From NCBI RefSeq assembly GCF_900116115.1, contig NZ_FOZP01000005.1:62001-126000 (forward strand): DNA of 64,000 nucleotides, read 5' to 3'. This stretch comes from Lutibacter maritimus. GTDB taxonomy: Bacteria > Bacteroidota > Bacteroidia > Flavobacteriales > Flavobacteriaceae. The position numbers were made by a program, and so were the translations under genes. Below are positions 1 to 64,000 of this stretch, in pieces (the stretch's first letter is position 1; the number at the start of each line of letters is the position of its first letter). The notes beneath the pieces were generated by a model, which searched no databases, was not told the origin of the DNA, and saw nothing but the letters and a program-made list of their open reading frames with translations.

Positions 1-1185
1 ATTGCTATTGCTGCTGTGGGTATGTTAGCAAATACAGGTATTCAATTGGCTGTTGATGCTTATGGGCCAATTTCAGATAATGCTGGAGGTATTGCTGAAA
101 TGGCAGAATTACCAAAAGAAGTGCGTGAGCGTACAGATAAATTAGATGCTGTTGGAAATACAACTGCAGCTATTGGAAAAGGATTTGCAATTGCTTCTGC
201 TGCTTTAACAGCATTGGCTTTATTTGCTGCATTTATGAAAACAGCCAATGTAACTTCAATTGATGTTTCAAAGCCCGATATTATGGCTGGTTTATTAATA
301 GGAGGTATGTTACCTTTTGTATTTTCTGCCTTATCTATGAATGCAGTTGGAAGAGCTGCCATGGCAATGATTGAAGAGGTTCGTCGTCAATTTAGAGATA
401 TTCCTCAACTAACGGCAGCTTTAAAAGTAATGCGTAAATATGATTCAGATATGTCAAAAGCAACTGATGAAGATAGAAAAATATTTGATGCTGCAGATGG
501 TTATGCTGATTACAGTAAATGTGTTGAAATTTCTACACATGCATCAATTAAAGAAATGATTTTTCCAGGTTTATTAGCTTTAATTGTACCAGTAGTTGTT
601 GGTTTTGGAGGTAAATTTATTGGAATTGGAGGTCCTCAAATGTTAGGTGGTTTATTGGCAGGTGTAACAACATCGGGAGTGTTAATGGCAATTTTTCAAT
701 CTAACGCTGGTGGAGCTTGGGATAATGCTAAAAAAATGATTGAAGAGCAAGGTAGAAAAGGTACGGATGCTCATAAAGCGGCTGTAGTTGGAGATACTGT
801 TGGTGATCCGTTTAAAGATACTTCAGGACCATCGTTAAATATTTTATTAAAATTAATGTCGGTTGTAGCTTTAGTAATTGCGCCAAGTATTGCTTTAGAA
901 AAAACGGATATTGATGAATATAGTAAAGAAAAAGTTGCTACAGAAGTTGTTACAAATCAAATTTCAAAAGCAGTAAATGTTGAAATGAAAACAAATGAAG
1001 ATGGAACTGTAACTGCAACGGTAATTACTGAAACTACTGAAAATGGCGAAACAGTTATTGAAGAGAAAGTTTTTACAGGAACAGAAACTGAAGTAAGAGC
1101 ACAAATTGATGCTTTAAAAAATGTAGAAGCTAAAACTGATGCTAAAAAAATTATAGTAAAAGAGGTTATTGAAGGAAATCAATAA
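1..1185 (+). CDS. hppA: Membrane-bound sodium/proton-translocating pyrophosphatase, C-terminal part (5' end outside window)
   Basis: This integral membrane enzyme hydrolyses pyrophosphate and pumps Na+ and/or H+ across the inner membrane. The frame is open from base 1, so the gene begins upstream and the GTG at 16 is internal. Family motifs are clear: [28 protein letters not shown] and [18 protein letters not shown], which carry the acidic and Lys residues that bind Mg-PPi. Ala rather than Lys after GNTTA is the mark of the K+-dependent subclass. Known Bacteroidota members of that subclass pump Na+ or both Na+ and H+, so Na+ coupling is inferred. About 394 residues are visible, roughly half of a usual 700-750. 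A hydrophilic tail of about 95 residues follows the last membrane segment, which is longer than in most relatives. A bidirectional terminator follows. Confidence 0.96.
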
Positions 1186-1201
1186 AAAACCTTTACACAT
1201 A

Positions 1202-1231
1202 AAAAAAGCCCACTAATTAGTGGGCTTTTTT
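1202..1231. terminator. Bidirectional intrinsic terminator between hppA and the kinase gene
   Basis: A perfect 18-base palindrome at 1208-1225 (GCCCACTAA/TTAGTGGGC) is flanked by an A-run on the left and a T-run on the right. It can therefore end transcription of hppA on + and of the convergent kinase gene on -. Confidence 0.9.
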
Positions 1232-1242
1232 ATGCTTTTTTG

Positions 1243-1857
1243 CTAAAATAATCCGTTTATTTGGGCATCTATTTTATCAATAATTTTACCTAAATCCTCT
1301 TGATTTTCAACAAAATCTAAATTGTCAACTTCAATAATTAATAAATTACCTTTATCATATTTAGTAATCCAAGCTTCGTAGCGTTCATTTAATCTGCTTA
1401 AATAATCAATACTTATAGAGTTTTCATAATCTCTTCCTCTTTTATGAATTTGGCCAACTAAGGTAGAAATTGAGGCTCTTAAATAAATAAGTAAATCTGG
1501 TGGTGAAACCAATCGTTCCATTAATTCAAATAAAGATTCGTAATTTGTGTAATCTCTATTTGGCATTAAACCCATTGCATGTAAGTTTGGTGCAAAAATT
1601 CGGGCATCTTCATAAATAGTTCTATCTTGAATAATATTTTTACCACTTTCTCTGATTTCTAATATTTGGCGAAAGCGACTATTTAAAAAATATACTTGTA
1701 AATTAAATGACCAACGCTCCATTTCACTATAAAAGTCATCTAAATATGGATTACCTTCAACAGATTCATAATGTGGTTCCCATTTGTAATGTTTGGCTAA
1801 AAGTTTGGTTAAGGTGGTTTTACCTGCTCCAATATTGCCGGCAATAGCTACGTGCAT
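1243..1857 (-). CDS. Deoxynucleoside kinase (dAdo/dGuo kinase-like)
   Basis: This cytosolic kinase phosphorylates deoxynucleosides for nucleotide salvage. The 204-residue protein starts with a P-loop, GNIGAGKTT (residues 7-15). It then has the WSFNLQVYFLNSRF helix and the DRTIYEDARIF motif that corresponds to the DRS/ERS box of the dNK family, and an Arg-rich lid (KRGRDYE). Length and order match the bacterial dNK/dGK family. Substrate preference (dA/dG versus dC/dT) cannot be read from sequence alone. The start is an ATG at 1857. It lies 75 bases after the response regulator gene and probably has its own weak promoter. Its 3' end shares a terminator with hppA. Confidence 0.9.
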   Translation of the reverse strand: MHVAIAGNIGAGKTTLTKLLAKHYKWEPHYESVEGNPYLDDFYSEMERWSFNLQVYFLNSRFRQILEIRESGKNIIQDRTIYEDARIFAPNLHAMGLMPNRDYTNYESLFELMERLVSPPDLLIYLRASISTLVGQIHKRGRDYENSISIDYLSRLNERYEAWITKYDKGNLLIIEVDNLDFVENQEDLGKIIDKIDAQINGLF

Positions 1858-1885
1858 ATTTTAGATTTTAGTGATAATGAAAACG

Positions 1886-1917
1886 CTAAAATACTTATTT
1901 TTTTTGTGAATTAGCAA
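1886..1917 (-). promoter_or_regulatory. Candidate promoter for the deoxynucleoside kinase gene
   Basis: On the minus strand TATTTTAG (1893 to 1886) resembles the Bacteroidota -7 element TAnnTTTG with one mismatch, and TTG lies 21 bases upstream (1917 to 1915). A start of transcription near 1880 would leave a leader of about 22 bases. Confidence 0.35.
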
Positions 1918-1932
1918 TACAATTTTAACGGA

Positions 1933-2613
1933 TTAATAAATCAGTTTGTATCCGAATCCTCGCACGTTTATAATTTGTATAGCAGGATCGCTTTTTAATT
2001 TTTTTCGAAGTTTAGTTATAAACACATCCATACTGCGTGCATTAAAAAAGTCGTCATCACCCCATAATTTTTTTAGTATAAAAGAACGCTCTAATACTTG
2101 ATTTTTATTTTTTATTAAATAATAAAGTAAGTTAGCTTCTCTGTGCGTTAAATTTTCGGTGGTGTTATGGAAAGTTAATGTTTGTTTTTTTAAATTAAAA
2201 ACATATTCGCCCAATGGAATAATTTCAGAAGATATTTCATTTTGACCGCGTTTTAACAAGGCATTAATACGTACAATTAACTCTTCCATGCTAAAAGGTT
2301 TCTTTAAATAATCATTACCGCCAAGATTAAAACCTTGAACTACATCTTCAGTTTGAGATTTAGCCGTTAAAAATATAATTGGAATAGTTGGATTTTCTTG
2401 CCGTATTTCTTTGGCTAATGTAAATCCATCTTTTTTTGGCATCATTACATCTAAAACAAGTAATAATGGATTTTCTTGTTTGTAAACTTTATAGGCTTCT
2501 TCACCATTTACACATAACAATACTTCAAAGTTTCGAGTTTCTAAACTTTCTTTAATAATTTGCCCCAATGAAGGTTCATCTTCGGCCAATAATATTTTTA
2601 CAGTATTACTCAT
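1933..2613 (-). CDS. OmpR-family response regulator (RprY-like)
   Basis: This cytosolic transcription factor of a two-component system has a receiver domain at about residues 5-120, with the acidic pair in LLAEDEP, the phospho-acceptor Asp in LLVLDVMMPKKDGF and the conserved Lys in YLKKPFSMEEL. A winged-helix Trans_reg_C domain follows (about 130-226), with the LTHREANLLYYLIKN and MDVFITKLRKKL segments. It overlaps the downstream kinase gene by 8 bases (2606-2613), so the two are co-transcribed with the kinase first. The pair is divergent from the GLPGLI / outer-membrane barrel operon, which suggests, but does not prove, that it regulates that operon. Resemblance to RprY of Bacteroides is by family only. 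Confidence 0.92.
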   Translation of the reverse strand: MSNTVKILLAEDEPSLGQIIKESLETRNFEVLLCVNGEEAYKVYKQENPLLLVLDVMMPKKDGFTLAKEIRQENPTIPIIFLTAKSQTEDVVQGFNLGGNDYLKKPFSMEELIVRINALLKRGQNEISSEIIPLGEYVFNLKKQTLTFHNTTENLTHREANLLYYLIKNKNQVLERSFILKKLWGDDDFFNARSMDVFITKLRKKLKSDPAIQIINVRGFGYKLIY

Positions 2614-4078
2614 TTGGTAGTGTTATTTTAAATAGCGTATTATTATTTTTATCGTAAACTATTTGTACTTCACCGTTGTGTTTTTCAATTATTTTTTTGG
2701 TATAATATAAACCAATTCCAAAACCTTTTACATTGTGGGTATTACCAGTTGATATTCTGTAAAATTGTTCAAAAACTTTATCTTTTTGAGCTTTATGAAT
2801 ACCGTTACCATTATCTTTAATAAAAATGAAACATTTATTTTTTAACGTTTCCAATTCAACGGTAATTGTATTTCCACCATATTTAATTGCGTTATCAATT
2901 ATATTTCCAATAGCATTTTCAAAATGAAAAACATCTAAATTTAAAACTAAATTTGTAGTGTTATTTACAAATTTGAAAGTTTTTTCATTATTTATTAATT
3001 TATATTTTTCAATAGTAGTTTCTATAATTTTAGTAACGTTGGTTGGCTCTTTTGTGAGCGTAAGTGATTCATGATTTAAAGCTGCTGTTTCTAAAATTTT
3101 TTCAACCATTAAGTTAAGCTTTCCAACTTGAGAATTTGCCATTCCAATATATTTCTCAGATTTTGTTTTATCATTTAAAGCATTAAAGTTTTTTAAAGCT
3201 TCTAATGCTGTTGATATAGTTGCAATTGGCGTTTTAAATTCGTGAGTAATATTGTTAATTAAATCGTTTTTCACTTCTGCCAATTGCTTTTGTTTGTAAA
3301 TGGTTTTTAACAAATAAATTAGACTGGCGATAATACTTGCTGAAAGTAATAATGAAAGTAGAATGCTTATAAATGAGTTTCTTAGTAAAAGGGTGGTTTC
3401 ATTTGTAAACAACAATTCTAAATTACTATGATGTGGTAAAAAAGTTGATTTTGAAGCTGTTATAAGGTGCTTTTTCGGAAAATGTTCTAAATTATAACCC
3501 GACGTTTTTTCAATTAAACTATCTTCAAAAACACGTTGTTTGTAAGTATACTTTAAAGCATAACTAACCTCAATTTTATTACGGTTAAACTCTTTGCTTA
3601 TATAAGAATCGAGTTTACTTAAATTTAAAGTGTCTCTTGTGATAGAAATAAATACTTTTGAAATTAGACTGTCAATATTTTTAGGAATTGCACTTCTGTT
3701 ATAGGTTACAAACGGAAAAGATCCATCATTTGGGCTTTTTATTAAAAGTGGTTTTTTATTTTCTTGTTTCGCAATATTTTGCAATGTGCTATCCACTTTT
3801 TTTCTTAAATCCCAACGCGAACTGTTTTTTACAACAATAGTGTCGGTAATTTCTTTTGATTTTCCAGCCTCTGTAGAGGTGTACGTTATAATACCAGACT
3901 TTGTTAAATTGGCAAAATAAGCTTCAACAGAATTGTCTAAACTAAGTTGTACTTTACTTATTAAATTTTGTTTATTTATTTCATATTCTCTGTAATTCCA
4001 ATACACTTGCACCATAATTGTAATAATTATAGTGAGTGCAATAAAAAACACAACCAATTTATAATTTCCCTTATTCAT
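2606..4078 (-). CDS. Membrane sensor histidine kinase (RprX-like)
   Basis: This inner-membrane kinase partners the adjacent OmpR-type regulator. A transmembrane helix lies at residues 8-27, a periplasmic sensor region of about 200 residues follows, and a second membrane helix lies around 230-255. The catalytic part has the H-box (NNITHEFKTPIATISTALEA), N-box (NIIDNAIKYG), G1 (DNGNGI) and G2 (GFGIGLYYTKKII). I see no clear HAMP domain between the second helix and the H-box. No periplasmic sensory fold is recognised, so the signal is unknown. The 490 residues are a normal length. The start is an ATG at 4078, and 123 bases separate it from the divergent GLPGLI gene. Confidence 0.92.
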   Translation of the reverse strand: MNKGNYKLVVFFIALTIIITIMVQVYWNYREYEINKQNLISKVQLSLDNSVEAYFANLTKSGIITYTSTEAGKSKEITDTIVVKNSSRWDLRKKVDSTLQNIAKQENKKPLLIKSPNDGSFPFVTYNRSAIPKNIDSLISKVFISITRDTLNLSKLDSYISKEFNRNKIEVSYALKYTYKQRVFEDSLIEKTSGYNLEHFPKKHLITASKSTFLPHHSNLELLFTNETTLLLRNSFISILLSLLLSASIIASLIYLLKTIYKQKQLAEVKNDLINNITHEFKTPIATISTALEALKNFNALNDKTKSEKYIGMANSQVGKLNLMVEKILETAALNHESLTLTKEPTNVTKIIETTIEKYKLINNEKTFKFVNNTTNLVLNLDVFHFENAIGNIIDNAIKYGGNTITVELETLKNKCFIFIKDNGNGIHKAQKDKVFEQFYRISTGNTHNVKGFGIGLYYTKKIIEKHNGEVQIVYDKNNNTLFKITLPNE

Positions 4079-4117
4079 ATATCAAAGTTAAGTACATAAT
4101 TTGTATTATTCTAACTG

Positions 4118-4143
4118 GTTAACAATAGTTAACACTCTTTAAC
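4118..4143. promoter_or_regulatory. Three hexamers at 10-bp spacing; candidate response-regulator binding site
   Basis: GTTAAC at 4118-4123, GTTAAC at 4128-4133 and TTTAAC at 4138-4143 recur with an exact 10-base period, just upstream of the -7 element of the GLPGLI gene. OmpR/PhoB-family regulators typically bind tandem half-sites spaced by about one helical turn, and one such regulator is encoded next door. The link is inferred. Confidence 0.45.
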
Positions 4144-4165
4144 TGATTGGTGTTGTTTTACATAA

Positions 4166-4173
4166 TATATTTG
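4166..4173 (+). promoter_or_regulatory. Promoter -7 element of the GLPGLI operon
   Basis: TATATTTG matches the Bacteroidota consensus TAnnTTTG. A TTG lies 16 bases upstream (4147-4149), slightly close for the -33 element. The ATG at 4202 leaves a leader of about 20 bases. The 10-bp phased hexamers end 22 bases upstream, a position suited to an activator. Confidence 0.6.
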
Positions 4174-4201
4174 TATTGAAAATAATTATAATAAATCAAA
4201 A

Positions 4202-5065
4202 ATGAAAAATTACATTTTAAAATATTTCAGTGTATTTACAATACTTTTTGTAACAGCTATAAATGCTCAAAACTTTCAGGGAATGGCAGTTTATCAAACT
4301 AAAACTAAAATGTCTATGGATTTAGCTGGTTCTGGTATTCCTGCAGATAGAATTAAAATGATTGAAGAACGAATGAAAAGTATGTTAGAAAAAACCTATG
4401 TTTTAACTTTTGATAAAACCGCATCAATTTATAAAGAAGAACAAAAACTAGATCAAGCAGGTGGACCAGGAGGCGGAATGCGTTTTATGGTGATGGGTGG
4501 TGGAGCTACAGGCGATTATTATAAAAATACACAAACTAAAACATCTACTAAAGAAAATGAATTTAGCGGTAAAAACTTTTTAATTAAAGATAATTTGGTA
4601 ACGTATGATTGGAAAATGGAACAAGAAACTAAAATGATTGGTCAAAATATGTGTTTTAAAGCTACAACTGTTGTTGAAATGCCAAAAAGAAATACGTCTT
4701 TTAATTTTAGAAGACCAGAAGATAGAAAAGAGGAAGAAAAAGAGCCAGAAGAGCCAAAAATGGAAGCAGTAATTGTAACAGCTTGGTATACATTAGATAT
4801 TCCTGTTAGTCATGGGCCAGGAGAATATTGGGGTTTGCCAGGTTTAATTTTAGAAATTAGTTATGGCGAAACTAATATTTTGTGTACAAAAATAGTAATG
4901 AACCCAAAAGAAAAAAGCGAAATTAGTGAACCAACAAAAGGGAAAGTTGTAACGCAAGAAGAATATGATACCATTATAAAAGAAAAAATGCAAGAGATGC
5001 GTGAACGTATGCAAAATGAGCGTCAAAAAGGTGGAAACGAAGGTCATTTTAGAGTTAGAGGTTAA
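4202..5065 (+). CDS. GLPGLI family secreted protein, Met-rich
   Basis: This exported protein of the Bacteroidota GLPGLI family is named for its motif, seen here as YWGLPGLILEIS at about residue 207. A signal peptide covers roughly residues 1-22 (ends near AINAQ). The protein is notably rich in Met and Gly: EERMKSMLEKTY, GGGMRFMVMGGG, and a C-terminal stretch with KMQEMRERMQ. Function of the family is not established. The usual neighbour is a TonB-type outer-membrane protein, which follows here after 27 bases. Met-rich clusters can bind soft metals such as Cu(I), but this is only a suggestion. First gene of a three-gene operon opposite a two-component system. Confidence 0.88.
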   Translation: MKNYILKYFSVFTILFVTAINAQNFQGMAVYQTKTKMSMDLAGSGIPADRIKMIEERMKSMLEKTYVLTFDKTASIYKEEQKLDQAGGPGGGMRFMVMGGGATGDYYKNTQTKTSTKENEFSGKNFLIKDNLVTYDWKMEQETKMIGQNMCFKATTVVEMPKRNTSFNFRRPEDRKEEEKEPEEPKMEAVIVTAWYTLDIPVSHGPGEYWGLPGLILEISYGETNILCTKIVMNPKEKSEISEPTKGKVVTQEEYDTIIKEKMQEMRERMQNERQKGGNEGHFRVRG

Positions 5066-5092
5066 TTTTTTAAAGAGATAAAGTTTAAATTA

Positions 5093-7768
5093 ATGAAAAA
5101 TATAGCAATATTATTAATTGCACTGTTACCTTTCTTTGTTATTTCTCAAAATGTAAAACTTGAAGGAATTGTAAAAGATTCAGACGGTAATCCTTTAGAA
5201 ATGGCCAATGTAATTGCTTTTAAAAAAGGAACAAATTTTTTACAATCGTACTCAATTACAGATTCTAAAGGAAATTATAAATTAGCTCTTGAAGATGGAG
5301 AATCGTACACTTTAAAAGTAAGCTATTTGGGATATAACACAAAAAATGTAGAAATTTCAATTAGCCCACAATCTAAAGATAGAATAGAAAATATTACTTT
5401 AGAAGAAGCCAATGAATCTTTAAATCAGGTTGAAATAACCTATGAGATGCCTGTAAAAATTGTAGGTGATACCATTGTTTATAATTCCGATTCTTTTACT
5501 AACGGAACCGAAAAAAAATTAGAAGATGTGCTTAAAAAATTGCCGGGAGTAGAGATTGACGATAATGGTGAAGTAGAAGTTGAAGGAAAAAAAGTTCAGA
5601 AAGTTTTAGTTGAAGGAAAAGAATTTTTTGATGGCGATTCTAAAGTGGCAACACAAAATATTCCTGCAAGTGCTATTGATAAAATTCAGGTACTAAAAAA
5701 CTATAACGAAGTTTCTGGAATGAAAGGCGTTACTAATAATGAGGATAATATTGCCATAAATATTAAATTAAAAGCTGGTAAAAAACGTTTTTGGTTCGGT
5801 GAAATAAATGCAGGTGTTGGCGATAATGAAAAGTATGCTGCAAAACCTAAATTATTCTATTACAGTCCAGAAAAAAGCATTAATATTTTAGCAGATGTTA
5901 ATAATATTGGTGAAGCTCCTTTTACAATGCGCGACTATTTTAGATTTACAGGAGGTTTGCGTGGTGCAATGCAAGGTAGTGGAACAAGCTTTAATGTATC
6001 ATCAGGTGGTTTAGGATTTATGACTGCACAAAATAATAAAGCGCAAGAAATAACTTCAAAATTTGGAGCAATTAATTTTGGTTTTGCTCCTAAAAAAACA
6101 CTCGATTTTAATGGTTTTGCTATTGTAAACGATTCTAAAACAAATATGTTTACAGAATCTAATACTATTTATAATAAACTTAATTTAACAGAAGTGTCTG
6201 ATAATAAGGGAGTTCAAGGAAGTAAATTAGGAATGCTAAAATTTAGTGCTACATACAAGCCAAACACGAATGTGCATATAGATTATGATATTTTTGGGAA
6301 AATTTCTGAACAAACTGAATGGCAAGATGTAACATCAACAAGTAGAAATGCAGATACCTATAAAGAAGAAAAACCATTTTCTTTAAATCAAAATTTTAAT
6401 TTGTATTATACTATTGATGATAAAAATATTTTCTCGGCAGAAATGCAGCATTTATATCAAAAGGATAAGCCTTTGTACAACTCATTGGCAACAACACAAC
6501 CTTTTGTTATTATTCCTACTTCAGATGCAGAAAGTATTTTTGATATTCTTCAAAATAAAAAAACAAGCACCAATAAGTTAGATGCTAAATTTGACTATTA
6601 TTATTTGTTAACACCAAAAAGCAACATTAATATTTCTTTAGGAACCACATTAAGTAAGCAAAATCTAACTTCGCATATTTCTCAAAATTTAGATAATGAA
6701 ACAGTATTAGATTTTAATGATGTTGCGCTAAATAATGATGTAGATTTTAATTTTTCAGATATATTTTTAGGAGTTCATTACAAAATGGTTTCAGGTATTT
6801 TCACTTTTAATCCTGGGGTAAGTATTCATCAATATGCAACAAAAGACACGCAATTAGGAACTGAAAATAAAAATAATTTTACCAAATTATTGCCAGATGT
6901 TTATGCCAATTTACAGTTTAAATCATCAGAAAGTTTACGTTTTAATTACGCAATGTCAACACAGTTTTCGGATGTAGATAATATTAATGAAGGTTACATT
7001 TTATCTAATTATAAATCGTTAACAAAAGGAAACAGAGAATTAGAAAATGCTTTGTATCATAAATATTCTTTAAGTTATTTTAGCTTTAGTATGTTTTCTT
7101 TTACCAATATAAATGCTTCTGTTAATTATACTAAAAAAGAAAATGGCGTAAAAAATAATACACAATTGGTTGGAATTGATAGAATTTCGTATCCAGTAAA
7201 TTCTAATTTAGCCGATGAAACTATGTCTGCATACTTTAGATATGGAAAAACATACAGTCGATTAAAAACTAATTTAACGGCAAATGTTTCAAACTCTACG
7301 TTTAATAATATTGTGAATGATGAAGAAATTAAATCAAAATCAGTTTCACAAAGTTATCAAGGTAGTGTTGCAACAAAATTTAAGAATGCACCTAATTTTG
7401 AAATTGGTTACGAAAAATCGTTTAACAATTACACCAACTCTAATAGTGAAACAGACAGACCTTTTGCAAATATTGAAATCTCATTTTTAAAGAGCTTCAT
7501 TTTTACGTCAGATTATAGTTATTACAATTACAAAAACACGTTTGAAAACTCCAATAGCAAAACCAAAAACACGTATTCGTTTTTAAATGCTAATTTATAT
7601 TATCAGCAAAAAGATAGTAAATGGGAATTTAAATTATCTGCTAGTAACTTAACAAATAACAAATCAATAAATACCGATAGTTATAACGAAATTTCCGATA
7701 GCAACGCAACATCGGTGTATTTTGTACAACCACGTTTATATTTACTTTCGGTAAAATATAATTTATAA
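5093..7768 (+). CDS. TonB-dependent-receptor-like outer membrane beta-barrel protein with CarboxypepD_reg-like domain
   Basis: The 891-residue outer-membrane protein has a signal peptide (about 1-18). A carboxypeptidase-regulatory-like Ig fold at about 20-100 begins VKLEGIVKDSDGNPLEMANV. A plug-like region follows around 120-215 (EKKLEDVLKKLPGVEI, VLVEGKEFFDGD). The rest is a long barrel of alternating aromatic strands ending in SVKYNL with a terminal hydrophobic residue. It belongs to the OMP_b-brl group that is paired with GLPGLI proteins in Flavobacteriaceae. I do not see SusC hallmarks or a neighbouring SusD, so carbohydrate import is unlikely. Substrate is unknown. It sits between the GLPGLI gene (27-base gap) and a PepSY-like gene (19-base gap). 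Confidence 0.88.
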   Translation: MKNIAILLIALLPFFVISQNVKLEGIVKDSDGNPLEMANVIAFKKGTNFLQSYSITDSKGNYKLALEDGESYTLKVSYLGYNTKNVEISISPQSKDRIENITLEEANESLNQVEITYEMPVKIVGDTIVYNSDSFTNGTEKKLEDVLKKLPGVEIDDNGEVEVEGKKVQKVLVEGKEFFDGDSKVATQNIPASAIDKIQVLKNYNEVSGMKGVTNNEDNIAINIKLKAGKKRFWFGEINAGVGDNEKYAAKPKLFYYSPEKSINILADVNNIGEAPFTMRDYFRFTGGLRGAMQGSGTSFNVSSGGLGFMTAQNNKAQEITSKFGAINFGFAPKKTLDFNGFAIVNDSKTNMFTESNTIYNKLNLTEVSDNKGVQGSKLGMLKFSATYKPNTNVHIDYDIFGKISEQTEWQDVTSTSRNADTYKEEKPFSLNQNFNLYYTIDDKNIFSAEMQHLYQKDKPLYNSLATTQPFVIIPTSDAESIFDILQNKKTSTNKLDAKFDYYYLLTPKSNINISLGTTLSKQNLTSHISQNLDNETVLDFNDVALNNDVDFNFSDIFLGVHYKMVSGIFTFNPGVSIHQYATKDTQLGTENKNNFTKLLPDVYANLQFKSSESLRFNYAMSTQFSDVDNINEGYILSNYKSLTKGNRELENALYHKYSLSYFSFSMFSFTNINASVNYTKKENGVKNNTQLVGIDRISYPVNSNLADETMSAYFRYGKTYSRLKTNLTANVSNSTFNNIVNDEEIKSKSVSQSYQGSVATKFKNAPNFEIGYEKSFNNYTNSNSETDRPFANIEISFLKSFIFTSDYSYYNYKNTFENSNSKTKNTYSFLNANLYYQQKDSKWEFKLSASNLTNNKSINTDSYNEISDSNATSVYFVQPRLYLLSVKYNL

Positions 7769-7787
7769 AACAGCCATATTATAATTT

Positions 7788-8303
7788 ATGAAAAATAAAA
7801 AATCAACCCAATTTTATGTGAGAATTGTGCACAGATATTTGGGTTTTTTCCTTGCAGGAATAATGACAGTTTATGCATTAAGCGGAGTTTTACTCATTTT
7901 TAGAACAACAGATTTTTTAAAAACTGAGAATCTTGAAAATAAAAAGTTACAACCATCTTTAACCATAAATGAAGTTGGAAAAGCTTTAAAAATTAAAGAT
8001 ATTGAATTAGTAAAAGCAGAAAATAGTATTTATTATTTTAAAAATGGCAGCTATAATACGCAAACTGGTGCAGCAAAATTTACATCAAAAAAATTACCAG
8101 TTGTGTTGGATAAAATGACACGCTTACACAAAGCCACAACAAATGAACCATTGTATTGGTTAAATATTTTCTTTGGAGTTTCGCTGTTGTTTTTTGCAAT
8201 TTCTTCGTTTTGGATGTTTTTACCAAAAACCAAAACTTTTAAAAAAGGGTTGTATTACACATTAGGCGGTATAATTTTAACACTGATTCTACTTTTCGTT
8301 TAA
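7788..8303 (+). CDS. PepSY-associated transmembrane protein (small)
   Basis: This 171-residue inner-membrane protein has an N-terminal helix with the PepSY_TM signature (RIVHRYLGFFLAGIMTVYAL, His in VHRY, then SGVLL), a soluble PepSY-like part of about 85 residues, a segment with TRLHKATT, and two C-terminal helices. Larger PepSY_TM proteins occur in iron and siderophore reduction systems. This one has a single unit only. It is the third gene of the GLPGLI/barrel operon. It resembles the protein encoded at 38241-38792. A role in metal or redox handling with the upstream genes is inferred. A terminator follows about 50 bases downstream. Confidence 0.75.
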   Translation: MKNKKSTQFYVRIVHRYLGFFLAGIMTVYALSGVLLIFRTTDFLKTENLENKKLQPSLTINEVGKALKIKDIELVKAENSIYYFKNGSYNTQTGAAKFTSKKLPVVLDKMTRLHKATTNEPLYWLNIFFGVSLLFFAISSFWMFLPKTKTFKKGLYYTLGGIILTLILLFV

Positions 8304-8350
8304 AGAGTAATTTACCCAAAAATAAATATTATTCATAATGTAAATAAATA

Positions 8351-8384
8351 AGCCAGCAATACTAAAAAAAATGCTGGTTTTTTA
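8351..8384 (+). terminator. Intrinsic terminator of the GLPGLI operon
   Basis: AGCCAGCA (8351-8358) pairs with TGCTGGTT (8372-8379), with one G-U pair, and is followed by a T-run. Confidence 0.8.
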
Positions 8385-8405
8385 TTTTTAAAAAGCGAAA
8401 TCAAT

Positions 8406-8413
8406 TATTTTTG
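8406..8413 (+). promoter_or_regulatory. Promoter -7 element of the small secreted protein gene
   Basis: TATTTTTG fits TAnnTTTG and lies 16 bases before the ATG at 8430. No clear -33 element is seen. Confidence 0.45.
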
Positions 8414-8429
8414 ATGGCAAATATTTACA

Positions 8430-8900
8430 ATGCCAAAATTTCTAAAAAAGTTACTTTTATTTTTTTTAATTTTTAATTATATCATTTCATTTGGACAAAA
8501 TAAAATTATAAAAAGTGATTCAGCAAATTCAGATATCTTTACTGTATTTAATTCTTTTTTCGATAAAGAAATTAAGCATCAAGGCATTAAAGGTGATTGG
8601 ATTTTTAAATTAAATGAAATTACTGGCTTGCATAAGTTTGATTATAACGCAGATAATTTTATTGATGTTTTAATGGAGTTTAATGCAGTTCCTGTAGAAG
8701 GTGGTGGCGTTACATATTATTTTGCTGTGCTTTTTAATAATAACACTAATAATGGATATCAATTTGTAGATTATATTGATACTGATAATTTAACTTTTAA
8801 AGAATTCACAGAGCAACAATTTATTTTTAGCAATAAAAAGGCTACTAAAAATGATAAGAAATATAAGTTAGTAAATTTAAAATTTATTAAAACAGACTAA
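8430..8900 (+). CDS. Hypothetical secreted protein
   Basis: I do not recognise this 156-residue protein. Residues 1-22 form a Lys-rich then hydrophobic signal peptide ending near ISFGQ. The mature part is a mixed alpha/beta sequence with GDWIFKLNEITGLHKFDYN and a predicted beta core (GGGVTYYFAVLFNNN). No Cys lipobox and no metal or catalytic motif is evident. It stands alone between the terminator of the GLPGLI operon and galK, with its own -7 element, and codon use is like its neighbours. A periplasmic location is inferred. Confidence 0.7.
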   Translation: MPKFLKKLLLFFLIFNYIISFGQNKIIKSDSANSDIFTVFNSFFDKEIKHQGIKGDWIFKLNEITGLHKFDYNADNFIDVLMEFNAVPVEGGGVTYYFAVLFNNNTNNGYQFVDYIDTDNLTFKEFTEQQFIFSNKKATKNDKKYKLVNLKFIKTD

Positions 8901-8996
8901 AATATCTTGTTTTACAATATACGTATGTTCAAAATATTTAGTAAGTTAGCTGCTTTAAAAATAAATGTAAAATTAACACTTAATAATTTAAAATAG

Positions 8997-10127
8997 ATGA
9001 ATTTTGAAAATGAAATTTACGATTTAGAAATTGACTCTCCAGGAAGAATTAATATTATAGGCGAACATACCGATTATAATAATGGATTTGTATTACCAAC
9101 AGCTATTGATAAAAAAATTAGATTTAAATTCAGAAAAAATGATTCTTCAAATATATGTAATGTTTACAGTGCAAATTTTAAAACAAGTTTTTCGTTTGAT
9201 TTAAAAAATGTAAAACCAAGCAACCAACAATGGGAAAACTACATTTTAGGAGTTATTTTCGAAATTCAACAACTATCAGATAAGTTAGAAGGCTTTGATT
9301 GTATTTTAGATAGCAATATTCCTGTTGGTTCAGGTATTAGTTCTTCTGCAGCGCTTGAATGCGGTTTAGCTTATGGCTTAAATGAACTTTTTAATTTAAA
9401 ACTTTCAAAAATAACTTTAGTTAAAATTGGTCAACGTGCTGAACATAATTACGTAGGCACTAAATGTGGTATTATGGATCAGTTTGCTTCTGTTATGAGT
9501 AAAGCTGAACATGTTATTTTATTAGATTGCCAAAGCTTAGAATATAGTTATGTTCCTATGCAAATAGAGCCCTATAAAATATTGTTGTTAAATACAAATG
9601 TTTCGCATAATTTAGCATCTGGAGAATATAATGTTCGAAGAAAACAATGTGAACAAGGCGTTAAAATAATTCAGAAAAAATATCCAGAAGTAAATTCATT
9701 AAGAGATGTTTCTCCAGAAATGTTAGCAACGTTTAAAAATGATTTAGATTCAGTAACTTTTAACAGATGTTTGTACGTTGTTGATGAAAAAGATCGTGTT
9801 TTAAATACTGTTGAAGCTTTAAAAAACAATGAATTAACAGTTGTAGGAGAAAATATGTATAAAACACACGAAGGCTTATCTAAACTATATGAAGTTAGTT
9901 GTCCAGAGTTAGATTTCTTGGTAAACTTTTCTAAAAACTATAATAAAGTTATTGGAGCAAGAGTAATGGGAGGCGGATTTGGTGGTTGTACAATTAATAT
10001 TGTACACAAAGATTTTATTGAAAAGTTCACAAAAGAAGCTTCAGAAGCTTATTTCAATAAGTTCAATATAAAATTAACAGCTTTCGAGGCAATGCCAAGC
10101 GAAGGCACAAGTATTGTAAATAACTAA
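8997..10127 (+). CDS. galK: Galactokinase
   Basis: This cytosolic GHMP-family kinase converts galactose plus ATP to galactose-1-phosphate, the first Leloir step. The galactokinase signature is intact near the N-terminus (GRINIIGEHTDYNNGFVLP, residues 16-34). The Gly/Ser-rich ATP loop PVGSGISSSAALE lies at about 108-120, the region with the catalytic Asp is KCGIMDQFAS, and the C-terminal GHMP motif is ARVMGGGFGGCTIN. Length 376 is typical. It starts at the ATG 8997 and is followed after 15 bases by a vSGLT-like symporter, so uptake and phosphorylation are coupled in one operon. galT, galE and galM are not in the window. Confidence 0.97.
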   Translation: MNFENEIYDLEIDSPGRINIIGEHTDYNNGFVLPTAIDKKIRFKFRKNDSSNICNVYSANFKTSFSFDLKNVKPSNQQWENYILGVIFEIQQLSDKLEGFDCILDSNIPVGSGISSSAALECGLAYGLNELFNLKLSKITLVKIGQRAEHNYVGTKCGIMDQFASVMSKAEHVILLDCQSLEYSYVPMQIEPYKILLLNTNVSHNLASGEYNVRRKQCEQGVKIIQKKYPEVNSLRDVSPEMLATFKNDLDSVTFNRCLYVVDEKDRVLNTVEALKNNELTVVGENMYKTHEGLSKLYEVSCPELDFLVNFSKNYNKVIGARVMGGGFGGCTINIVHKDFIEKFTKEASEAYFNKFNIKLTAFEAMPSEGTSIVNN

Positions 10128-10142
10128 ACTAAATAATAAATT

Positions 10143-11795
10143 ATGACAACACATTTTGAATTCTGGGATTACTTCATATTCATTGCCTATGCAGTGCTTA
10201 TTTTAGGAGTAGGGTTATGGGTTTCCAGAGATAAAAAAGGACATGAAAAAAATGCAGAAGATTACTTTTTAGCAAGTAAATCTTTACCTTGGTGGGCGAT
10301 TGGAGCAAGTTTAATAGCCGCAAACATTTCTGCAGAACAATTTATTGGAATGTCAGGATCAGGGTTTGCATTAGGGTTGGCAATTGCATCTTATGAATGG
10401 ATGGCAGCTATTACCTTAATTATAGTTGGTAAGTACTTTTTACCAATTTTTATTGAAAAAGGATTATACACAATTCCTGAATTTGTTGAAAAACGGTTTT
10501 CAACAAATTTAAAAACCATTTTAGCAGTATTTTGGATTGGCTTGTATGTATTTGTAAACTTAGCTTCAGTATTATATTTAGGAAGTTTAGCTTTAGAAAC
10601 CATTATGGGAATACCAATGATATACGGAATTATTGGTTTAGCATTATTTGCTGCAGCATATTCTTTATATGGAGGTCTTTCAGCAGTAGCTTGGACGGAT
10701 GTAATTCAAGTAGTATTTTTAGTGCTAGGTGGTTTGGTAACAACGTATATTGCTTTAAATACAGTTTCAGGAGGAGAAGGAGTTGTTGAAGGAATAAAAA
10801 CGGTTTATAACGCAACTCCAGAAAGATTTGCAATGATTTTTGATGGATCAAATGCTTATTATGATAAATTACCTGGAATAGGAGTTTTAATAGGAGGAAT
10901 GTGGGTTGCTAACTTATATTATTGGGGATTCAACCAATATATTATTCAAAGAACATTAGCAGCAAAATCTTTAAAAGAATCACAAAAAGGTATTTTATTA
11001 GCTGCAGGTTTAAAATTAATCATACCAGTTATTGTTGTTATTCCTGGAATTGCAGCGTATGTAATGGTTAATGATCCTGAAATTATGGCTAGATTAGGCG
11101 ATGCCGCTTTAAAAAATCTACCTTCATTAGAGCAAGCAGATAAAGCGTACCCTTGGTTGTTACAATTTTTACCTACAGGAATGAAAGGTGTTGCATTTGC
11201 AGCTTTAGCAGCAGCCATTGTATCATCTTTAGCTTCTATGTTAAATTCAACTTCTACAATTTTCACTATGGATATTTATAAGCAATATATCAATCCAACG
11301 GCTAGTGATAAAACTACAGTAAATGTTGGAAGAATTTCTGCCGGAGTTGCTTTATTAATAGGAAGTATTATGGCGCCATTATTAGGAGGTATTGATCAAG
11401 CGTTCCAGTTTATACAAGAATATACAGGAATTGTAAGCCCAGGAATTTTAGCAGTATTTATGTTAGGATTATTTTGGAAGAAAACTACCAATAAAGCTGC
11501 AATTGTTGGAGCTTTAACTTCAATTCCAATTGCAATGTATTTCAAAGTTGCACCAAACGGATGGTCAACAAGTGCATTATTTGTAAATATTCCATTTATG
11601 GATCAAATGGCGTATACTGTGTTGTTAACAATGATAGTTATAGGTGCAGTTAGTTTATTACAAAATAATGGGAAAGATGATGCAAAAGGAATTCCTATTA
11701 CCAAACAATTATTTAAAACATCACCAACATTTAATATTGGTGCATTTGCTATTATGTTAATTTTAGTAGCATTGTATGCAATGTTTTGGAATTAA
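10143..11795 (+). CDS. Sodium/galactose (glucose) symporter, SSS family, vSGLT-like
   Basis: This inner-membrane Na+-coupled sugar transporter of the solute:sodium symporter family has about 14 helices in 550 residues. It closely follows the Vibrio vSGLT sequence as I remember it: AANISAEQFIGMSGSGFALG with the substrate-contact Gln, ASYEWMAAITLIIVGKYFLP with the substrate-contact Glu, NLYYWGFNQYIIQRTLAAKS with the inner-gate Tyr, and AAAIVSSLASMLNS with the Na2-site Ser pair. The operon partner galK makes galactose the likely substrate. The start is an ATG 15 bases after galK. A strong bidirectional terminator follows. Confidence 0.94.
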   Translation: MTTHFEFWDYFIFIAYAVLILGVGLWVSRDKKGHEKNAEDYFLASKSLPWWAIGASLIAANISAEQFIGMSGSGFALGLAIASYEWMAAITLIIVGKYFLPIFIEKGLYTIPEFVEKRFSTNLKTILAVFWIGLYVFVNLASVLYLGSLALETIMGIPMIYGIIGLALFAAAYSLYGGLSAVAWTDVIQVVFLVLGGLVTTYIALNTVSGGEGVVEGIKTVYNATPERFAMIFDGSNAYYDKLPGIGVLIGGMWVANLYYWGFNQYIIQRTLAAKSLKESQKGILLAAGLKLIIPVIVVIPGIAAYVMVNDPEIMARLGDAALKNLPSLEQADKAYPWLLQFLPTGMKGVAFAALAAAIVSSLASMLNSTSTIFTMDIYKQYINPTASDKTTVNVGRISAGVALLIGSIMAPLLGGIDQAFQFIQEYTGIVSPGILAVFMLGLFWKKTTNKAAIVGALTSIPIAMYFKVAPNGWSTSALFVNIPFMDQMAYTVLLTMIVIGAVSLLQNNGKDDAKGIPITKQLFKTSPTFNIGAFAIMLILVALYAMFWN

Positions 11796-11810
11796 TAATA
11801 ACTATTTGTA

Positions 11811-11846
11811 AAAAAAGAGTTGATTAAAAATCAACTCTTTTTTTTA
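11811..11846. terminator. Bidirectional intrinsic terminator, galactose operon / nuclease operon
   Basis: GAGTTGAT (11817-11824) pairs with ATCAACTC (11830-11837). The stem is flanked by an A-run and a T-run, which suits termination on both strands of this convergent junction. Confidence 0.9.
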
Positions 11847-12650
11847 TTTTAAACTCCAATTAAGGTAATTGCTAGATCTTTCTAATTCATTTTCTAATGT
11901 GTCAGGTAATTTTGGGAAAAAATCTATACCAGTTATTTCTTCAATAGTATCAATACTCGTTACAAATTGGTACAATCCTTTTTCCGAAACTTGATGTGGA
12001 ATTAAAAAAGCAATGGCTTTAATTTCATGGTTTTCATAATCTAAAATTATTTTATAAAAATAATTAGGAACCGCAACTTTTTCATTACCAATAGTTTTTA
12101 AATCTTTTGATAAAATACCACCAGTTATTATATATAATTGATTATGCTTTTGTGCCCAGTAGCGTACTTTTTGCTCTAATCTATTCCAAATCCCACTATT
12201 AAACTCGTATAATTGAGGTGATATATTTGAAGTTAAAAAAGTTTCATTAAAAGCTTCTTCTGAAAACTTTCTGTCTCCGGCAGGGCATAAATGTCCTTTG
12301 TTATATCCAGAATTTTTAAAATTATTATAATGTGCACTTTTTGTAGCTACTTTAGGATCTAATTCAAAATAAGGTCTTTTAAAATTTTTATTTGAAATTT
12401 GATTTTTACTTAAAGCATAAGCTACCCATTCAGCTTGTTCATAAGTTTCATTATATGATAACGAATAATAATTGTGGTGTACAATTTGGTTTGTTGTTGA
12501 AGTTGGTAAAAAGTCAAAATCTGTTGCTTTTTCAACGCTAACTGGAATGTTGTCAGATGTTTTTAGTTTAGTAGTATAATTATCATAAATATAAAATCCT
12601 ACTGCAAAAACTAGAGTTATAATTGTGTAAATTATTTTTCTATTTTTCAC
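11844..12650 (-). CDS. DNA/RNA non-specific endonuclease, NUC1 family, membrane-anchored or secreted
   Basis: This is a sugar-non-specific nuclease of the beta-beta-alpha-metal (endonuclease G / Serratia nuclease) family. A hydrophobic N-terminal segment (residues 6-22) anchors or exports it. The active-site motif reads YNKGHLCPAGD, with the general-base His present, but the common DRGH is NKGH here. The metal-binding Asn helix follows (FLTSNISPQLYEFNSGIWNR, where the family has NxxPQ...N). The 268 residues fit family length. It starts at a GTG (12650) overlapping the upstream thioesterase gene by 11 bases, so translation is probably coupled. A likely role is extracellular or periplasmic nucleic acid breakdown. 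Confidence 0.88.
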   Translation of the reverse strand: MKNRKIIYTIITLVFAVGFYIYDNYTTKLKTSDNIPVSVEKATDFDFLPTSTTNQIVHHNYYSLSYNETYEQAEWVAYALSKNQISNKNFKRPYFELDPKVATKSAHYNNFKNSGYNKGHLCPAGDRKFSEEAFNETFLTSNISPQLYEFNSGIWNRLEQKVRYWAQKHNQLYIITGGILSKDLKTIGNEKVAVPNYFYKIILDYENHEIKAIAFLIPHQVSEKGLYQFVTSIDTIEEITGIDFFPKLPDTLENELERSSNYLNWSLK

Positions 12651-13089
12651 TTTTTAAAGGTATTTCAACAAAATTACTTGTTTTAGGTAAATCTTCAAAA
12701 ATAGTTACAAATTGTTGAGGAGGTGAAGTTAATTTGCGTTTCACCAAATCAATCCAAGCACCATAAACTTTAATTTCTGCAGAAAGTATACCGTCTTTAT
12801 TAAAAATTTGATGATTAAAACGCCAACGCTCAATACCTTTAGAAACACCTTCTAATTCCATTTTAACAGTTATATTTTCACCAATATGTATTTCTTTATA
12901 AAAAGAAGTTTCTTCTTTAAACAGAATAGGGCCAATATTTAGCTTGGCAAATTCGTTTATAGATAAACCATGTTCTTGAAAGAAACGGACTCTTACTTCC
13001 GCTGCGTAATCATTATATGCTGTGTGACGCATATGTCTGTTTGGGTCAAAATCTGACCATTTAGTTTTAAAGTTTACTTCGAAATTCAT
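12640..13089 (-). CDS. Acyl-CoA thioesterase (4-hydroxybenzoyl-CoA thioesterase-like hotdog)
   Basis: This cytosolic hotdog-fold enzyme is predicted to hydrolyse acyl-CoA or acyl-ACP. Its N-terminal WSDFDPNRHMRHTAYNDYAA carries the Asp and the His/Asn pattern of the 4HBT family, followed by beta strands such as IGENITVKMELEGVSKG. I chose the ATG at 13089 (149 residues). The frame can be extended to a TTG at 13113, but that codon overlaps the -7 promoter element. The 3' end overlaps the nuclease gene by 11 bases. The functional link between thioesterase and nuclease is unclear. The native substrate cannot be told from sequence. Confidence 0.85.
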   Translation of the reverse strand: MNFEVNFKTKWSDFDPNRHMRHTAYNDYAAEVRVRFFQEHGLSINEFAKLNIGPILFKEETSFYKEIHIGENITVKMELEGVSKGIERWRFNHQIFNKDGILSAEIKVYGAWIDLVKRKLTSPPQQFVTIFEDLPKTSNFVEIPLKSEK

Positions 13090-13110
13090 TTGAAATTTTT
13101 TTTGAAGTTG

Positions 13111-13118
13111 CAAATTTA
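13111..13118 (-). promoter_or_regulatory. Promoter -7 element of the thioesterase-nuclease operon
   Basis: The minus strand reads TAAATTTG (TAnnTTTG) at 13118 to 13111, 21 bases before the ATG at 13089. A TTG lies 24 bases further upstream (13145 to 13143), inside the terminator of the preceding operon. Confidence 0.5.
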
Positions 13119-13129
13119 AGATAAAACAT

Positions 13130-13161
13130 AAAAAGAGCCGAGCAATTGCTCGACTCTTTTT
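13130..13161 (-). terminator. Intrinsic terminator of the surface-protein operon
   Basis: A near-perfect inverted repeat (AAAAAGAG.CGAGCA / TGCTCG.CTCTTTTT, one mismatch) lies 27 bases after the stop of the large surface protein gene on the minus strand. Confidence 0.85.
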
Positions 13162-13187
13162 AAAATTATGAACTTTAGAAGCCTTGG

Positions 13188-16100
13188 TTATTGATTAAAT
13201 AACGGATTTTCTCCTTCTTTTATATCTACTTTAAAGAGTGGGTTGTCTTTATCTTTAAAAGTATCATAATTAGGTTCACCTTGGATTGAAGGTATATAAA
13301 CTCTAAACTCACAAGGTTTACATCTTTTATTTCCACAAATTGGGGTAATTTTAAATGTATAATTTCCATACTGTGTAAAATTATAATTAAAAGTACTGCC
13401 AGTTCCATTCACAATAGTTCCGTTTGGCTCTATAACTTCCCAAGTATAATTTACGTCACAATCTTCTGGGTTACATATATAATTTGGCGCTGTAAATACA
13501 TAATTGTATGTTGGTTTTAATTTAATTGATTTTTTACAACCAACTTTAGATTCCCAATTGCTTTGAAAATTAATTTTCAATTTTGGATCTTGTGGAATCT
13601 GTTTTAGATAGGCTTTAATACCTACTGCATTGCCACTCCAATCCCCACAATCACAAGCATCATTTTGTTGTTCACAACATTCAATAATAAATGGGTCACT
13701 TCTGTCTGAACATTCTTTTTTAGGATCTTCAACAATTATTACCCATGTTCTAGGTGGTTCACAAGGAAGCGATGCAGGAATTGTAAAAGTATAAGACCCT
13801 GTATTTGGAATATTGCTTGCTAAAACTTGATATATCACACTGTTTGTAACATCAAATAAAGAGACGTTTACCAAACCTGTAGGTGTTGTTCCAGACCAAT
13901 TAACCGTAACAGTTTCTCCTGGGCATAATTTTTGATCTTGGTTAATTGGTTTGATATCAATTTCACAAGGATCTGGCTCCGTTTGTTGATCATCTGATGA
14001 GAAACAAATTATTTTTTCACAAACATTACAGTTTACATCTTTAACCTTTACTTTTAAGCAGAAATAGAAATCCACATCACAACAATCTAAGTTTAATACT
14101 TCTGGATATAGAATATCTAGATTTACAGACGAATTAATAATAGAAGGATCTCCAAGCAACCAAGATAAACTACTAGTTCCATTGTCACTGCCATTTAAAA
14201 TTAAATTGCTAAGGTTTGTAGTTGAAGTAGTTAAGGTTCCAAAAATACCTAAATCATCTGGCTTACAATCTCTTTCAGAATATTCAATATGATAATCTAC
14301 CATTGAAATTTCTACTTCTTGTAACGGAACACTTCCTCCATTAATGGTTACATTAAATGTGCCGTTATTTTCTTGCAGAGTTGCATCAAAATCTTCAATA
14401 TCACAACATTCTGTTCCTGTAACACAGGCTGCAGGAGCTTCTGGACTACCATAATTTGCACTTAACCCAACACTTGAAGTGGTCATTTCTGCAGTGACCG
14501 AAATACTTTCATTACAACAGTTTCCGCCACCCGATTTCACCACAGGAATAGTAATCGTAAAATCATTTCCTGGAAATAGTTCAGTTGTTGTGTTGATATT
14601 AATTATCAAGCTTCCAGAAGTTGTAAATGGAATTGAAGTTGACATAGCATCTTCAATAGCTATTTGTCCTTGCACAGTAACACAATCAGGCAACATATCG
14701 GTAATTACAATGTTATCTAATGGTACACTTCCGTTATTTGAAACAGTAATTGTATAATTAAACGATTGTCCGTTTTCTACTATTTCTGCATCAGCTTCTT
14801 TAAAAATTCCTAATATTCCAACTTCATCAATAGTGTAGTTAACACTACTACTAATAGTTCCAGCCCCATAAGGTATGGTTGCTGTATTGGTTTTAGTACC
14901 TGAAAGTTGAGGTAATATTTCTGCTTCAAATTCAATTACTAAGAAATTAGCTCTATTGTAATCGCAAATTCCTGGCATATTTGTAACATTCCATTCAGGA
15001 TTTTGTAAATCTGAAGTGTCTGCCAATACACTAAATGGCGGTGCTACTGGAGCAGTTGAAAAGCTTGGATTGCAATTATTTATTAAATATTTATTCTGAT
15101 TTTCATAATATGCATAAGTTATTGAACCAGGATTTATTTGTAAATTTTGAGTAGGCATTCCTAAGGCATCATTAACAATATCGGTTAAATTTCCAGAACC
15201 AGAATTACTTACCATAACTCTAAACTTAATAATATCACCAATTTGATAAATAGGAGGTACTAATGGGTTAGGAGGATCTACAATACATTTTTTTATTTGA
15301 GGAATAGATTTTGGATTTTCAACAACAAAATCTACACTTGCTGTGGTATTTTGAATACTGTTATCAATTGTAGGACAACTTATACTAGGACAAGGATCAA
15401 CAGGAGGTCCACCAGGACTTCCTCCTGTACCTGCAGCAACATAACTTAAGTTTGCAGTATTACTTATTGTAGAACCTATAGTTGCTCCAGCATCAATCTC
15501 GTAATAAATATATATACTGGTACATTCTCCAGGGTTTAAGATAAAACCTGGTCTAGTAAATGTATACGTAGTTGCTGGGTAAGGTGGTACAGTAGGTGAA
15601 ACTGTCCATCCGCCTAAACTCATATTTGTAATAGAAATTCCTGGAATATTTAAATTATCTGTAATGCTTAAATCAGTCCAAGGAACATTTCCATTATTAC
15701 AAATATTTAATCTGTAATACGATTGACAACCAGGTGAATAATTTGTGTAATACGTGCTAGGAATTGATTTAGTAAATGAAATATCGGCATTTGGACTTTG
15801 TAACGGGTCTGAAGTTGCTGTTACAGTTCCATACATAGCATCACAAGTTCCATCACCTAAAGTGAAATTATAAGTGGCTGTATTTGTGATGGTAGTTCCT
15901 GCATTTCCACAATTTTGTAAGTACACATGTAAATTAGCCGTTGAATTAGAAGACCAAGAGTAATTTACTGGGAATGAAGCGCCACTAACAATTGGTACAG
16001 AGGGTGTTTCAGTAATCATACCACTTAGTTTATAAGTTCCTAAACCCGCTCCATTTGGATTGTTATGATTTACTTTTATTCTCCATTTTGAAATTCCACA

Positions 16101-16637
16101 TGTTAAATCACCAGTAACAAATTCTTTGGTTATTGACCAATAATTATCAGCCCTTGCAATTACACTTACTGAAGTTGTACACGTTGTTATAACACCTTCA
16201 CAGTCTAAAGTTACAGTAACATCAAAAGTACCCACAGCACCATTACAAGTTGTATAACCTGGGAATTTATAGAACACATTAAAGTTTTGTCCGTCGTTGC
16301 CATTTAAGGTAGGTGAAGGCGCGTTTTGATAGGTGCCACCTCCCATATTAGTAAAAGGAATGGCTCCAGAACTTTGAAACACTAAATTAGATGAGTTTGT
16401 GATGCTCACTGTTTTTACACAATTGGAATCATAACCGCCAGAAAGCGTAATATTTAAAGCTATGTTGTCTCCTGTTAAGGCTTCCGTTGGGACAGAAACG
16501 GTAACATTGTCTCCACTTAAATTACAGGGACTCGTATTTGGTGAGGTATTTACTGCAATTTGCGAATATCCTAAGGTAGTTGTGAATAAAAATAGTAGCA
16601 ACATATATGTTTTTAAATTATAGATTATTTTCTTCAT
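13188..16637 (-). CDS. Large secreted DUF11-type repeat protein with Cys-rich domain
   Basis: This 1149-residue cell-surface protein has a signal peptide (about residues 1-25, ending near LGYSQ). Several Ig-like units follow. DUF11-type repeats are recognisable at about 280-430 (YRLNICNNGNVPWTDLSITD), 435-490 (KFRVMVSNSGSGNLTDIV) and 607-650 (FNYTITVSNNGSVPLDNIVI). A Cys-rich domain at about 742-880 ends CLKVKVKDVNCNVCEKIICF. An Ig-like unit (about 890-1010) and a PKD-like unit (about 1050-1125, VNYTWEVIEPNG, YGNYTFKITP) complete it. I see no type IX secretion C-terminal domain and no LPXTG-like anchor. The start is the ATG at 16637, 10 bases after the upstream gene; an ATG at 16709 in frame would overlap that gene by 62 bases. 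Adhesion or matrix role inferred. Confidence 0.85.
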   Translation of the reverse strand: MKKIIYNLKTYMLLLFLFTTTLGYSQIAVNTSPNTSPCNLSGDNVTVSVPTEALTGDNIALNITLSGGYDSNCVKTVSITNSSNLVFQSSGAIPFTNMGGGTYQNAPSPTLNGNDGQNFNVFYKFPGYTTCNGAVGTFDVTVTLDCEGVITTCTTSVSVIARADNYWSITKEFVTGDLTCGISKWRIKVNHNNPNGAGLGTYKLSGMITETPSVPIVSGASFPVNYSWSSNSTANLHVYLQNCGNAGTTITNTATYNFTLGDGTCDAMYGTVTATSDPLQSPNADISFTKSIPSTYYTNYSPGCQSYYRLNICNNGNVPWTDLSITDNLNIPGISITNMSLGGWTVSPTVPPYPATTYTFTRPGFILNPGECTSIYIYYEIDAGATIGSTISNTANLSYVAAGTGGSPGGPPVDPCPSISCPTIDNSIQNTTASVDFVVENPKSIPQIKKCIVDPPNPLVPPIYQIGDIIKFRVMVSNSGSGNLTDIVNDALGMPTQNLQINPGSITYAYYENQNKYLINNCNPSFSTAPVAPPFSVLADTSDLQNPEWNVTNMPGICDYNRANFLVIEFEAEILPQLSGTKTNTATIPYGAGTISSSVNYTIDEVGILGIFKEADAEIVENGQSFNYTITVSNNGSVPLDNIVITDMLPDCVTVQGQIAIEDAMSTSIPFTTSGSLIININTTTELFPGNDFTITIPVVKSGGGNCCNESISVTAEMTTSSVGLSANYGSPEAPAACVTGTECCDIEDFDATLQENNGTFNVTINGGSVPLQEVEISMVDYHIEYSERDCKPDDLGIFGTLTTSTTNLSNLILNGSDNGTSSLSWLLGDPSIINSSVNLDILYPEVLNLDCCDVDFYFCLKVKVKDVNCNVCEKIICFSSDDQQTEPDPCEIDIKPINQDQKLCPGETVTVNWSGTTPTGLVNVSLFDVTNSVIYQVLASNIPNTGSYTFTIPASLPCEPPRTWVIIVEDPKKECSDRSDPFIIECCEQQNDACDCGDWSGNAVGIKAYLKQIPQDPKLKINFQSNWESKVGCKKSIKLKPTYNYVFTAPNYICNPEDCDVNYTWEVIEPNGTIVNGTGSTFNYNFTQYGNYTFKITPICGNKRCKPCEFRVYIPSIQGEPNYDTFKDKDNPLFKVDIKEGENPLFNQ

Positions 16638-16647
16638 GATAGTAATT

Positions 16648-18774
16648 TTATTGGTTATTAAAGGTGAAGCAATGCGTAAATACACACGATTTACAATTAC
16701 TTTCTTCATAAAATACTTTAACTTTTATGCAAACTGTGTACTCAATTTCACAACAACTTGGGTCGAGACCAGAAATAGGTCCTGGTAAACCAATGGTTAG
16801 GTTTACTGGAATTGCTCCAGTTAATGCCGAATTACTTGTATATTTTATGTTTTTTGTTGCATTATCATTCGAACTCGGACTGCCAGAAGCAGATTCATTT
16901 ACTAATTGTAAAGAAGTTGAACCGTTAATAGTAGTACCTGGCATTAAGAACATACCAGATTCTTCAACACTACTAACACCTTCAGAACAAGGTGAAGGAT
17001 TGGCAGTATAACTATAAGATTGTATTTGAAATTCTATACCGTAAATAGGCATATTTACATTAATATCACCATCAAAATTAAATTGATTGCCACTTGCCCC
17101 GTTCAATGAAATATTAAAATCATCGAAAGAGAGTTCCATTTCTTCACAATCATCACAAATACACTCCGGTAATTCATCAAAATTGGCACTAACACCAGGT
17201 TGACATAACACAGGACTTGGATCTAAATCGTCACCTTGTAAACCAAACCCAATGGCCGTTACACTTGCAGAAACAGTTACTTCAAAGCAATAACTAACTG
17301 TTGAAGTACTCGCGCCAATTTGAGTTAAAAGTGTTGGGTTTGGGCTCACTAATGTATATGTTAAAGCTGCGTACGATTGATCGAAAACCGATAAACCTGA
17401 ACCCGGATTTCCAAAGGTTAAATCTCCAGAGGTACTTGAATAGGTGGAATCAAAACAAATTTTAAATTTTCTGTTTTCACCTTCATAGCCTAAACATTCA
17501 ATTTCTTCATTAGAAATAGCAAAGTCAATTTCGCAATTGCTAAATGTAAAAAACATAATATCCGATGAATTTCCTGAAGTAGTTTCAGTAACTTTCCATC
17601 GGTATTGACCATCACTGAGCTTATTTTCTTTAAAAATACGAGTAGCAACTAAAGAAGTACTAGTTGTTTTTTCAATAAAAGTACGTTGTGGTTGTTGATT
17701 GCTTCCAATTTTAGTAACCTCAAGAATAAATTGAGGGTTTGGAATTTTAGCACCAACAACTTGCCAAGTAAAATTTTTGATTTCATCAGCATTTTTAAAC
17801 ACACTATTGTTTTTAGGCAAAATGCTTATTATTTTTTGTTGTTTATTTTTTTTAGTTACTTTTTCTTTTGCAGGATTTGTGAAATTAACAGAACCTGAGT
17901 TCTGGATTGATACCATATTACCTTCCAAACTATTTTCTCGAAAATATGGGTTTGTATGACCTTTAGATGGCTGCTCTTTGGATGTGGTAGTTTTTTTTCC
18001 AAAATTATAACTTAATCCAAACCCGTAATTAAATACTTGTGGTTGTATATTTTTGTCGGTGTATTGAAATGCTATTTGTTCTCCATTTTGTCTAACAATA
18101 TCCGTTTCATCAATAACACCATCTTTGTTAATATCGGTAAATTGTTTTCTACCATCTTGTGCCATAATAGCATCTGAAAAAGCAGATAAATAGTTTGCTG
18201 TAATATATAAACCAAATCTTGGATTTAATTTATAACCCAATCTTATTCCAGCATTATAAAAACCTACGTTCGATGTTTTATTTGTACTAAAGTTGTATAC
18301 AGGAATTGAAGTTGGAGCATCTGCATTTTCAGAAACAAAATTTCCTCCTAAAGAAATAGGTTTTACAGACATTATACCAGCACGACCAAAAATGGTGGCT
18401 TCCATATCACCAAAGTTTGTTCTATAACTTGGACCAATACCATAGTAAGAAGTTTTCCATTTTTCTGAATTCAATTCAATGGGATAGGAAGCTTCATTAG
18501 CGAAATCTAATAAATTTCCTTCGGTAGGATTTGAAAAACTCCCTAGAGAAACTCCTATACCAATTTTAGAAAAATAATAGGTTGACGATAATTCAAAAAA
18601 ACTACCATCATTTGCATAAGAATTGTTACTAAAGGTTGAAGTTGCAGAGGAAATACCTGCAGCTACCATTACTTCAACCAAGCTCATTTTTTTTTGGTCT
18701 GGCTCGGTTATTTTTTTTTGTGAATACCCAATAGTTGTAAACACAAATAAAATGAGGATGCTTAATTTTTTCAT
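16648..18774 (-). CDS. Outer-membrane barrel protein with Ig-like and Cys-rich C-terminal domains
   Basis: This 708-residue protein has a signal peptide (1-18, ends near IGYSQ). A probable small outer-membrane beta-barrel spans about 25-260 (YYGIGPSYRTNFGDMEATIF, ending QVFNYGFGLSYNFG). It includes a perfect EF-hand-like loop DINKDGVIDETD at residues 214-225. A linker follows, then an Ig/Fn3-like domain (about 310-410, TWQVVGAKIPNPQF, DGQYRWKVTE), a second beta domain (about 415-535), and a Cys-rich domain at about 540-708 (CEIEYTVCIKVKV). The last domain is homologous to part of the next gene's product. First gene of the two-gene operon. It probably anchors or exposes the partner at the surface, an inference. 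Confidence 0.8.
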   Translation of the reverse strand: MKKLSILILFVFTTIGYSQKKITEPDQKKMSLVEVMVAAGISSATSTFSNNSYANDGSFFELSSTYYFSKIGIGVSLGSFSNPTEGNLLDFANEASYPIELNSEKWKTSYYGIGPSYRTNFGDMEATIFGRAGIMSVKPISLGGNFVSENADAPTSIPVYNFSTNKTSNVGFYNAGIRLGYKLNPRFGLYITANYLSAFSDAIMAQDGRKQFTDINKDGVIDETDIVRQNGEQIAFQYTDKNIQPQVFNYGFGLSYNFGKKTTTSKEQPSKGHTNPYFRENSLEGNMVSIQNSGSVNFTNPAKEKVTKKNKQQKIISILPKNNSVFKNADEIKNFTWQVVGAKIPNPQFILEVTKIGSNQQPQRTFIEKTTSTSLVATRIFKENKLSDGQYRWKVTETTSGNSSDIMFFTFSNCEIDFAISNEEIECLGYEGENRKFKICFDSTYSSTSGDLTFGNPGSGLSVFDQSYAALTYTLVSPNPTLLTQIGASTSTVSYCFEVTVSASVTAIGFGLQGDDLDPSPVLCQPGVSANFDELPECICDDCEEMELSFDDFNISLNGASGNQFNFDGDINVNMPIYGIEFQIQSYSYTANPSPCSEGVSSVEESGMFLMPGTTINGSTSLQLVNESASGSPSSNDNATKNIKYTSNSALTGAIPVNLTIGLPGPISGLDPSCCEIEYTVCIKVKVFYEESNCKSCVFTHCFTFNNQ

Positions 18775-19009
18775 AATTTTATTTGATTTTTGTTAATAGT
18801 TACATTATTAGAAAAATAATGCTCTTATTGATACATCAAAAAAATCGATGAAATGTTACCCTATTTGAATTGAAAAAGTATACGTATTAGCTTTTTTTCT
18901 TGTTATTTAGTTGATTTTAAATGCTGAAAAATGTTTTTTGATTTTTTTGAATGAACTGAAAATACAAAAAATAATTTAATTTGCAACAATTGTTACTTAA
19001 TTAAGCTGC

Positions 19010-20104
19010 TTAGCTTTTTACGTCTAACGCATCACGCAACGCATTTCCAATAAGCATAAATGCCATAACCAAACTCATGATAGCTAAACCAGGAATAATA
19101 GCTAAATATGCTTTTCCTAAAATAATGTAACTGTAGTGGTCTTTTATCATAGCTCCCCAAGAAGGTGTAGGTGGTTGTGCGCCAATTCCTAAAAAACTAA
19201 GTCCACTTTCAATTAAAATTGCACCTGCAAAATTGGCGGCTGAAATAACTATAACGGGCGCCATAATATTGGGTAAAATATGATTAAAAATTATTCTGAA
19301 GTTAGAAAATCCTAATGATTTGGCTGCTTCAACATATTGCATTTCTTTGGTACTCATTACTTGTCCGCGGACTACACGTGCAACTTCAACCCACATTGTT
19401 AAACCAACAGCAATAAAAACTTGCCAATAGCCTTTTCCTAAAGCTAAAGTAATTGCAATTACAAGTAATAAAGTTGGAATTGACCATGTAATATTAATTA
19501 ACCACATTATAAAAGCATCTACTTTACCACCAAAATACCCAGCAATTGCTCCAATAGATATGCCAATTATTAATGATATAAAAACAGCAATAAAACCAAT
19601 AAAAAATGAAATTCGTGTGCCAATTAACATTCTACTTAATAAATCTCTTCCATATTTGTCGGTTCCTAAATAGAATTTTTTTGTAGTTATGTAGTTGGAA
19701 ATATCTTTATTTTTAAAGATTGATACTTGATATGTTTTAGGTAAACTTTCTATGTTATTTTCAACGTAGGTATGAATTGTTAATGTTTCATTATAAAGTT
19801 CATATTTTGAGATTGGAATTTCTGTTTGTTGATTTTTATTTCCAAAAAGAACTTTATTTAAAAAAGATTGAGATATAACATTTTTAGAAGGGATTGTTAG
19901 CATTAAAACTTCAAAACCAGGTTTTTTAGAATGAATTTCTAAATGCATTTGATTGGCGTTACTACTACTGTCTGGCGCTAATAAATAAGCAAAAACTGCA
20001 ACAAACCCACATATAATAACAAACCAAAAACTAAACACTCCAGTTAAGTTTTTTTTAAACTTCTGGAGTGCAAGTGCTGTTAATGAATTTTGGTTCGATT
20101 TCAA
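19010..20104 (-). CDS. Oligopeptide-type ABC transporter permease (DppC/OppC-like), lone
   Basis: This inner-membrane permease of the BPD_transp_1 / OppC family has one N-terminal helix (about 22-42), then a soluble insert of about 100 residues, then five helices. The hallmark LGTDKYGRDLLSRMLIGTR and the EAA loop EAAKSLGFSNFRIIFNHILP, which contacts the ATPase, are both present. No partner permease, ATPase or binding protein is encoded nearby. The only possible start is the TTG at 20104, since an in-frame stop lies two codons upstream and no ATG follows before the helices. It lies 23 bases after the tail-specific protease gene and is probably co-transcribed. Length 364 exceeds a typical 280-300 because of the insert. 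Confidence 0.87.
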   Translation of the reverse strand: MKSNQNSLTALALQKFKKNLTGVFSFWFVIICGFVAVFAYLLAPDSSSNANQMHLEIHSKKPGFEVLMLTIPSKNVISQSFLNKVLFGNKNQQTEIPISKYELYNETLTIHTYVENNIESLPKTYQVSIFKNKDISNYITTKKFYLGTDKYGRDLLSRMLIGTRISFFIGFIAVFISLIIGISIGAIAGYFGGKVDAFIMWLINITWSIPTLLLVIAITLALGKGYWQVFIAVGLTMWVEVARVVRGQVMSTKEMQYVEAAKSLGFSNFRIIFNHILPNIMAPVIVISAANFAGAILIESGLSFLGIGAQPPTPSWGAMIKDHYSYIILGKAYLAIIPGLAIMSLVMAFMLIGNALRDALDVKS

Positions 20105-20127
20105 ATTTTAATCGTTATCAAATAAGA

Positions 20128-22245
20128 TTAATTTTTTACTAAATGATATGCTGGTTTTAATTTTAGTTCACTTAAAACGTTTATTGCTTCTTCAACATAA
20201 ATATCTTTTTTTAAGCTGGCATGCCAAGCAGTTCTTTTATCTGCTAAATCAACATCAGATTTTACTAAATCTTGTTCGTATAAAGGAGATGCATAGGTTA
20301 AATTAGTTGTAAAATCTTTTAAATCTTTAAATTGTAAAGATTGCGTTTTATTAGTTTCTATATCTTTTTTATAGTCTTCTAAATCTAAATGAATTAATGT
20401 ATCATCTTGTGCAGATTTCAACCATTTTGCATTGTTATCAATTAATTTAAAATATTTATTTGAAGCAACTCTTTTTTTGCTGTTGTTTATTACTTGGTCA
20501 AAATTATCATAATTATTCCATAAATTATAAGAAGCTTGCTTTACTTTATCAAATTTTAAAGCGTTAGGTAAATCGCGTTCACCAATTTCCATGTAGCTAT
20601 ATCTGCTTGGTAACATTATATCAGAATGTACGCCTTCCAGTTGAGTTGATCCACCATTAATTCTATAAAATTTTTGAATGGTCATTTTTAAAGCACCTAT
20701 ATCTTCTTTTAAATTATGATATCTGTTAATGTCTAAAACACTTTGTACAGTTCCTTTACCATAAGTTTGTTTTCCGCCAATAATAACTGCACGTTTATAG
20801 TCTTGCATTGCTGCTGCAAAAATTTCTGATGCTGATGCAGAAAGTTCATTCACTAAAATTACGAGTGGTCCATCCCATTGTATTTTTGGATCTTCATCTT
20901 TTCTAACGTCAGGTTCCCTATCTCTGTATTTTACTTGTACAACAGGTCCTTTATTAATAAATAAACCTGAAATTTCAATAGCAGTTTCTAAAGATCCTCC
21001 ACCATTATTTCTTAAATCTATCACTAAACCATCAACATTTTCTTTTTTCAATCGTTCAATTTCCCGAGCCATATCAGTAGCTGAATTTCTATAGCTTTCT
21101 TCTCCAAAATCTATATAAAATTTAGGTAAGTTTATAACGCCAAAAGTTTTGCCATCTTTTTTTACAACGGATGATTTTACAAATGTTTCTTCAATTTCAA
21201 CAACATCTCTTATTATAGAAATAACTTTGGTAGTTCCATCAATTTTTTTAACAGTAAGTTTTACTTCAGTACCTTTTTCACCTTTAATGTATTCAATAGC
21301 ATCATCTAATCGCATACCAACAATATCTAAAGGTTCGTTATTTCCTTGCGCAACTTTTAAAATTAAATCTCCTACTTCTAATTCACCTTGTTTCCAAGCT
21401 GGTCCGCCAGAAATTAATTCGCTTACACTTGTGTAATCGTTTTTCTTTTGTAAACGAGCGCCAATTCCCTCTAATTTACCAGCCATAGAAATATCAAATC
21501 TCTTTTTAACAGTTGGGTCAAAATAGGATGTATGTGGATCAAATTCTTCTGCAATACAGTTAATGTAAGTTGAAAACCAATCAGAATATGTTAGTTCATC
21601 AATTCTTTCGTACAAATCATTCATACTTTCTAAAGTTGATTCTCTTGCTTCTTTTTCAAGTTCATCAAATGATTTTACAACATAATTTTCATCTTCTTTC
21701 TTTTTATCATCTTGATCATTTAATTTATCATACAATCTAGAAAGTGTACTAAATTTAAGTTGTTTATACCAAGCATTTAATAACTCGTTTTTGTTTTTTG
21801 CAAATGATAATTTATCAATATCAGCATCTAATGTTTCTTTTTTGTTGAAATCGAATTTTGTTGCTAAAATATCTTTATAATAACTTTTAGATTCTTTGGT
21901 TCGTTCCATTAAACGCTCATAAACCAAATAAAAGAATGATAAATCTTCATTATTTATTTGATCATCAATTTGATGTTTATATGCAGAAAACTCATCAATA
22001 TCAGATTGTAAAAAATAACGTTTTGATGGATCTAAATTTTCAATAAATGAATTGAATACATTTTCAGAAAAGGCATCATCAATTTCTTTAGGCTCATAAT
22101 GGCCTTGTGTTAGTACATATTTTAAAATGGTTATTAAAACCTTGTCTTTTGGATCTGTATCAGTACTAGCATTTGTTTGGTAGCTTGTAAATAAGCTTAC
22201 AAGAAATAGTAATGGTAAAAATATTTTTAATTTTCTAATCATCAT
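20128..22245 (-). CDS. prc: Carboxy-terminal processing (tail-specific) protease, S41A family
   Basis: This periplasmic serine protease cleaves proteins from their C-terminus and has roles in envelope protein turnover. A signal peptide covers about residues 1-28. An N-terminal helical region follows to about 235 and a PDZ domain spans about 240-330 (AGKLEGIGARLQKK, GDLILKVAQG). The S41 core has RNNGGGSLETAIEISGLF, the nucleophile in NELSASASEIFAAA (Ser near 469) and the general-base Lys in TYGKGTVQ (near 495). A DUF3340-type tail completes it. It resembles E. coli Prc in size (705 versus about 680). The ATG at 22245 was chosen; the frame extends to a TTG four codons earlier. It heads an operon with the lone ABC permease. 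Confidence 0.93.
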   Translation of the reverse strand: MMIRKLKIFLPLLFLVSLFTSYQTNASTDTDPKDKVLITILKYVLTQGHYEPKEIDDAFSENVFNSFIENLDPSKRYFLQSDIDEFSAYKHQIDDQINNEDLSFFYLVYERLMERTKESKSYYKDILATKFDFNKKETLDADIDKLSFAKNKNELLNAWYKQLKFSTLSRLYDKLNDQDDKKKEDENYVVKSFDELEKEARESTLESMNDLYERIDELTYSDWFSTYINCIAEEFDPHTSYFDPTVKKRFDISMAGKLEGIGARLQKKNDYTSVSELISGGPAWKQGELEVGDLILKVAQGNNEPLDIVGMRLDDAIEYIKGEKGTEVKLTVKKIDGTTKVISIIRDVVEIEETFVKSSVVKKDGKTFGVINLPKFYIDFGEESYRNSATDMAREIERLKKENVDGLVIDLRNNGGGSLETAIEISGLFINKGPVVQVKYRDREPDVRKDEDPKIQWDGPLVILVNELSASASEIFAAAMQDYKRAVIIGGKQTYGKGTVQSVLDINRYHNLKEDIGALKMTIQKFYRINGGSTQLEGVHSDIMLPSRYSYMEIGERDLPNALKFDKVKQASYNLWNNYDNFDQVINNSKKRVASNKYFKLIDNNAKWLKSAQDDTLIHLDLEDYKKDIETNKTQSLQFKDLKDFTTNLTYASPLYEQDLVKSDVDLADKRTAWHASLKKDIYVEEAINVLSELKLKPAYHLVKN

Positions 22246-22283
22246 CTGTCTAATCAATAATAGTTGTTAGTATGTAATATTAC

Positions 22284-22308
22284 ACTAAAATAGTGCCATT
22301 ATTTTAGT
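22284..22308. promoter_or_regulatory. Inverted repeat upstream of prc, candidate operator
   Basis: ACTAAAATA (22284-22292) and TATTTTAGT (22300-22308) form a perfect 9-base inverted repeat with a 7-base spacer. On the minus strand the left arm gives TATTTTAG (22292 to 22285), one mismatch from TAnnTTTG, about 40 bases before the prc start. The repeat would therefore overlap a prc promoter. Confidence 0.4.
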
Positions 22309-22544
22309 TTAGCGTGTAATTTAACTTTTTTTTATAAAATCTTAAAAATACTCTTACATATTTTGTCATTTTTTTTTGCAAAAAACATCTCAATGTTAAA
22401 TGAAAGATTCATACAGAAATTTCAAAATGTATTTAAAGTTATTAAAAAAAACAATAGTATTTTGTGTAAAACTAATAAAATTAAGGTTTGTAGCATATTT
22501 AGAAAATGTTAAAGTTTAATTTATAGAAACCCAATAAAATATAG

Positions 22545-22552
22545 TAGCTTTG
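22545..22552 (+). promoter_or_regulatory. Promoter -7 element of the surE-lpxB operon
   Basis: TAGCTTTG matches TAnnTTTG and lies 18 bases before the surE ATG at 22571. No good -33 element is seen. The element overlaps an in-frame TTG at 22550, which argues for the ATG as the real start. Confidence 0.6.
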
Positions 22553-22570
22553 TTTTTTAATTTGATAAAA

Positions 22571-23335
22571 ATGAATAATAAACCCTTAATTTTAGTTACC
22601 AATGATGATGGTATAACTGCGCCAGGAATTAGAACTTTAATTGCTGTAATGTGTGAAATTGGTGATGTTGTTGTGGTGGCTCCTGATAGTCCACAAAGCG
22701 GGATGGGACATGCTGTAACCATAAATGAAACTTTGTATTGTAATGAAATAACTGTTGATGATGGTCCGCAAAGAGAATTTAAATCATCAGGAACGCCCGC
22801 TGATTGTGTAAAATTAGCCGTAAGTGAAATTTTAGATAGAAAACCCGACTTGTGTGTTTCTGGAATAAATCACGGATCAAATTCATCTATTAATGTAATT
22901 TATTCAGGAACTATGAGTGCAGCTGTTGAAGCAGGTGTTGAAGGAATTCCTGCTATTGGTTTTTCGTTATTAGATTATTCTTGGAATGCAGATTTTGAGC
23001 CGTTAAAAGAACATATTAAAAAAATAGCATTAAATGTTTTAGAGCAAGGTTTACCAGATGGTGTTGTGTTAAATGTTAATTTTCCAAAAATCAAACAGTT
23101 TAAAGGAATAAAAGTTTGTAGACAAGCTAGAGCAAATTGGGTGGAAGAATTTGATAGACGTACCAATCCGCAAGGGCGTACTTATTATTGGCTAACCGGT
23201 AAATTTGTAAATATGGATAAAGGTGAAGATACAGATGAATGGGCATTGGCAAATAATTACATTTCCATTGTTCCAGTTCAGTTTGATTTAACAGCACATC
23301 ATTTTATTCATACATTAAATAATTGGAATCTTTAA
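22571..23335 (+). CDS. surE: 5'/3'-nucleotidase SurE
   Basis: This cytosolic metal-dependent phosphatase acts on nucleoside 5'- and 3'-monophosphates. The SurE N-terminal motif ILVTNDDGITAPG is at residues 7-19, with the metal-binding Asp pair. APDSPQSGMGHAVT (metal-binding Ser) and SGINHGSNSSINVIYSGTM (metal-binding Asn) follow. 254 residues is the usual size. The ATG at 22571 was chosen because the earlier in-frame TTG (22550) lies inside the -7 element. It is the first gene of a three-gene operon with a small membrane protein (gap 3) and lpxB (gap 8). Confidence 0.96.
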   Translation: MNNKPLILVTNDDGITAPGIRTLIAVMCEIGDVVVVAPDSPQSGMGHAVTINETLYCNEITVDDGPQREFKSSGTPADCVKLAVSEILDRKPDLCVSGINHGSNSSINVIYSGTMSAAVEAGVEGIPAIGFSLLDYSWNADFEPLKEHIKKIALNVLEQGLPDGVVLNVNFPKIKQFKGIKVCRQARANWVEEFDRRTNPQGRTYYWLTGKFVNMDKGEDTDEWALANNYISIVPVQFDLTAHHFIHTLNNWNL

Positions 23336-23338
23336 TAC

Positions 23339-23623
23339 ATGAAAAAAGAAATAGCTATTGGTTTTTTTATTGCATTAATTGCAACAGCATTTGGCTGTTT
23401 TATTTTTATTGAATTTTTTTCAAACTTTGATTTTAATCAAAGTTTAGCGCTAATTAAAGAAGGTAATTTAGAAGGGAAAGTATTAGTTTTAGGAGCAATT
23501 GCTAATTTTTTTGTGTTTTTTATTTTTTTAAAGAAAAAGCAAATTTATAGAGCGCGTGGCGTATTAATAGAAACTTTTTTAATTGCTTTTTTAGTATTAT
23601 TATTAACCTTTTTTAATAAGTAA
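23339..23623 (+). CDS. Small membrane protein of unknown function between surE and lpxB
   Basis: This 94-residue protein has three predicted transmembrane helices (about 5-26, 48-64 and 76-92) with a Lys-rich loop (LKKKQIYRARG) between the second and third. No family is recognised. It is packed tightly between surE (3-base gap) and lpxB (8-base gap), so it is translated from the same message. A link to lipid A synthesis or the inner membrane is suggested only by context. No catalytic motif is seen. Confidence 0.8.
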   Translation: MKKEIAIGFFIALIATAFGCFIFIEFFSNFDFNQSLALIKEGNLEGKVLVLGAIANFFVFFIFLKKKQIYRARGVLIETFLIAFLVLLLTFFNK

Positions 23624-23631
23624 TTCATAAA

Positions 23632-24735
23632 ATGAGATACTATATTATTTCAGGAGAAGCATCGGGTGATTTACACGGATCTAATTTAATGAAAGCTTTG
23701 TTGGAACAAGATTCAGATGCTGAAATTAGATTTTGGGGAGGCGATTTAATGCAACAAGTTGGTGGAACTTTAGTAAAACATTACCGCGATTTAGCTTTTA
23801 TGGGCTTTGCAGAAGTAGTGATGAATTTAAAAACTATATTTAAAAACATTAATTTTTGCAAAAACGACATCCTTGAATTTAAACCTGATGCCTTAATTTT
23901 AATAGATTATCCTGGTTTTAATTTGCGAATTGCTGAATTTGCTAAAAAACAAGGTATTAAAGTGCATTATTATATTTCTCCACAAATTTGGGCTTGGAAA
24001 GAAAATAGAATTCATCAAATAAAACGCGATGTAGATGAAATGTATGTTATTTTGCCTTTTGAAAAAGATTTTTACGAGAAAAAGCATCAATTTCCAGTAC
24101 ATTTTGTTGGTCATCCATTAATTGATGGAATTAGAAATAGAAAACAAATTAGCGAAAAATTATTCAGAGAAACGTATCAATTATCTGAAAAACCAATAAT
24201 TGCTTTATTACCAGGAAGTAGAAAACAAGAAATTAAAAAATTACTTTCTGTAATGCTTAAAATGGCCGATGTATTTACAGATTATCAGTTTGTAATAGCT
24301 GGAGCTCCAAGTCAGGATTTTGAATTTTATCAACCTTTTATTACAAAAGATAATGTTAAATTTATAAGTAATAAAACCTATGATTTATTGTCAGTTTCGT
24401 ATGCAGCTATTGTAACTTCAGGAACGGCAACATTAGAAACAGCTTTATTTAAAGTGCCAGAAATAGTTTGTTATAAAACAAGCTGGATTTCTTATCAAAT
24501 AGGAAAACGTTTGGTAGATTTAAAATACATTTCTTTAGTAAATTTAATTATGGATAAAGAAGTTGTAAAAGAGTTAATTCAGGACGATTTTAATGAAAAA
24601 AATCTTGAAATTGAATTGCACAAAATTTTAGATGATACAACTAGAAAAAGACTGTTTTTAGATTATTTTGAGTTGGAAAAAAAATTAGGAGGTAAAGGCG
24701 CTTCTAAAAAAGTTGCAACATTAATAACAAAATAA
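23632..24735 (+). CDS. lpxB: Lipid-A-disaccharide synthase
   Basis: This peripheral inner-membrane glycosyltransferase (GT19) joins UDP-diacylglucosamine and lipid X to make the tetra-acyl disaccharide of lipid A. The motif SGEASGDLHGSNLMKAL is at residues 6-22. The LpxB features FMGFAEVV, LIDYPGFNLR, YYISPQIWAWKE, VGHPLIDGI, LPGSRKQEI and TSGTATLETALF, which form the nucleotide-sugar and membrane-binding parts, are all present. Length 367 is typical. Third gene of the surE operon, ended by a hairpin terminator. Its presence shows a lipid A-bearing outer membrane. Confidence 0.97.
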   Translation: MRYYIISGEASGDLHGSNLMKALLEQDSDAEIRFWGGDLMQQVGGTLVKHYRDLAFMGFAEVVMNLKTIFKNINFCKNDILEFKPDALILIDYPGFNLRIAEFAKKQGIKVHYYISPQIWAWKENRIHQIKRDVDEMYVILPFEKDFYEKKHQFPVHFVGHPLIDGIRNRKQISEKLFRETYQLSEKPIIALLPGSRKQEIKKLLSVMLKMADVFTDYQFVIAGAPSQDFEFYQPFITKDNVKFISNKTYDLLSVSYAAIVTSGTATLETALFKVPEIVCYKTSWISYQIGKRLVDLKYISLVNLIMDKEVVKELIQDDFNEKNLEIELHKILDDTTRKRLFLDYFELEKKLGGKGASKKVATLITK

Positions 24736-24771
24736 AAAACTCTGAAACATTTTAATGGTTCAGAGTTTTTA
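24735..24771. terminator. Intrinsic terminator after lpxB
   Basis: AAAAACTCTGAA (24735-24746) pairs with TTCAGAGTTTTT (24759-24770). The A- and T-runs on both sides suit both converging transcripts. Confidence 0.85.
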
Positions 24772-24797
24772 AGAAAATTGATTGATTACTAATATTT

Positions 24798-25685
24798 TTA
24801 TTTGCAAACTGCTTCTAAGGCATCTTCAATATCTCCGGGAGTGCTCATAATTTTCATAAAAGTTCCCATAGTTAAATCTGGCCAATGTAAGGCAAGTCTG
24901 TATTTTCCGTGCAACATTGTTGCTTTGTTTCCTTGTAAAATAATTTCATATGGTAACGCCGCAACGTGGGCTTCTCCAATAATTGGTAAAAAATGTGCTT
25001 CTCCTTCTTCTTTGTTTTGTAAACCAACACCAAAAACAGCTACTTTTTCACCTGCATACACAAGTTTATATACTTCAACAGTATTTCCTTTTTTAGCTTT
25101 TAGGTTGTTTTCAATTACTTTTAAACCGTCTTCAAACGATGAAAATTCATTTAGTTCAACAGGGTCTGTAAAATATGGCATCATAATTTTATAATGATAT
25201 TTTTTTAAATTTTCAGCTTTCACAGTTCCACCAAAAGGAGAAAAATTATTATCAATACTTGAGAAAGTAGTTTTTAAATCGGAGCTAAATTTTTGAAAAA
25301 CAGTTTTATAAGTATTATAATTATCTCCTAAATAAGCTCTTAAAATATAATCTGGATTTGTATATGAAATAGTTACTTTTCCATTTTTTTGCTCTAAACC
25401 AACTTTAAAAACAGCTGACAAAGCACCTCTGTCTTTCACTTTAATAACGGTGTTTTTTAAATCGGTTCTTGTAAAAGCAATTACTTTTAAACTACTTTTA
25501 TTAGATGGATTATATGTTCCTAAAACTATATAATCATTACTTTCTAAGGCATTTATTACTTTTTGAGAAACTTGTTGAATGGATTCGTTGGAATCTCCAA
25601 TTTTAATGTAAGGTGTTAAATCTTGGGCAAAAGAACTAATACTAATCATTAAAATGGCAATACTGCTAAAAATGAGATTTTTCAT
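24798..25685 (-). CDS. Hypothetical secreted protein
   Basis: I do not recognise this 295-residue protein with confidence. Residues 1-20 are a clear signal peptide ending ISSFAQ. The mature protein appears to have two alpha/beta halves of similar size: an N-terminal unit with SNESIQQVSQKVINALESND and IKVKDRGALSAVFKVGLEQK, and a C-terminal unit with EFSSFEDGLKVIENNLKAKK and a closing region LPYEIILQGNKATMLHGKYR. The second half recalls small DUF302-type folds, but this is a guess. It is a single gene, convergent with lpxB, with a well-formed promoter. Periplasmic or outer-membrane associated. Confidence 0.7.
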   Translation of the reverse strand: MKNLIFSSIAILMISISSFAQDLTPYIKIGDSNESIQQVSQKVINALESNDYIVLGTYNPSNKSSLKVIAFTRTDLKNTVIKVKDRGALSAVFKVGLEQKNGKVTISYTNPDYILRAYLGDNYNTYKTVFQKFSSDLKTTFSSIDNNFSPFGGTVKAENLKKYHYKIMMPYFTDPVELNEFSSFEDGLKVIENNLKAKKGNTVEVYKLVYAGEKVAVFGVGLQNKEEGEAHFLPIIGEAHVAALPYEIILQGNKATMLHGKYRLALHWPDLTMGTFMKIMSTPGDIEDALEAVCK

Positions 25686-25707
25686 ATATTCAAATATTAT
25701 AATTGGT

Positions 25708-25735
25708 CAAAATTACCTTATATTACTACTGTCAA
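25708..25735 (-). promoter_or_regulatory. Promoter of the secreted unknown gene (-33 and -7)
   Basis: The minus strand reads TTG (25735 to 25733), 17 bases, TAATTTTG (25715 to 25708), a full match to the Bacteroidota pattern. Predicted transcription start is near 25701, giving a 16-base leader. Confidence 0.65.
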
Positions 25736-25926
25736 TTATGATATTAATCATTCTGTAACCATTGTTACTGAAATTGAATATTTTTGAAAATGAAAAAAAA
25801 TAGAAGTATATTTTACTAGAAACGTATAAATATTTACGAGGAATTAATAACTTGGTTAAGGTTATTTAGTAAAGTTGCATTTGCAAAATAAGTTTAATTA
25901 ATTTTTTTTAGTAACTTTATCTTGCT

Positions 25927-27954
25927 ATGATAAAGTTTTTAAAATTTGTTCCAATACAAATTACTTTCTTTTTAATTATTGGAATATTAATAGGTAATTA
26001 CTTTGCAATTAATGTTGTACAGTTAATGTTTGTTTGTTGTACTGTTATATTATTGTTGGTGGTTTCTAATTTTTTAGCCAATAAATATCTTAAATATTTC
26101 AATTCGCTATTTACAAGTTTTGTGTTTTTAACTTCAGTAATTATTGGTATATCTACAATCACTTTTCAGAACGATTTAAATACAACAAAACATTACTCTA
26201 ATCAAGAAAATTTTAAAATGGATGTACCAGTTAAATCTATTTTAAAACTACGGAAAGAACTTAAATCTAATACAAATTATAACAAATACGAAGCTATTGT
26301 TGTTGAAATTGATGAAGTAAATACAGTTGGTAAAATACTGGTAAATATTAAAAAAGATAATTTTAAAAATCTATTATTTGTTGATGATGAGCTATTGGTT
26401 AAAACAGAATTTAGAGCAATTCCAAAACAACTAAACCCTTATGGATTTGATTATAAAAAGTATTTAAAAAATCAACAAATTCATCATCAAGTTTATTTAA
26501 ATAATTCTTCAATTTTAAAGTTACCTAAACAATCAAAAACTATTTATGGAATTGCGGCAAGTATTAGAAAATCAATTAACCAATCCTTAATAAAAAACGG
26601 ATTTAAAGAAAATGAATTGGCTTTAATTAATGCTTTGTTGTTAGGACAACGCCAAACTATTTCAGAAGATTTGTTAGATAGTTACAAAGATGCCGGAGCA
26701 ATTCATATTTTGGCAGTTTCAGGTTTGCATATTGGTGTAATTTTATTGCTGTTATTATTTTTATTTAAAGGTTTACATCAATTTAAATATGGAAAATTAA
26801 TTGCTACCATTTTTATAATTTCACTATTGTGGTTTTATGCATTACTTGCGGGTTTGTCTGCTTCAGTTGTTCGGGCAGTAACAATGTTTTCAGCATTATC
26901 TATTGGCTTGCAGTTAAATAAACCTTCAAATATTTATAATAATCTGGTAATTTCAATGTTTTTTTTGTTGTTATTTCATCCGTTTTATTTGTTTGAAGTT
27001 GGTTTTCAATTAAGTTATTTGGCAGTTTTTTCAATAGTTTGGATCCAACCAAAATTTTATAATTTATGGATTTCAGAAATTTGGTTTTTCAGAAAGTCTT
27101 GGCAACTTTTTACAGTTTCTTTAGCTGCCCAATTTGGAATTTTACCTTTAAGTTTATTTTATTTTCATCAATTTCCAGGTTTATTTTTTGTAGCAAATAT
27201 GCTTATAATTCCGTTTCTTGGATTTATTTTAATTGCCGGAATTGTTGTTATAATACTATCGCTTAGTAATTTATTACCACAATTTTTAGCAATTTTTTAT
27301 GAATATGTTTTAAAATTAATGAATGAAATTATTACGTGGGTTTCAGGTTTTGAATCATTTGTTATTAGAAATATTTCGATTTCAGTTTTAGCAATGATCG
27401 GAATTTATTTGTGTGTATCATTTGCTTTAAAATGGTTTGAAAAAAGAACTTTCCAAAGACTGATTTTATTCCTTTCAACCATCATCTTTTTACAATCGAT
27501 TTATTTTTTTGAAAAATATCAGCGACAATCTGAAAAGGAATTTATTGTATTTAATACTAAAGAAAGTATTATTGCCATAAGAAAAGGTGAAGAGGTTGAA
27601 TTTATAACGTCTAAAGCAGTTAATACAATTAATGATTATGCTATAGGAATTGGCGTAAAGAATTATAAAATATCAGAAACTAATAAAAAATTGTTTCATT
27701 TTAAAAATGAAACAATTTTGGTAGTTGATAGTTTGGGTTTTTATAATTTCAACTCTGTAAAGCCAAGTATTATTTTGTTGCAACAATCACCAAAAATAAA
27801 TTTAAATCGTTTAATTAAAAACGTAAAACCAAAACTTATTATTGCGGATGGAACAAATTATAAAAGTTATTTAAAAAGATGGAAAAATACTTGTATAAAA
27901 AATAAAACTCCTTTTTACAGTACATCTCAAAAAGGAGCTTATATTTTAAAATAA
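25927..27954 (+). CDS. ComEC/Rec2-family DNA uptake channel protein
   Basis: This inner-membrane protein would pass single-stranded DNA in natural transformation. It has 675 residues: two or three N-terminal helices, a DUF4131/OB-like soluble part (about 80-200), and a competence domain (about 230-490). The diagnostic ALLLGQRQTISEDLLDSYKD and AGAIHILAVSGLHIGV are present, as is LAGLSASVVRAVTMFSA. After the last helix only about 140 residues remain, and they lack a metallo-beta-lactamase HxHxDH motif, so this is the shorter form without an obvious nuclease domain, as is common in Bacteroidota. No other competence gene is nearby. Own promoter not clear (TAACTTTA at 25912-25919, one mismatch). 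Confidence 0.9.
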   Translation: MIKFLKFVPIQITFFLIIGILIGNYFAINVVQLMFVCCTVILLLVVSNFLANKYLKYFNSLFTSFVFLTSVIIGISTITFQNDLNTTKHYSNQENFKMDVPVKSILKLRKELKSNTNYNKYEAIVVEIDEVNTVGKILVNIKKDNFKNLLFVDDELLVKTEFRAIPKQLNPYGFDYKKYLKNQQIHHQVYLNNSSILKLPKQSKTIYGIAASIRKSINQSLIKNGFKENELALINALLLGQRQTISEDLLDSYKDAGAIHILAVSGLHIGVILLLLLFLFKGLHQFKYGKLIATIFIISLLWFYALLAGLSASVVRAVTMFSALSIGLQLNKPSNIYNNLVISMFFLLLFHPFYLFEVGFQLSYLAVFSIVWIQPKFYNLWISEIWFFRKSWQLFTVSLAAQFGILPLSLFYFHQFPGLFFVANMLIIPFLGFILIAGIVVIILSLSNLLPQFLAIFYEYVLKLMNEIITWVSGFESFVIRNISISVLAMIGIYLCVSFALKWFEKRTFQRLILFLSTIIFLQSIYFFEKYQRQSEKEFIVFNTKESIIAIRKGEEVEFITSKAVNTINDYAIGIGVKNYKISETNKKLFHFKNETILVVDSLGFYNFNSVKPSIILLQQSPKINLNRLIKNVKPKLIIADGTNYKSYLKRWKNTCIKNKTPFYSTSQKGAYILK

Positions 27955-27961
27955 TAAGTAT

Positions 27962-28501
27962 TTATTCTACAAATTCGTGTTTAAAATTGGTAGTGTATTC
28001 TCCAAATTCTTCTTGTGATTTTATGTTTTTATAATCATCTGTTGCAAATATTTTCAAAAATATTTCTAACTGACGTGGTGTTTGGTAACCCGTAATTGGC
28101 GTTAAAAAATTAGCAGATTCATCTAAAAATAACATAGTTGGGTAAGCTCTTACACCAAAATAACCTGATAATTCATGTGAAGAATTTCTGCCTGATGTAT
28201 TTGGATTAAATCCTGGATTTTTATAAGTTTTTCCTTGAAAATTAATGGTTTCATTTCCTTCAGCATTAAACTTAACTGGATAATAATTTTCGTTGATATA
28301 TTTAGCAACATCTTTATTTCCAAAAGTATTTTTATCTAACATTTTACAAGGTCCGCACCAAACGGTGTAAGCATCTATAAAAATCTTTTTTGGATTGGTT
28401 TTTTGAGCTTCTACAGCTTTTTCTAATGTCATCCACTCTATTTTTTGTGCATTTGTTGAAATCCATAATAAAGTAAATGCAACGATAAATAATTTTCTCA
28501 T
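27962..28501 (-). CDS. Periplasmic thioredoxin-like protein
   Basis: This exported thiol:disulfide protein has a signal peptide at residues 1-18 (ends STNAQ) and a thioredoxin fold with the redox motif CGPC at residues 49-52 (TVWCGPCKMLDK). A conserved cis-Pro segment VRAYPTMLFLDES and a C-terminal helix follow. 179 residues total. It resembles the DUF255/thioredoxin_7 type secreted thioredoxins of Bacteroidota. It is convergent with comEC (7-base gap) and has its own -7 element. Partner proteins are unknown. Confidence 0.87.
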   Translation of the reverse strand: MRKLFIVAFTLLWISTNAQKIEWMTLEKAVEAQKTNPKKIFIDAYTVWCGPCKMLDKNTFGNKDVAKYINENYYPVKFNAEGNETINFQGKTYKNPGFNPNTSGRNSSHELSGYFGVRAYPTMLFLDESANFLTPITGYQTPRQLEIFLKIFATDDYKNIKSQEEFGEYTTNFKHEFVE

Positions 28502-28547
28502 TTTTAATCTTTTATATTTTCTGATAGGTTTGACGCAAAAATTTTGC

Positions 28548-28555
28548 CAAATTTA
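28548..28555 (-). promoter_or_regulatory. Promoter -7 element of the thioredoxin-like gene
   Basis: TAAATTTG on the minus strand (28555 to 28548) fits TAnnTTTG. The predicted leader is about 40 bases. No -33 element is evident. Confidence 0.5.
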
Positions 28556-28570
28556 CAATCATATTTTAAT

Positions 28571-30583
28571 TTATTTTACTCCGTGCATTAATTTCTTTAA
28601 AACAGGACTTAATAATAAAGCTATAATACCAATTACTATTGGTACAACTGTGAAAATTAAAAAGAAGGTTGAAATATCATATTTTGTTGTAATATCATCA
28701 ATCATTGCGCCCATTTTTCCAGAAGTTTTGTTTCCGATGGCCAATGCTAAATACCAAACTCCAAACATAAATGCAATCATTCGTGGTGGCACTAATTTAC
28801 TTACATATGAAAGTCCAACAGGAGATACACATAATTCTCCCAACGTATGAAATAAATAAGCAAAAATTAACCAAACAATACTAACAGATGCAGTTTTTGC
28901 ACCTTGTGGAATTCCTGATGCTCCGTATGCTAAAAACCCAAATCCAATAGCTAAGAAAAACAATCCAATAGCATATTTTGCTGCTGGTTTAGGATTGTAT
29001 TTACTTTCCCACCATTTAGAAAATAATGGTGCAAAAGCAATAATAAATAATGAGTTTAAAATTAAAAACCATGTTGCTGGAATTTGAATTTCGTTATCTT
29101 TTTTTCTAATAATAGTTGCCGGAATATTATTGTTAATTAAATCGGCCTGTTCAGGTTTTAGATATTTAAAATTGGTTCCTTTTTTATCTAAATCAAGGAT
29201 AGATATTTTATCATCTTTTAAAAATTCATTTGATGATATTATAACCGTTGTATTTTCAATAATTTCTGCATTTTCTGGAACAATTGTCTCAGCAGTAATT
29301 GCTATAGGTTTAGTATCTTCAGCAGTAATTGTATAAGTGTTATAAGAAATTTCGTATGAATAGGTATTAAAGTTGTTATATATTTTCCATATAACAACAC
29401 CCCAAATTAGTATAAAACTAAAACCTAAAATTAAATTTGAAATAAAATATTTTTTGAAGGTTTGTTTAAACAATAAATATAGTACATAAGTGATAATTCC
29501 AATTGGAACTACAGTTATAATTACATCAACAATATTAAAAATAAAGGCTGCATTACCCGATAAAATTCTGCTAGTGTAATCTTTTGCAAAAATACTCATA
29601 GATCCTCCAGCTTGTTCAAAAGAAGCCCAAAAGAAAATAATAAAGAATGCAAATATCACAACTGCAATCATTTTATCACGTGTAATTTTGCTGTAACGAA
29701 GAATTCTGCTAGTAATTAAGAAAATAAATAACAATAATGTTATTAAAATTGTATGACCAGAATAATCAGTTCCTCCAAATTCTAAAAAGTTTGTTTCACC
29801 AATTTTTGATAAGGGGTCGTTAATTACCCAAGTTAAACCTAATACAGAAATAATTGTTATTAAAGCCTTGTCTACAATTGTAAACGGATTTAATTTATCT
29901 TCAATTTTTACGTGATTATCGGCTTCAATAGATTTGTCTTCGGTATTTGGTTTTTTTCCAACATCACCAAAAATACCTTGTGCAAACGTAAATTGTAAGA
30001 GTCCTAATAGCATAAAAATACCGGCCAAACCAAATCCCCAGCTCCAACCTAAAATTTCGCCTAAATAACCACATAACATAATTCCTAAAAATGCTCCGGC
30101 ATTAACGCCCATATAAAAAATGGTGTAAGCTCCATCTTTTTTTTCTGGAAAATCTTTGTATAAAATTGAAATAAACGAAGTCATATTTGGTTTAAAAAAA
30201 CCAGTACCAATCACTAATAAAAGCAATCCTAAGTATAAAAAGAATGGATTAGATTCTATTGCCATACTAGCGTGACCCAACGTCATTACAATTGCGCCAA
30301 TAATAATGGCTTTTCTATTTCCCAAATATTTATCGGCTAAAGTTCCTCCAATAATTGGTGTTAAATATAGCAATGCTAAATAGGTTCCGTAAAGCGCTAA
30401 TGCATTTTCACGAGGCCAATCCCAGCCGCCAATTCCTAAAGCACTTACTAAAAATAATACTAATAAGGCACGCATTCCATAAAATGAAAAACGTTCCCAC
30501 ATTTCGGTGAAAAATAGCACAAATAATCCAGATGGATGTCCAAGAACTTGTGTGTCAAAAAATTCGTTTCTTTTTGATGTCAT
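28571..30583 (-). CDS. POT-family proton-coupled peptide transporter with a large external insert
   Basis: This inner-membrane di-/tripeptide:H+ symporter belongs to the PTR2/POT family. The proton-coupling motif ExxERFxxY is present (EMWERFSFYGMR, near residue 27), as are GGTLADKYLGNRKAI and FYMGVNAGAFLGIMLCGYLG. The protein is 670 residues, whereas family members have about 450-500. The excess is a hydrophilic segment of about 120 residues between two helices in the C-terminal half (about 405-520, rich in Thr, Glu and Ile). It is last of three POT genes in a row and follows the second after 15 bases, probably in the same transcript. Confidence 0.92.
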   Translation of the reverse strand: MTSKRNEFFDTQVLGHPSGLFVLFFTEMWERFSFYGMRALLVLFLVSALGIGGWDWPRENALALYGTYLALLYLTPIIGGTLADKYLGNRKAIIIGAIVMTLGHASMAIESNPFFLYLGLLLLVIGTGFFKPNMTSFISILYKDFPEKKDGAYTIFYMGVNAGAFLGIMLCGYLGEILGWSWGFGLAGIFMLLGLLQFTFAQGIFGDVGKKPNTEDKSIEADNHVKIEDKLNPFTIVDKALITIISVLGLTWVINDPLSKIGETNFLEFGGTDYSGHTILITLLLFIFLITSRILRYSKITRDKMIAVVIFAFFIIFFWASFEQAGGSMSIFAKDYTSRILSGNAAFIFNIVDVIITVVPIGIITYVLYLLFKQTFKKYFISNLILGFSFILIWGVVIWKIYNNFNTYSYEISYNTYTITAEDTKPIAITAETIVPENAEIIENTTVIISSNEFLKDDKISILDLDKKGTNFKYLKPEQADLINNNIPATIIRKKDNEIQIPATWFLILNSLFIIAFAPLFSKWWESKYNPKPAAKYAIGLFFLAIGFGFLAYGASGIPQGAKTASVSIVWLIFAYLFHTLGELCVSPVGLSYVSKLVPPRMIAFMFGVWYLALAIGNKTSGKMGAMIDDITTKYDISTFFLIFTVVPIVIGIIALLLSPVLKKLMHGVK

Positions 30584-30598
30584 TTATAATTACTTAAA

Positions 30599-32083
30599 TT
30601 AATTTGATGCTTTTGCTGCGGCTTCTTTTGGTCTAATAACCAACTTGTCGTATATACTTAAGGCTAAAATAGTAACAATACCAATTCCAACTATAACATA
30701 CCATATTTTATTTGGCTGGTAGTTATCCCAAATAAGTTGAGTCATTTCTGTTTCAGACATTCCTAACTTTTCTGATGCCATTGAAAAATAGTTATTTTTA
30801 GTAAATTCGGCTGAGATTTCAGGCATTTCGATTGCGCGCTTTGCCATTTCACTTTGTAATAAACTTAATTTATCAGACCAAGCTTCATATAAATTTCCTG
30901 AAATGAATGTAGTTAGAAAATTACCTAAAAATATTGGTAAAAAATAGGTTCCCATATATAAAGCTTCTTTCCCTTTAGGAGAAATTAAAGCTATAAATGA
31001 AGAAAAAGTTGGGTTTGTCATCATTTCACCAATTGCAAAAATTACAATACCTAAAATTGTATACAATCCATTACCAGTATAAAAAGTAATACCAATACCA
31101 ATGGAAGCAATTATAAACCCAGTTATCATTGCACTTACATGACGCATCCTTAAAACAAAAAATGATACAATTAATTGAAAAACAATAATTGCACCTGCAT
31201 CAATGTTAATTAACATTTCTGGATTTACAGATGTTCCTCCTCCACTCATAAAACTAGCTAACCATGGAGAAACTTGAGCAATAGAATCATGAAGAGCAGC
31301 TGTATCTACCCAATCTTCAATAAAAGTTGGTAGTGTATAAAATAATTGGTTAAACATGGTCCAAAATCCAACCATAATAACTAATAAAACTGATAATCTA
31401 CTATCTTTTACAGCTTCCCAAATATTTTTTAATGAACTTATAATGGCCTCTCCAATAGTTTCTTCTTTTTTCTCCCTGGCAGTTTCTTTATAAAAAAAGA
31501 TTAAGATTAAAAGGTTAATAGCAATAACTATTGAGGCTTGTAAGAAAATAATTTTCCATCCATATTGAGTTCTTAAAGTAGAAGACATTGCTGGACCAAC
31601 AAAACCACCAATATTTACCATCATATAAAAAATACCAAAACCTAAGGTTGAATTAGATTCGTCAGTATTTTTTGTGATTATGGCAGAAGCCACAGGTTTA
31701 AACATAGCTGCCCCAACAGCAACCCAAAGGAAAACTAAAAACACAGATGAATAGCTAGAAACTTCACCCATTAAGTAATACCCTGAAATTAACAGTACAT
31801 AGGCAATAACTAAGGATAGTTTATAACCAATTTTATCGGCTATAACACCAGTAATCATTGGTAAAAGATACAAAATTGCAGTAACAATACCCATAATTTG
31901 TCCTTTTTCAGTATGGGTAAATCCAAGTCCACCTTCATCTGTAGAGCCTGTTAAATATAAAGCTAGAACTGCAAAAAGGCCATACCAAGCCCAACGTTCA
32001 AATAACTCCATTCCACTAGCAACCCAGAAGTTCTTATTGTAAGACTTCATAACTCCGAAAAACGATTTTTTTTCTGTACTCAT
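30599..32083 (-). CDS. POT/MFS-family transporter, divergent paralogue
   Basis: This 494-residue inner-membrane major facilitator protein is related to the flanking peptide transporters but more diverged. The ExxER motif is kept as ELFERWAWYGLF, while the RFxYY part is not. MITGVIADKIGYKLSLVIAY is the loop-2 motif, and FYMMVNIGGFVGPAMSS is in helix 5. A longer soluble stretch after residue 400 (KRAIEMPEISAEFTKNNYF) precedes the last helix. Substrate is probably also peptides by context, but this is less sure. It is preceded by a hairpin terminator 20 bases upstream and runs into the next POT gene after 15 bases. Confidence 0.85.
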   Translation of the reverse strand: MSTEKKSFFGVMKSYNKNFWVASGMELFERWAWYGLFAVLALYLTGSTDEGGLGFTHTEKGQIMGIVTAILYLLPMITGVIADKIGYKLSLVIAYVLLISGYYLMGEVSSYSSVFLVFLWVAVGAAMFKPVASAIITKNTDESNSTLGFGIFYMMVNIGGFVGPAMSSTLRTQYGWKIIFLQASIVIAINLLILIFFYKETAREKKEETIGEAIISSLKNIWEAVKDSRLSVLLVIMVGFWTMFNQLFYTLPTFIEDWVDTAALHDSIAQVSPWLASFMSGGGTSVNPEMLINIDAGAIIVFQLIVSFFVLRMRHVSAMITGFIIASIGIGITFYTGNGLYTILGIVIFAIGEMMTNPTFSSFIALISPKGKEALYMGTYFLPIFLGNFLTTFISGNLYEAWSDKLSLLQSEMAKRAIEMPEISAEFTKNNYFSMASEKLGMSETEMTQLIWDNYQPNKIWYVIVGIGIVTILALSIYDKLVIRPKEAAAKASN

Positions 32084-32103
32084 TATATTTAATTTTTTAA
32101 ATA

Positions 32104-32137
32104 GAAAAGCTCAAGTAAAATCTTACTTGAGCTTTTT
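32104..32137 (-). terminator. Intrinsic terminator or attenuator between POT transporter genes
   Basis: A perfect 14-bp stem (32105-32118 with 32123-32136) with a 4-base loop ends in a T-run on both strands. It would stop most transcription from the upstream POT gene. The next gene starts only about 20 bases later with no clear promoter, so partial read-through is likely. Confidence 0.85.
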
Positions 32138-32177
32138 AATATATTTTAATTATTTCGTAACATTTAATTCAAAATGA

Positions 32178-33668
32178 TTATACAACACCGTGCATTAGTT
32201 TTTTTAGTGGTTTGTTTAAAAGCATAATTAAAATGGATATTCCAATTAAAACAAATCCAATAGTAGAAAATATTGATATATACTTATCTAAACCTTCACT
32301 TGCTGTTAAAGCTACTCCAGAATCACTATGTCCACCCGTTAAAGCGGCAATTTTACCACCAACATAGTTCGCTATTGCAAAACTTAAAAACCAAGCTCCC
32401 ATTGCAGTTCCTGCAATATTTTTAGGAGATAGTTTTGTTACCATAGATAAACCTATAGGAGATAAAAATAACTCACCTGTTGTATGTAATAAATATAGAA
32501 CAACTAAAGTAATTAAAGGAACTTGGTACGCTTCATTTACAAATTGTAAACCTATATTAGTTACTAAAAAACCTAAAGCCAACTGCAAAATACCAAAGGC
32601 AAATTTCATAGGAATACTTGGGTTTTTTCCAATTTTTGCTAATTTGACCCACATTACTGAGAAAATAGAACCAAATACAATAATAAAGAAAGGGTTGAAG
32701 AATTGTGTCATTGAAGCTGGCATTTCCCAGCCAAAAATACTTCTGTCTACATTTCTGTCAGCAAATAGTGTTAACGAAGTTCCTGCTTGCTCAAAACAAG
32801 CCCAAAATGTAATGTTAATTACCATAAATATTAATAAGGCAATCATTCTATCTCTCCAAATTTTTACTTTTTCTTTGGAATCTGCATCCAATCCAGCTTT
32901 AATTAAAACAAAAGATATTAATAAAAATAAACCAAGTAAGATATAATCCAACCAGCTATTTTGTAAAATTAAGAAATATGCTACTGGAATAAGTAATAAC
33001 GACAGCAAACCAACTAAATGCGCTTTTTTTAATACCCCTAAAACTTTTTGATTTCCTTCTTCCGTAAATCCAAGTCCTTCAGCAGCAGCATAGTTTTTTC
33101 TTCCTGTCCAGAATATGATTAAACCAAGAAGCATACCTAAACCAGCCAAACCAAACCCATATTTAAATCCATAAGTTTCACCTACATAAGCAATAACAGT
33201 TGTTGCTAGTAAGGCTCCTATGTTAATACCAATATAGAATATTGTAAAACCTGAATCTCTTCGAGGATCACCATCTTCATATAATTTTCCAACAATTGTA
33301 GAAATATTTGCTTTAAAATAACCATTTCCAACTATTAAGGCTCCCATACCAATCATTAAAAATTGTTCAGTTCCTCCTAAAATAAGAAACTCTCCAATTG
33401 CCATTAAAATAGCTCCTAACATAACTGCATTTCTATATCCAAGAAATTTATCAGCCAATTTACCACCTATAATAGGAGCAGCATAAACCAAACCTGTATA
33501 AGCTCCATAAATTATGGCGGCATCAGCATCACCTTTCATAAGAGACTTTACTAAATAAAGTGTTAATAATACTCGCATACCATAGTAACAAACTCTTTCC
33601 CACATTTCTGAAAAGAATAGAGTCATTAATCCATTTGGATGTCCTTGCATTGAAGTTTTGTTATTCAT
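32178..33668 (-). CDS. POT-family proton-coupled peptide transporter
   Basis: This inner-membrane di-/tripeptide symporter of 496 residues has the normal family length. It has ExxERxxYY as EMWERVCYYGMR (near residue 21), APIIGGKLADKFLGYRNAVM in the loop-2 motif and FYIGINIGALLATTVIAYVG (PTR2 signature). FWACFEQAGTSLTLFADRNV is the helix-7 region with its conserved Glu. It lies 62 bases downstream of the DPP-IV-like peptidase gene on the same strand, so products of that peptidase could feed this transporter. A strong terminator follows. Confidence 0.93.
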   Translation of the reverse strand: MNNKTSMQGHPNGLMTLFFSEMWERVCYYGMRVLLTLYLVKSLMKGDADAAIIYGAYTGLVYAAPIIGGKLADKFLGYRNAVMLGAILMAIGEFLILGGTEQFLMIGMGALIVGNGYFKANISTIVGKLYEDGDPRRDSGFTIFYIGINIGALLATTVIAYVGETYGFKYGFGLAGLGMLLGLIIFWTGRKNYAAAEGLGFTEEGNQKVLGVLKKAHLVGLLSLLLIPVAYFLILQNSWLDYILLGLFLLISFVLIKAGLDADSKEKVKIWRDRMIALLIFMVINITFWACFEQAGTSLTLFADRNVDRSIFGWEMPASMTQFFNPFFIIVFGSIFSVMWVKLAKIGKNPSIPMKFAFGILQLALGFLVTNIGLQFVNEAYQVPLITLVVLYLLHTTGELFLSPIGLSMVTKLSPKNIAGTAMGAWFLSFAIANYVGGKIAALTGGHSDSGVALTASEGLDKYISIFSTIGFVLIGISILIMLLNKPLKKLMHGVV

Positions 33669-33730
33669 AATTATAAAATAGGTTTATGTTTAAAAATGAT
33701 ATTTATTGTTTAGAAATACTTATGTTAATT

Positions 33731-35890
33731 TCAATTTCCTAAATTTTCCAGGATAAAAGTAGTCATTTTATTGTACAAATGCAGCCTTGTGTTTTTTCCT
33801 CTGTAAATTCCGTGTGTTCTATCTGGATAAATAGCTTGTTCAAAAGGTTTGTTTGCTTCAATTAATGCATTTGTCATTCTCATTGAATTTTGAACATGAA
33901 CGTTATCGTCACCACTTCCGTGAACTAATAAATAGTTTCCAGTTAATAATTTTGCAAAGTTTAAAGGAGAATTTTCATCGTAACCACTTGGATTTTCTTG
34001 CGGTGTTTGCATATAACGTTCTGTATAAATAGAGTCATAAAAACGCCAGCTTGTTACCGGAGCAACCGCAATTGCCATTTTAAAAATATCGTTTCCTTTT
34101 AATATACAGTTGCTAGACATAAATCCACCATAACTCCAACCCCAAATACCAATTTCATTTTTATTGATGTAAGAAAGTTTTCCTAGTTCTTTTGCTGCAT
34201 CAATTTGATCTTGAACTTCGTATTTCCCCAATTCTTTATAGGTAACTTTTTTAAAATCTGCACCTTTAAAACCTGTTCCTCTACCATCAACACAAACAAT
34301 AATGTAACCTTTTTGTGCTAAATGTTGGTACCAATAATCGTTTGCACCATTCCAGCCATTACTAACTGATTGTGAACCTGGACCAGAATATTGTGTCATG
34401 AATAAAGGATATTCTTTATTTTCATCAAAATTTAGAGGTTTCAACATCCAAGCATTAAATTCTCCATTTACCGTTTTTATAGTAAAAAATTCTTTTGTGG
34501 AAATTTTGTAGTTTTCTAATTGTTTAGATAACTCATTATTATTTAAAACTTCTTTTAATTGTTCACCTTTTGAATTATGTAGCGTATAAATAGGAGGTGT
34601 ATTTGCATCAGAAAAAGTATTGATAAAGAACCCTAAATTTTTGCTAAATGAAGCATCATTTGTACCAAAAGCTTTCGTAAGTCTTTTTTTGTCTTTTCCG
34701 TTTAATTTTATGGAATATACAGTTCTGTTTATTGAACCATCTTCAACTGATTGGTAAAAAACAGTTTTTGTAGCTTCATTTATACCATAAAAATTAGTTA
34801 CTTCCCAAGGTCCTTTTGTTATTTGGTTTATTAATTTACCGTCTTTAGAATATAGGTAAATATGATTAAAACCATCTTTTTCACTAGTCCAAATAAAACT
34901 ATTATCCTTTAAAAAAGTTAAATTATCGTGAATATCAATATATGCTTTATCGGTTTCGTTTAAAACTACTTTTGATGAAAAATCTGAAGCATTTATAAAA
35001 TATAAATTTAAATTATTTTGATGGCGATTTAATGTAATAACGCTTAAAATATTTGCATCATTTGTCCATTTTATTCTTGGAATATACTCATAGTTTCCAA
35101 CATTAATTTTGTTGGTTTTTGTTGAATTTAGATTGTACAAATGCAAGGTTACAGTTGAGTTTTTTTCGCCAGCTTTTGGATATTTAAAAACCTGTTGTGT
35201 TGGGTATAATTCTGTACCAACAATATCCATAGAAAATGTTGGAACATCAGTTTCATCAAAACGTAAAAAAGCAATGTTTTCACTATCGCTACTCCATTCA
35301 AAAGCTTTTACAAAAGCAAATTCTTCTTCATAAACCCAATCACAAATACCGTTAATAATGCTATTTTTTAAACCATCAAAAGTTATTTGAGTTATGTTAT
35401 TAGTTTCTAAATTTTTAATAAATAGGTTATTGTTTTTTGCGTATGCAACTTTTTTACTATCTGGAGAAAAAGTTGGTTCCTGAATTTTTTCGCTATCAAT
35501 TAATTGTAATGTTTTTGAAGCAATATCATACACGTAAAAAACACCTAAACTAGAATGGCGATAAATTGGTTCGGTATTTACTCCTAAAATTAATTTTGTT
35601 TCATTATTGTTAAAGGAGTAACTTTCAAAGTAATTTAATTCTTTTAAATCTTTACTGTTAACAATAGTTTCAACTTTATCAAGTGTGGCGTAACTGTATT
35701 TATCAACGGTTGAACTTCTAGTGGCTCTGTCATAATTTTGTAGCGAATAAAAATCCCCGTTCATAGAATTTAACGAATTCATTCGTTCAGTTCTAAAGGT
35801 TCCGTTCCAAATTTCATCAATAGCAATCTCTTTTTTTTGTGCTGAGGCTAAGGAAGTTACCGCTATAAAAAGAATAATTAGTTTTTTCAT
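33731..35890 (-). CDS. Dipeptidyl peptidase IV-like S9 family serine peptidase
   Basis: This exported prolyl-oligopeptidase-family enzyme releases dipeptides from peptide N-termini. A signal peptide is at residues 1-17 (ends LASAQ). An eight-bladed propeller (DPPIV_N) runs to about residue 450, including the EE motif in DWVYEEEFAF that binds the free N-terminus in DPP-IV. The alpha/beta-hydrolase domain has the nucleophile in GWSYGGFM (Ser near 585), Asp in HGSGDDNVH (near 661) and His in DRTHGIY (near 692). Start is the ATG at 35890, whose signal peptide begins immediately; ten further codons are open upstream. With three POT transporters downstream it forms a peptide-scavenging block. The active-site set supports DPP-IV-type activity. 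Confidence 0.93.
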   Translation of the reverse strand: MKKLIILFIAVTSLASAQKKEIAIDEIWNGTFRTERMNSLNSMNGDFYSLQNYDRATRSSTVDKYSYATLDKVETIVNSKDLKELNYFESYSFNNNETKLILGVNTEPIYRHSSLGVFYVYDIASKTLQLIDSEKIQEPTFSPDSKKVAYAKNNNLFIKNLETNNITQITFDGLKNSIINGICDWVYEEEFAFVKAFEWSSDSENIAFLRFDETDVPTFSMDIVGTELYPTQQVFKYPKAGEKNSTVTLHLYNLNSTKTNKINVGNYEYIPRIKWTNDANILSVITLNRHQNNLNLYFINASDFSSKVVLNETDKAYIDIHDNLTFLKDNSFIWTSEKDGFNHIYLYSKDGKLINQITKGPWEVTNFYGINEATKTVFYQSVEDGSINRTVYSIKLNGKDKKRLTKAFGTNDASFSKNLGFFINTFSDANTPPIYTLHNSKGEQLKEVLNNNELSKQLENYKISTKEFFTIKTVNGEFNAWMLKPLNFDENKEYPLFMTQYSGPGSQSVSNGWNGANDYWYQHLAQKGYIIVCVDGRGTGFKGADFKKVTYKELGKYEVQDQIDAAKELGKLSYINKNEIGIWGWSYGGFMSSNCILKGNDIFKMAIAVAPVTSWRFYDSIYTERYMQTPQENPSGYDENSPLNFAKLLTGNYLLVHGSGDDNVHVQNSMRMTNALIEANKPFEQAIYPDRTHGIYRGKNTRLHLYNKMTTFILENLGN

Positions 35891-36007
35891 TAAATTATCA
35901 TTTCTTAAAATAAGTGTCAAGTTTAAGAAAAATTTCGCAAAATGAACCTGAATTAAATCATAAAAATTGAGAATAGATAGATTTATGTTTTTTAATATTT
36001 AAAAAAT

Positions 36008-36015
36008 TATCTTTG
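36008..36015 (+). promoter_or_regulatory. Promoter -7 element of mvaA
   Basis: TATCTTTG fits TAnnTTTG, 24 bases before the ATG. No -33 element at the right distance. Confidence 0.55.
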
Positions 36016-36039
36016 TCAAAATAAAAAATTAGTTCTAAA

Positions 36040-37317
36040 ATGTCGAAAATTGTAAACGGTTTTTCTAAACTGAATAAACTTGAAAAAATAGATTGGCTAG
36101 TTTCAACGTATTTTAATAATGAAACTAAAGTTAAACAGGTTTTATTGCAATATTGGAATTCAAATCCCTTGCTTCAAGATTTACATGATGATTTTATAGA
36201 AAACACCATTTCCAATTTTTATTTGCCTTTTGGAATTGCACCAAATTTTGTTATAAATGGTAAAGATTATACCATTCCAATGGCAATTGAAGAAAGTTCG
36301 GTTGTGGCGGCAGCTTCATTAGTTGCAAAGTTTTGGAGTACGCGAGGCGGATTTAAAGCCGAAGTAATTTCAACTGTAAAAATTGGACAAATACATTTTA
36401 TGTATGAAGGTGATAAGGCTGAACTTGAACATTATTTTGCTTCAAAAAAAGAAAATTTATTTAAAGTTACAGAAGCCATTACAGAAAATATGAAAAAACG
36501 TGGTGGTGGAATATTGGACATTGAATTGCGCGATAAAACTGCAGCGTTGAAAAATTATTATCAGTTACACGTTACTTTTGAAACGGCTGATAGTATGGGC
36601 GCAAATTTTATCAATTCTTGTTTAGAAGCGATTGCTAGTGAGTTTGAAAAAGAAGACATTCAAATAGTAATGAGTATTTTATCTAACTACGTGCCTGAAT
36701 GTTTGGTACACGCAGAAGTTAGTTGTAAAGTAGAAGAATTGTATGCTGAAAATTCGGAATTGTTTGCTCAAAAATTTGTACAAGCAGTTGCAATTGCAAA
36801 TGCTGAACCACACAGAGCTGTAACCCACAATAAAGGAATTATGAACGGAATTGATGCCGTTGTAATTGCAACAGGTAACGATTTTAGAGCTATTGAAGCT
36901 GGTGCACACGCCTATGCAGCAAAAAGTGGACGTTATAAAAGTTTAACTAATGCAACAATTGAAAATGGAATTTTTAAATTTTGGATTGAAATTCCTTTAG
37001 CTTTAGGAACTGTTGGCGGTTTAACAAAATTACATCCGTTATCTAAATTATCTTTAAAAATGTTAGATAATCCATCAGCAAAAGAATTAATGCAAATTAT
37101 AGCTGTGGCTGGTTTGGCACAAAATTTTGCAGCGCTAAGAGCTTTAACAACTACAGGAATTCAAAAAGGACATATGAAAATGCACTTAACTAATATTATT
37201 AAGCAGTTGGGTGCCAGTGATGAAGAAAAAGAATATTTAATTAATTATTTTGAACATAAAACAATTACGCATAATGCAGTTGTTGAGGCGTATAATAAAT
37301 TGATTGGAGAGAAATAA
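36040..37317 (+). CDS. mvaA: Hydroxymethylglutaryl-CoA reductase, class II
   Basis: This cytosolic enzyme reduces HMG-CoA to mevalonate (the committed step of the mevalonate route). The class II bacterial form of 425 residues has MAIEESSVVAAAS (catalytic Glu), HNKGIMNGIDAVVIATGND (catalytic Lys and Asp) and KGHMKMH (catalytic His). Class II enzymes can run in either direction, but here the neighbours are biosynthetic kinases. Its stop overlaps the start of the GYDIA kinase by one base (TAATG), so translation is coupled. mvaD and mevalonate kinase are about 7 kb downstream. HMG-CoA synthase is not in the window. Confidence 0.96.
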   Translation: MSKIVNGFSKLNKLEKIDWLVSTYFNNETKVKQVLLQYWNSNPLLQDLHDDFIENTISNFYLPFGIAPNFVINGKDYTIPMAIEESSVVAAASLVAKFWSTRGGFKAEVISTVKIGQIHFMYEGDKAELEHYFASKKENLFKVTEAITENMKKRGGGILDIELRDKTAALKNYYQLHVTFETADSMGANFINSCLEAIASEFEKEDIQIVMSILSNYVPECLVHAEVSCKVEELYAENSELFAQKFVQAVAIANAEPHRAVTHNKGIMNGIDAVVIATGNDFRAIEAGAHAYAAKSGRYKSLTNATIENGIFKFWIEIPLALGTVGGLTKLHPLSKLSLKMLDNPSAKELMQIIAVAGLAQNFAALRALTTTGIQKGHMKMHLTNIIKQLGASDEEKEYLINYFEHKTITHNAVVEAYNKLIGEK

Positions 37318-38246
37318 TGAAAGAATTTTACAGCAACGGAAAATTATTACTAACAGGTGAATATTTTATATTAGATGGCGCAAAATCTTTAGCAGTGCCA
37401 ACAACTTGCGGACAAGATTTAATTGTAGAACCAATTAACCAACACGAATTAATATGGGAAAGTTATACAAATATAGGAGAATGCTGGTTACAAGCTATTT
37501 TTGATTTGCCAAAATTAAGATTAACAAATGCAACGTATGATGATAAAAAAGATGGGGGAACTGGTAGTGTTGCTGAAGATTTATTTGAAATATTACTACA
37601 AGTAAGAAAACTAAATCCAAGTTTTTTAAATACTAAACAAGGGTTTTTAGTAAAAACAAACCTAACGTTTCCAAAAAATTGGGGATTAGGAACGTCATCA
37701 ACTTTAATAAATAATTTGGCAAATTGGGCAAAAGCAAATCCGTATCAATTATTAGAAAAAACATTTGGTGGAAGTGGGTACGATATTGCTTGTGCACAAA
37801 ATGATACGCCCATTTTATATACTAGAAATCAAACTAATCCAATTGTAGAAAAAGTTAATTTTAATCCAAATTTTAAACAACAATTGTATTTTGTATATTT
37901 AAATAAAAAACAAAATAGCAGAGAAGGTATAAAAAGATTTAAGCAATTAAGCGGTAATTTAACTTTAGAAACTGAGCAAATTTCTCAATTAACAGAAGCT
38001 TTTATAACTTGTGATAATTTAATTGATTTTGAAAAATTATTGATAGAACACGAGCAAATTGTTTCAAAAACTATACAGCTAAAAACTGTTCAGGAAATTT
38101 ATTTTTCAGATTATTTTGGACAAACAAAAAGTTTGGGCGCTTGGGGAGGTGATTTTATTTTAGCTACCGGAAACCAAGATTCTTTAAAATATTTTAATCA
38201 AAAAGGATTTCAAACGGTAATTCCGTATCAAGATTTAATTTTATAA
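37317..38246 (+). CDS. GYDIA-family GHMP kinase (possible phosphomevalonate kinase)
   Basis: This cytosolic small-molecule kinase of the GHMP fold belongs to the Bacteroidota GYDIA group named for GGSGYDIACAQNDTPILY (near residue 156). The N-terminal KLLLTGEYFILDGAKSLAVP binds substrate, and NWGLGTSSTLINNLANWA is the Gly/Ser ATP loop (near 122-139). The enzyme is 309 residues. The mevalonate route needs three GHMP enzymes; mevalonate kinase and mvaD are further on, and no classical phosphomevalonate kinase is seen. This gene, translationally coupled to mvaA, is the natural candidate for that step. The assignment is inferred from context. Its last 6 bases overlap the convergent PepSY gene. Confidence 0.88.
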   Translation: MKEFYSNGKLLLTGEYFILDGAKSLAVPTTCGQDLIVEPINQHELIWESYTNIGECWLQAIFDLPKLRLTNATYDDKKDGGTGSVAEDLFEILLQVRKLNPSFLNTKQGFLVKTNLTFPKNWGLGTSSTLINNLANWAKANPYQLLEKTFGGSGYDIACAQNDTPILYTRNQTNPIVEKVNFNPNFKQQLYFVYLNKKQNSREGIKRFKQLSGNLTLETEQISQLTEAFITCDNLIDFEKLLIEHEQIVSKTIQLKTVQEIYFSDYFGQTKSLGAWGGDFILATGNQDSLKYFNQKGFQTVIPYQDLIL

Positions 38247-38792
38247 ATAATAAAGCCAAAATAACAAAGGAATTCCAAAGCCAATAAGCGTAAGCCACCA
38301 CCCTCTGCCTTTAATTCCGTTTTTCCCTTTAATCAAAAATAAACCTGAAATTGCTAAAAATAGGAGAGCAACTGCAAATATATCAGCAATATAAGTCCAT
38401 AATCCTTTCGGTTTGTTTAAATGTAAGTCGTTGGTTTCCTTTAAAAAAAATCTTGAATTAACTTTTTCTTGTTTTACTTCTTTGGTAAGATAATTAACTA
38501 AAATGGTATTGCCTTCAACAAAAATTTCCAATTCATTAGGAGAAGATCTGTAGGTGTTTTTTACTTCGCCTTTTTCATTAATAGCTTTTAAAACGTATAC
38601 TACAATTTCATCTTTTGTGGCGTTTTTTGGCAAAGAATCTAAAATTATAGTTGATTTTTCAATTTTGTAATTAGGATTCCAGTCTTGAATATGGTTTACA
38701 GCTATGCCAGAAATTGCATAAATAATGGTTAAGCCTGCGGCAATATAGCCAATATCTCTATGCAATACACGTAGTAATTTTCTCCAGTGCAT
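38241..38792 (-). CDS. PepSY-associated transmembrane protein (small)
   Basis: This 183-residue inner-membrane protein has a first helix carrying the PepSY_TM signature (RVLHRDIGYIAAGLTIIYAI, then SGIAVNH), a soluble domain of about 100 residues, LKETNDLHLNKPKG, and two C-terminal helices. It is a paralogue of the product at 7788-8303, sharing the HR dyad and the second His region. It is the second gene after a DUF4920 protein (20-base gap), which carries a Cys-x4-Cys pattern. That suggests a shared redox or metal role, not a proven one. Overlaps the 3' end of the GYDIA kinase by 6 bases. Confidence 0.75.
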   Translation of the reverse strand: MHWRKLLRVLHRDIGYIAAGLTIIYAISGIAVNHIQDWNPNYKIEKSTIILDSLPKNATKDEIVVYVLKAINEKGEVKNTYRSSPNELEIFVEGNTILVNYLTKEVKQEKVNSRFFLKETNDLHLNKPKGLWTYIADIFAVALLFLAISGLFLIKGKNGIKGRGWWLTLIGFGIPLLFWLYYL

Positions 38793-38812
38793 TAATAAAA
38801 AGTTAGGTTCAT

Positions 38813-39277
38813 TTAGTTAACTACGGCTCCAAGTCCTTTTAATCTATATTCAGTTTTACCTTTGGTTATAGTTTTTGGATCAAACTTTGTTCCATATTCT
38901 TTTGCCATATGCTCACCTTGTTCAATTAAATCTTCTTTGGTGTATACAAGAGCTTCAAAAACACCTTCAGCTATAATTTTTTTTCCTTTTTCCTCCATTG
39001 GAAAAACAATTACACCATCATCAACTTTTAATCTAATTTTTTCAAATTCTTTATCACTAACTATATCAATCCAACAACCTCTTTTTTCACAAACTTTAAC
39101 TATTAACCCTTCAACTTGTACGGTTTTACCAACATATTTTTTTGGATTTTTAAATAATTCAGAAATTTGAGTTTTTTCTTTTAATACAAGTTTTTTGCCA
39201 TATTTTACACCTTCTTGAGAATGTGAATTAAAAATGAACACTACCGAAAGCAATAAAAATAAAACGAATCTTTTCAT
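38813..39277 (-). CDS. DUF4920 secreted protein
   Basis: This 154-residue exported protein has a signal peptide at about 1-20 (ends FNSHSQ). The DUF4920 domain covers the rest: KNPKKYVGKTVQVEGLIVKV is an OB-like strand set, VCEKRGCWIDI holds two Cys, and LKGLGAVVN is near the end. The family function is unknown. CxxxxCW in an OB-like fold suggests metal or cofactor binding. It heads a two-gene operon with a PepSY-associated membrane protein. A periplasmic location is inferred. Confidence 0.85.
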   Translation of the reverse strand: MKRFVLFLLLSVVFIFNSHSQEGVKYGKKLVLKEKTQISELFKNPKKYVGKTVQVEGLIVKVCEKRGCWIDIVSDKEFEKIRLKVDDGVIVFPMEEKGKKIIAEGVFEALVYTKEDLIEQGEHMAKEYGTKFDPKTITKGKTEYRLKGLGAVVN

Positions 39278-39404
39278 ATAAAATAATTTAATTTAAGTTG
39301 TTTAAAATTGAAGTGTAAATATACTTAAATTTAAATTATCAATGTTGGTGTTTTTTAAATTTGCTTAAGCACCATAATATTTAAGAATTTACATGATAAT
39401 ATGC

Positions 39405-39412
39405 TATTTTTG
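39405..39412 (+). promoter_or_regulatory. Promoter -7 element of the HI0933-type flavoprotein gene
   Basis: TATTTTTG fits TAnnTTTG and ends 8 bases before the ATG. The predicted leader is almost nil, so the message may be leaderless or nearly so. Confidence 0.45.
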
Positions 39413-39420
39413 CATTTATT

Positions 39421-40632
39421 ATGGCAAAAAAAATTATAATTATTGGAGGTGGAGCTGCTGGTTATTTTGCAGCTATAAATGCAGCAGAAATAAATTCGGA
39501 TATAGAAGTTATTATTTTAGAAGGAAGTACTAAAGTGCTGCAAAAAGTAAAAGTAAGCGGTGGTGGACGTTGCAATGTCACGCACGCTTGTTTTACGCCA
39601 AATGAGTTGATTGAATTTTATCCGCGCGGAGGAAAAGAATTACGTGGTCCATTTCATCAATTTATGACAGGTGACACTATGGAATGGTTTGAGAACAGAG
39701 GTGTTTCGTTAAAAATTGAAGATGATAATCGTATTTTTCCTGAAAGTAATTCGTCTCAAACTATTATAGATTGTTTTTTAGAAAGTGCTAAAAATGCAGG
39801 TGTTATTTTAAAAATAAGTGCAAGAGTTGATGGTATTGAAAAAAATGGGGAACAATTTGTGGTTAGAACAAATTCTGAAGAAATTATTGCGGATTATTTG
39901 TTAATTGCAAGTGGTAGTAATACTAAAGTTTGGAATATGGTTGAAAAATTAGGGCATACACTTGAAAAGCCTGTGCCATCATTATTTACATTTAATATTG
40001 AAGATAATAGATTAAAAGATATACCTGGCATTTCGGTTCCAAAAGCTACTGTAAAAGTGTTGAATTCAAAATTAGCAGAAGAAGGACCTTTATTAATAAC
40101 GCATTGGGGTTTAAGCGGTCCTGGAATTTTAAAGTTATCGGCTTGGGGAGCATTGGAATTGTTTGAAAAAGGGTACAATTTTGAAATTGAAGTAAATTGG
40201 TTGGCTAAAAAACAAGAATCGGTTTTAGAGATTTTAAAGTCAGAAAAACAACAAAACTCAAAAAAGCAAATTATTTTACGATCCGTTTTTGAAGATATTT
40301 CTAAACGATTGTGGGAAAAATTTGTGGTTGCAGCTGGAATTTCTGAAACTTTGCAATGGGCACAATTAACCAATAAACAATTAGAAAGTTTAGCAAAACA
40401 GCTAACACAATGTGTTTTTAAAGTAAATGGCAAAAGTACTTTTAAAGATGAATTTGTAACTGCTGGAGGTGTAGATTTAAAAGAAATAAATTTTAAACGC
40501 TTTGAAAGTAAGCTGCACTCCAATTTATTTTTTGCAGGTGAAGTATTAAATATTGATGCTGTTACAGGTGGTTTTAATTTTCAAAATGCTTGGACAAGCG
40601 CATGGATTGTGGCTAATTCGGTTGGGAATTAA
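39421..40632 (+). CDS. NAD(P)/FAD-dependent oxidoreductase, HI0933 (YhiN) family
   Basis: This cytosolic flavoprotein has an N-terminal Rossmann dinucleotide motif IIIIGGGAAGYFAAINAAE (residues 5-23). The HI0933 signature VKVSGGGRCNVTHACF follows, then FFAGEVLNIDAVTGGFNFQN, the second FAD-contact region near the C-terminus. 403 residues is the family length. Some relatives modify rRNA or dehydrogenate unknown metabolites, and no substrate can be given. It is monocistronic, divergent from the DUF4920 operon, and transcribed from a -7 element very close to the start. Confidence 0.9.
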   Translation: MAKKIIIIGGGAAGYFAAINAAEINSDIEVIILEGSTKVLQKVKVSGGGRCNVTHACFTPNELIEFYPRGGKELRGPFHQFMTGDTMEWFENRGVSLKIEDDNRIFPESNSSQTIIDCFLESAKNAGVILKISARVDGIEKNGEQFVVRTNSEEIIADYLLIASGSNTKVWNMVEKLGHTLEKPVPSLFTFNIEDNRLKDIPGISVPKATVKVLNSKLAEEGPLLITHWGLSGPGILKLSAWGALELFEKGYNFEIEVNWLAKKQESVLEILKSEKQQNSKKQIILRSVFEDISKRLWEKFVVAAGISETLQWAQLTNKQLESLAKQLTQCVFKVNGKSTFKDEFVTAGGVDLKEINFKRFESKLHSNLFFAGEVLNIDAVTGGFNFQNAWTSAWIVANSVGN

Positions 40633-40689
40633 AATTTGTTGGTATTGTCATTTTTAACTTGTTTCATAATCTTGGTTTTTATGAAATAA

Positions 40690-40926
40690 TTATTTTGCCA
40701 ATTGCCCTCTGTGAGGTTTCAAAGCATCTCTATAGGTTTTCATATCAATTTCATCAACAAGAATAAAGGCAATGGTGTGTATTTCAGAAATTATTGTAAA
40801 ATCAATTTCATAAAAATGTAATTTTTCAATTAAGGCAAATTCTTTTAAATGTATACAATGATGTTCTGCTATTTTTAACGAATCAGGGCCTTTAAAATCC
40901 CAAATAAGTTTTAGTTTTCTATTCAA
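40690..40926 (-). CDS. Small conserved-type protein of unknown function
   Basis: This 78-residue soluble protein has a His/Cys/Glu-rich segment (LKIAEHHCIHLKEFALIE) and a basic C-terminus (DALKPHRGQLAK). No domain is recognised. It starts at a TTG at 40926, only 7 bases after the thiamine pyrophosphokinase stop, and no ATG is available before residue 62. The tight spacing and coding-like composition support a real gene in the thiN operon. Whether it serves thiamine metabolism is unknown. Confidence 0.65.
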   Translation of the reverse strand: MNRKLKLIWDFKGPDSLKIAEHHCIHLKEFALIEKLHFYEIDFTIISEIHTIAFILVDEIDMKTYRDALKPHRGQLAK

Positions 40927-40933
40927 AATATTA

Positions 40934-41542
40934 TTATTTATTGCTTATATAAATTAATAAACTACCGCCTGTATATGAAATTACAACTGTATTTTCACTA
41001 ACTTTATTTCTTGTGCCAATGCGTTTTCCGAAAACTAAATCTTTATTTTCAAGTGGGTATAATAATCCTTTTGTGTAAATTTTTTTTGCAATAGGAAATG
41101 GAATTAAAGAAATATTTCTGCCTAATAAATTGGTAAGCTCTATACTTTCTTCAATAAAAAAATAAGTACCAAAATCATCAAAAAAACAAATGTTTAATGT
41201 GTTTATCCATTGTAAAGCTGTACTAATGTTTCCTAAAAAATGATCGTGTTCTTTGCCGCTTCCACCGTAAACATCAATATTTGTATAACCACGTTCGTGT
41301 AATATCATTAAAGCTTTATCAAAATCGGTATAATCTTGGTCAGGTGTTTTAATCACTTCTACAGAAGTTGGAATTGCTTGGATAGAATCAAAATCACCAG
41401 TAACCAAATCGGGAATAATATTATTTTTTTTAAAATGGTTATAAGCGCCATCAATAGCGCAAATAATATCGTACGATGATAACTCCGGAAATTTGGAAGG
41501 TTCAGCGCCGTTTAGTAAAATAAATGCCTTTTTAGCTTTCAT
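40934..41542 (-). CDS. Thiamine diphosphokinase
   Basis: This cytosolic enzyme transfers pyrophosphate from ATP to thiamine to give thiamine diphosphate. The ThiN/TPK catalytic domain motifs are CAIDGAYNHF (residues 28-37), IPDLVTGDFDSI (43-54, catalytic Asp residues), DQDYTDFDKALMIL and VYGGSGKEHDHFLGNIS. The C-terminal B1-binding domain is beta-rich (NKVSENTVVISYTGGSLLIY). 202 residues is typical. It is followed by a small gene after 7 bases. No TPP riboswitch is seen in the short upstream gap of 49 bases. Confidence 0.92.
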   Translation of the reverse strand: MKAKKAFILLNGAEPSKFPELSSYDIICAIDGAYNHFKKNNIIPDLVTGDFDSIQAIPTSVEVIKTPDQDYTDFDKALMILHERGYTNIDVYGGSGKEHDHFLGNISTALQWINTLNICFFDDFGTYFFIEESIELTNLLGRNISLIPFPIAKKIYTKGLLYPLENKDLVFGKRIGTRNKVSENTVVISYTGGSLLIYISNK

Positions 41543-41591
41543 ATTGTGTAAAAATAACTAAAAAGGCAAACAATTTTATATATTTAAATAA

Positions 41592-41981
41592 TTACTTTTT
41601 TAAGATATTTAAAATAATAATTCCAACTCTGGCTATTAAGAAAACGAACATTCCAAATAACGGAGAAAGAATGGCAACTTTTAATCCTCCTGCCAACAAT
41701 GCTGGAGAAATATCACCCATAGCTTGAATAGCATCAAAAGCTTCAATTAAGCCAATCATTTGACCTAAAAATCCCCAAACTAATGCAAATAAACTTATAG
41801 AACTTACTAAAGTAATTATTTTTTCGCGGGTGGTTGGTTTTACAAAACCTGTTATTAATAATGCTAAAATAACAATTAATAAAAATAGAGTTGTGTACAT
41901 AAAAAGTGGTCCGCCTTCATTTAATCTTGCAATAAAAGGATTTCCAACTAAGGGTTTAATGGTTTGTAGTGCTAATAACAT
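41592..41981 (-). CDS. MotA/TolQ/ExbB-like proton channel protein, short form
   Basis: This 129-residue inner-membrane protein has three helices (about 27-47, 55-79 and 98-126). The segment MIGLIEAFDAIQAMGDISPA followed by LLAGGLKVAILSPLFGM matches the conserved second-helix/third-helix part of the ExbB/TolQ family. It lacks the long cytoplasmic loop and N-terminal domain of classical ExbB (about 230 residues) and has no ExbD/TolR partner gene next to it. It could work with a remote ExbD or be an independent pore-like protein. It has its own -7 element. Confidence 0.75.
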   Translation of the reverse strand: MLLALQTIKPLVGNPFIARLNEGGPLFMYTTLFLLIVILALLITGFVKPTTREKIITLVSSISLFALVWGFLGQMIGLIEAFDAIQAMGDISPALLAGGLKVAILSPLFGMFVFLIARVGIIILNILKK

Positions 41982-42006
41982 AGTATGATTTTTTAAAATT
42001 ATATGC

Positions 42007-42014
42007 CAAAAGTA
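42007..42014 (-). promoter_or_regulatory. Promoter -7 element of the ExbB-like gene
   Basis: TACTTTTG on the minus strand (42014 to 42007) fits TAnnTTTG, 25 bases before the ATG at 41981. Confidence 0.5.
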
Positions 42015-42190
42015 AGTTGTAAACTAATTTATTAATTTTTAATGCGATAATTGACCAAAAAGTTACGATAATCAACTGATTCATTCAGAATTTTGCATTT
42101 TAAAGTTGAAAATTGGTAAAATGAGGTTCATTTTTCTATTTCTATCGATAAAATAAATTTAACTTTAACATTATTTGCATTTTGCACTTT

Positions 42191-43264
42191 ATGAATACCA
42201 AGAATATTATTTTTAAATATATTTTTCCAGTAATTAGCCATGTACTATTTTGGGTAGTTGTATATTATTTTTATGCCTATTTTTTAGGTTATGGAAGTTC
42301 TAATGTTAAATATGTAAATTTATTTTCGGGGTTTTTAATGCCGGTTACTATTTTAATTAGTTACTTTTTAATTTATTATTTAATTCCAAAATACTTACTA
42401 ACTAAAAAGTATATATATTTTATTTTATATAGTATTTACACTTTTATACTTTCTGTATATATTATTATTTTATCCATTTTATATGGGTTGGTTTATTCAC
42501 AAGGTTATAAAGATATGGGAACAGCTGTTCCATTAACCAAAACATTACCGTTTATAATTTTAGGCGTTTATTTTGTGGTATTAATAATAGTTTCATTTAG
42601 TTTAATAATGCATAATTATAAATCAATTGTTAATAATGAAAATTTAAAAAACAAGATACTACAAACCCAATTGCAAATAAAAGATCAGGAGCTTCGGTTT
42701 TTAAAAATGCAAATCCATCCTCATTTTTTATTTAACTCGTTAAATACCATTTATGGTTTTGCTTTAAAAAAGAAAGATGAAGCGCCAGAAATGATTTTAA
42801 AATTATCAAATTTGTTAGATTATATTTTATATCAAATTGAAAAGCCTCAAGTTTTATTAATGGATGAAATCAATCATTTATTAGATTATGTTTCGCTTGA
42901 AAAAATGCGATTTCATGATACGTTGGAAGTAGAAACTAAAATTGATGTTGCAAATAATACGATTCAAATAGCTCCAATGCTTTTAATTCCTTTTGTTGAA
43001 AATGCTTTTAAGCACGGAGATATTATTAATGGAAGTTTAAAAATTTCAATTCTAATTAAAGCTGTTGAAGATGAGTTATTTTTTGAAATTGAAAACACAT
43101 CATTTAAAGAAAATAAAATAAGTAATGGAATTGGTTTAGAGAATATTGCCAAGCGATTGGAAATGTTGTATACAAATTCTCATGGTTTAAAAACCAATCA
43201 AACAGCTAATTGTTTTAAAGTAAAATTGACAATTAGTAATTTAAAACAATTTAAAAATGCATAA
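42191..43264 (+). CDS. LytS-type sensor histidine kinase (His_kinase/HATPase)
   Basis: This membrane kinase of the LytS/YehU group has four predicted helices in the first 150 residues, a coiled segment, then the His_kinase motif LKMQIHPHFLFNSLNTIYGF with the phospho-His in HPHF. An ATPase domain with LIPFVENAFKHG and a C-terminal NGIGLENIAKRLEMLY complete it. 357 residues from the ATG at 42191; an in-frame TTG three codons upstream is less likely. It overlaps the LytTR regulator gene by 8 bases, a co-translated pair. No obvious target operon adjoins it other than mvaD downstream. Confidence 0.92.
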   Translation: MNTKNIIFKYIFPVISHVLFWVVVYYFYAYFLGYGSSNVKYVNLFSGFLMPVTILISYFLIYYLIPKYLLTKKYIYFILYSIYTFILSVYIIILSILYGLVYSQGYKDMGTAVPLTKTLPFIILGVYFVVLIIVSFSLIMHNYKSIVNNENLKNKILQTQLQIKDQELRFLKMQIHPHFLFNSLNTIYGFALKKKDEAPEMILKLSNLLDYILYQIEKPQVLLMDEINHLLDYVSLEKMRFHDTLEVETKIDVANNTIQIAPMLLIPFVENAFKHGDIINGSLKISILIKAVEDELFFEIENTSFKENKISNGIGLENIAKRLEMLYTNSHGLKTNQTANCFKVKLTISNLKQFKNA

Positions 43265-43973
43265 AATAGTAAATTGTATTATAGTTGATGATGAGCCAGT
43301 TGCGCGTGAAATTTTAGAAAGTCATTTGCAAAAAGTTGATGCTGTAAATGTAATTGCAACGTGTAAAAATGCAATTGAAGCCTTTAATCAAATTAATTCA
43401 AACCAAATAGATTTAATTTTTTTAGACATTAATATGCCAGAAATATCTGGACTTTCATTTGCAAAATCAATCAATAAAAATATTAAAGTAATATTTACAA
43501 CTGCATACAGAGAATATGCAATTGATGGTTTTAATTTACAAGCTGTAGATTATTTATTAAAACCCATTTCGTTTGAACGATTATTGCAAGCTGTGAATAA
43601 ATATATAGGTGAAAGCAATGTTGAGGTTGTTAATTCGTCATTAGAAATTCAACAAGAAAAAGTTGATTTTATTTTTGTGCGTGCTGATAGAAAAATGATG
43701 AAGATTAATTTTTCGGAAATTAATTATATTGAAAGTTTTAGTGATTATTTAAAGTTTCATTTAGATGATAAAATAATAATAACTCGTGAAACCATTACAA
43801 GCATTGAAGCAAAATTACCCAAAACAAATTTTTTAAGAATTCATAGATCATTTATAGTTTGCATTGCAAAAATAAACTCATTTACTAACGAATTTATTGA
43901 AGTAAACAAAAAAGCATTGCCAATTAGCCGTAGTTACAAAAAAGATGTACTTGCCAGATTAGAAAATGTTTAA
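43257..43973 (+). CDS. LytTR-family response regulator
   Basis: This cytosolic regulator of the preceding LytS-type kinase has a receiver domain at about residues 5-120: IVDDEPVAREIL, phospho-Asp in LIFLDINMPEISG, and Lys in YLLKPISFERLL. A LytTR DNA-binding domain covers about 137-238 (ADRKMMKINFSEINYIESFS, NFLRIHRSFIVCIAKINSF). Length 238 is typical. LytTR proteins bind pairs of direct repeats upstream of target promoters. I could not find a convincing pair around mvaD or upstream of the operon. The end is 10 bases before the mvaD -7 element. Confidence 0.93.
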   Translation: MHKIVNCIIVDDEPVAREILESHLQKVDAVNVIATCKNAIEAFNQINSNQIDLIFLDINMPEISGLSFAKSINKNIKVIFTTAYREYAIDGFNLQAVDYLLKPISFERLLQAVNKYIGESNVEVVNSSLEIQQEKVDFIFVRADRKMMKINFSEINYIESFSDYLKFHLDDKIIITRETITSIEAKLPKTNFLRIHRSFIVCIAKINSFTNEFIEVNKKALPISRSYKKDVLARLENV

Positions 43974-43983
43974 ACAAAACAAT

Positions 43984-43991
43984 TATATTTG
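43984..43991 (+). promoter_or_regulatory. Promoter -7 element of mvaD
   Basis: TATATTTG fits TAnnTTTG exactly. It overlaps the in-frame TTG at 43989, so translation must begin later, at TTG 44007. The predicted leader is about 10 bases. Confidence 0.55.
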
Positions 43992-44006
43992 CTCAAAATT
44001 TATATT

Positions 44007-45155
44007 TTGACTGAAACCGACTTTATTTTATCAAATTTTGAAACATCAAAAGCTTCTAATGGAAGCGTAACTTGGAAAACGCCAAGTAATATTGCGTTGG
44101 TTAAATATTGGGGAAAGCAAGAACCTCAATTGCCTGAAAATACTTCTATAAGTTTTACTTTAGATGCTTGCTTTACGTTAACCACTTTGGAGTATAAGTT
44201 GAAGAATCGTCAATCTGAACTTGTTTCAGGTTCACATAATGAGATGCTGAAACAAGTTCAGCATGACGTGAATTCATTTAATTTTGAAATTTATTTTGAA
44301 GAAGAAAAGAAAGATGATTTTAAACCAAAAATTCAAAAATTCTTTGAAAGAATAGTTCAATATGTTCCTTTTTTAAAAGCGTATGATTTTGTAATAAAAT
44401 CTAGAAATTCTTTTCCTCATAGCAGTGGAATTGCCTCTTCAGCAAGTGGAATGAGCGCATTGGCTTTGTGTGTAATGAGTTTAGAAAAAGAATTAAATCC
44501 AAGTATTTCAGAAGAATATTTTAATAAAAAAGCTTCATTTTTAGCGCGTTTAGGATCTGGAAGTGCTTGTAGAAGTATTGAAGGTGAGTTGATTGTTTGG
44601 GGAAATCATCCAAAAATTGAAGGAAGTTCAAACTTATTTGGCGTAAAATTCCCGTATAAAGTTCACGAAAATTTTAAAAATTATCACGATACTATTTTGT
44701 TGGTTGATGAAGGCGAAAAACAGGTTTCAAGTACCGTTGGACATCAATTAATGTACAATCATCCTTTTGCGCAACAACGTTTTCAACAAGCCAATGATAA
44801 TATCTCAAAAATAAGTGAAGTGCTTGAAAATGGTAATTTAAAAAAGTTTGTTGAAATTGTGGAAAGTGAAGCGCTAAGTTTACACGCAATGATGATGACA
44901 AGCAATCCATATTTTATTTTAATGAAGCCAAATACCTTAAAAATAATTAATAAAATTTGGGCGTACAGAGCAGTAACAAAAAGCAATATTTGCTTTACCT
45001 TAGATGCTGGCGCAAACGTTCATGTATTGTTTCCGGAAGCTGAAAAAGAAAATGTTAATAATTTTATAATAAACGAGTTAATTCAATTTTGTCAAGAAAA
45101 TCATTATATTTGCGATAGAATTGGACTTGGGGCAAAACGATTATCCAATATTTAA
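44007..45155 (+). CDS. mvaD: Diphosphomevalonate decarboxylase with palindrome-encoded insert
   Basis: This cytosolic GHMP enzyme decarboxylates mevalonate diphosphate to isopentenyl diphosphate using ATP. The motifs NIALVKYWGK, HSSGIASSASGMSALALC (ATP loop, substrate Ser), LGSGSACRSIEGELIVWG and FTLDAGANVHVLFP (catalytic Asp) are present. 382 residues from TTG 44007; there is no ATG before residue 77 of this frame, which lies well past the active-site motif. Residues about 67-88 (from RQSELVSG to QHDV) are encoded by a 61-bp palindromic element and look like an insertion between two strands. It is followed by mevalonate kinase after 4 bases. The rest of the frame is intact, so the enzyme is probably functional. 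Confidence 0.92.
   Translation: MTETDFILSNFETSKASNGSVTWKTPSNIALVKYWGKQEPQLPENTSISFTLDACFTLTTLEYKLKNRQSELVSGSHNEMLKQVQHDVNSFNFEIYFEEEKKDDFKPKIQKFFERIVQYVPFLKAYDFVIKSRNSFPHSSGIASSASGMSALALCVMSLEKELNPSISEEYFNKKASFLARLGSGSACRSIEGELIVWGNHPKIEGSSNLFGVKFPYKVHENFKNYHDTILLVDEGEKQVSSTVGHQLMYNHPFAQQRFQQANDNISKISEVLENGNLKKFVEIVESEALSLHAMMMTSNPYFILMKPNTLKIINKIWAYRAVTKSNICFTLDAGANVHVLFPEAEKENVNNFIINELIQFCQENHYICDRIGLGAKRLSNI
44208..44268. repeat. 61-bp palindromic element inserted in frame in mvaD
   Basis: The inner arms CTGAACTTGTTTCAG (44215-44229) and CTGAAACAAGTTCAG (44247-44261) are a perfect 15-base inverted repeat with a 17-base loop. The outer arms CGTCA (44208-44212) and TGACG (44264-44268) extend the stem after a 2-base mismatch. 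The sequence resembles dispersed palindromes I recall from other Flavobacteriaceae genomes, which often read as SELVSG...LKQVQHD when inside genes. Only one copy is in this window. Confidence 0.8.
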
Positions 45156-45159
45156 ACAT

Positions 45160-46089
45160 ATGAAAGGACCGCTTTTTTACGCGAAAATTTTACTTTTTGG
45201 AGAATATGGAATCATAAAAGATTCCAAAGGTTTGGCGATTCCGTACAACACGTATCAGGGAGCTTTAAAAAAATCTGAAGAACATTCTGAGGCTTCTCAA
45301 AAATCAAATTTCAATCTACAAAGATTTTATAATTACTTAATTAACTTAGAAAATAAGGACTTAATTAATTTTAGATTTGATGAGTTTAAAACCGATATTG
45401 ATGAAGGTATGTATTTTGATTCTAGTATTCCGCAAGGTTATGGAGTTGGTAGTTCGGGCGCTTTAGTTGCTTCTATTTATGATAAATATGCTAACAATAA
45501 AATTACGGTTTTAGAAAATTTAACACGTGATAAATTGTTAACATTAAAAGAAACCTTTTCTTTAATGGAATCCTTTTTTCACGGGAAAAGTTCTGGTTTA
45601 GATCCTTTAAATTCATACTTAAGTTTGCCAATTTTAATCAATTCAAAAGATAATTTAGAAGCTACTGGAATTCCTTCACAAAAAAAAGGAAGAGGTGCTG
45701 TATTTTTGTTAGATTCTGAAATTGTTGGTGAAACAGAACCGATGATTAACATTTTTATGAATAAAATGAAAAATGAAGGTTTCAGAAAAATGTTAAATGA
45801 AGATTTTGCAAAATATACCGATGCTTGTATTGATGATTTTTTGCACGGAAATGTAAAATCGTTATTTGGTAATGTAAAACAACTATCTAAAGTTGCTTTT
45901 GATAATTTTAAACCAATGATTCCGCAGCCATTTCATACTATCTGGCAACAAGGAATTGATTCTAATGATTACTACTTGAAATTATGCGGATCAGGTGGTG
46001 GAGGTTATATTTTAGGGTTTACCAAAAATTTTAAAAAAACGCAAGAAATTTTAAAAGATTATAAGCTAGAATTAGTTTATAGATTTTAA
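45160..46089 (+). CDS. Mevalonate kinase
   Basis: This cytosolic GHMP kinase phosphorylates mevalonate. Residues 7-17 hold the N-terminal substrate motif YAKILLFGEYG. The ATP loop is PQGYGVGSSGALVASIYD (near 92-109), the catalytic Asp lies in GKSSGLDPLNSYLS, and the C-terminal motif is LCGSGGGGYILGF. 309 residues from the ATG at 45160, 4 bases after mvaD. An in-frame extension to a TTG at 45121 would overlap mvaD and is unlikely. With mvaA and the GYDIA kinase it supplies isopentenyl diphosphate. A UbiA-type prenyltransferase follows. Confidence 0.93.
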   Translation: MKGPLFYAKILLFGEYGIIKDSKGLAIPYNTYQGALKKSEEHSEASQKSNFNLQRFYNYLINLENKDLINFRFDEFKTDIDEGMYFDSSIPQGYGVGSSGALVASIYDKYANNKITVLENLTRDKLLTLKETFSLMESFFHGKSSGLDPLNSYLSLPILINSKDNLEATGIPSQKKGRGAVFLLDSEIVGETEPMINIFMNKMKNEGFRKMLNEDFAKYTDACIDDFLHGNVKSLFGNVKQLSKVAFDNFKPMIPQPFHTIWQQGIDSNDYYLKLCGSGGGGYILGFTKNFKKTQEILKDYKLELVYRF

Positions 46090-46144
46090 TTTTATACCTA
46101 AAATACAAATAAAGTTTAATGGCATTAAATTTTATTGATTGCTC

Positions 46145-47080
46145 ATGGATTTACTAGAAATTGCAAAAAATAATTCTAAAAAGAATGTACCTCTTTATAT
46201 TAAAATACTGAGTTTATTCTCGGTGGTACGTGGTTACAACATTTTGTTAATTGTTGTTGCACAGTATTTAGCATCGTTGTTTATTTTTTCTCCTGAGAAA
46301 TCTTTAAGCCATGTTTTGTTAGATTTAGATTTGTACTTTATAGTTTTGGCAACTATGTGCGTAATTGCATCAGGATATATTATCAATAATTTTTACGATT
46401 CTGATGCAGATAAAATAAACAAACCCATAAAATCTAAAATTGACGGAATTGTTAGTCAAAAAATAAAATTAAGAATTTACTTTTTATTGAATTTTTTAGG
46501 AGTTTGTTTTGGTTTTTTAGTTTCATGGAGAGCGGCTTTGTTTTTTTCAGTATATATTTTTCTAATTTGGCTGTACTCTCATAAATTAAAAAAGTATCCA
46601 CTAACTGGGCTATTTTCCGCAGCAATTTTAGCCATATTGCCATTTTTTGCCATTTTTGTGTACTATAAAAACTTTTCTGAAATAATATTTACACACGCAG
46701 CTTTTTTATTTTTCATTTTATTGATAAGAGAATTAATTAAAGATTTAGAAAAAATTAAAGGAGATTTTACACAGAATTATCAAACCATTCCAGTTAAATA
46801 TGGTGAAAAGTTTGCAAAAATATTAATTACTTTTTTAAGTTTTTTAACATTGAATCCTATATATTTTTTGTTGAAATATCCTGAAATAGGAGGGATGAAA
46901 TACTATTTTTATGCAACTGTAATTGTGTTAGTTGGTTTTATAGTATTGCTGTGGTTTGCTAAAAACAAACGTAATTACATATTACTTCATTTATTAATTA
47001 AATTTTTAATTGTTGCAGGTGTATGTAGTTTAGCATTAATTGATTACTCTATAATTTTAGAAAGAATTTTATTAAAATAA
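46145..47080 (+). CDS. UbiA-family prenyltransferase (geranylgeranylglycerol-phosphate geranylgeranyltransferase-like)
   Basis: This integral membrane prenyltransferase of 311 residues has about nine helices. The first Asp-rich motif is NNFYDSDADKINKP (near residues 80-93), which binds the Mg-diphosphate of the prenyl donor, and the second is RELIKDLEKIKGD (near 196-208). Such genes next to mvaD/mvk in Flavobacteriaceae are often labelled as archaeal-type digeranylgeranylglyceryl phosphate synthase. The true acceptor could instead be another lipid or aromatic. Start: the ATG at 46145; the frame is open to a TTG two codons earlier. It lies 55 bases after mevalonate kinase. Confidence 0.85.
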   Translation: MDLLEIAKNNSKKNVPLYIKILSLFSVVRGYNILLIVVAQYLASLFIFSPEKSLSHVLLDLDLYFIVLATMCVIASGYIINNFYDSDADKINKPIKSKIDGIVSQKIKLRIYFLLNFLGVCFGFLVSWRAALFFSVYIFLIWLYSHKLKKYPLTGLFSAAILAILPFFAIFVYYKNFSEIIFTHAAFLFFILLIRELIKDLEKIKGDFTQNYQTIPVKYGEKFAKILITFLSFLTLNPIYFLLKYPEIGGMKYYFYATVIVLVGFIVLLWFAKNKRNYILLHLLIKFLIVAGVCSLALIDYSIILERILLK

Positions 47081-47090
47081 CTGTGTTATT

Positions 47091-47123
47091 TTTGAAGAAG
47101 TAAAATAATTAAATCTACTTTTG
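47091..47123 (+). promoter_or_regulatory. Promoter (-33 and -7) of the pseudouridine synthase gene
   Basis: TTTG (47091-47094), a 21-base spacer and TACTTTTG (47116-47123) give a full match to the Bacteroidota promoter pattern. The ATG at 47140 leaves a leader of about 10 bases. Confidence 0.7.
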
Positions 47124-47139
47124 CAAAAAATAGAAAATA

Positions 47140-48105
47140 ATGAATTCAAGTAAAAACTCGTCGGGAGGACGACACCAAGGGAAAAAAGGTCCTCAAAAAT
47201 CTTCAACCAATAAAACTGGAGCTACCAGAAAATATTCAGATAGTTCAAAATCTAAAACATTTAGAAAATCTTCTGAAACAGATGATAAAAGAGGTGCTCA
47301 AAATTTCTCAAAAAAGAAATTTGATTCAAAAAGAAAATTCACGGATAGATCAACAGATAAACCTAAAGTTGCATCAACTTCTAAAAGTAATGATAGTGAC
47401 GGAATTCGTTTAAATAAATACATTGCAAATGCCGGAATTTGTTCAAGAAGAGAAGCAGATGTTTTTATAAACGCTGGTAGCGCAATGGTTAATGGTAAAA
47501 TTGTAACTGAAATGGGTTATAAAGTGCAACCTACTGATGAAGTAAAATTTGACGGGTCACTTATTAATCCAGAAAAAAAACGTTACGTACTTTTAAACAA
47601 GCCTAAAAACTTTATTACAACAATGGATGATGATAGAGGGCGTAAAACTGTTATGGAATTAATTGCAAACGCATCAAAAGAACGTATTTACCCAGTTGGA
47701 AGGTTAGACAGAAACACTACAGGATTGTTGTTATTTACAAATGATGGTGAAATGGCAAAAAAATTAACACATCCAAAATCAGGAATTCAAAAATTATACC
47801 ACGCGTCGTTAGATAAAAAATTAACAATGGCCGACCTTCAAAAAATTGCTGAAGGATTTATGATGGAAGATAGAAGGGTACTTGTTGATGAAATTTCTTA
47901 TATTCATAATGAGCCAAAAACTGAAATTGGTGTAAAAATACATTCAGGTAGAAATAGAATTGTTCGTAAAATATTTGAGCATTTTAATTATAATGTTGTT
48001 AAATTAGATAGAGTTTTGTTTGCAGGTTTAACCAAAAAGGACTTGCCAAGGGGGCACTGGAGGCATTTAACAGAAATGGAAGTTAATACATTAAAAATGC
48101 TATAA
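47140..48105 (+). CDS. 23S rRNA pseudouridine synthase, RluB/RsuA family
   Basis: This enzyme converts uridine to pseudouridine in ribosomal RNA. Residues 1-85 are a basic, Ser/Lys/Arg-rich, disordered extension. The S4 RNA-binding domain follows at about 87-135 (IRLNKYIANAGICSRREAD). The catalytic domain has PVGRLDRNTTGLLLFTNDGE with the catalytic Asp near residue 190, and IHSGRNRIVRKIFEHFNYNV. Total 321 residues. The extension is common in Bacteroidota S4 pseudouridine synthases. The target site is not certain (RluB-like more than RluE/F). Confidence 0.92.
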   Translation: MNSSKNSSGGRHQGKKGPQKSSTNKTGATRKYSDSSKSKTFRKSSETDDKRGAQNFSKKKFDSKRKFTDRSTDKPKVASTSKSNDSDGIRLNKYIANAGICSRREADVFINAGSAMVNGKIVTEMGYKVQPTDEVKFDGSLINPEKKRYVLLNKPKNFITTMDDDRGRKTVMELIANASKERIYPVGRLDRNTTGLLLFTNDGEMAKKLTHPKSGIQKLYHASLDKKLTMADLQKIAEGFMMEDRRVLVDEISYIHNEPKTEIGVKIHSGRNRIVRKIFEHFNYNVVKLDRVLFAGLTKKDLPRGHWRHLTEMEVNTLKML

Positions 48106-48169
48106 ATAAACAGTAGTAAAAAAAATAATTTGTTATTGTAAATTTTATTTTTCAATTGAAATATTTTTA

Positions 48170-48177
48170 TATATTTG
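48170..48177 (+). promoter_or_regulatory. Promoter -7 element of the acidic repeat protein gene
   Basis: TATATTTG fits TAnnTTTG. A leader of about 60 bases would precede the TTG start at 48244. Confidence 0.45.
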
Positions 48178-48243
48178 AAAAAATGATGAATGATTTTTTA
48201 AAAATAAATTCATTAAATACGTCTAATTTATAAGTAATTTGTT

Positions 48244-48627
48244 TTGAATAGGATAATAGTAGATTATAAAAAATTAACACCAGAAATTCTTAATTTATTG
48301 GTTGAAAAATTTCCTGATGGTTATGGAATTCGTGACGTTATTAAGTTTACGAATCCAAAAGGACAATATGTAGAAGCAGTTGAAGTGCGAACAGATGATA
48401 CTATTTATCTAGTGAAAATTAGTGATGAATTAGTAGATTCAATGGATAGATATGAAGATGAAGATGAAGAAGATGTGATTATCAGTGATGATTTAGATAT
48501 TAAAATAGATAATTCTGATTTAGATATTAAAATTGATGACCCAGATTTAGAAATTGATGATGAAGATGATGATATTGATGAAACTGATGATATTGATGAA
48601 GATACTGAAGATGATGACGAAGATTAA
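48244..48627 (+). CDS. Acidic-tailed protein of unknown function
   Basis: This 127-residue protein has a folded N-terminal part (about 1-62: IIVDYKKLTPEILNLLVEKF, VEAVEVRTDDTIYLVKISDE) and a very acidic, repetitive C-terminal half. A 9-residue unit DLDIKIDxx occurs twice, then degenerates to runs of Asp and Glu. Similar proteins occur in many Flavobacteriaceae, and no function is known to me. Only a TTG start (48244) is possible, since an in-frame stop lies two codons upstream and the next Met is near residue 63. The acidic tail could bind cations or basic proteins. A terminator follows. Confidence 0.8.
   Translation: MNRIIVDYKKLTPEILNLLVEKFPDGYGIRDVIKFTNPKGQYVEAVEVRTDDTIYLVKISDELVDSMDRYEDEDEEDVIISDDLDIKIDNSDLDIKIDDPDLEIDDEDDDIDETDDIDEDTEDDDED
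48490..48567 (+). repeat. 27-bp tandem repeats in the acidic protein gene
   Basis: Units start at 48490, 48517 and 48544; the first two share GATTTAGATATTAAAAT and the third diverges after GATTTAGA. The 27-base period encodes the 9-residue repeat DLDIKIDxx. Confidence 0.8.
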
Positions 48628-48643
48628 ATAAATTTAAAAGAAT

Positions 48644-48677
48644 AAAAAAAGCTATTGATTTTTCAATAGCTTTTTTT
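48644..48677 (+). terminator. Intrinsic terminator of the acidic protein gene
   Basis: GCTATTGA (48651-48658) pairs with TCAATAGC (48663-48670), flanked by A- and T-runs. It lies 16 bases after the stop codon. Confidence 0.88.
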
Positions 48678-48698
48678 ATTTGTAGATTCTTATAAAAG

Positions 48699-48727
48699 AA
48701 AAAACCCAAACAAAAGTTTGGGTTTTT
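48699..48727 (-). terminator. Intrinsic terminator of tRNA-Phe
   Basis: An 11-bp perfect stem (48701-48711 with 48716-48726, loop AAAA) lies directly after the 3' end of the tRNA on the minus strand. Confidence 0.85.
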
Positions 48728-48728
48728 A

Positions 48729-48804
48729 TGGTGGTGCCTCCAGGAATCGAACCAGGGACACAAGGATTTTCAGTCCTTTGCTCTACCAACTGAGCTAAGG
48801 CACC
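48729..48804 (-). tRNA. tRNA-Phe (anticodon GAA), CCA encoded
   Basis: Read on the minus strand, this 76-base gene folds as a standard cloverleaf. The 7-bp acceptor stem is GGTGCCT with AGGCACC, and the D arm is GCTC...GAGC. The anticodon stem is AAGGA/TCCTT with loop CTGAAAA (GAA, reading UUC/UUU), and the T arm is CCTGG-TTCGATT-CCAGG. The discriminator A is followed by an encoded CCA (48731-48729). Confidence 0.97.
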
Positions 48805-48820
48805 ATCGCGTTAGCGGTTG

Positions 48821-48852
48821 CAAATATAAATGTATTTTTTAGACAAATCAAA
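48821..48852 (-). promoter_or_regulatory. Promoter of tRNA-Phe (-33 and -7)
   Basis: The minus strand reads TTTG (48852 to 48849), 20 bases, TATATTTG (48828 to 48821), a full Bacteroidota promoter about 16 bases before the mature 5' end. Confidence 0.75.
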
Positions 48853-48874
48853 ACAATTTTTAAAAAATCTGTTG

Positions 48875-48882
48875 TATTTTTG
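48875..48882 (+). promoter_or_regulatory. Promoter -7 element of coaX
   Basis: TATTTTTG fits TAnnTTTG, 19 bases before the ATG at 48902, divergent from the tRNA promoter. Confidence 0.5.
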
Positions 48883-48901
48883 ATACTTCTTAAAAAAATA
48901 T

Positions 48902-49627
48902 ATGAACTTAATTATTGATTGCGGAAATACAAGAATTAAATTAGCTGTTTTTAATAAAAGCAAATTAATTTATAATGAAGCATTTACGGCTGATAATTTT
49001 GTAAAAGTAGTTTTAAATTGTATTGACAAGTTTAATTGTAAGCACGCAATTATTTCTTCGGTAGGAGCAATAAAAATTCAAGAAATAAATAAAATAAAAG
49101 AAAAAATTACACTTATTGAGCTAAATTCTAGTACTAAAATCCCTTTTTTAAACAAATATAGTACTCCTAAAACACTTGGAGTGGATAGAATTGGTTTAGT
49201 AGCAGCAGCTGTATCGCAATTTCCTAAAACAAATGTGTTAGTTATTGATGCAGGAACTTGTATTACTTATGATTTTGTAGATGCAAATGCTAATTATTCC
49301 GGAGGTGCAATTTCGCCAGGAATTAAAATAAGATACAAATCATTAAATAAGTTTACAAAGAAATTACCACTTTTAGAACCAGATTTTGATGTGGAATTAA
49401 TCGGTGATTCTACCGAAAAAAGTATTCATTCCGGAATAGCTTTTGGCATTTTAGGTGAAATTGACTCAATAATTAAAATGTATAAAAATAAAAATGAAGA
49501 TTTAACAGTAGTTTTAACAGGTGGTGACGTTAAATTCTTGTCAAATAAATTAAAAAATAGCATATTTGCCAATTCTAATTTCTTATTAGAAGGATTGAAC
49601 TCAATTTTGACCTATAATTTAAAATAA
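48902..49627 (+). CDS. coaX: Type III pantothenate kinase
   Basis: This cytosolic ASKHA-fold kinase makes the first committed step of coenzyme A synthesis. IIDCGNTRIKLAVF (residues 4-17) is the phosphate-1 motif. LGVDRIGLVAAA, VLVIDAGTCITYDFV and GGAISPGIKIRYKSL are further CoaX motifs. 241 residues is the usual size. It begins an operon-like run with an outer-membrane protein gene that starts at the base after its stop. Confidence 0.95.
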   Translation: MNLIIDCGNTRIKLAVFNKSKLIYNEAFTADNFVKVVLNCIDKFNCKHAIISSVGAIKIQEINKIKEKITLIELNSSTKIPFLNKYSTPKTLGVDRIGLVAAAVSQFPKTNVLVIDAGTCITYDFVDANANYSGGAISPGIKIRYKSLNKFTKKLPLLEPDFDVELIGDSTEKSIHSGIAFGILGEIDSIIKMYKNKNEDLTVVLTGGDVKFLSNKLKNSIFANSNFLLEGLNSILTYNLK

Positions 49628-50914
49628 ATGGTAAAAAAAATAATAGTAGTATTTACAACTCTATTTATAACAATTGGTAGTTTTGCACAAAAAAATAACA
49701 CTTCAGCATATTCTTTTTTTGGTATTGGTGATATAAATAGTTCAAGTACTGTAGAACAATTAAGTATGGGGGGTATTGGAGTTTCATTAGATGATAGTTT
49801 TCATCTAAACTTATCAAACCCAGCAGCAAATTCATCATTAAACTTTACAACGTATGCACTGGCTCTTGAAAATAAAAATATTTGGGCAGATGATGGCTTA
49901 GATAAACAAAGAGCAGCAACAACATATTTGTCATATTTAGCATTAGGAATACCTTTGGGTGAAAAAGGAGGTTTAACCTTTGGGTTGTTACCAAATTCTT
50001 CTGTAGGGTATTCATTAACTTCAAATGTTTACTCATCTGGTGATGAATTAGAAGAAATTACATTATACAATGGTGAAGGAGGAACAAATAAAGTATTCTT
50101 AGGGTTTGGTTTGGAAGTTTTTAAAGGGTTTAGCATTGGTTTACAAGGAAATTATCTTTTTGGTAAAATAGATAACAGTGTTATTAATCAAATCAAAGAT
50201 GTAACTCTAGCTACAAAATATCAAACAATTGCAAATGTTAATAGTTTTTCGTTAAATACAGGTTTTCAATATAAGAAAGAATTAAAAAATAAATTAAATT
50301 TGCACCTTGGAGGAAATTTCAATTTAGAAAATGAAATTAAATCTGAAGGAAATGAGTATTTGTATTCTGTATCTATTGGTACTTACGAAACACCAAAAGA
50401 TACAATTTTAAATGCTCAAAGCAAGGGTGTTATGAAATATCCTATAAAAAGTTCATTGGGAGTTGGAATTGGAAAAGAAAATAAATGGTATGCAGGTTTA
50501 GATTATAGTTTTCAAAAAGCACTTGAATTAGATGGAGATATTTTTAGTAATTATTCTAAAATAAAATATGATAATTCAAACAAAATTTCATTAGGAGGCT
50601 ATTTCACTCCAAAGTACAATTCAATTACAAGTTACTGGGAAAGAGTTACATACAGAGGTGGGGTTAAGTTTGAGAAAACCGGACTGCTTGTTGATGGTTC
50701 AGGAAATGGTAGTAATTTTACAGCAATTGATGATTTTGGCATATCTTTTGGTATAGGTTTACCAGTAAGTAACCAATTATCAAATTTAAATATAGGTTTA
50801 GAGTTTGGAAAAAGAGGAGAAATTTCAAACGGATTAGTTAAAGAAAATTATATAAACTTTAGATTAAGCCTTTCCCTTAATGATAAGTGGTTTAGAAAAT
50901 TAGAAATATTTTAA
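49628..50914 (+). CDS. Predicted outer-membrane beta-barrel protein
   Basis: This 428-residue protein has a signal peptide (1-20, ends IGSFAQ) and many amphipathic strands with Gly and aromatic residues (SAYSFFGIGDINSS, GLTFGLLPNSSVGYSL, SFSLNTGFQYKKELKN). It recalls the barrels of the FadL/porin type found in Bacteroidota, without a clear family signature. It follows coaX with no gap and precedes a TPR protein after 15 bases. A transport or structural role at the outer membrane is inferred. Confidence 0.75.
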   Translation: MVKKIIVVFTTLFITIGSFAQKNNTSAYSFFGIGDINSSSTVEQLSMGGIGVSLDDSFHLNLSNPAANSSLNFTTYALALENKNIWADDGLDKQRAATTYLSYLALGIPLGEKGGLTFGLLPNSSVGYSLTSNVYSSGDELEEITLYNGEGGTNKVFLGFGLEVFKGFSIGLQGNYLFGKIDNSVINQIKDVTLATKYQTIANVNSFSLNTGFQYKKELKNKLNLHLGGNFNLENEIKSEGNEYLYSVSIGTYETPKDTILNAQSKGVMKYPIKSSLGVGIGKENKWYAGLDYSFQKALELDGDIFSNYSKIKYDNSNKISLGGYFTPKYNSITSYWERVTYRGGVKFEKTGLLVDGSGNGSNFTAIDDFGISFGIGLPVSNQLSNLNIGLEFGKRGEISNGLVKENYINFRLSLSLNDKWFRKLEIF

Positions 50915-50929
50915 TAAAAGGACAAGAAG

Positions 50930-52282
50930 ATGAAAAAAATGAAACAAATTTTAACAGTACTATTTTTAGTAGTTTCAGTATCGGTTGTGTTTTCTCAGGA
51001 AGATAATAATGATTGTTATATAAAATACAATCTTTTTAAAGGAGATTACAGTTCAAAAAAATATGATGCAGCTTATGAAAACTGGTTATGGTGTATGGAC
51101 AATTGCCCTACATTATCAGTGAATATTTATAAGATGGGTATTAAAATTGCTGAACACAGATTAGAAAATGCTGCAGAAGCTGATAAGCCAGCGGCAAGAG
51201 ACTTAGTTATGAGAGTTTATACGCAAAGATTACAACACTACCCTGATGATGTAGCCGATGTTTATAATGATATAGCAAGTTTTAAAGCTGACCAAGGTGC
51301 TTCTGATGATGAAGTTTTTGAGTGGATTGAAAAAGCATTTAAAGCAGATGTAACTGCTGTTAATGCAAGAAATATTTATAAATATTTTGATATAATTTTA
51401 AATAGACACAAAGATACAGATGCTCAAAAAGTTTTTGATACTTATGATGAAGTTAGTGAAGGTCTTGAGTTAAAAAGAGAAGAATACACTAAAAAAATTG
51501 ATATCATAAACGCAAAAGACTCTACTAAAATAAGTTCAAAAGATGTGAAGAACAGAGCTGCTTATCAACAAGTTTTAACTAATCTATCTTTAGTAGAAAC
51601 TGGATTGGATGCTAAATTATCTGAAATTTCAACTTGTGAAAACTTAATACCATTAAATAAAAAGTATTTTGAAGAAAACAAAACAAATGCTGAATGGTTA
51701 AAGAGAGCTGTTTCTAGAATGTTTATTAAAGAATGTACATCTGATCCTTTTTATCCAAAGTTAGTTGAAGCGTATGTTCACGCAGATCCATCTCCAACAG
51801 CCTCGGTTTTCTACGCTGATATTTTAATGGATAGAGGAGAAACTAATAAAGCAATGGAATACTTTAAAAAAGCCATTGACCAAGAAACAGATTCCTATAA
51901 AAAAGCAAACAATTTATATAAAGTTGCAAGAATTTTAAGCAAACAAGGTAGAAAAAGTGAAGCAAGAAGTTACTGTTACAAAGCGTTAGATTATGCGCCA
52001 ACTATGGGGAAAGCCTATTTATTAATTGCAAATATGTACGCAACAAGTGCAAACTCTTGTGGAGATGATGTGGTTTCTAAAAGAATGGTGTATGTTGCAG
52101 CTTTAAATATGGCTTACAAAGCCAAAGCAGTAGATCCAAGTATTGGAGGTTATGCAAATAAATATATTGCAAGTTATTCAGAGAATATTCCTACTACAAA
52201 AGATTTATTTGTTGCAGGTGTAAAATCAGGAACATCTTTTAAAATTAACTGTTGGATTAATGAAACTGTAAGAGTTCCTTAA
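50930..52282 (+). CDS. Secreted tetratricopeptide-repeat protein
   Basis: This 450-residue exported protein has a signal peptide (about 1-22, ends VVFSQE). The rest is mostly helical, with TPR-like units: YENWLWCMDNCPTLSVNIYK near the N-terminus and a clear pair at about 290-380 (ASVFYADILMDRGETNKAME, YFKKAIDQETDSYKKANNLY, YCYKALDYAPTMGKAYLLIA). It sits in the coaX / barrel / TPR / lptC row. It may serve as a periplasmic scaffold for the neighbouring outer-membrane protein, an inference from position only. Confidence 0.8.
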   Translation: MKKMKQILTVLFLVVSVSVVFSQEDNNDCYIKYNLFKGDYSSKKYDAAYENWLWCMDNCPTLSVNIYKMGIKIAEHRLENAAEADKPAARDLVMRVYTQRLQHYPDDVADVYNDIASFKADQGASDDEVFEWIEKAFKADVTAVNARNIYKYFDIILNRHKDTDAQKVFDTYDEVSEGLELKREEYTKKIDIINAKDSTKISSKDVKNRAAYQQVLTNLSLVETGLDAKLSEISTCENLIPLNKKYFEENKTNAEWLKRAVSRMFIKECTSDPFYPKLVEAYVHADPSPTASVFYADILMDRGETNKAMEYFKKAIDQETDSYKKANNLYKVARILSKQGRKSEARSYCYKALDYAPTMGKAYLLIANMYATSANSCGDDVVSKRMVYVAALNMAYKAKAVDPSIGGYANKYIASYSENIPTTKDLFVAGVKSGTSFKINCWINETVRVP

Positions 52283-52300
52283 TAAATTATCTTCAAATAC

Positions 52301-52318
52301 TATATTTGATTATATTTG
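52301..52318 (+). promoter_or_regulatory. Tandem -7 elements before lptC
   Basis: TATATTTG occurs twice, at 52301-52308 and 52311-52318, with a 10-base period. Both fit TAnnTTTG. The second ends only 4 bases before the lptC ATG, so the first is the more likely one for a normal leader. Confidence 0.45.
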
Positions 52319-52322
52319 TTGA

Positions 52323-52883
52323 ATGACAAAATCAGTTATAAAAAATATTAGAAACATTGCTGTAGTTTTAACTATGGCAATGTTTTTTTCATGTAAAAAT
52401 GACGCTAAAGAAGTGCGTGATTTTTTGGCAGATAAAAATTTACCTATAGGTGAATCATACAATATTGATCATAAACATACTGATTCTGGTAGAATTGATG
52501 TGAAAATGAAAGCGCCTGTAATGTTAGATTTTGATAATAGAAAAGCACACCCATATTCAGAGTTCCCTGAAGGAATTATAATTACTACTATTGATAAAAA
52601 TAAAGATTCAGTTACAATTGAAGGTGATTATGCAAGAAATTATAGATTAACGCAAGTGTCTGAATTAAGAAATAATGTAGTTATTATAAATCATAAAGAA
52701 AAAACAAAGCTTACTACAGAAGAAATTTATTGGGATCAAAAAACACACTACTTTTTTACAGAAAAAAGTTTTGTATTTTACACATTAACGGATACAGTTT
52801 ATGGTACTGGTTTTGAATCTACAGAAGACCTTAAACAACGTTGGATTAAAAATTTAAGAGGAGTTATTGAAGTTAAAGACTAA
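52323..52883 (+). CDS. lptC: LPS export periplasmic protein LptC (lipoprotein form)
   Basis: This component of the LptB2FGC-A machine passes lipopolysaccharide from the inner membrane to LptA. N-terminal residues 1-24 form a signal with a possible lipobox (AMFFSCKND, Cys24). The LptC/OstA-like beta-jellyroll follows (RIDVKMKAPVMLDFDN, YSEFPEGIIITTID, LTTEEIYWDQKTHYFFTEKS). Length 186 is typical. LptA, LptB, LptF and LptG genes are not in the window. It is followed after 3 bases by a small membrane protein and then by a CNNM-type gene. Confidence 0.92.
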   Translation: MTKSVIKNIRNIAVVLTMAMFFSCKNDAKEVRDFLADKNLPIGESYNIDHKHTDSGRIDVKMKAPVMLDFDNRKAHPYSEFPEGIIITTIDKNKDSVTIEGDYARNYRLTQVSELRNNVVIINHKEKTKLTTEEIYWDQKTHYFFTEKSFVFYTLTDTVYGTGFESTEDLKQRWIKNLRGVIEVKD

Positions 52884-52886
52884 AAA

Positions 52887-53078
52887 ATGAATAAAACTTG
52901 GAAAATATTTGAGTACGGTTATTTAGTAATTGCTATAGTTTTTATAGTTGAAACTGTTTTGCATTGGAATATAGATAGAGAAAAAGCCTATTTAATGCTT
53001 TTATTTGCTGTAGTAGCAATTTTTATGTATTTTTTTAAAAGAAGATTTCGAAAACGAATTCAAAATAGAAATAAATAA
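52887..53078 (+). CDS. Small membrane protein of unknown function, downstream of lptC
   Basis: This 63-residue protein has two predicted helices (about 11-28 and 35-50) and a strongly basic C-terminal tail (FKRRFRKRIQNRNK) that should face the cytoplasm. It is embedded between lptC (3-base gap) and the CNNM gene (3-base gap). No family is recognised. The position suggests an envelope role. Confidence 0.78.
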   Translation: MNKTWKIFEYGYLVIAIVFIVETVLHWNIDREKAYLMLLFAVVAIFMYFFKRRFRKRIQNRNK

Positions 53079-53081
53079 TAA

Positions 53082-54347
53082 ATGGCATTTGATATTTTAG
53101 TAATATTAATTTCAATGTTGCTTTCAGCTTTTTTTTCAGGAATGGAAATAGCCTTTGTCTCGGCAAATAAATTTCAAGTAGAATTAGAAAAAAAGAAAGA
53201 AAGTTTTACCTCAAAAATACTAGCTAAACTTACAGCCAAGTCATCAAAATTTATTACAACAATGTTAGTTGGTAATAATATTGCCTTAGTTGTATATAGC
53301 TTTTTTATGGGTGATTTTTTAATGCGATTTTTACCCCAAAATTATTTCAATGAAATTTCAACATTAATTTTACAAACATTAATTTCAACGCTAATAATTT
53401 TAGTAACTGCTGAATTTTTACCCAAAGCAATTTTCAGAATTTACGCTAATGAAACATTAGTGTTTTTTGCGCCAATCACTTATTTTTTCTACATCATATT
53501 TCATTATATATCCAATTTTATTACTGTAATTTCCGACTTTTTTTTAAAAATATTTTTCAATTCGGCAAAAGATATTCAACAAACAGAATTTAGTAAAGAA
53601 GAGTTAGGTTTATATATTTCTACACAACTAGAACATGCAAATGATTACGATGATGTAGATTCTGAAATTCAAATATTTCAAAATGCTTTAGAGTTTGATA
53701 CTGTTAAAGCACGCGAAATAATGATTCCAAGAACTGAAATTGTAGCCGTTGATATTAAAGAAAATATAACAGCTTTAAAAAAGTTATTTATTGAAACGGG
53801 TTATTCAAAAATATTGGTATATAATGATTCACTTGATGATATTTTAGGCTACGCACACGCATTTGAATTATTTAAAAAACCAAAAAATATAAAATCAATT
53901 CTTTTACCAGTTGAATTTGTGCCAGAAAGCATGATGATTAATAATGTTTTAAACATTTTAATTAAAAAGAAACGGAGCATGTCAGTTGTTTTAGATGAAT
54001 TTGGAGGAACATCAGGCGTAATTACAGTTGAAGATATTGTAGAAGAATTATTTGGTGAAATAATTGATGAACATGACACGGTTGAGTTGTTAGAAAATCA
54101 AATTAATGCACGTGAATTTGAATTTTCTGCCCGATTAGAAGTAGATTATTTAAATGAAAACTACAACCTAAATATAGAAGAAGATGAGGCTTATGAAACT
54201 TTAGGAGGCTTTATTGTATATCATAACGAAGACATTCCCAAACAAGATGAAATTATAAAAATTAACAATCTTCATTTCAAAATGTTAAAGGTAGATTCCT
54301 CAAAAATTATGGAAGTTTACGTGAAAGTTTTAGATATAGCCGATTAA
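53082..54347 (+). CDS. CNNM/CorC-type hemolysin-family protein (DUF21, CBS, CorC_HlyC)
   Basis: This 421-residue inner-membrane protein has a DUF21/CNNM transmembrane domain at about 1-180 (AFFSGMEIAFVSANKFQVEL, TMLVGNNIALVVYSFF). Two CBS domains lie at about 200-330 (REIMIPRTEIVAVDI, DEFGGTSGVITVEDIVEELF) and a C-terminal CorC_HlyC domain at about 340-420. Family members are linked to Mg2+ or other divalent ion export and gliding-related functions in some Bacteroidota. The fold is certain, the substrate is not. Third gene of the lptC run. Confidence 0.9.
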   Translation: MAFDILVILISMLLSAFFSGMEIAFVSANKFQVELEKKKESFTSKILAKLTAKSSKFITTMLVGNNIALVVYSFFMGDFLMRFLPQNYFNEISTLILQTLISTLIILVTAEFLPKAIFRIYANETLVFFAPITYFFYIIFHYISNFITVISDFFLKIFFNSAKDIQQTEFSKEELGLYISTQLEHANDYDDVDSEIQIFQNALEFDTVKAREIMIPRTEIVAVDIKENITALKKLFIETGYSKILVYNDSLDDILGYAHAFELFKKPKNIKSILLPVEFVPESMMINNVLNILIKKKRSMSVVLDEFGGTSGVITVEDIVEELFGEIIDEHDTVELLENQINAREFEFSARLEVDYLNENYNLNIEEDEAYETLGGFIVYHNEDIPKQDEIIKINNLHFKMLKVDSSKIMEVYVKVLDIAD

Positions 54348-54425
54348 TTAAAAAATTATACAAAAATCTCATCTTTTTACCAGTTAATTATATTCAATTA
54401 ACTTTCATAATTAAATACTAAATTG

Positions 54426-54433
54426 TATTTTCG
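54426..54433 (+). promoter_or_regulatory. Weak -7 element of the PpiD-like gene
   Basis: TATTTTCG has one mismatch to TAnnTTTG, 26 bases before the ATG, in a 112-base gap after the CNNM gene. Confidence 0.3.
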
Positions 54434-54459
54434 CAAACTGTAATAAAAGAAATAATATA

Positions 54460-56622
54460 ATGGCAATTTTATCAAAAATTAGAGATCGTTCAATGTTTTT
54501 AATCCTTATCGTAGGATTAGCGTTATTTGCATTTGTACTTGATCCAAGCTCAATTCAAAATTTTTTCAGTTCAAGCAAAATTAATTCAATAGGTGAAGTT
54601 AATGGAAATGAAATTGATAGAGAAGAATTTGCTCAACAAGTTGAAGCATATAGAACACAAAGTGGAGGAAGAGCAACCCAAATGCAAGCTGTAAATGCCG
54701 TTTGGAATGCAATGGTAAGTGAAAAAATGTTTGCTGATCAACTTGAAAAAGCTGGTATTGTAGTTGGAGAAAAAGATATTTGGGATGCAATGGTTTCATT
54801 ACCTGAAGTTCAAAATTCACCAATGTTTAAAAATGAAGCAAATTTATTTGATGAAGAAAAACTGAAAGAATATATTGCTAATTTAAAAGATGAAGCTGAA
54901 GCAGGAAATAAAGAAGCTTGGTTAAATTGGTTGGCTACAGAAAAAAGCATCAAACAAAATTTAGAGCGTCAAGCATACACATCATTAGTAAGTGCTGGGT
55001 TAGGAGCATCTTTAGCAGAAGGCAAAAGAGATTATTTAACTCAAAACACTAAAATAGATGCACAATATGTATTTGTTCCTTATACAACAATTAGTGATAG
55101 TTTAACAGTTGTATCAAAAGAAGAAATAAAAAAGTATTTAGAAGACAATAAGAAAAAATACAAAGCAGAAGCTACAAGATCTGTTGAATATGTAAAGTTT
55201 GACATTGTACCTTCTGAAGCTGATGATGCAGAAGTTAAAAAAACTGTTGAAAGTTATATTAATGACAGAGAAGAGTATAGTAATGCTGCTAAAGCTACTG
55301 TTAAAATTGACGGATTGAAAGCAGCAACTCATTATGAAACATTCATGAATGATAACAAGTCTGACTTGCCAATGAGTGAAGGTTATAAATATAAAAATCA
55401 GCTTCCAGAAACAATTGCAGATGAAATTTTCGCAGCCTCAGTAGGCAATGTTGTTGGTCCATATAAAGAAAATGGTTACTATAAAATTTCAAAAGTAATA
55501 GAAACTATTCAAATTGCTGATTCTGTGAAATCTAGTCATATAATTATACCTTTTGTAGGAGCAACACGCTCAACTTCTTTAAAAACAAAAGAAGAAGCTA
55601 AAAAAACTGCTGATAGTATATTTTCTATCGTAAAAGGAAACAAAACTAAATTTGCTGAAGTAGCCGATGAAATTAACACAGATGGTACAAAAGGTAAAGG
55701 TGGTGATATCGGTTGGATTAGAAAAGATCAAGCTTTTTCTCAATCATTTGATAAAGATTTTGCAAACTTTATTTATAAAAATAATGCAGGAACAATGGGT
55801 GTTGTTGAAACAGCCTTTGGTTACCACATAATTAGTGTTGATGAACAAAAGAAAGCAGAAGAAGCTGTTAAATTGGCTACTTTTTCAAGAATAATTGAAC
55901 CATCTGAAGAAACTGAAAATGCAATTTTTGAAAAAGCAGAAACTTTAGCTTCTAAATTAGCTGATGGTGGTGCAATTGCAGATTTAGCTAAAGAAAATGA
56001 TTATGAAGTTCTTTCAGCAATGAATTTAAAAGCTTTAGATGAAAATTTACCAGGTTTAATTAACCAACGTCAAATTGTAACTTGGTCTTTTGATTCAACA
56101 AGAGAAATTGGAGATTCTAAAAGATTTGATTTTGATGTAAATGGCAAAAGAGGTTATGTAGTAGTTGTGTTAAAAAACAAAACTGACAAAGATGGAACTG
56201 TAATAACTTCAGATTTAATTGCACAAATTCGCCCAGAACTTATTAATAAAAAGAAAGCTGAATTAATTAAAAAGAAAATGACTGGAAACACATTAGAAGA
56301 AGTTGCAAAAAACTCTAATGTTACTATAAATACAGCAAATTCAATAACAATGGCTAGTCCGTTAATCTCAGGAGTAGGAAACGAACCTGGAGTTGTAGGA
56401 GCAATGTCAACGATAGAATTAAATAAGGTTTCAGATTTAATTGAAGGTGATAAAGGTGTGTTTAAATTAAAAGTTACCAACAGAACTGAGCCAGTTGAAT
56501 TAGAAAATTACGAAAATTTCCGTAAGCAAATAATTTCAAAATTAGCAGGAAGAAGTTACCAATTGTATCAAGTTCTTGAAGATAAAGCTGATATTGTTGA
56601 TAATAGAGCTAAATTCTTTTAA
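54460..56622 (+). CDS. Peptidylprolyl isomerase / periplasmic folding chaperone, PpiD (SurA-N and parvulin)
   Basis: This 720-residue inner-membrane-anchored chaperone helps fold secreted and outer-membrane proteins. A single N-terminal helix (about 11-31: SMFLILIVGLALFAFVL) is followed by a SurA_N-like region (about 35-260) and a parvulin-type PPIC domain (about 350-465) with SSHIIIPFVGATRST, GKGGDIGWIRKDQAFS and AGTMGVVETAFGYHIISV. A second, shorter C-terminal repeat follows. The layout matches PpiD of Bacteroidota. It ends at a bidirectional terminator shared with rho. Confidence 0.92.
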   Translation: MAILSKIRDRSMFLILIVGLALFAFVLDPSSIQNFFSSSKINSIGEVNGNEIDREEFAQQVEAYRTQSGGRATQMQAVNAVWNAMVSEKMFADQLEKAGIVVGEKDIWDAMVSLPEVQNSPMFKNEANLFDEEKLKEYIANLKDEAEAGNKEAWLNWLATEKSIKQNLERQAYTSLVSAGLGASLAEGKRDYLTQNTKIDAQYVFVPYTTISDSLTVVSKEEIKKYLEDNKKKYKAEATRSVEYVKFDIVPSEADDAEVKKTVESYINDREEYSNAAKATVKIDGLKAATHYETFMNDNKSDLPMSEGYKYKNQLPETIADEIFAASVGNVVGPYKENGYYKISKVIETIQIADSVKSSHIIIPFVGATRSTSLKTKEEAKKTADSIFSIVKGNKTKFAEVADEINTDGTKGKGGDIGWIRKDQAFSQSFDKDFANFIYKNNAGTMGVVETAFGYHIISVDEQKKAEEAVKLATFSRIIEPSEETENAIFEKAETLASKLADGGAIADLAKENDYEVLSAMNLKALDENLPGLINQRQIVTWSFDSTREIGDSKRFDFDVNGKRGYVVVVLKNKTDKDGTVITSDLIAQIRPELINKKKAELIKKKMTGNTLEEVAKNSNVTINTANSITMASPLISGVGNEPGVVGAMSTIELNKVSDLIEGDKGVFKLKVTNRTEPVELENYENFRKQIISKLAGRSYQLYQVLEDKADIVDNRAKFF

Positions 56623-56648
56623 TAGAAATATTATCTATTATATAAAAT

Positions 56649-56676
56649 AAAAAAGCAGCCAATTGGCTGCTTTTTT
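56649..56676. terminator. Bidirectional terminator, ppiD-like gene / rho
   Basis: GCAGCC (56655-56660) pairs with GGCTGC (56665-56670) around AATT, with A- and T-runs on the outside. It fits both converging genes. Confidence 0.9.
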
Positions 56677-56696
56677 ATTTTATATATTTATTAGTT

Positions 56697-58466
56697 TTAA
56701 CCGTTCATAGAGATTAAAAACTCTTCGTTTGAAGTAGTGTATTGAATTTTACCTTTAATGAATTCCATTGCTTCTACAGGGTTCATATCCGCAAGATACT
56801 TTCTTAAAACCCACATACGTTGTACGGTTTTAGCATCTAATAATAAATCATCTCTACGTGTACTAGATTTCACTAAATCAATAGCAGGATAAATTCTTCT
56901 ATTAGCAATGTTGCGTTCTAATTGAAGTTCCATATTACCTGTACCTTTAAACTCTTCAAAAATAACTTCATCCATTTTTGAACCTGTTTCAGTTAATGCT
57001 GTTGCAATAATAGATAATGATCCTCCGTTTTCAATATTTCTTGCTGCTCCAAAAAAGCGTTTTGGTTTGTGTAAAGCATTTGCATCAATACCACCTGATA
57101 AAATTTTACCAGAAGCTGGTGCAACAGTATTATATGCTCTTGCCAAACGAGTTATTGAATCAAGTAAAATAACAACGTCATGCCCACATTCAACCAATCT
57201 CTTTGCTTTTTCTAAAACAATATTTGCAACTCTAACATGTTTTTCTGCAGGTTCATCAAAAGTTGATGCTACAACTTCACCTTTAACGCTACGTTGCATA
57301 TCTGTAACCTCTTCAGGTCTTTCATCAATTAATAAGATTATTTGATATACTTCAGGGTGGTTAGATGCAATAGAGTTTGCAATATCTTTTAGTAACATTG
57401 TTTTACCCGTTTTAGGCTGAGATACTATCATACCTCTTTGCCCTTTTCCAATTGGAGAAAACAAATCGATTATTCTGGTTGAAAGTGTACTATTTCTTCC
57501 AGCTAAATTAAATTTTTCTTGAGGAAATAAAGGTGTTAAGTGCTCAAATGATACTCTATCTCTAACAACATTTGGGCTTAATCCGTTAATTTTAGAAACT
57601 CTAATTAGCGGAAAATATTTTTCACCTTCTTTTGGTGGTCTTACAACACCTTTTACTGTATCACCAGTTTTTAATCCAAATAATTTTATTTGAGATTGAG
57701 ATAGATAAATGTCATCAGGTGATGATAAATAATTATAATCGGAAGATCTTAAAAAACCGTAACCATCTGGCATCATTTCTAAAACACCTTCACTTTCTAT
57801 AATCCCATCAAACTCGTAATCTGGATCTCTATATCTGTTTCCAGATTTTCTAGGACCTTTGTTATCTCTAGGTTGGTTTCCAGCTTGTTGTTGATTGTTG
57901 TTTTGCTGATTGTTGTTTTGCTGATTGTTTTGCTGAGGATTTCCTTGACCTTGAGGTTTGTTTTGGTGTTTTGGTTTGTTTTGTTGTGTTGGATGTGATT
58001 TTTCCTTTTTAACCTGATTTGGTTTTTCTTCAGATTTTAAATTATTCGATTCTTTCTCTGATAAAGTTGGAGCTGATTTCTCATTAGTTTGATTATCAGT
58101 TTTTTTAGACGGTTCTTCAATTGCCTCTTTAGGTTTTTTTTGTGACACTGTCTTTTTAGGTTCTGTTTTAACAGTTTTTGTAATTTCAGGCTGAGACTCT
58201 GAAATTATTTCTTGCTTTGCAGGAACTGCGTTAGTAGCATTTTCCTTTGCAGGTTTTGGTTTTTTAACGATTCGTTTTCTTTTAACCTTACCTTCGTTTG
58301 CAGATTCGTTTTGAGTAACTTTTGCTGGAGTGGCCGCTTGAATATCTAAAATTGCATAAACTAAATCTAGTTTTTTTAATTGGCTATATTTTTTTGCACC
58401 AATTGTTTTGGCAATCTCTTGTAATTCTAAAAGTGTTTTCTCCTTTAGTTGGGAAATTTCAAACAT
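56697..58466 (-). CDS. rho: Transcription termination factor Rho with long disordered insert
   Basis: This hexameric RNA helicase ends transcription of untranslated RNA. Rho_N is at about 1-45 ([20 protein letters not shown]). A low-complexity Lys/Glu/Pro/Gln/Asn insert (about 50-215) follows, then the cold-shock RNA-binding fold (about 225-300, [20 protein letters not shown]) and the RecA-like ATPase with [17 protein letters not shown] (P-loop, near 355), [13 protein letters not shown] and [19 protein letters not shown]. 589 residues compared with 419 in E. coli; the insert explains the difference and is usual in Bacteroidota. A distant -7 element leaves a leader of about 130 bases, consistent with autoregulation. 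Confidence 0.96.
57893..57934 (-). repeat. 15-bp tandem repeats in rho encoding a Gln/Asn tract
   Basis: GATTGTTGTTTTGCT occurs at 57893-57907 and 57908-57922, followed by a 12-base partial copy. On the minus strand it encodes alternating Gln/Asn residues ([15 protein letters not shown]). Such repeats can change in number by slippage. Confidence 0.85.
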
Positions 58467-58603
58467 TATTTTTAATATATAATAATTGTTAATGTATTAA
58501 TTGTAGTTTCTTAATTGTTAAGAATTTAATTATGAGTAAATCAATAGTGGTGATAAAAGTTTTGGTTGTAGTTGTTTAGTACAATTATGTTATACTATTA
58601 ATG

Positions 58604-58611
58604 CAAATATA
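58604..58611 (-). promoter_or_regulatory. Promoter -7 element of rho
   Basis: TATATTTG on the minus strand (58611 to 58604) fits TAnnTTTG. It implies a leader of about 130 bases before the rho ATG (58466). Confidence 0.45.
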
Positions 58612-58657
58612 TAAATTTATTTATAAACTAAATATTTAATTCTTTAAAAATAAAATG

Positions 58658-58665
58658 TATTTTTG
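58658..58665 (+). promoter_or_regulatory. Promoter -7 element of the DUF4293 gene
   Basis: TATTTTTG fits TAnnTTTG and overlaps an in-frame ATG at 58655, so the later ATG at 58685 must be the start. Confidence 0.55.
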
Positions 58666-58684
58666 CAATCTATTAAATAAAACA

Positions 58685-59119
58685 ATGATTCAAAGAATTC
58701 AAACCATTTATTTATTAATTGCTACCATAGCCTCTGGAGGACTTATATTTTTTTTAGACCTATGGAAAAATGTTGAAGGAAACGCATTTTATGTGATGGA
58801 TGCTTTTAGTTCTGGAAATAAATTACTAGTGGTACTTTCGTTATTGTTTTTTATATCTGCCATACTAACGTTTATTGCTATTTTTCTTTATAAAAATAGA
58901 AAATTACAATTTGTTATTGGTAGATTTTCAATTTTGATCAATTTTATTTTATTAGGTATTCTTGTATATTTTTCACAAAATTTATCTGGAGAAACAATAG
59001 TTTCAGAGAAAGGTATTGGGTTAATTATTCCTATTTTAACCATTGTTTTAGTTGTGTTAGCTAATAGAGCAATAAAAAGGGATGAAGAACTTGTAAAATC
59101 TGTGGATAGATTGCGATAA
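58685..59119 (+). CDS. DUF4293 family membrane protein
   Basis: This 144-residue inner-membrane protein has four predicted helices (about 6-26, 40-62, 75-95 and 105-125) and a charged C-terminal tail (RAIKRDEELVKSVDRLR). The opening MIQRIQTIYLLIATIASG is typical of DUF4293, a Bacteroidota family of unknown function that often sits next to rho, as here (divergent). Start: the ATG at 58685; the ATG at 58655 overlaps the promoter. A terminator follows. Confidence 0.85.
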   Translation: MIQRIQTIYLLIATIASGGLIFFLDLWKNVEGNAFYVMDAFSSGNKLLVVLSLLFFISAILTFIAIFLYKNRKLQFVIGRFSILINFILLGILVYFSQNLSGETIVSEKGIGLIIPILTIVLVVLANRAIKRDEELVKSVDRLR

Positions 59120-59150
59120 TCCTAACATCTTAGTATATTTAGTGCAAAAT

Positions 59151-59184
59151 AAACCATTTCAATAAATTTGAAATGGTTTTTTGT
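59151..59184 (+). terminator. Intrinsic terminator after the DUF4293 gene
   Basis: A 12-bp perfect stem (59151-59162 with 59168-59179, loop of 5) is followed by a T-run. Confidence 0.85.
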
Positions 59185-59251
59185 TTCTAACGGTTTTCAG
59201 TGATAAATAAATATCACTATTTTTGGGTACATTTAAGTTTTGTTAATTAAA

Positions 59252-59259
59252 TATATTTG
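59252..59259 (+). promoter_or_regulatory. Promoter -7 element of the NarL-type regulator gene
   Basis: TATATTTG fits TAnnTTTG, 2 bases before the ATG at 59262 and 14 before the in-frame ATG at 59274. A second match, TATTTTTG at 59218-59225, would give a longer leader. The start used may therefore be 59274. Confidence 0.4.
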
Positions 59260-59261
59260 AG

Positions 59262-59936
59262 ATGAGGAAAATAATGAAAAAGATTAAAGTTTATATTGCA
59301 GATGATCATCAAATTTTAATTGATGGAATAATTGCAGTTTTATCTTCTGAAGAAAATATTGAAGTCGTTGGTTTCTCACTCAATGGCGAAGATGTTTTAA
59401 AATGGTTTAAAACTAATACGGCAGATGTTTTAATATTGGATATTAATATGCCTAAAGTTGATGGAATTGCAGTACTGCAAAATTTTTTTAATAACAATTT
59501 TCAACAAAAAGTTATCGTTTTATCTAGTTATGATGACGTAAAACTTATTAAAGAAGTTTTGAAAATAGGAGCACTTGGTTTTTTAGCTAAAAAATGCGCC
59601 GGCGAAAATATTGTTGAAGCTATTAATAAAGTAAATAATGGCGAGCAATATTTTGAAAAAAGTATTCAACAAAAATTATTGGATACTTTTAACACCCATA
59701 AATCTACAAGTAAAGAATTTGTTTCGCAAGATGGCTCATTTTTTAGCTCATTAACTCCTAGAGAACTAGATGTACTTCAATTAATAGCAAAGCAATACAA
59801 TACTAAAGAAATAAGTGATCAATTACATATTTCAGTAAATACCGTTGAAACTCACAGAAAAAACTTAATTTCTAAGTTAAATGTAAAAAATGTTGTAGGA
59901 TTAGCTATTTATGCACTTAAAAATAACTTAGTTTAG
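59262..59936 (+). CDS. NarL/LuxR-type response regulator
   Basis: This cytosolic regulator has a receiver domain at about 5-125: VYIADDHQILIDGI, phospho-Asp in VLILDINMPKVDGIAVLQ, and Lys in GFLAKKCAGENI. The LuxR-type helix-turn-helix covers about 160-222 (LTPRELDVLQLIAKQYNTKE, ISVNTVETHRKNLISKLNVK). 224 residues from the ATG at 59262; the ATG at 59274 would remove four. It lies 23 bases upstream of the TPR histidine kinase, forming one operon. Target genes unknown. Confidence 0.92.
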   Translation: MRKIMKKIKVYIADDHQILIDGIIAVLSSEENIEVVGFSLNGEDVLKWFKTNTADVLILDINMPKVDGIAVLQNFFNNNFQQKVIVLSSYDDVKLIKEVLKIGALGFLAKKCAGENIVEAINKVNNGEQYFEKSIQQKLLDTFNTHKSTSKEFVSQDGSFFSSLTPRELDVLQLIAKQYNTKEISDQLHISVNTVETHRKNLISKLNVKNVVGLAIYALKNNLV

Positions 59937-59959
59937 GTATTTTAGTAATTTTATTTCAT

Positions 59960-61678
59960 ATGCGTAAACTAAAATTAATTTTTAATACCATTTTCCTTTT
60001 ACTATTATTTGTTGGGAATACTCAAAATTTATTTTCTAATAACACATTGTCTGAATTTGAATTTCAAATTTCTTCTGATGATAAAAGAATAGAGGCAATT
60101 AAAAAAATACTTCAGCAAGGAAATACAAAAGAGGCGCTTGAAAGTCTGTATGTGCTTTTAAAAGAGGCAACCATTAGAAAAGATAATTCTGTTATTTTTC
60201 AAGCAAATTTATTATTAGCAGATATTTATAGAGATAATGGAGATTATAAAAAATCAACTGCTTATTTAGAAAACGCCTTGAAATCTGCTAAAGATGATAA
60301 AAATGAAATTCAAATTATTTACTTTAAAAAAGGAGGCAATTTTCAGAATGAAGGCGAAATAGATAGTGCTTTGGTAAATTATGAAAAAGCCATTTTTATT
60401 GGTGATAAACTTGAAAATAATCATGATTTTAAAGCAAAATCACATGCTAATCTTTCAGGAATTTATTACTTAAAAGCAAATTACCCAAAAGCTATAGAAC
60501 ATTCTAAAATTGCTATAGAACATCAAAGAATTATAGGGAATAAAGAAATTGAAGCTGGAATTTTAAATAACTTAGGAGGTATTTATTATATGACCGGCAA
60601 TTATAAAGCGGCTTTAGAAACTTTTAAAAAAGCACTTTCGTTGGTTGGTTTTGGGCAAGATGAACTTCAGAAAAAAACAAGAAGCACTTCATACATAAAC
60701 TTAGCATATGCATATAGTGGATTAAAAGATTTTGAAAAAGCTTTTGAATATCAGGATAAATATTTTTCTTTAAATGATTCTTTAAATCAAGAATTAAAAT
60801 ACAAAGAAATTGCTGAAATTGAATCTAAATTTAAGGTTGAATCTAAAGCAAAAGAAGCAGAAATTGAACGTGTAAAAAGAAAAGAGGCTGAATATTTAAT
60901 ATATGGTTTAACATTTGCTATTTTAATTTTACTCGCAGGAATTTATGTGCTTTATAAAGTAATTAAACTGAGAAAGAAAAATTACAATCTTAAAATTCAA
61001 CAAGAAATATTAGTACATCAAAGTAAGCTTGAAAAAATAAAAGGAGATTTACAATTAAAAATTCTTACAGCAACTTTAGATGGCAGACTTGAAGAGCGTA
61101 AAAAAATTGCTTCAGTATTGCATGATAATATTAGTGCAATGTTGTCTGCTGCAAATTTACATTTATATGCTTGTAAAAAACAATTACAAGGAACAGTTCC
61201 TGTTGAGATTGAAAAATCTCAAAGTATTATAAATGAAGCTTCAGAGCAAATTAGAGATTTGTCGCATAATTTAATTTCTGCAGTTTTATTAAAATTTGGA
61301 ATTGGTGTTGCTGTGCAGGATTTGTGCGAAAAATCTTCAAATTCTAATTTAGTTATTGCGTGCGAGTACAAAAATATTACTCGTTTTGAGCAAAATTTTG
61401 AAATTAAAATATTTAATATAATTAATGAATTAGTAAATAATATTTTAAAACACAGTAAATCTACAAATGGTTTAATTAAAATTGAACAAATTGAAGGTAA
61501 TTTGCAAATTGTTGTAAGTGATAACGGAATTGGTTTTGATTTGGATAAAATTACTATGCAAGACGGCATTGGTATCAGTCAAGTTGAAGCAAGAATAAAT
61601 GTATTAAACGGGCTGATTAAAATAACTTCAACAAATGAGGGTACGCGTATATTTATTTCCGTTCCAATTGTATACTAA
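59960..61678 (+). CDS. TPR-containing sensor histidine kinase (HisKA_3 type)
   Basis: This 572-residue membrane kinase has a signal or first helix at 5-25, an extracytoplasmic TPR array at about 40-290 (AKSHANLSGIYYLKANYPKA, AGILNNLGGIYYMTGNYKAA), a helix at about 313-335, and a coiled coil. HisKA_3 carries the phospho-His in LHDNISAML (near residue 388), and HATPase_c has ELVNNILKHSKST and VVSDNGIGFDL. TPR kinases paired with NarL regulators are common in Bacteroidota. The signal is unknown. The last 4 bases overlap the convergent phosphoesterase gene. Confidence 0.92.
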   Translation: MRKLKLIFNTIFLLLLFVGNTQNLFSNNTLSEFEFQISSDDKRIEAIKKILQQGNTKEALESLYVLLKEATIRKDNSVIFQANLLLADIYRDNGDYKKSTAYLENALKSAKDDKNEIQIIYFKKGGNFQNEGEIDSALVNYEKAIFIGDKLENNHDFKAKSHANLSGIYYLKANYPKAIEHSKIAIEHQRIIGNKEIEAGILNNLGGIYYMTGNYKAALETFKKALSLVGFGQDELQKKTRSTSYINLAYAYSGLKDFEKAFEYQDKYFSLNDSLNQELKYKEIAEIESKFKVESKAKEAEIERVKRKEAEYLIYGLTFAILILLAGIYVLYKVIKLRKKNYNLKIQQEILVHQSKLEKIKGDLQLKILTATLDGRLEERKKIASVLHDNISAMLSAANLHLYACKKQLQGTVPVEIEKSQSIINEASEQIRDLSHNLISAVLLKFGIGVAVQDLCEKSSNSNLVIACEYKNITRFEQNFEIKIFNIINELVNNILKHSKSTNGLIKIEQIEGNLQIVVSDNGIGFDLDKITMQDGIGISQVEARINVLNGLIKITSTNEGTRIFISVPIVY

Positions 61679-62169
61679 CGTTTTTCTAATTCAATAATTT
61701 CTAAATTGGTAATATTTCCAGCGTTAATTTCAAATCGAAGCATTGTTCTAACTTTATGAAAACCGTGTTTGCCAGCGGCTCCAGGATTCATATGTAATAA
61801 ATTCAATTTTTTATCATAAATTACTTTTAAAATATGAGAATGTCCGCAAATAAATAATTTTGGAGGATTTTTAGTTAATTCTTCTTTTATTCTAACATCA
61901 TACCTGTTTGGGTAACCTCCAATATGTGTTATCCAAACAGCGACGTCTTCAATAGTAAATTTTAAGTCAAGCGGAAATTCTGATCTAATTACATGGTTAT
62001 CAATATTACCATAAACAGCTCTTACTGGTTTTAATTTTTTTAAAGTATCAATAACATCTAAACTACCAATGTCTCCCGCGTGCCAAACTTCATCAGCCTG
62101 TTTTACAAACTTTAAAATTTGTTCATCAACAAAGCTATGCGTGTCAGAAAGTAGTAAAATTTTTTTCAT
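61675..62169 (-). CDS. Metallophosphoesterase, YfcE/MJ0936 family
   Basis: This 164-residue cytosolic calcineurin-like phosphodiesterase has metal-binding motifs LLLSDTHSFVD (Asp, His; residues 5-15), HAGDIGSLD, VYGNIDNH (Asn, His), WITHIGGYP and ICGHSHI. Length and order match the YfcE group. It may act on phosphodiesters in vitro; the biological substrate is unknown. Convergent with the TPR kinase (4-base overlap) and divergent from truA. Confidence 0.93.
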   Translation of the reverse strand: MKKILLLSDTHSFVDEQILKFVKQADEVWHAGDIGSLDVIDTLKKLKPVRAVYGNIDNHVIRSEFPLDLKFTIEDVAVWITHIGGYPNRYDVRIKEELTKNPPKLFICGHSHILKVIYDKKLNLLHMNPGAAGKHGFHKVRTMLRFEINAGNITNLEIIELEKR

Positions 62170-62203
62170 AACGTTTTAAAATATAGAAATTGTAAATATG
62201 CTG

Positions 62204-62211
62204 TATATTTG
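62204..62211 (+). promoter_or_regulatory. Promoter -7 element of truA
   Basis: TATATTTG fits TAnnTTTG. It lies just inside the frame of an upstream ATG at 62198, which it rules out as the start, and points to TTG 62237 with a leader of about 19 bases. Confidence 0.55.
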
Positions 62212-62236
62212 CAACGGTGCAAAAATAACATTTCAG

Positions 62237-62989
62237 TTGAGATATTTTATTGAATTATCATATAAAGGAACTAATTATCATGGTTGGCAATATCAACCAA
62301 ATGCCGTAAGTGTGCAAGAACTTATAAATAAAGCAATGTCTACTGTTTTTAGAACAACTATTGATATTCTTGGTGCGGGACGAACAGACAGTGGTGTTCA
62401 CGCAGCTCAAATGTTTGCACATGTAGATATTGAAACGGACTTTAATGTTGAAGAAGTGCTTTATAAGTTAAATTCATTATTGCCTAACGATATTGTTATA
62501 CATGATATTTTAAAGGTTGAAAATGAGGCGCATGCTCGTTTTGATGCAATTAGTAGAAGTTATGAATATCGTATTTTTAAAGGTAGAAATCCTTTTTTAA
62601 CAGAAACAACTTGGCAACTTATTAATAAAAAGTTAAATATTGATAAAATGAATGAGGCAGCCGAAATTTTGTTAACTTACACTAATTTTCAATGTTTTTC
62701 TCGTTCAAATTCTGATGTAAAAACATACAATTGTGCTATTACAAATGCCCAATGGATTGAGGATGATAATTTTCTTATTTTTCATATTTCAGCAGACAGA
62801 TTTTTAAGAAATATGGTAAGAGCTGTTGTTGGTACGTTATTAGAAGTAGGAGAAGAAAAAATAACTATTGAAGATTTTAAAAAAATAATTGAAAGTAAAA
62901 ATAGAAGTAATGCAGGACCTTCAGTGCCAGCAAAAGGACTATTTTTGACCAAGGTAATATACCCAAAAACACTATTTATTCATGAGTAA
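62237..62989 (+). CDS. truA: tRNA pseudouridine(38-40) synthase TruA
   Basis: This enzyme makes pseudouridine in the anticodon arm (38-40) of tRNAs. RYFIELSYKGTNYHGWQYQP opens the domain, ILGAGRTDSGVHAAQMFAHV holds the catalytic Asp (near residue 53), and FHISADRFLRNMVRAVVGTL and GPSVPAKGLFLTKVIYP close it. 250 residues from TTG 62237, the point where TruA proteins normally begin. The frame is open to an ATG at 62198, but the promoter lies inside that stretch. The 3' end overlaps the ABC exporter gene by 8 bases. Confidence 0.95.
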   Translation: MRYFIELSYKGTNYHGWQYQPNAVSVQELINKAMSTVFRTTIDILGAGRTDSGVHAAQMFAHVDIETDFNVEEVLYKLNSLLPNDIVIHDILKVENEAHARFDAISRSYEYRIFKGRNPFLTETTWQLINKKLNIDKMNEAAEILLTYTNFQCFSRSNSDVKTYNCAITNAQWIEDDNFLIFHISADRFLRNMVRAVVGTLLEVGEEKITIEDFKKIIESKNRSNAGPSVPAKGLFLTKVIYPKTLFIHE

Positions 62990-64000
62990 AAAAGTTACAG
63001 GCAAAGCGTTTGACCCAGTTATATTTAAAAGGTTAATGAGTTTTGCAAAAGACTATCGTTTACAATTTTTTATTGGAACTATTTCTGCAATTCTATTGTC
63101 GTTAGTTTCCGTTGTAAAACCAATTTTATTACAAAAAGTTGTAAATGTATATCTTGAAAATAAAGACAAAGAAGGGTTAATGTATTACGCTTTGTTGATG
63201 GTGGTTTTTTTATTAAGTGAAGTTTTTTTACAGTTTATATTTATTTATAAAGTAAACTGGCTTGGTCAGCATATTATTAAAGATATTAGAATAAAACTGC
63301 AAAAACATATGTTGCAGTTTAAAATGACATATTTTGATAATTCTTCCGTAGGAAAATTAGTAACAAGATTGGTTTCAGATACAGAAACTATTGCACAGTT
63401 TTTTGGACAAGGATTGTTCATGATTGTAAGTGATATTTTAAAAATGTTTGTAGTGGCAATTGTAATGTTGTGGATGAACTGGAAAATGGCGCTCATTTCA
63501 TTTATTGTGTTGCCAATTTTAATTTATGCTACAAAATTATTTCAAATTGCAATTAAAGCATCTTTTCAAGAAGTACGTTTGCAAGTGGCAAATTTAAATG
63601 GCTTTGTGCAGGAAAGAGTAACAGGAATGAATATTGTGCAACTTTTTAATAGAGAAAAAATTGAGTATGATAATTTTGTAAGTATTAATGACAAACATAA
63701 AAAAGCATACATAAAAACCGTTTGGTACTATTCAATTTTCTTTCCAATTGCAGAAATTTTATCATCAATTGCAGTTGGTTTGTCGGTTTGGTATGGTGGT
63801 TTAGATGTGGTTTCAAACGGATCTACAAATGCCGGTGAAATAATTGCATTTATTATGATGTCTCAAATGTTATTTAGACCATTACGTCAAATAGCCGATA
63901 AATTTAATACGCTTCAAATGGGAATGGTTGCCGGAGATCGTGTTTTTGAAGTGTTAGATACTGATAGTAAAATTGCTAAAACAGGCGATTTACAAGCAAC
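62982..64000 (+). CDS. ABC exporter, membrane domain (MsbA/MdlB-like), 3' end outside window
   Basis: This inner-membrane half-transporter begins at an ATG (62982) that overlaps the truA stop. About 339 residues are visible, and the frame is open at the right edge. It shows helices of the ABC_membrane type-1 fold, QFFIGTISAILLSLVSVVKP (about residue 28) and GLMYYALLMVVFLLSEVFLQ, then the coupling-helix-like MTYFDNSSVGKLVTRLVSDT and the region RPLRQIADKFNTLQMGMVAG before the linker to the ATPase domain, which lies beyond the window. Bacteroidota place this gene with truA often. Lipid or drug export possible. Confidence 0.9.
   Translation, partial: MSKKVTGKAFDPVIFKRLMSFAKDYRLQFFIGTISAILLSLVSVVKPILLQKVVNVYLENKDKEGLMYYALLMVVFLLSEVFLQFIFIYKVNWLGQHIIKDIRIKLQKHMLQFKMTYFDNSSVGKLVTRLVSDTETIAQFFGQGLFMIVSDILKMFVVAIVMLWMNWKMALISFIVLPILIYATKLFQIAIKASFQEVRLQVANLNGFVQERVTGMNIVQLFNREKIEYDNFVSINDKHKKAYIKTVWYYSIFFPIAEILSSIAVGLSVWYGGLDVVSNGSTNAGEIIAFIMMSQMLFRPLRQIADKFNTLQMGMVAGDRVFEVLDTDSKIAKTGDLQA

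Follow-up and report, generated by a model that had tools for sequence, protein, structure and literature searches.

The window analysed here, a stretch of 64,000 nucleotides from Lutibacter maritimus, carries a 61-bp palindrome that is read in frame within mvaD, the predicted gene for diphosphomevalonate decarboxylase. The geometry of this palindrome fits two CGTC-tagged REPs, dispersed repeats of a published family, joined head to head as a dimer. We consider it very probable that the dimer, hereafter element A, sits in frame in a tolerant loop of MvaD, and that the loop has been re-used by repeats through the history of the genus. The recurrence of repeats in one MvaD loop across Lutibacter is the new part; palindromic repeats lying in frame have so far been reported, for the most part, as isolated cases scattered over various genes.

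The palindrome (44208-44268, + strand) consists of a CGTCA outer arm (44208-44212), a 15-bp inner arm, a 17-base centre and then both arms reversed, the second outer arm being the complementary TGACG (44264-44268). Two unpaired bases separate the inner from the outer arm on either side. The inner arm CTGAACTTGTTTCAG is exact at 44215-44229 on the + strand and, as its inverse copy, at 44247-44261 on the − strand. The left REP unit (44208-44233, +) is formed by a CGTC tag (44208-44211), a stem of eight positions with one T-G mismatch and a 5-nt loop; the right unit (44243-44268, −) has the inverse orientation, with its tag read as GACG at 44265-44268, a perfect 8-bp stem and a 5-nt loop. By eye, the left unit pairs at seven of the eight stem positions in the window strain and at all eight in the sister genome G021. 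The flanks (...GAAT and TGAAT...) resemble each other as the halves of a target-site duplication would, which could be chance. The RNA fold of 44195-44280 reached −33.9 kcal/mol, whereas shuffled sequences averaged −15.4 (z −6.6), none of the 200 shuffles being equally stable. With up to two mismatches, CTGAACTTGTTTCAG gave four matches in the window as compared with a mean of 0.10 and a maximum of 1 in 100 shuffles. A chance palindrome is ruled out by these shuffles, by the fold stability and by the number of genome copies set against a zero control (see below). Two near-matches to the arm lie elsewhere in the window, at 17574 and at 56978; the latter, within a 589-aa ORF that presumably encodes Rho, was taken as chance.

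The mvaD ORF (43989-45155, + strand) encodes 388 residues from a TTG start, the true start being possibly slightly downstream, and runs open through the palindrome, which encodes the peptide RQSELVSGSHNEMLKQVQHD (residues 74-93). The Pfam models MVD-like_N and MDD_C both score above cut-off. The NCBIfam equivalog TIGR01240 matches with an E value of 2.6e-43, yet its 148.2 bits are below the curated cut-off of 171.35. The 50 solved structures listed by a fold comparison are mevalonate 5-phosphate or diphosphate decarboxylases with 20-26% identity. Judged by Pfam and fold, the protein is diphosphomevalonate decarboxylase-like. An AlphaFold2 model based on 45 sequences (mean pLDDT 86.5) places the insert between strands 53-71 and 98-103, with a helix predicted at 83-92; the mean pLDDT is 61 in the block 71-80 and 58 in the block 81-90. 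This location is consistent with an extended beta-hairpin turn. Hence the preliminary description, which had claimed a 61-base element with a 15-base inverted repeat and 5-base outer arms, an open frame with about 20 additional residues, and a position between two predicted strands, was accurate on all of these points. The net gain of the loop over most repeat-free Lutibacter loops is 18-19 residues (52 versus 33-34), three of the twelve repeat-free loops being longer (36-37 residues). The next gene (45121-46089, + strand; motif GPLFYAKILLFGEYG), which we take to encode a GHMP kinase, lies downstream of mvaD in all 34 Lutibacter loci.

Element A is dispersed well beyond mvaD. In the 3.48-Mb genome of the window strain, CTGAACTTGTTTCAG occurs in 8 exact copies and in 17 with at most one mismatch, and the reversed control gave none. 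The 38 Lutibacter genomes contain 432 exact copies, 35 of the genomes being positive. In the family as a whole, 78 of the 199 genomes and 77 of the 198 genera carry the same 15-mer, again with a zero reversed control. The element had been called a mobile or dispersed palindrome and its recurrence in Flavobacteriaceae had been suggested; its dispersal and its recurrence are both borne out by these counts, and the whole-genome count of the arm, which had been named as a check, revealed further copies inside and outside genes. We take G. forsetii to be a flavobacterium. This species is among those positive for CGTC-tagged REPs (PMC3733652). In the open-licence literature searched, no mention of the exact A arm was found, and Lutibacter combined with palindromic returned only papers with unrelated titles. 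Among 40 A-arm contexts from relatives, in which both arms of one dimer were counted apart, CGTCA was located within 9 nt upstream in 24, and CGTCA or TGTCA in 26. An inverse arm followed within 60 nt downstream in 20 of the 40; single units are thus common too.

The genomic environment of the arm was surveyed at 16 chosen sites of the window strain (of 17 arm places, C11:323868 was left out). Eight sites are outside any ORF, one is at the start of a 269-aa ORF and one in a 102-aa ORF, while three are weak matches in genes. The three credible in-gene copies are located in mvaD, in the gene of an ATPase-like protein (C9:50094) and in a mutase gene (C10:79708). In the ATPase-like protein (L010:1313-2047, minus strand), which has a weak Pfam RNA_helicase match, one REP unit is read in frame (TRHPELVSGS) in the C-terminal third. 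In the fused mutase (L025, ORF 54-3026), the interdomain linker (residues 458-517) holds a near-match to the A arm, reads EILKQVKN and is about 23 residues longer than in the solved relative 4xc6. In a relative, RHPELVSGS is found in a type I restriction specificity subunit, directly N-terminal of the Methylase_S domain (L304, G040 C18, ORF 861-2600). For annotation, peptides such as ELVSGS...MLKQVQHD should be read as translations of repeats, which can fake similarity between unrelated proteins.

We then compared the MvaD loop across the genus. The search for MvaD was positive in 33 Lutibacter genomes besides that of the window strain, giving 34 in all; G014, G042, G045 and G049 gave no match. 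Using thresholds of at most four mismatches for A and at most five for a second repeat, B, the 34 loops were classified as 12 with A, 9 with B, one with both (G012) and 12 with neither. Two calls are weak: that of A in G016, with 4 mismatches and a p of 0.04, and that of B in G006, with 5 mismatches and a p of 0.018. Some of the loops scored as empty may hold repeat remnants. The reading frame is kept in all 34 loops. The 12 loops with no detected repeat measure 33-37 residues, are dissimilar in sequence and do not conserve the residues of the insert. The alignment of orthologues, on which the preliminary description had staked its claim, thus upholds an insert. The picture of a single insertion has to be widened, since two or more kinds of repeat occupy the MvaD loop genus-wide.

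Repeat B, CTGAGCGGAGTCGAAG, has 373 matches in 30 of the 38 Lutibacter genomes; its pattern gave no match in the genome of the window strain, and no mention of its core was found in the open-licence literature searched. CGTCA was present within 9 nt upstream in 3 of 37 B-core contexts, and in 6 of 37 with TGTCA added. Repeat B is REP-like, and we are unsure of its membership of the CGTC superfamily.

Could the loop be an ordinary indel-prone and weakly constrained one, which resembles dispersed repeats by chance? A few Flavobacteriaceae of other genera do show loops of differing length (63 of 70 loci outside Lutibacter have 32-36 residues and seven fall outside this range, the 26-residue loop of L214 being probably a parsing effect). 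However, in 17 of the 34 loops none of 400 shuffles came as close to the A or B core as the loop itself (0-2 mismatches), the reversed-pattern controls of the genome searches with both cores were zero, and the whole-genome repeat counts contradict such a resemblance by chance, making this explanation highly improbable. Outside Lutibacter, L228 carries by eye a B-like repeat with a TGTCA tag in the mvaD loop, and the longer mvaD loops of L240, L220 and L189, at the same site in other Flavobacteriaceae, also look repeat-like by eye. The site may thus, from L228, be open to repeats beyond Lutibacter. We give an assembly or binning artefact a negligible probability: several relatives are indeed fragmented assemblies, but repeat-bearing loops are found in G012 and G019, each assembled as a single contig, and in the window strain, whose genome has 20 contigs, the insert is common to this strain and G021, and no loop of the 34 has lost its frame.

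The insert is shared by the window strain and G021, whose MvaD cores are 91.7% identical, and is missing from the next relative, G041. By eye, an ACC-type left unit is combined with an ATGC-type right unit in the window strain, G021, G022 and G047, the order is reversed in G018, and G040 has an ATTC-type left unit; hence the A dimers do not all derive from one unchanged copy. Different repeats occupy the one MvaD site in close relatives: G005 and G001, with a core identity of 96.2% across 1890 nt, differ in the loop, which contains A and measures 43 aa in the former and contains a B array and measures 87 aa in the latter. Changes of loop state were counted on a tree of the MvaD core and the neighbouring downstream gene, the loop being excluded, in which 9 of 31 inner branches were starred as well supported. 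At least 13 changes are needed for the states none, A and B, where 1000 shuffles averaged 16.0 and 6.3% of them came out as low; presence or absence needs 9, with a shuffled average of 10.1 and 28% of the shuffles as low. On this weakly resolved tree, where gain and loss are indistinguishable, the number of changes is near that of shuffled labels.

The core of MvaD is under purifying selection, with a dN of 0.025 and a dS of 0.418 between the window strain and G021 (dN/dS about 0.06). The insert shows one synonymous change (pS 0.079) as compared with a pS of 0.321 in the core; this scarcity is a weak hint of constraint or of gene conversion. The few synonymous changes would suit a loop selected at the protein level, an addition useful to MvaD for which repeats are the raw material. 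So would the repeat-derived sequence in 22 of the 34 loops and the fact that the frame of the left unit is the same in all 12 loops of class A (RHxELVS type, with substitutions); a second frame is also open, and the 12 are non-independent events. We nevertheless find such selection unlikely, because close relatives (G005, G001, G022, G010, G044) carry A, B or no insert, 12 of the 34 loops have no detected repeat, and the loop is of low confidence in the AlphaFold2 model.

Alternatively, the function of the palindrome might reside in the nucleic acid: a hairpin in mRNA or DNA would tune the expression of mvaD and of the gene behind it, and the peptide would be a by-product. The very stable hairpin of the window would be compatible with this role, as would the perfect arms of 15 bp in the window strain, G021 and G040 and of 13 bp in G022. 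However, 17 of the 22 loops with a repeat contain no perfect inverted repeat longer than 8 bp (maximum of 4-8 bp per loop), and the 10-bp inverted repeat of G006 is an AT-rich stretch, which renders a nucleic-acid role very unlikely.

Repeat B is also found inside A hairpins. When the arms were defined strictly, hairpins enclosed 3 of 36 copies of B, as compared with 11 of 1200 places picked at random from these loci; this test is weak, and of the three only L114 and L116 are clear cases of an A hairpin divided by B. By eye, B is located within an A hairpin at L126 and splits another palindrome at L103, L118, L119 and L128. In G021, a 6-kb stretch (L303, C11:45000-51000) contains 23 exact A arms on one strand, in and behind the glycosyltransferase gene described below. 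The whole genome has 57, so that A has been amplified locally.

A search with the insert peptide over the 38 Lutibacter genomes, the query of which favours A, yielded 14 rows with an open frame of at least 200 aa. Six of them are mvaD and four a group 1 glycosyltransferase, besides one type I restriction specificity subunit and one repeat-array ORF belonging to no Pfam family; in two of the 14 rows the element is at the N-terminus and is possibly untranslated. A match to the glycosyltransferase at E <= 1e-60 was obtained in 16 of the 38 Lutibacter genomes, with stop-to-stop ORFs that range from 378 aa (G047) to 950 aa (G020, ending at a contig edge). Between 13 and 589 residues lie beyond the 365-column core; most of them belong to two loops, located in the N-terminal half and ahead of PF00534, respectively, and by eye these residues are largely repeat-encoded. 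The glycosyltransferase of the window strain (C19:698108-699631; L330:1109-2632, minus strand) has 508 aa, 143 of them outside the core, and its repeat is of a different type (RHPQLDWGS...QIPNQVRND). The G020 protein has tandem copies of a compound unit, and repeat-grown loops were also seen at the loci L335, L332 and L331 of relatives. The core of this enzyme is under purifying selection, with a dN/dS of about 0.10-0.23 (five pairs; dS >1 in four). In other genera, 96 genomes have a match to the glycosyltransferase (E <= 1e-70), the open frame being at most 403 aa in 92; three of the four longer frames match part of the query only. This family-wide search is biased, for long loops split the match, 152 of 249 genomes gave no match and the orthologue of the window strain barely passed the limit (3.7e-72). 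Therefore, a confinement of long loops to Lutibacter does not follow.

We propose that a miniature, non-autonomous CGTC-REP dimer landed in the beta-hairpin turn of MvaD on the branch common to the window strain and G021, or earlier, its mobility being provided by an enzyme acting in trans. The element would have survived through an orientation, a frame and a spacer length that give a short hydrophilic and presumably near-neutral peptide (RQSELVS...MLKQVQHD) in a tolerant loop. Across Lutibacter, the same loop would have been filled, replaced or cleared repeatedly by A and B. A point against this reading is that recombination between species could move whole loop alleles. Tolerance explains why loops are struck; it explains less easily that 10 of the 14 long-frame rows of the A-biased search fall in two genes and that different repeats share sites. 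Both would be accounted for if a first tolerated in-frame REP hairpin became a target on which several kinds of repeat keep landing, such that the loop grows, is replaced and is refilled over speciation times while the surrounding enzyme stays under purifying selection. We regard such seeding as possible rather than probable, its direct test being the weak count of B copies within hairpins given above. If true, Lutibacter would have a few lasting in-gene sinks of repeats, the MvaD loop and the two glycosyltransferase loops, which would be habitats of mobile DNA and sources of new protein sequence. The repeat-filled MvaD loop and the glycosyltransferase make the tempo and the tolerance of selfish DNA in proteins measurable, the basis being pairs of closely related species, closed genomes, loops both empty and filled, and an ordinary enzyme assay.

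Element A shares with the REPIN/RAYT systems an inverted pair of short tagged hairpins dispersed genome-wide, and differs from them in its tag, CGTC instead of GTAG, and in the enzyme. Pfam PF01797 (Y1/RAYT) has no match in the genome of the window strain, the same threshold being positive in 10 of 14 control genomes; neither the cognate gene nor the tag of a REPIN was found. Of 20 chosen stretches around Y1 matches in relatives, two hold A or B, about 1.2 and 0.4 kb away. Over the 38 Lutibacter genomes, and without kinship correction, the copy number of A does not follow the number of Y1 matches (rho −0.07), while that of B rises with it (rho 0.56); many B-rich genomes are close relatives. 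A RAYT-driven REPIN was rejected for A on account of the missing PF01797 match and of the little association with Y1 in relatives. Bacterial MITEs are short, non-autonomous and dispersed, with inverted-repeat ends. Element A is like them in all of these respects and differs in that its unit is a REP-like hairpin.

The closest likeness is to the CGTC-tagged REPs. In the 2013 report of Di Nocera, De Gregorio and Rocco, their units have an unpaired CGTC tag, often TGTC or CCTC, a stem of 8-9 bp opening with AT pairs, a loop of 4-5 nt and a 3-bp tail, mostly CCA; they are found mainly as head-to-head dimers, some within genes, and have no dedicated transposase (PMC3733652). Element A has the CGTC tag, the 8-bp stem and the 5-nt loop as in CGTC-2, with AT pairs at the first two stem positions (PMC3733652). 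It likewise forms head-to-head dimers that are mostly intergenic with some in genes, and no linked transposase was found, Y1 alone having been looked at. After the stem, many A copies in relatives read C and then TCA, the boundary of the tail being imprecise relative to the published CCA. The Rickettsia palindromic elements are also in-frame palindromes tolerated in conserved genes, and RPE-4 and RPE-6 were assigned to the CGTC superfamily by Di Nocera et al. 2013 (PMC3733652). As the geometry of element A fits this superfamily, the comparison with Rickettsia, earlier drawn in principle, appears close to literal; the host belongs to another phylum, and the likeness is drawn through the superfamily. 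What mobilises CGTC REPs was left open in 2013 (PMC3733652), and the recurrent sites described here could help to find it. Clustered CGTC repeats are reported as rare, with intragenic clusters encoding 43-82 aa in Thauera and R. conorii, and recurrence at the same site is described for recB in two Xanthomonas species (PMC3733652). Lutibacter differs from these cases in having one loop filled by different repeats genus-wide and glycosyltransferase loops grown by hundreds of residues.
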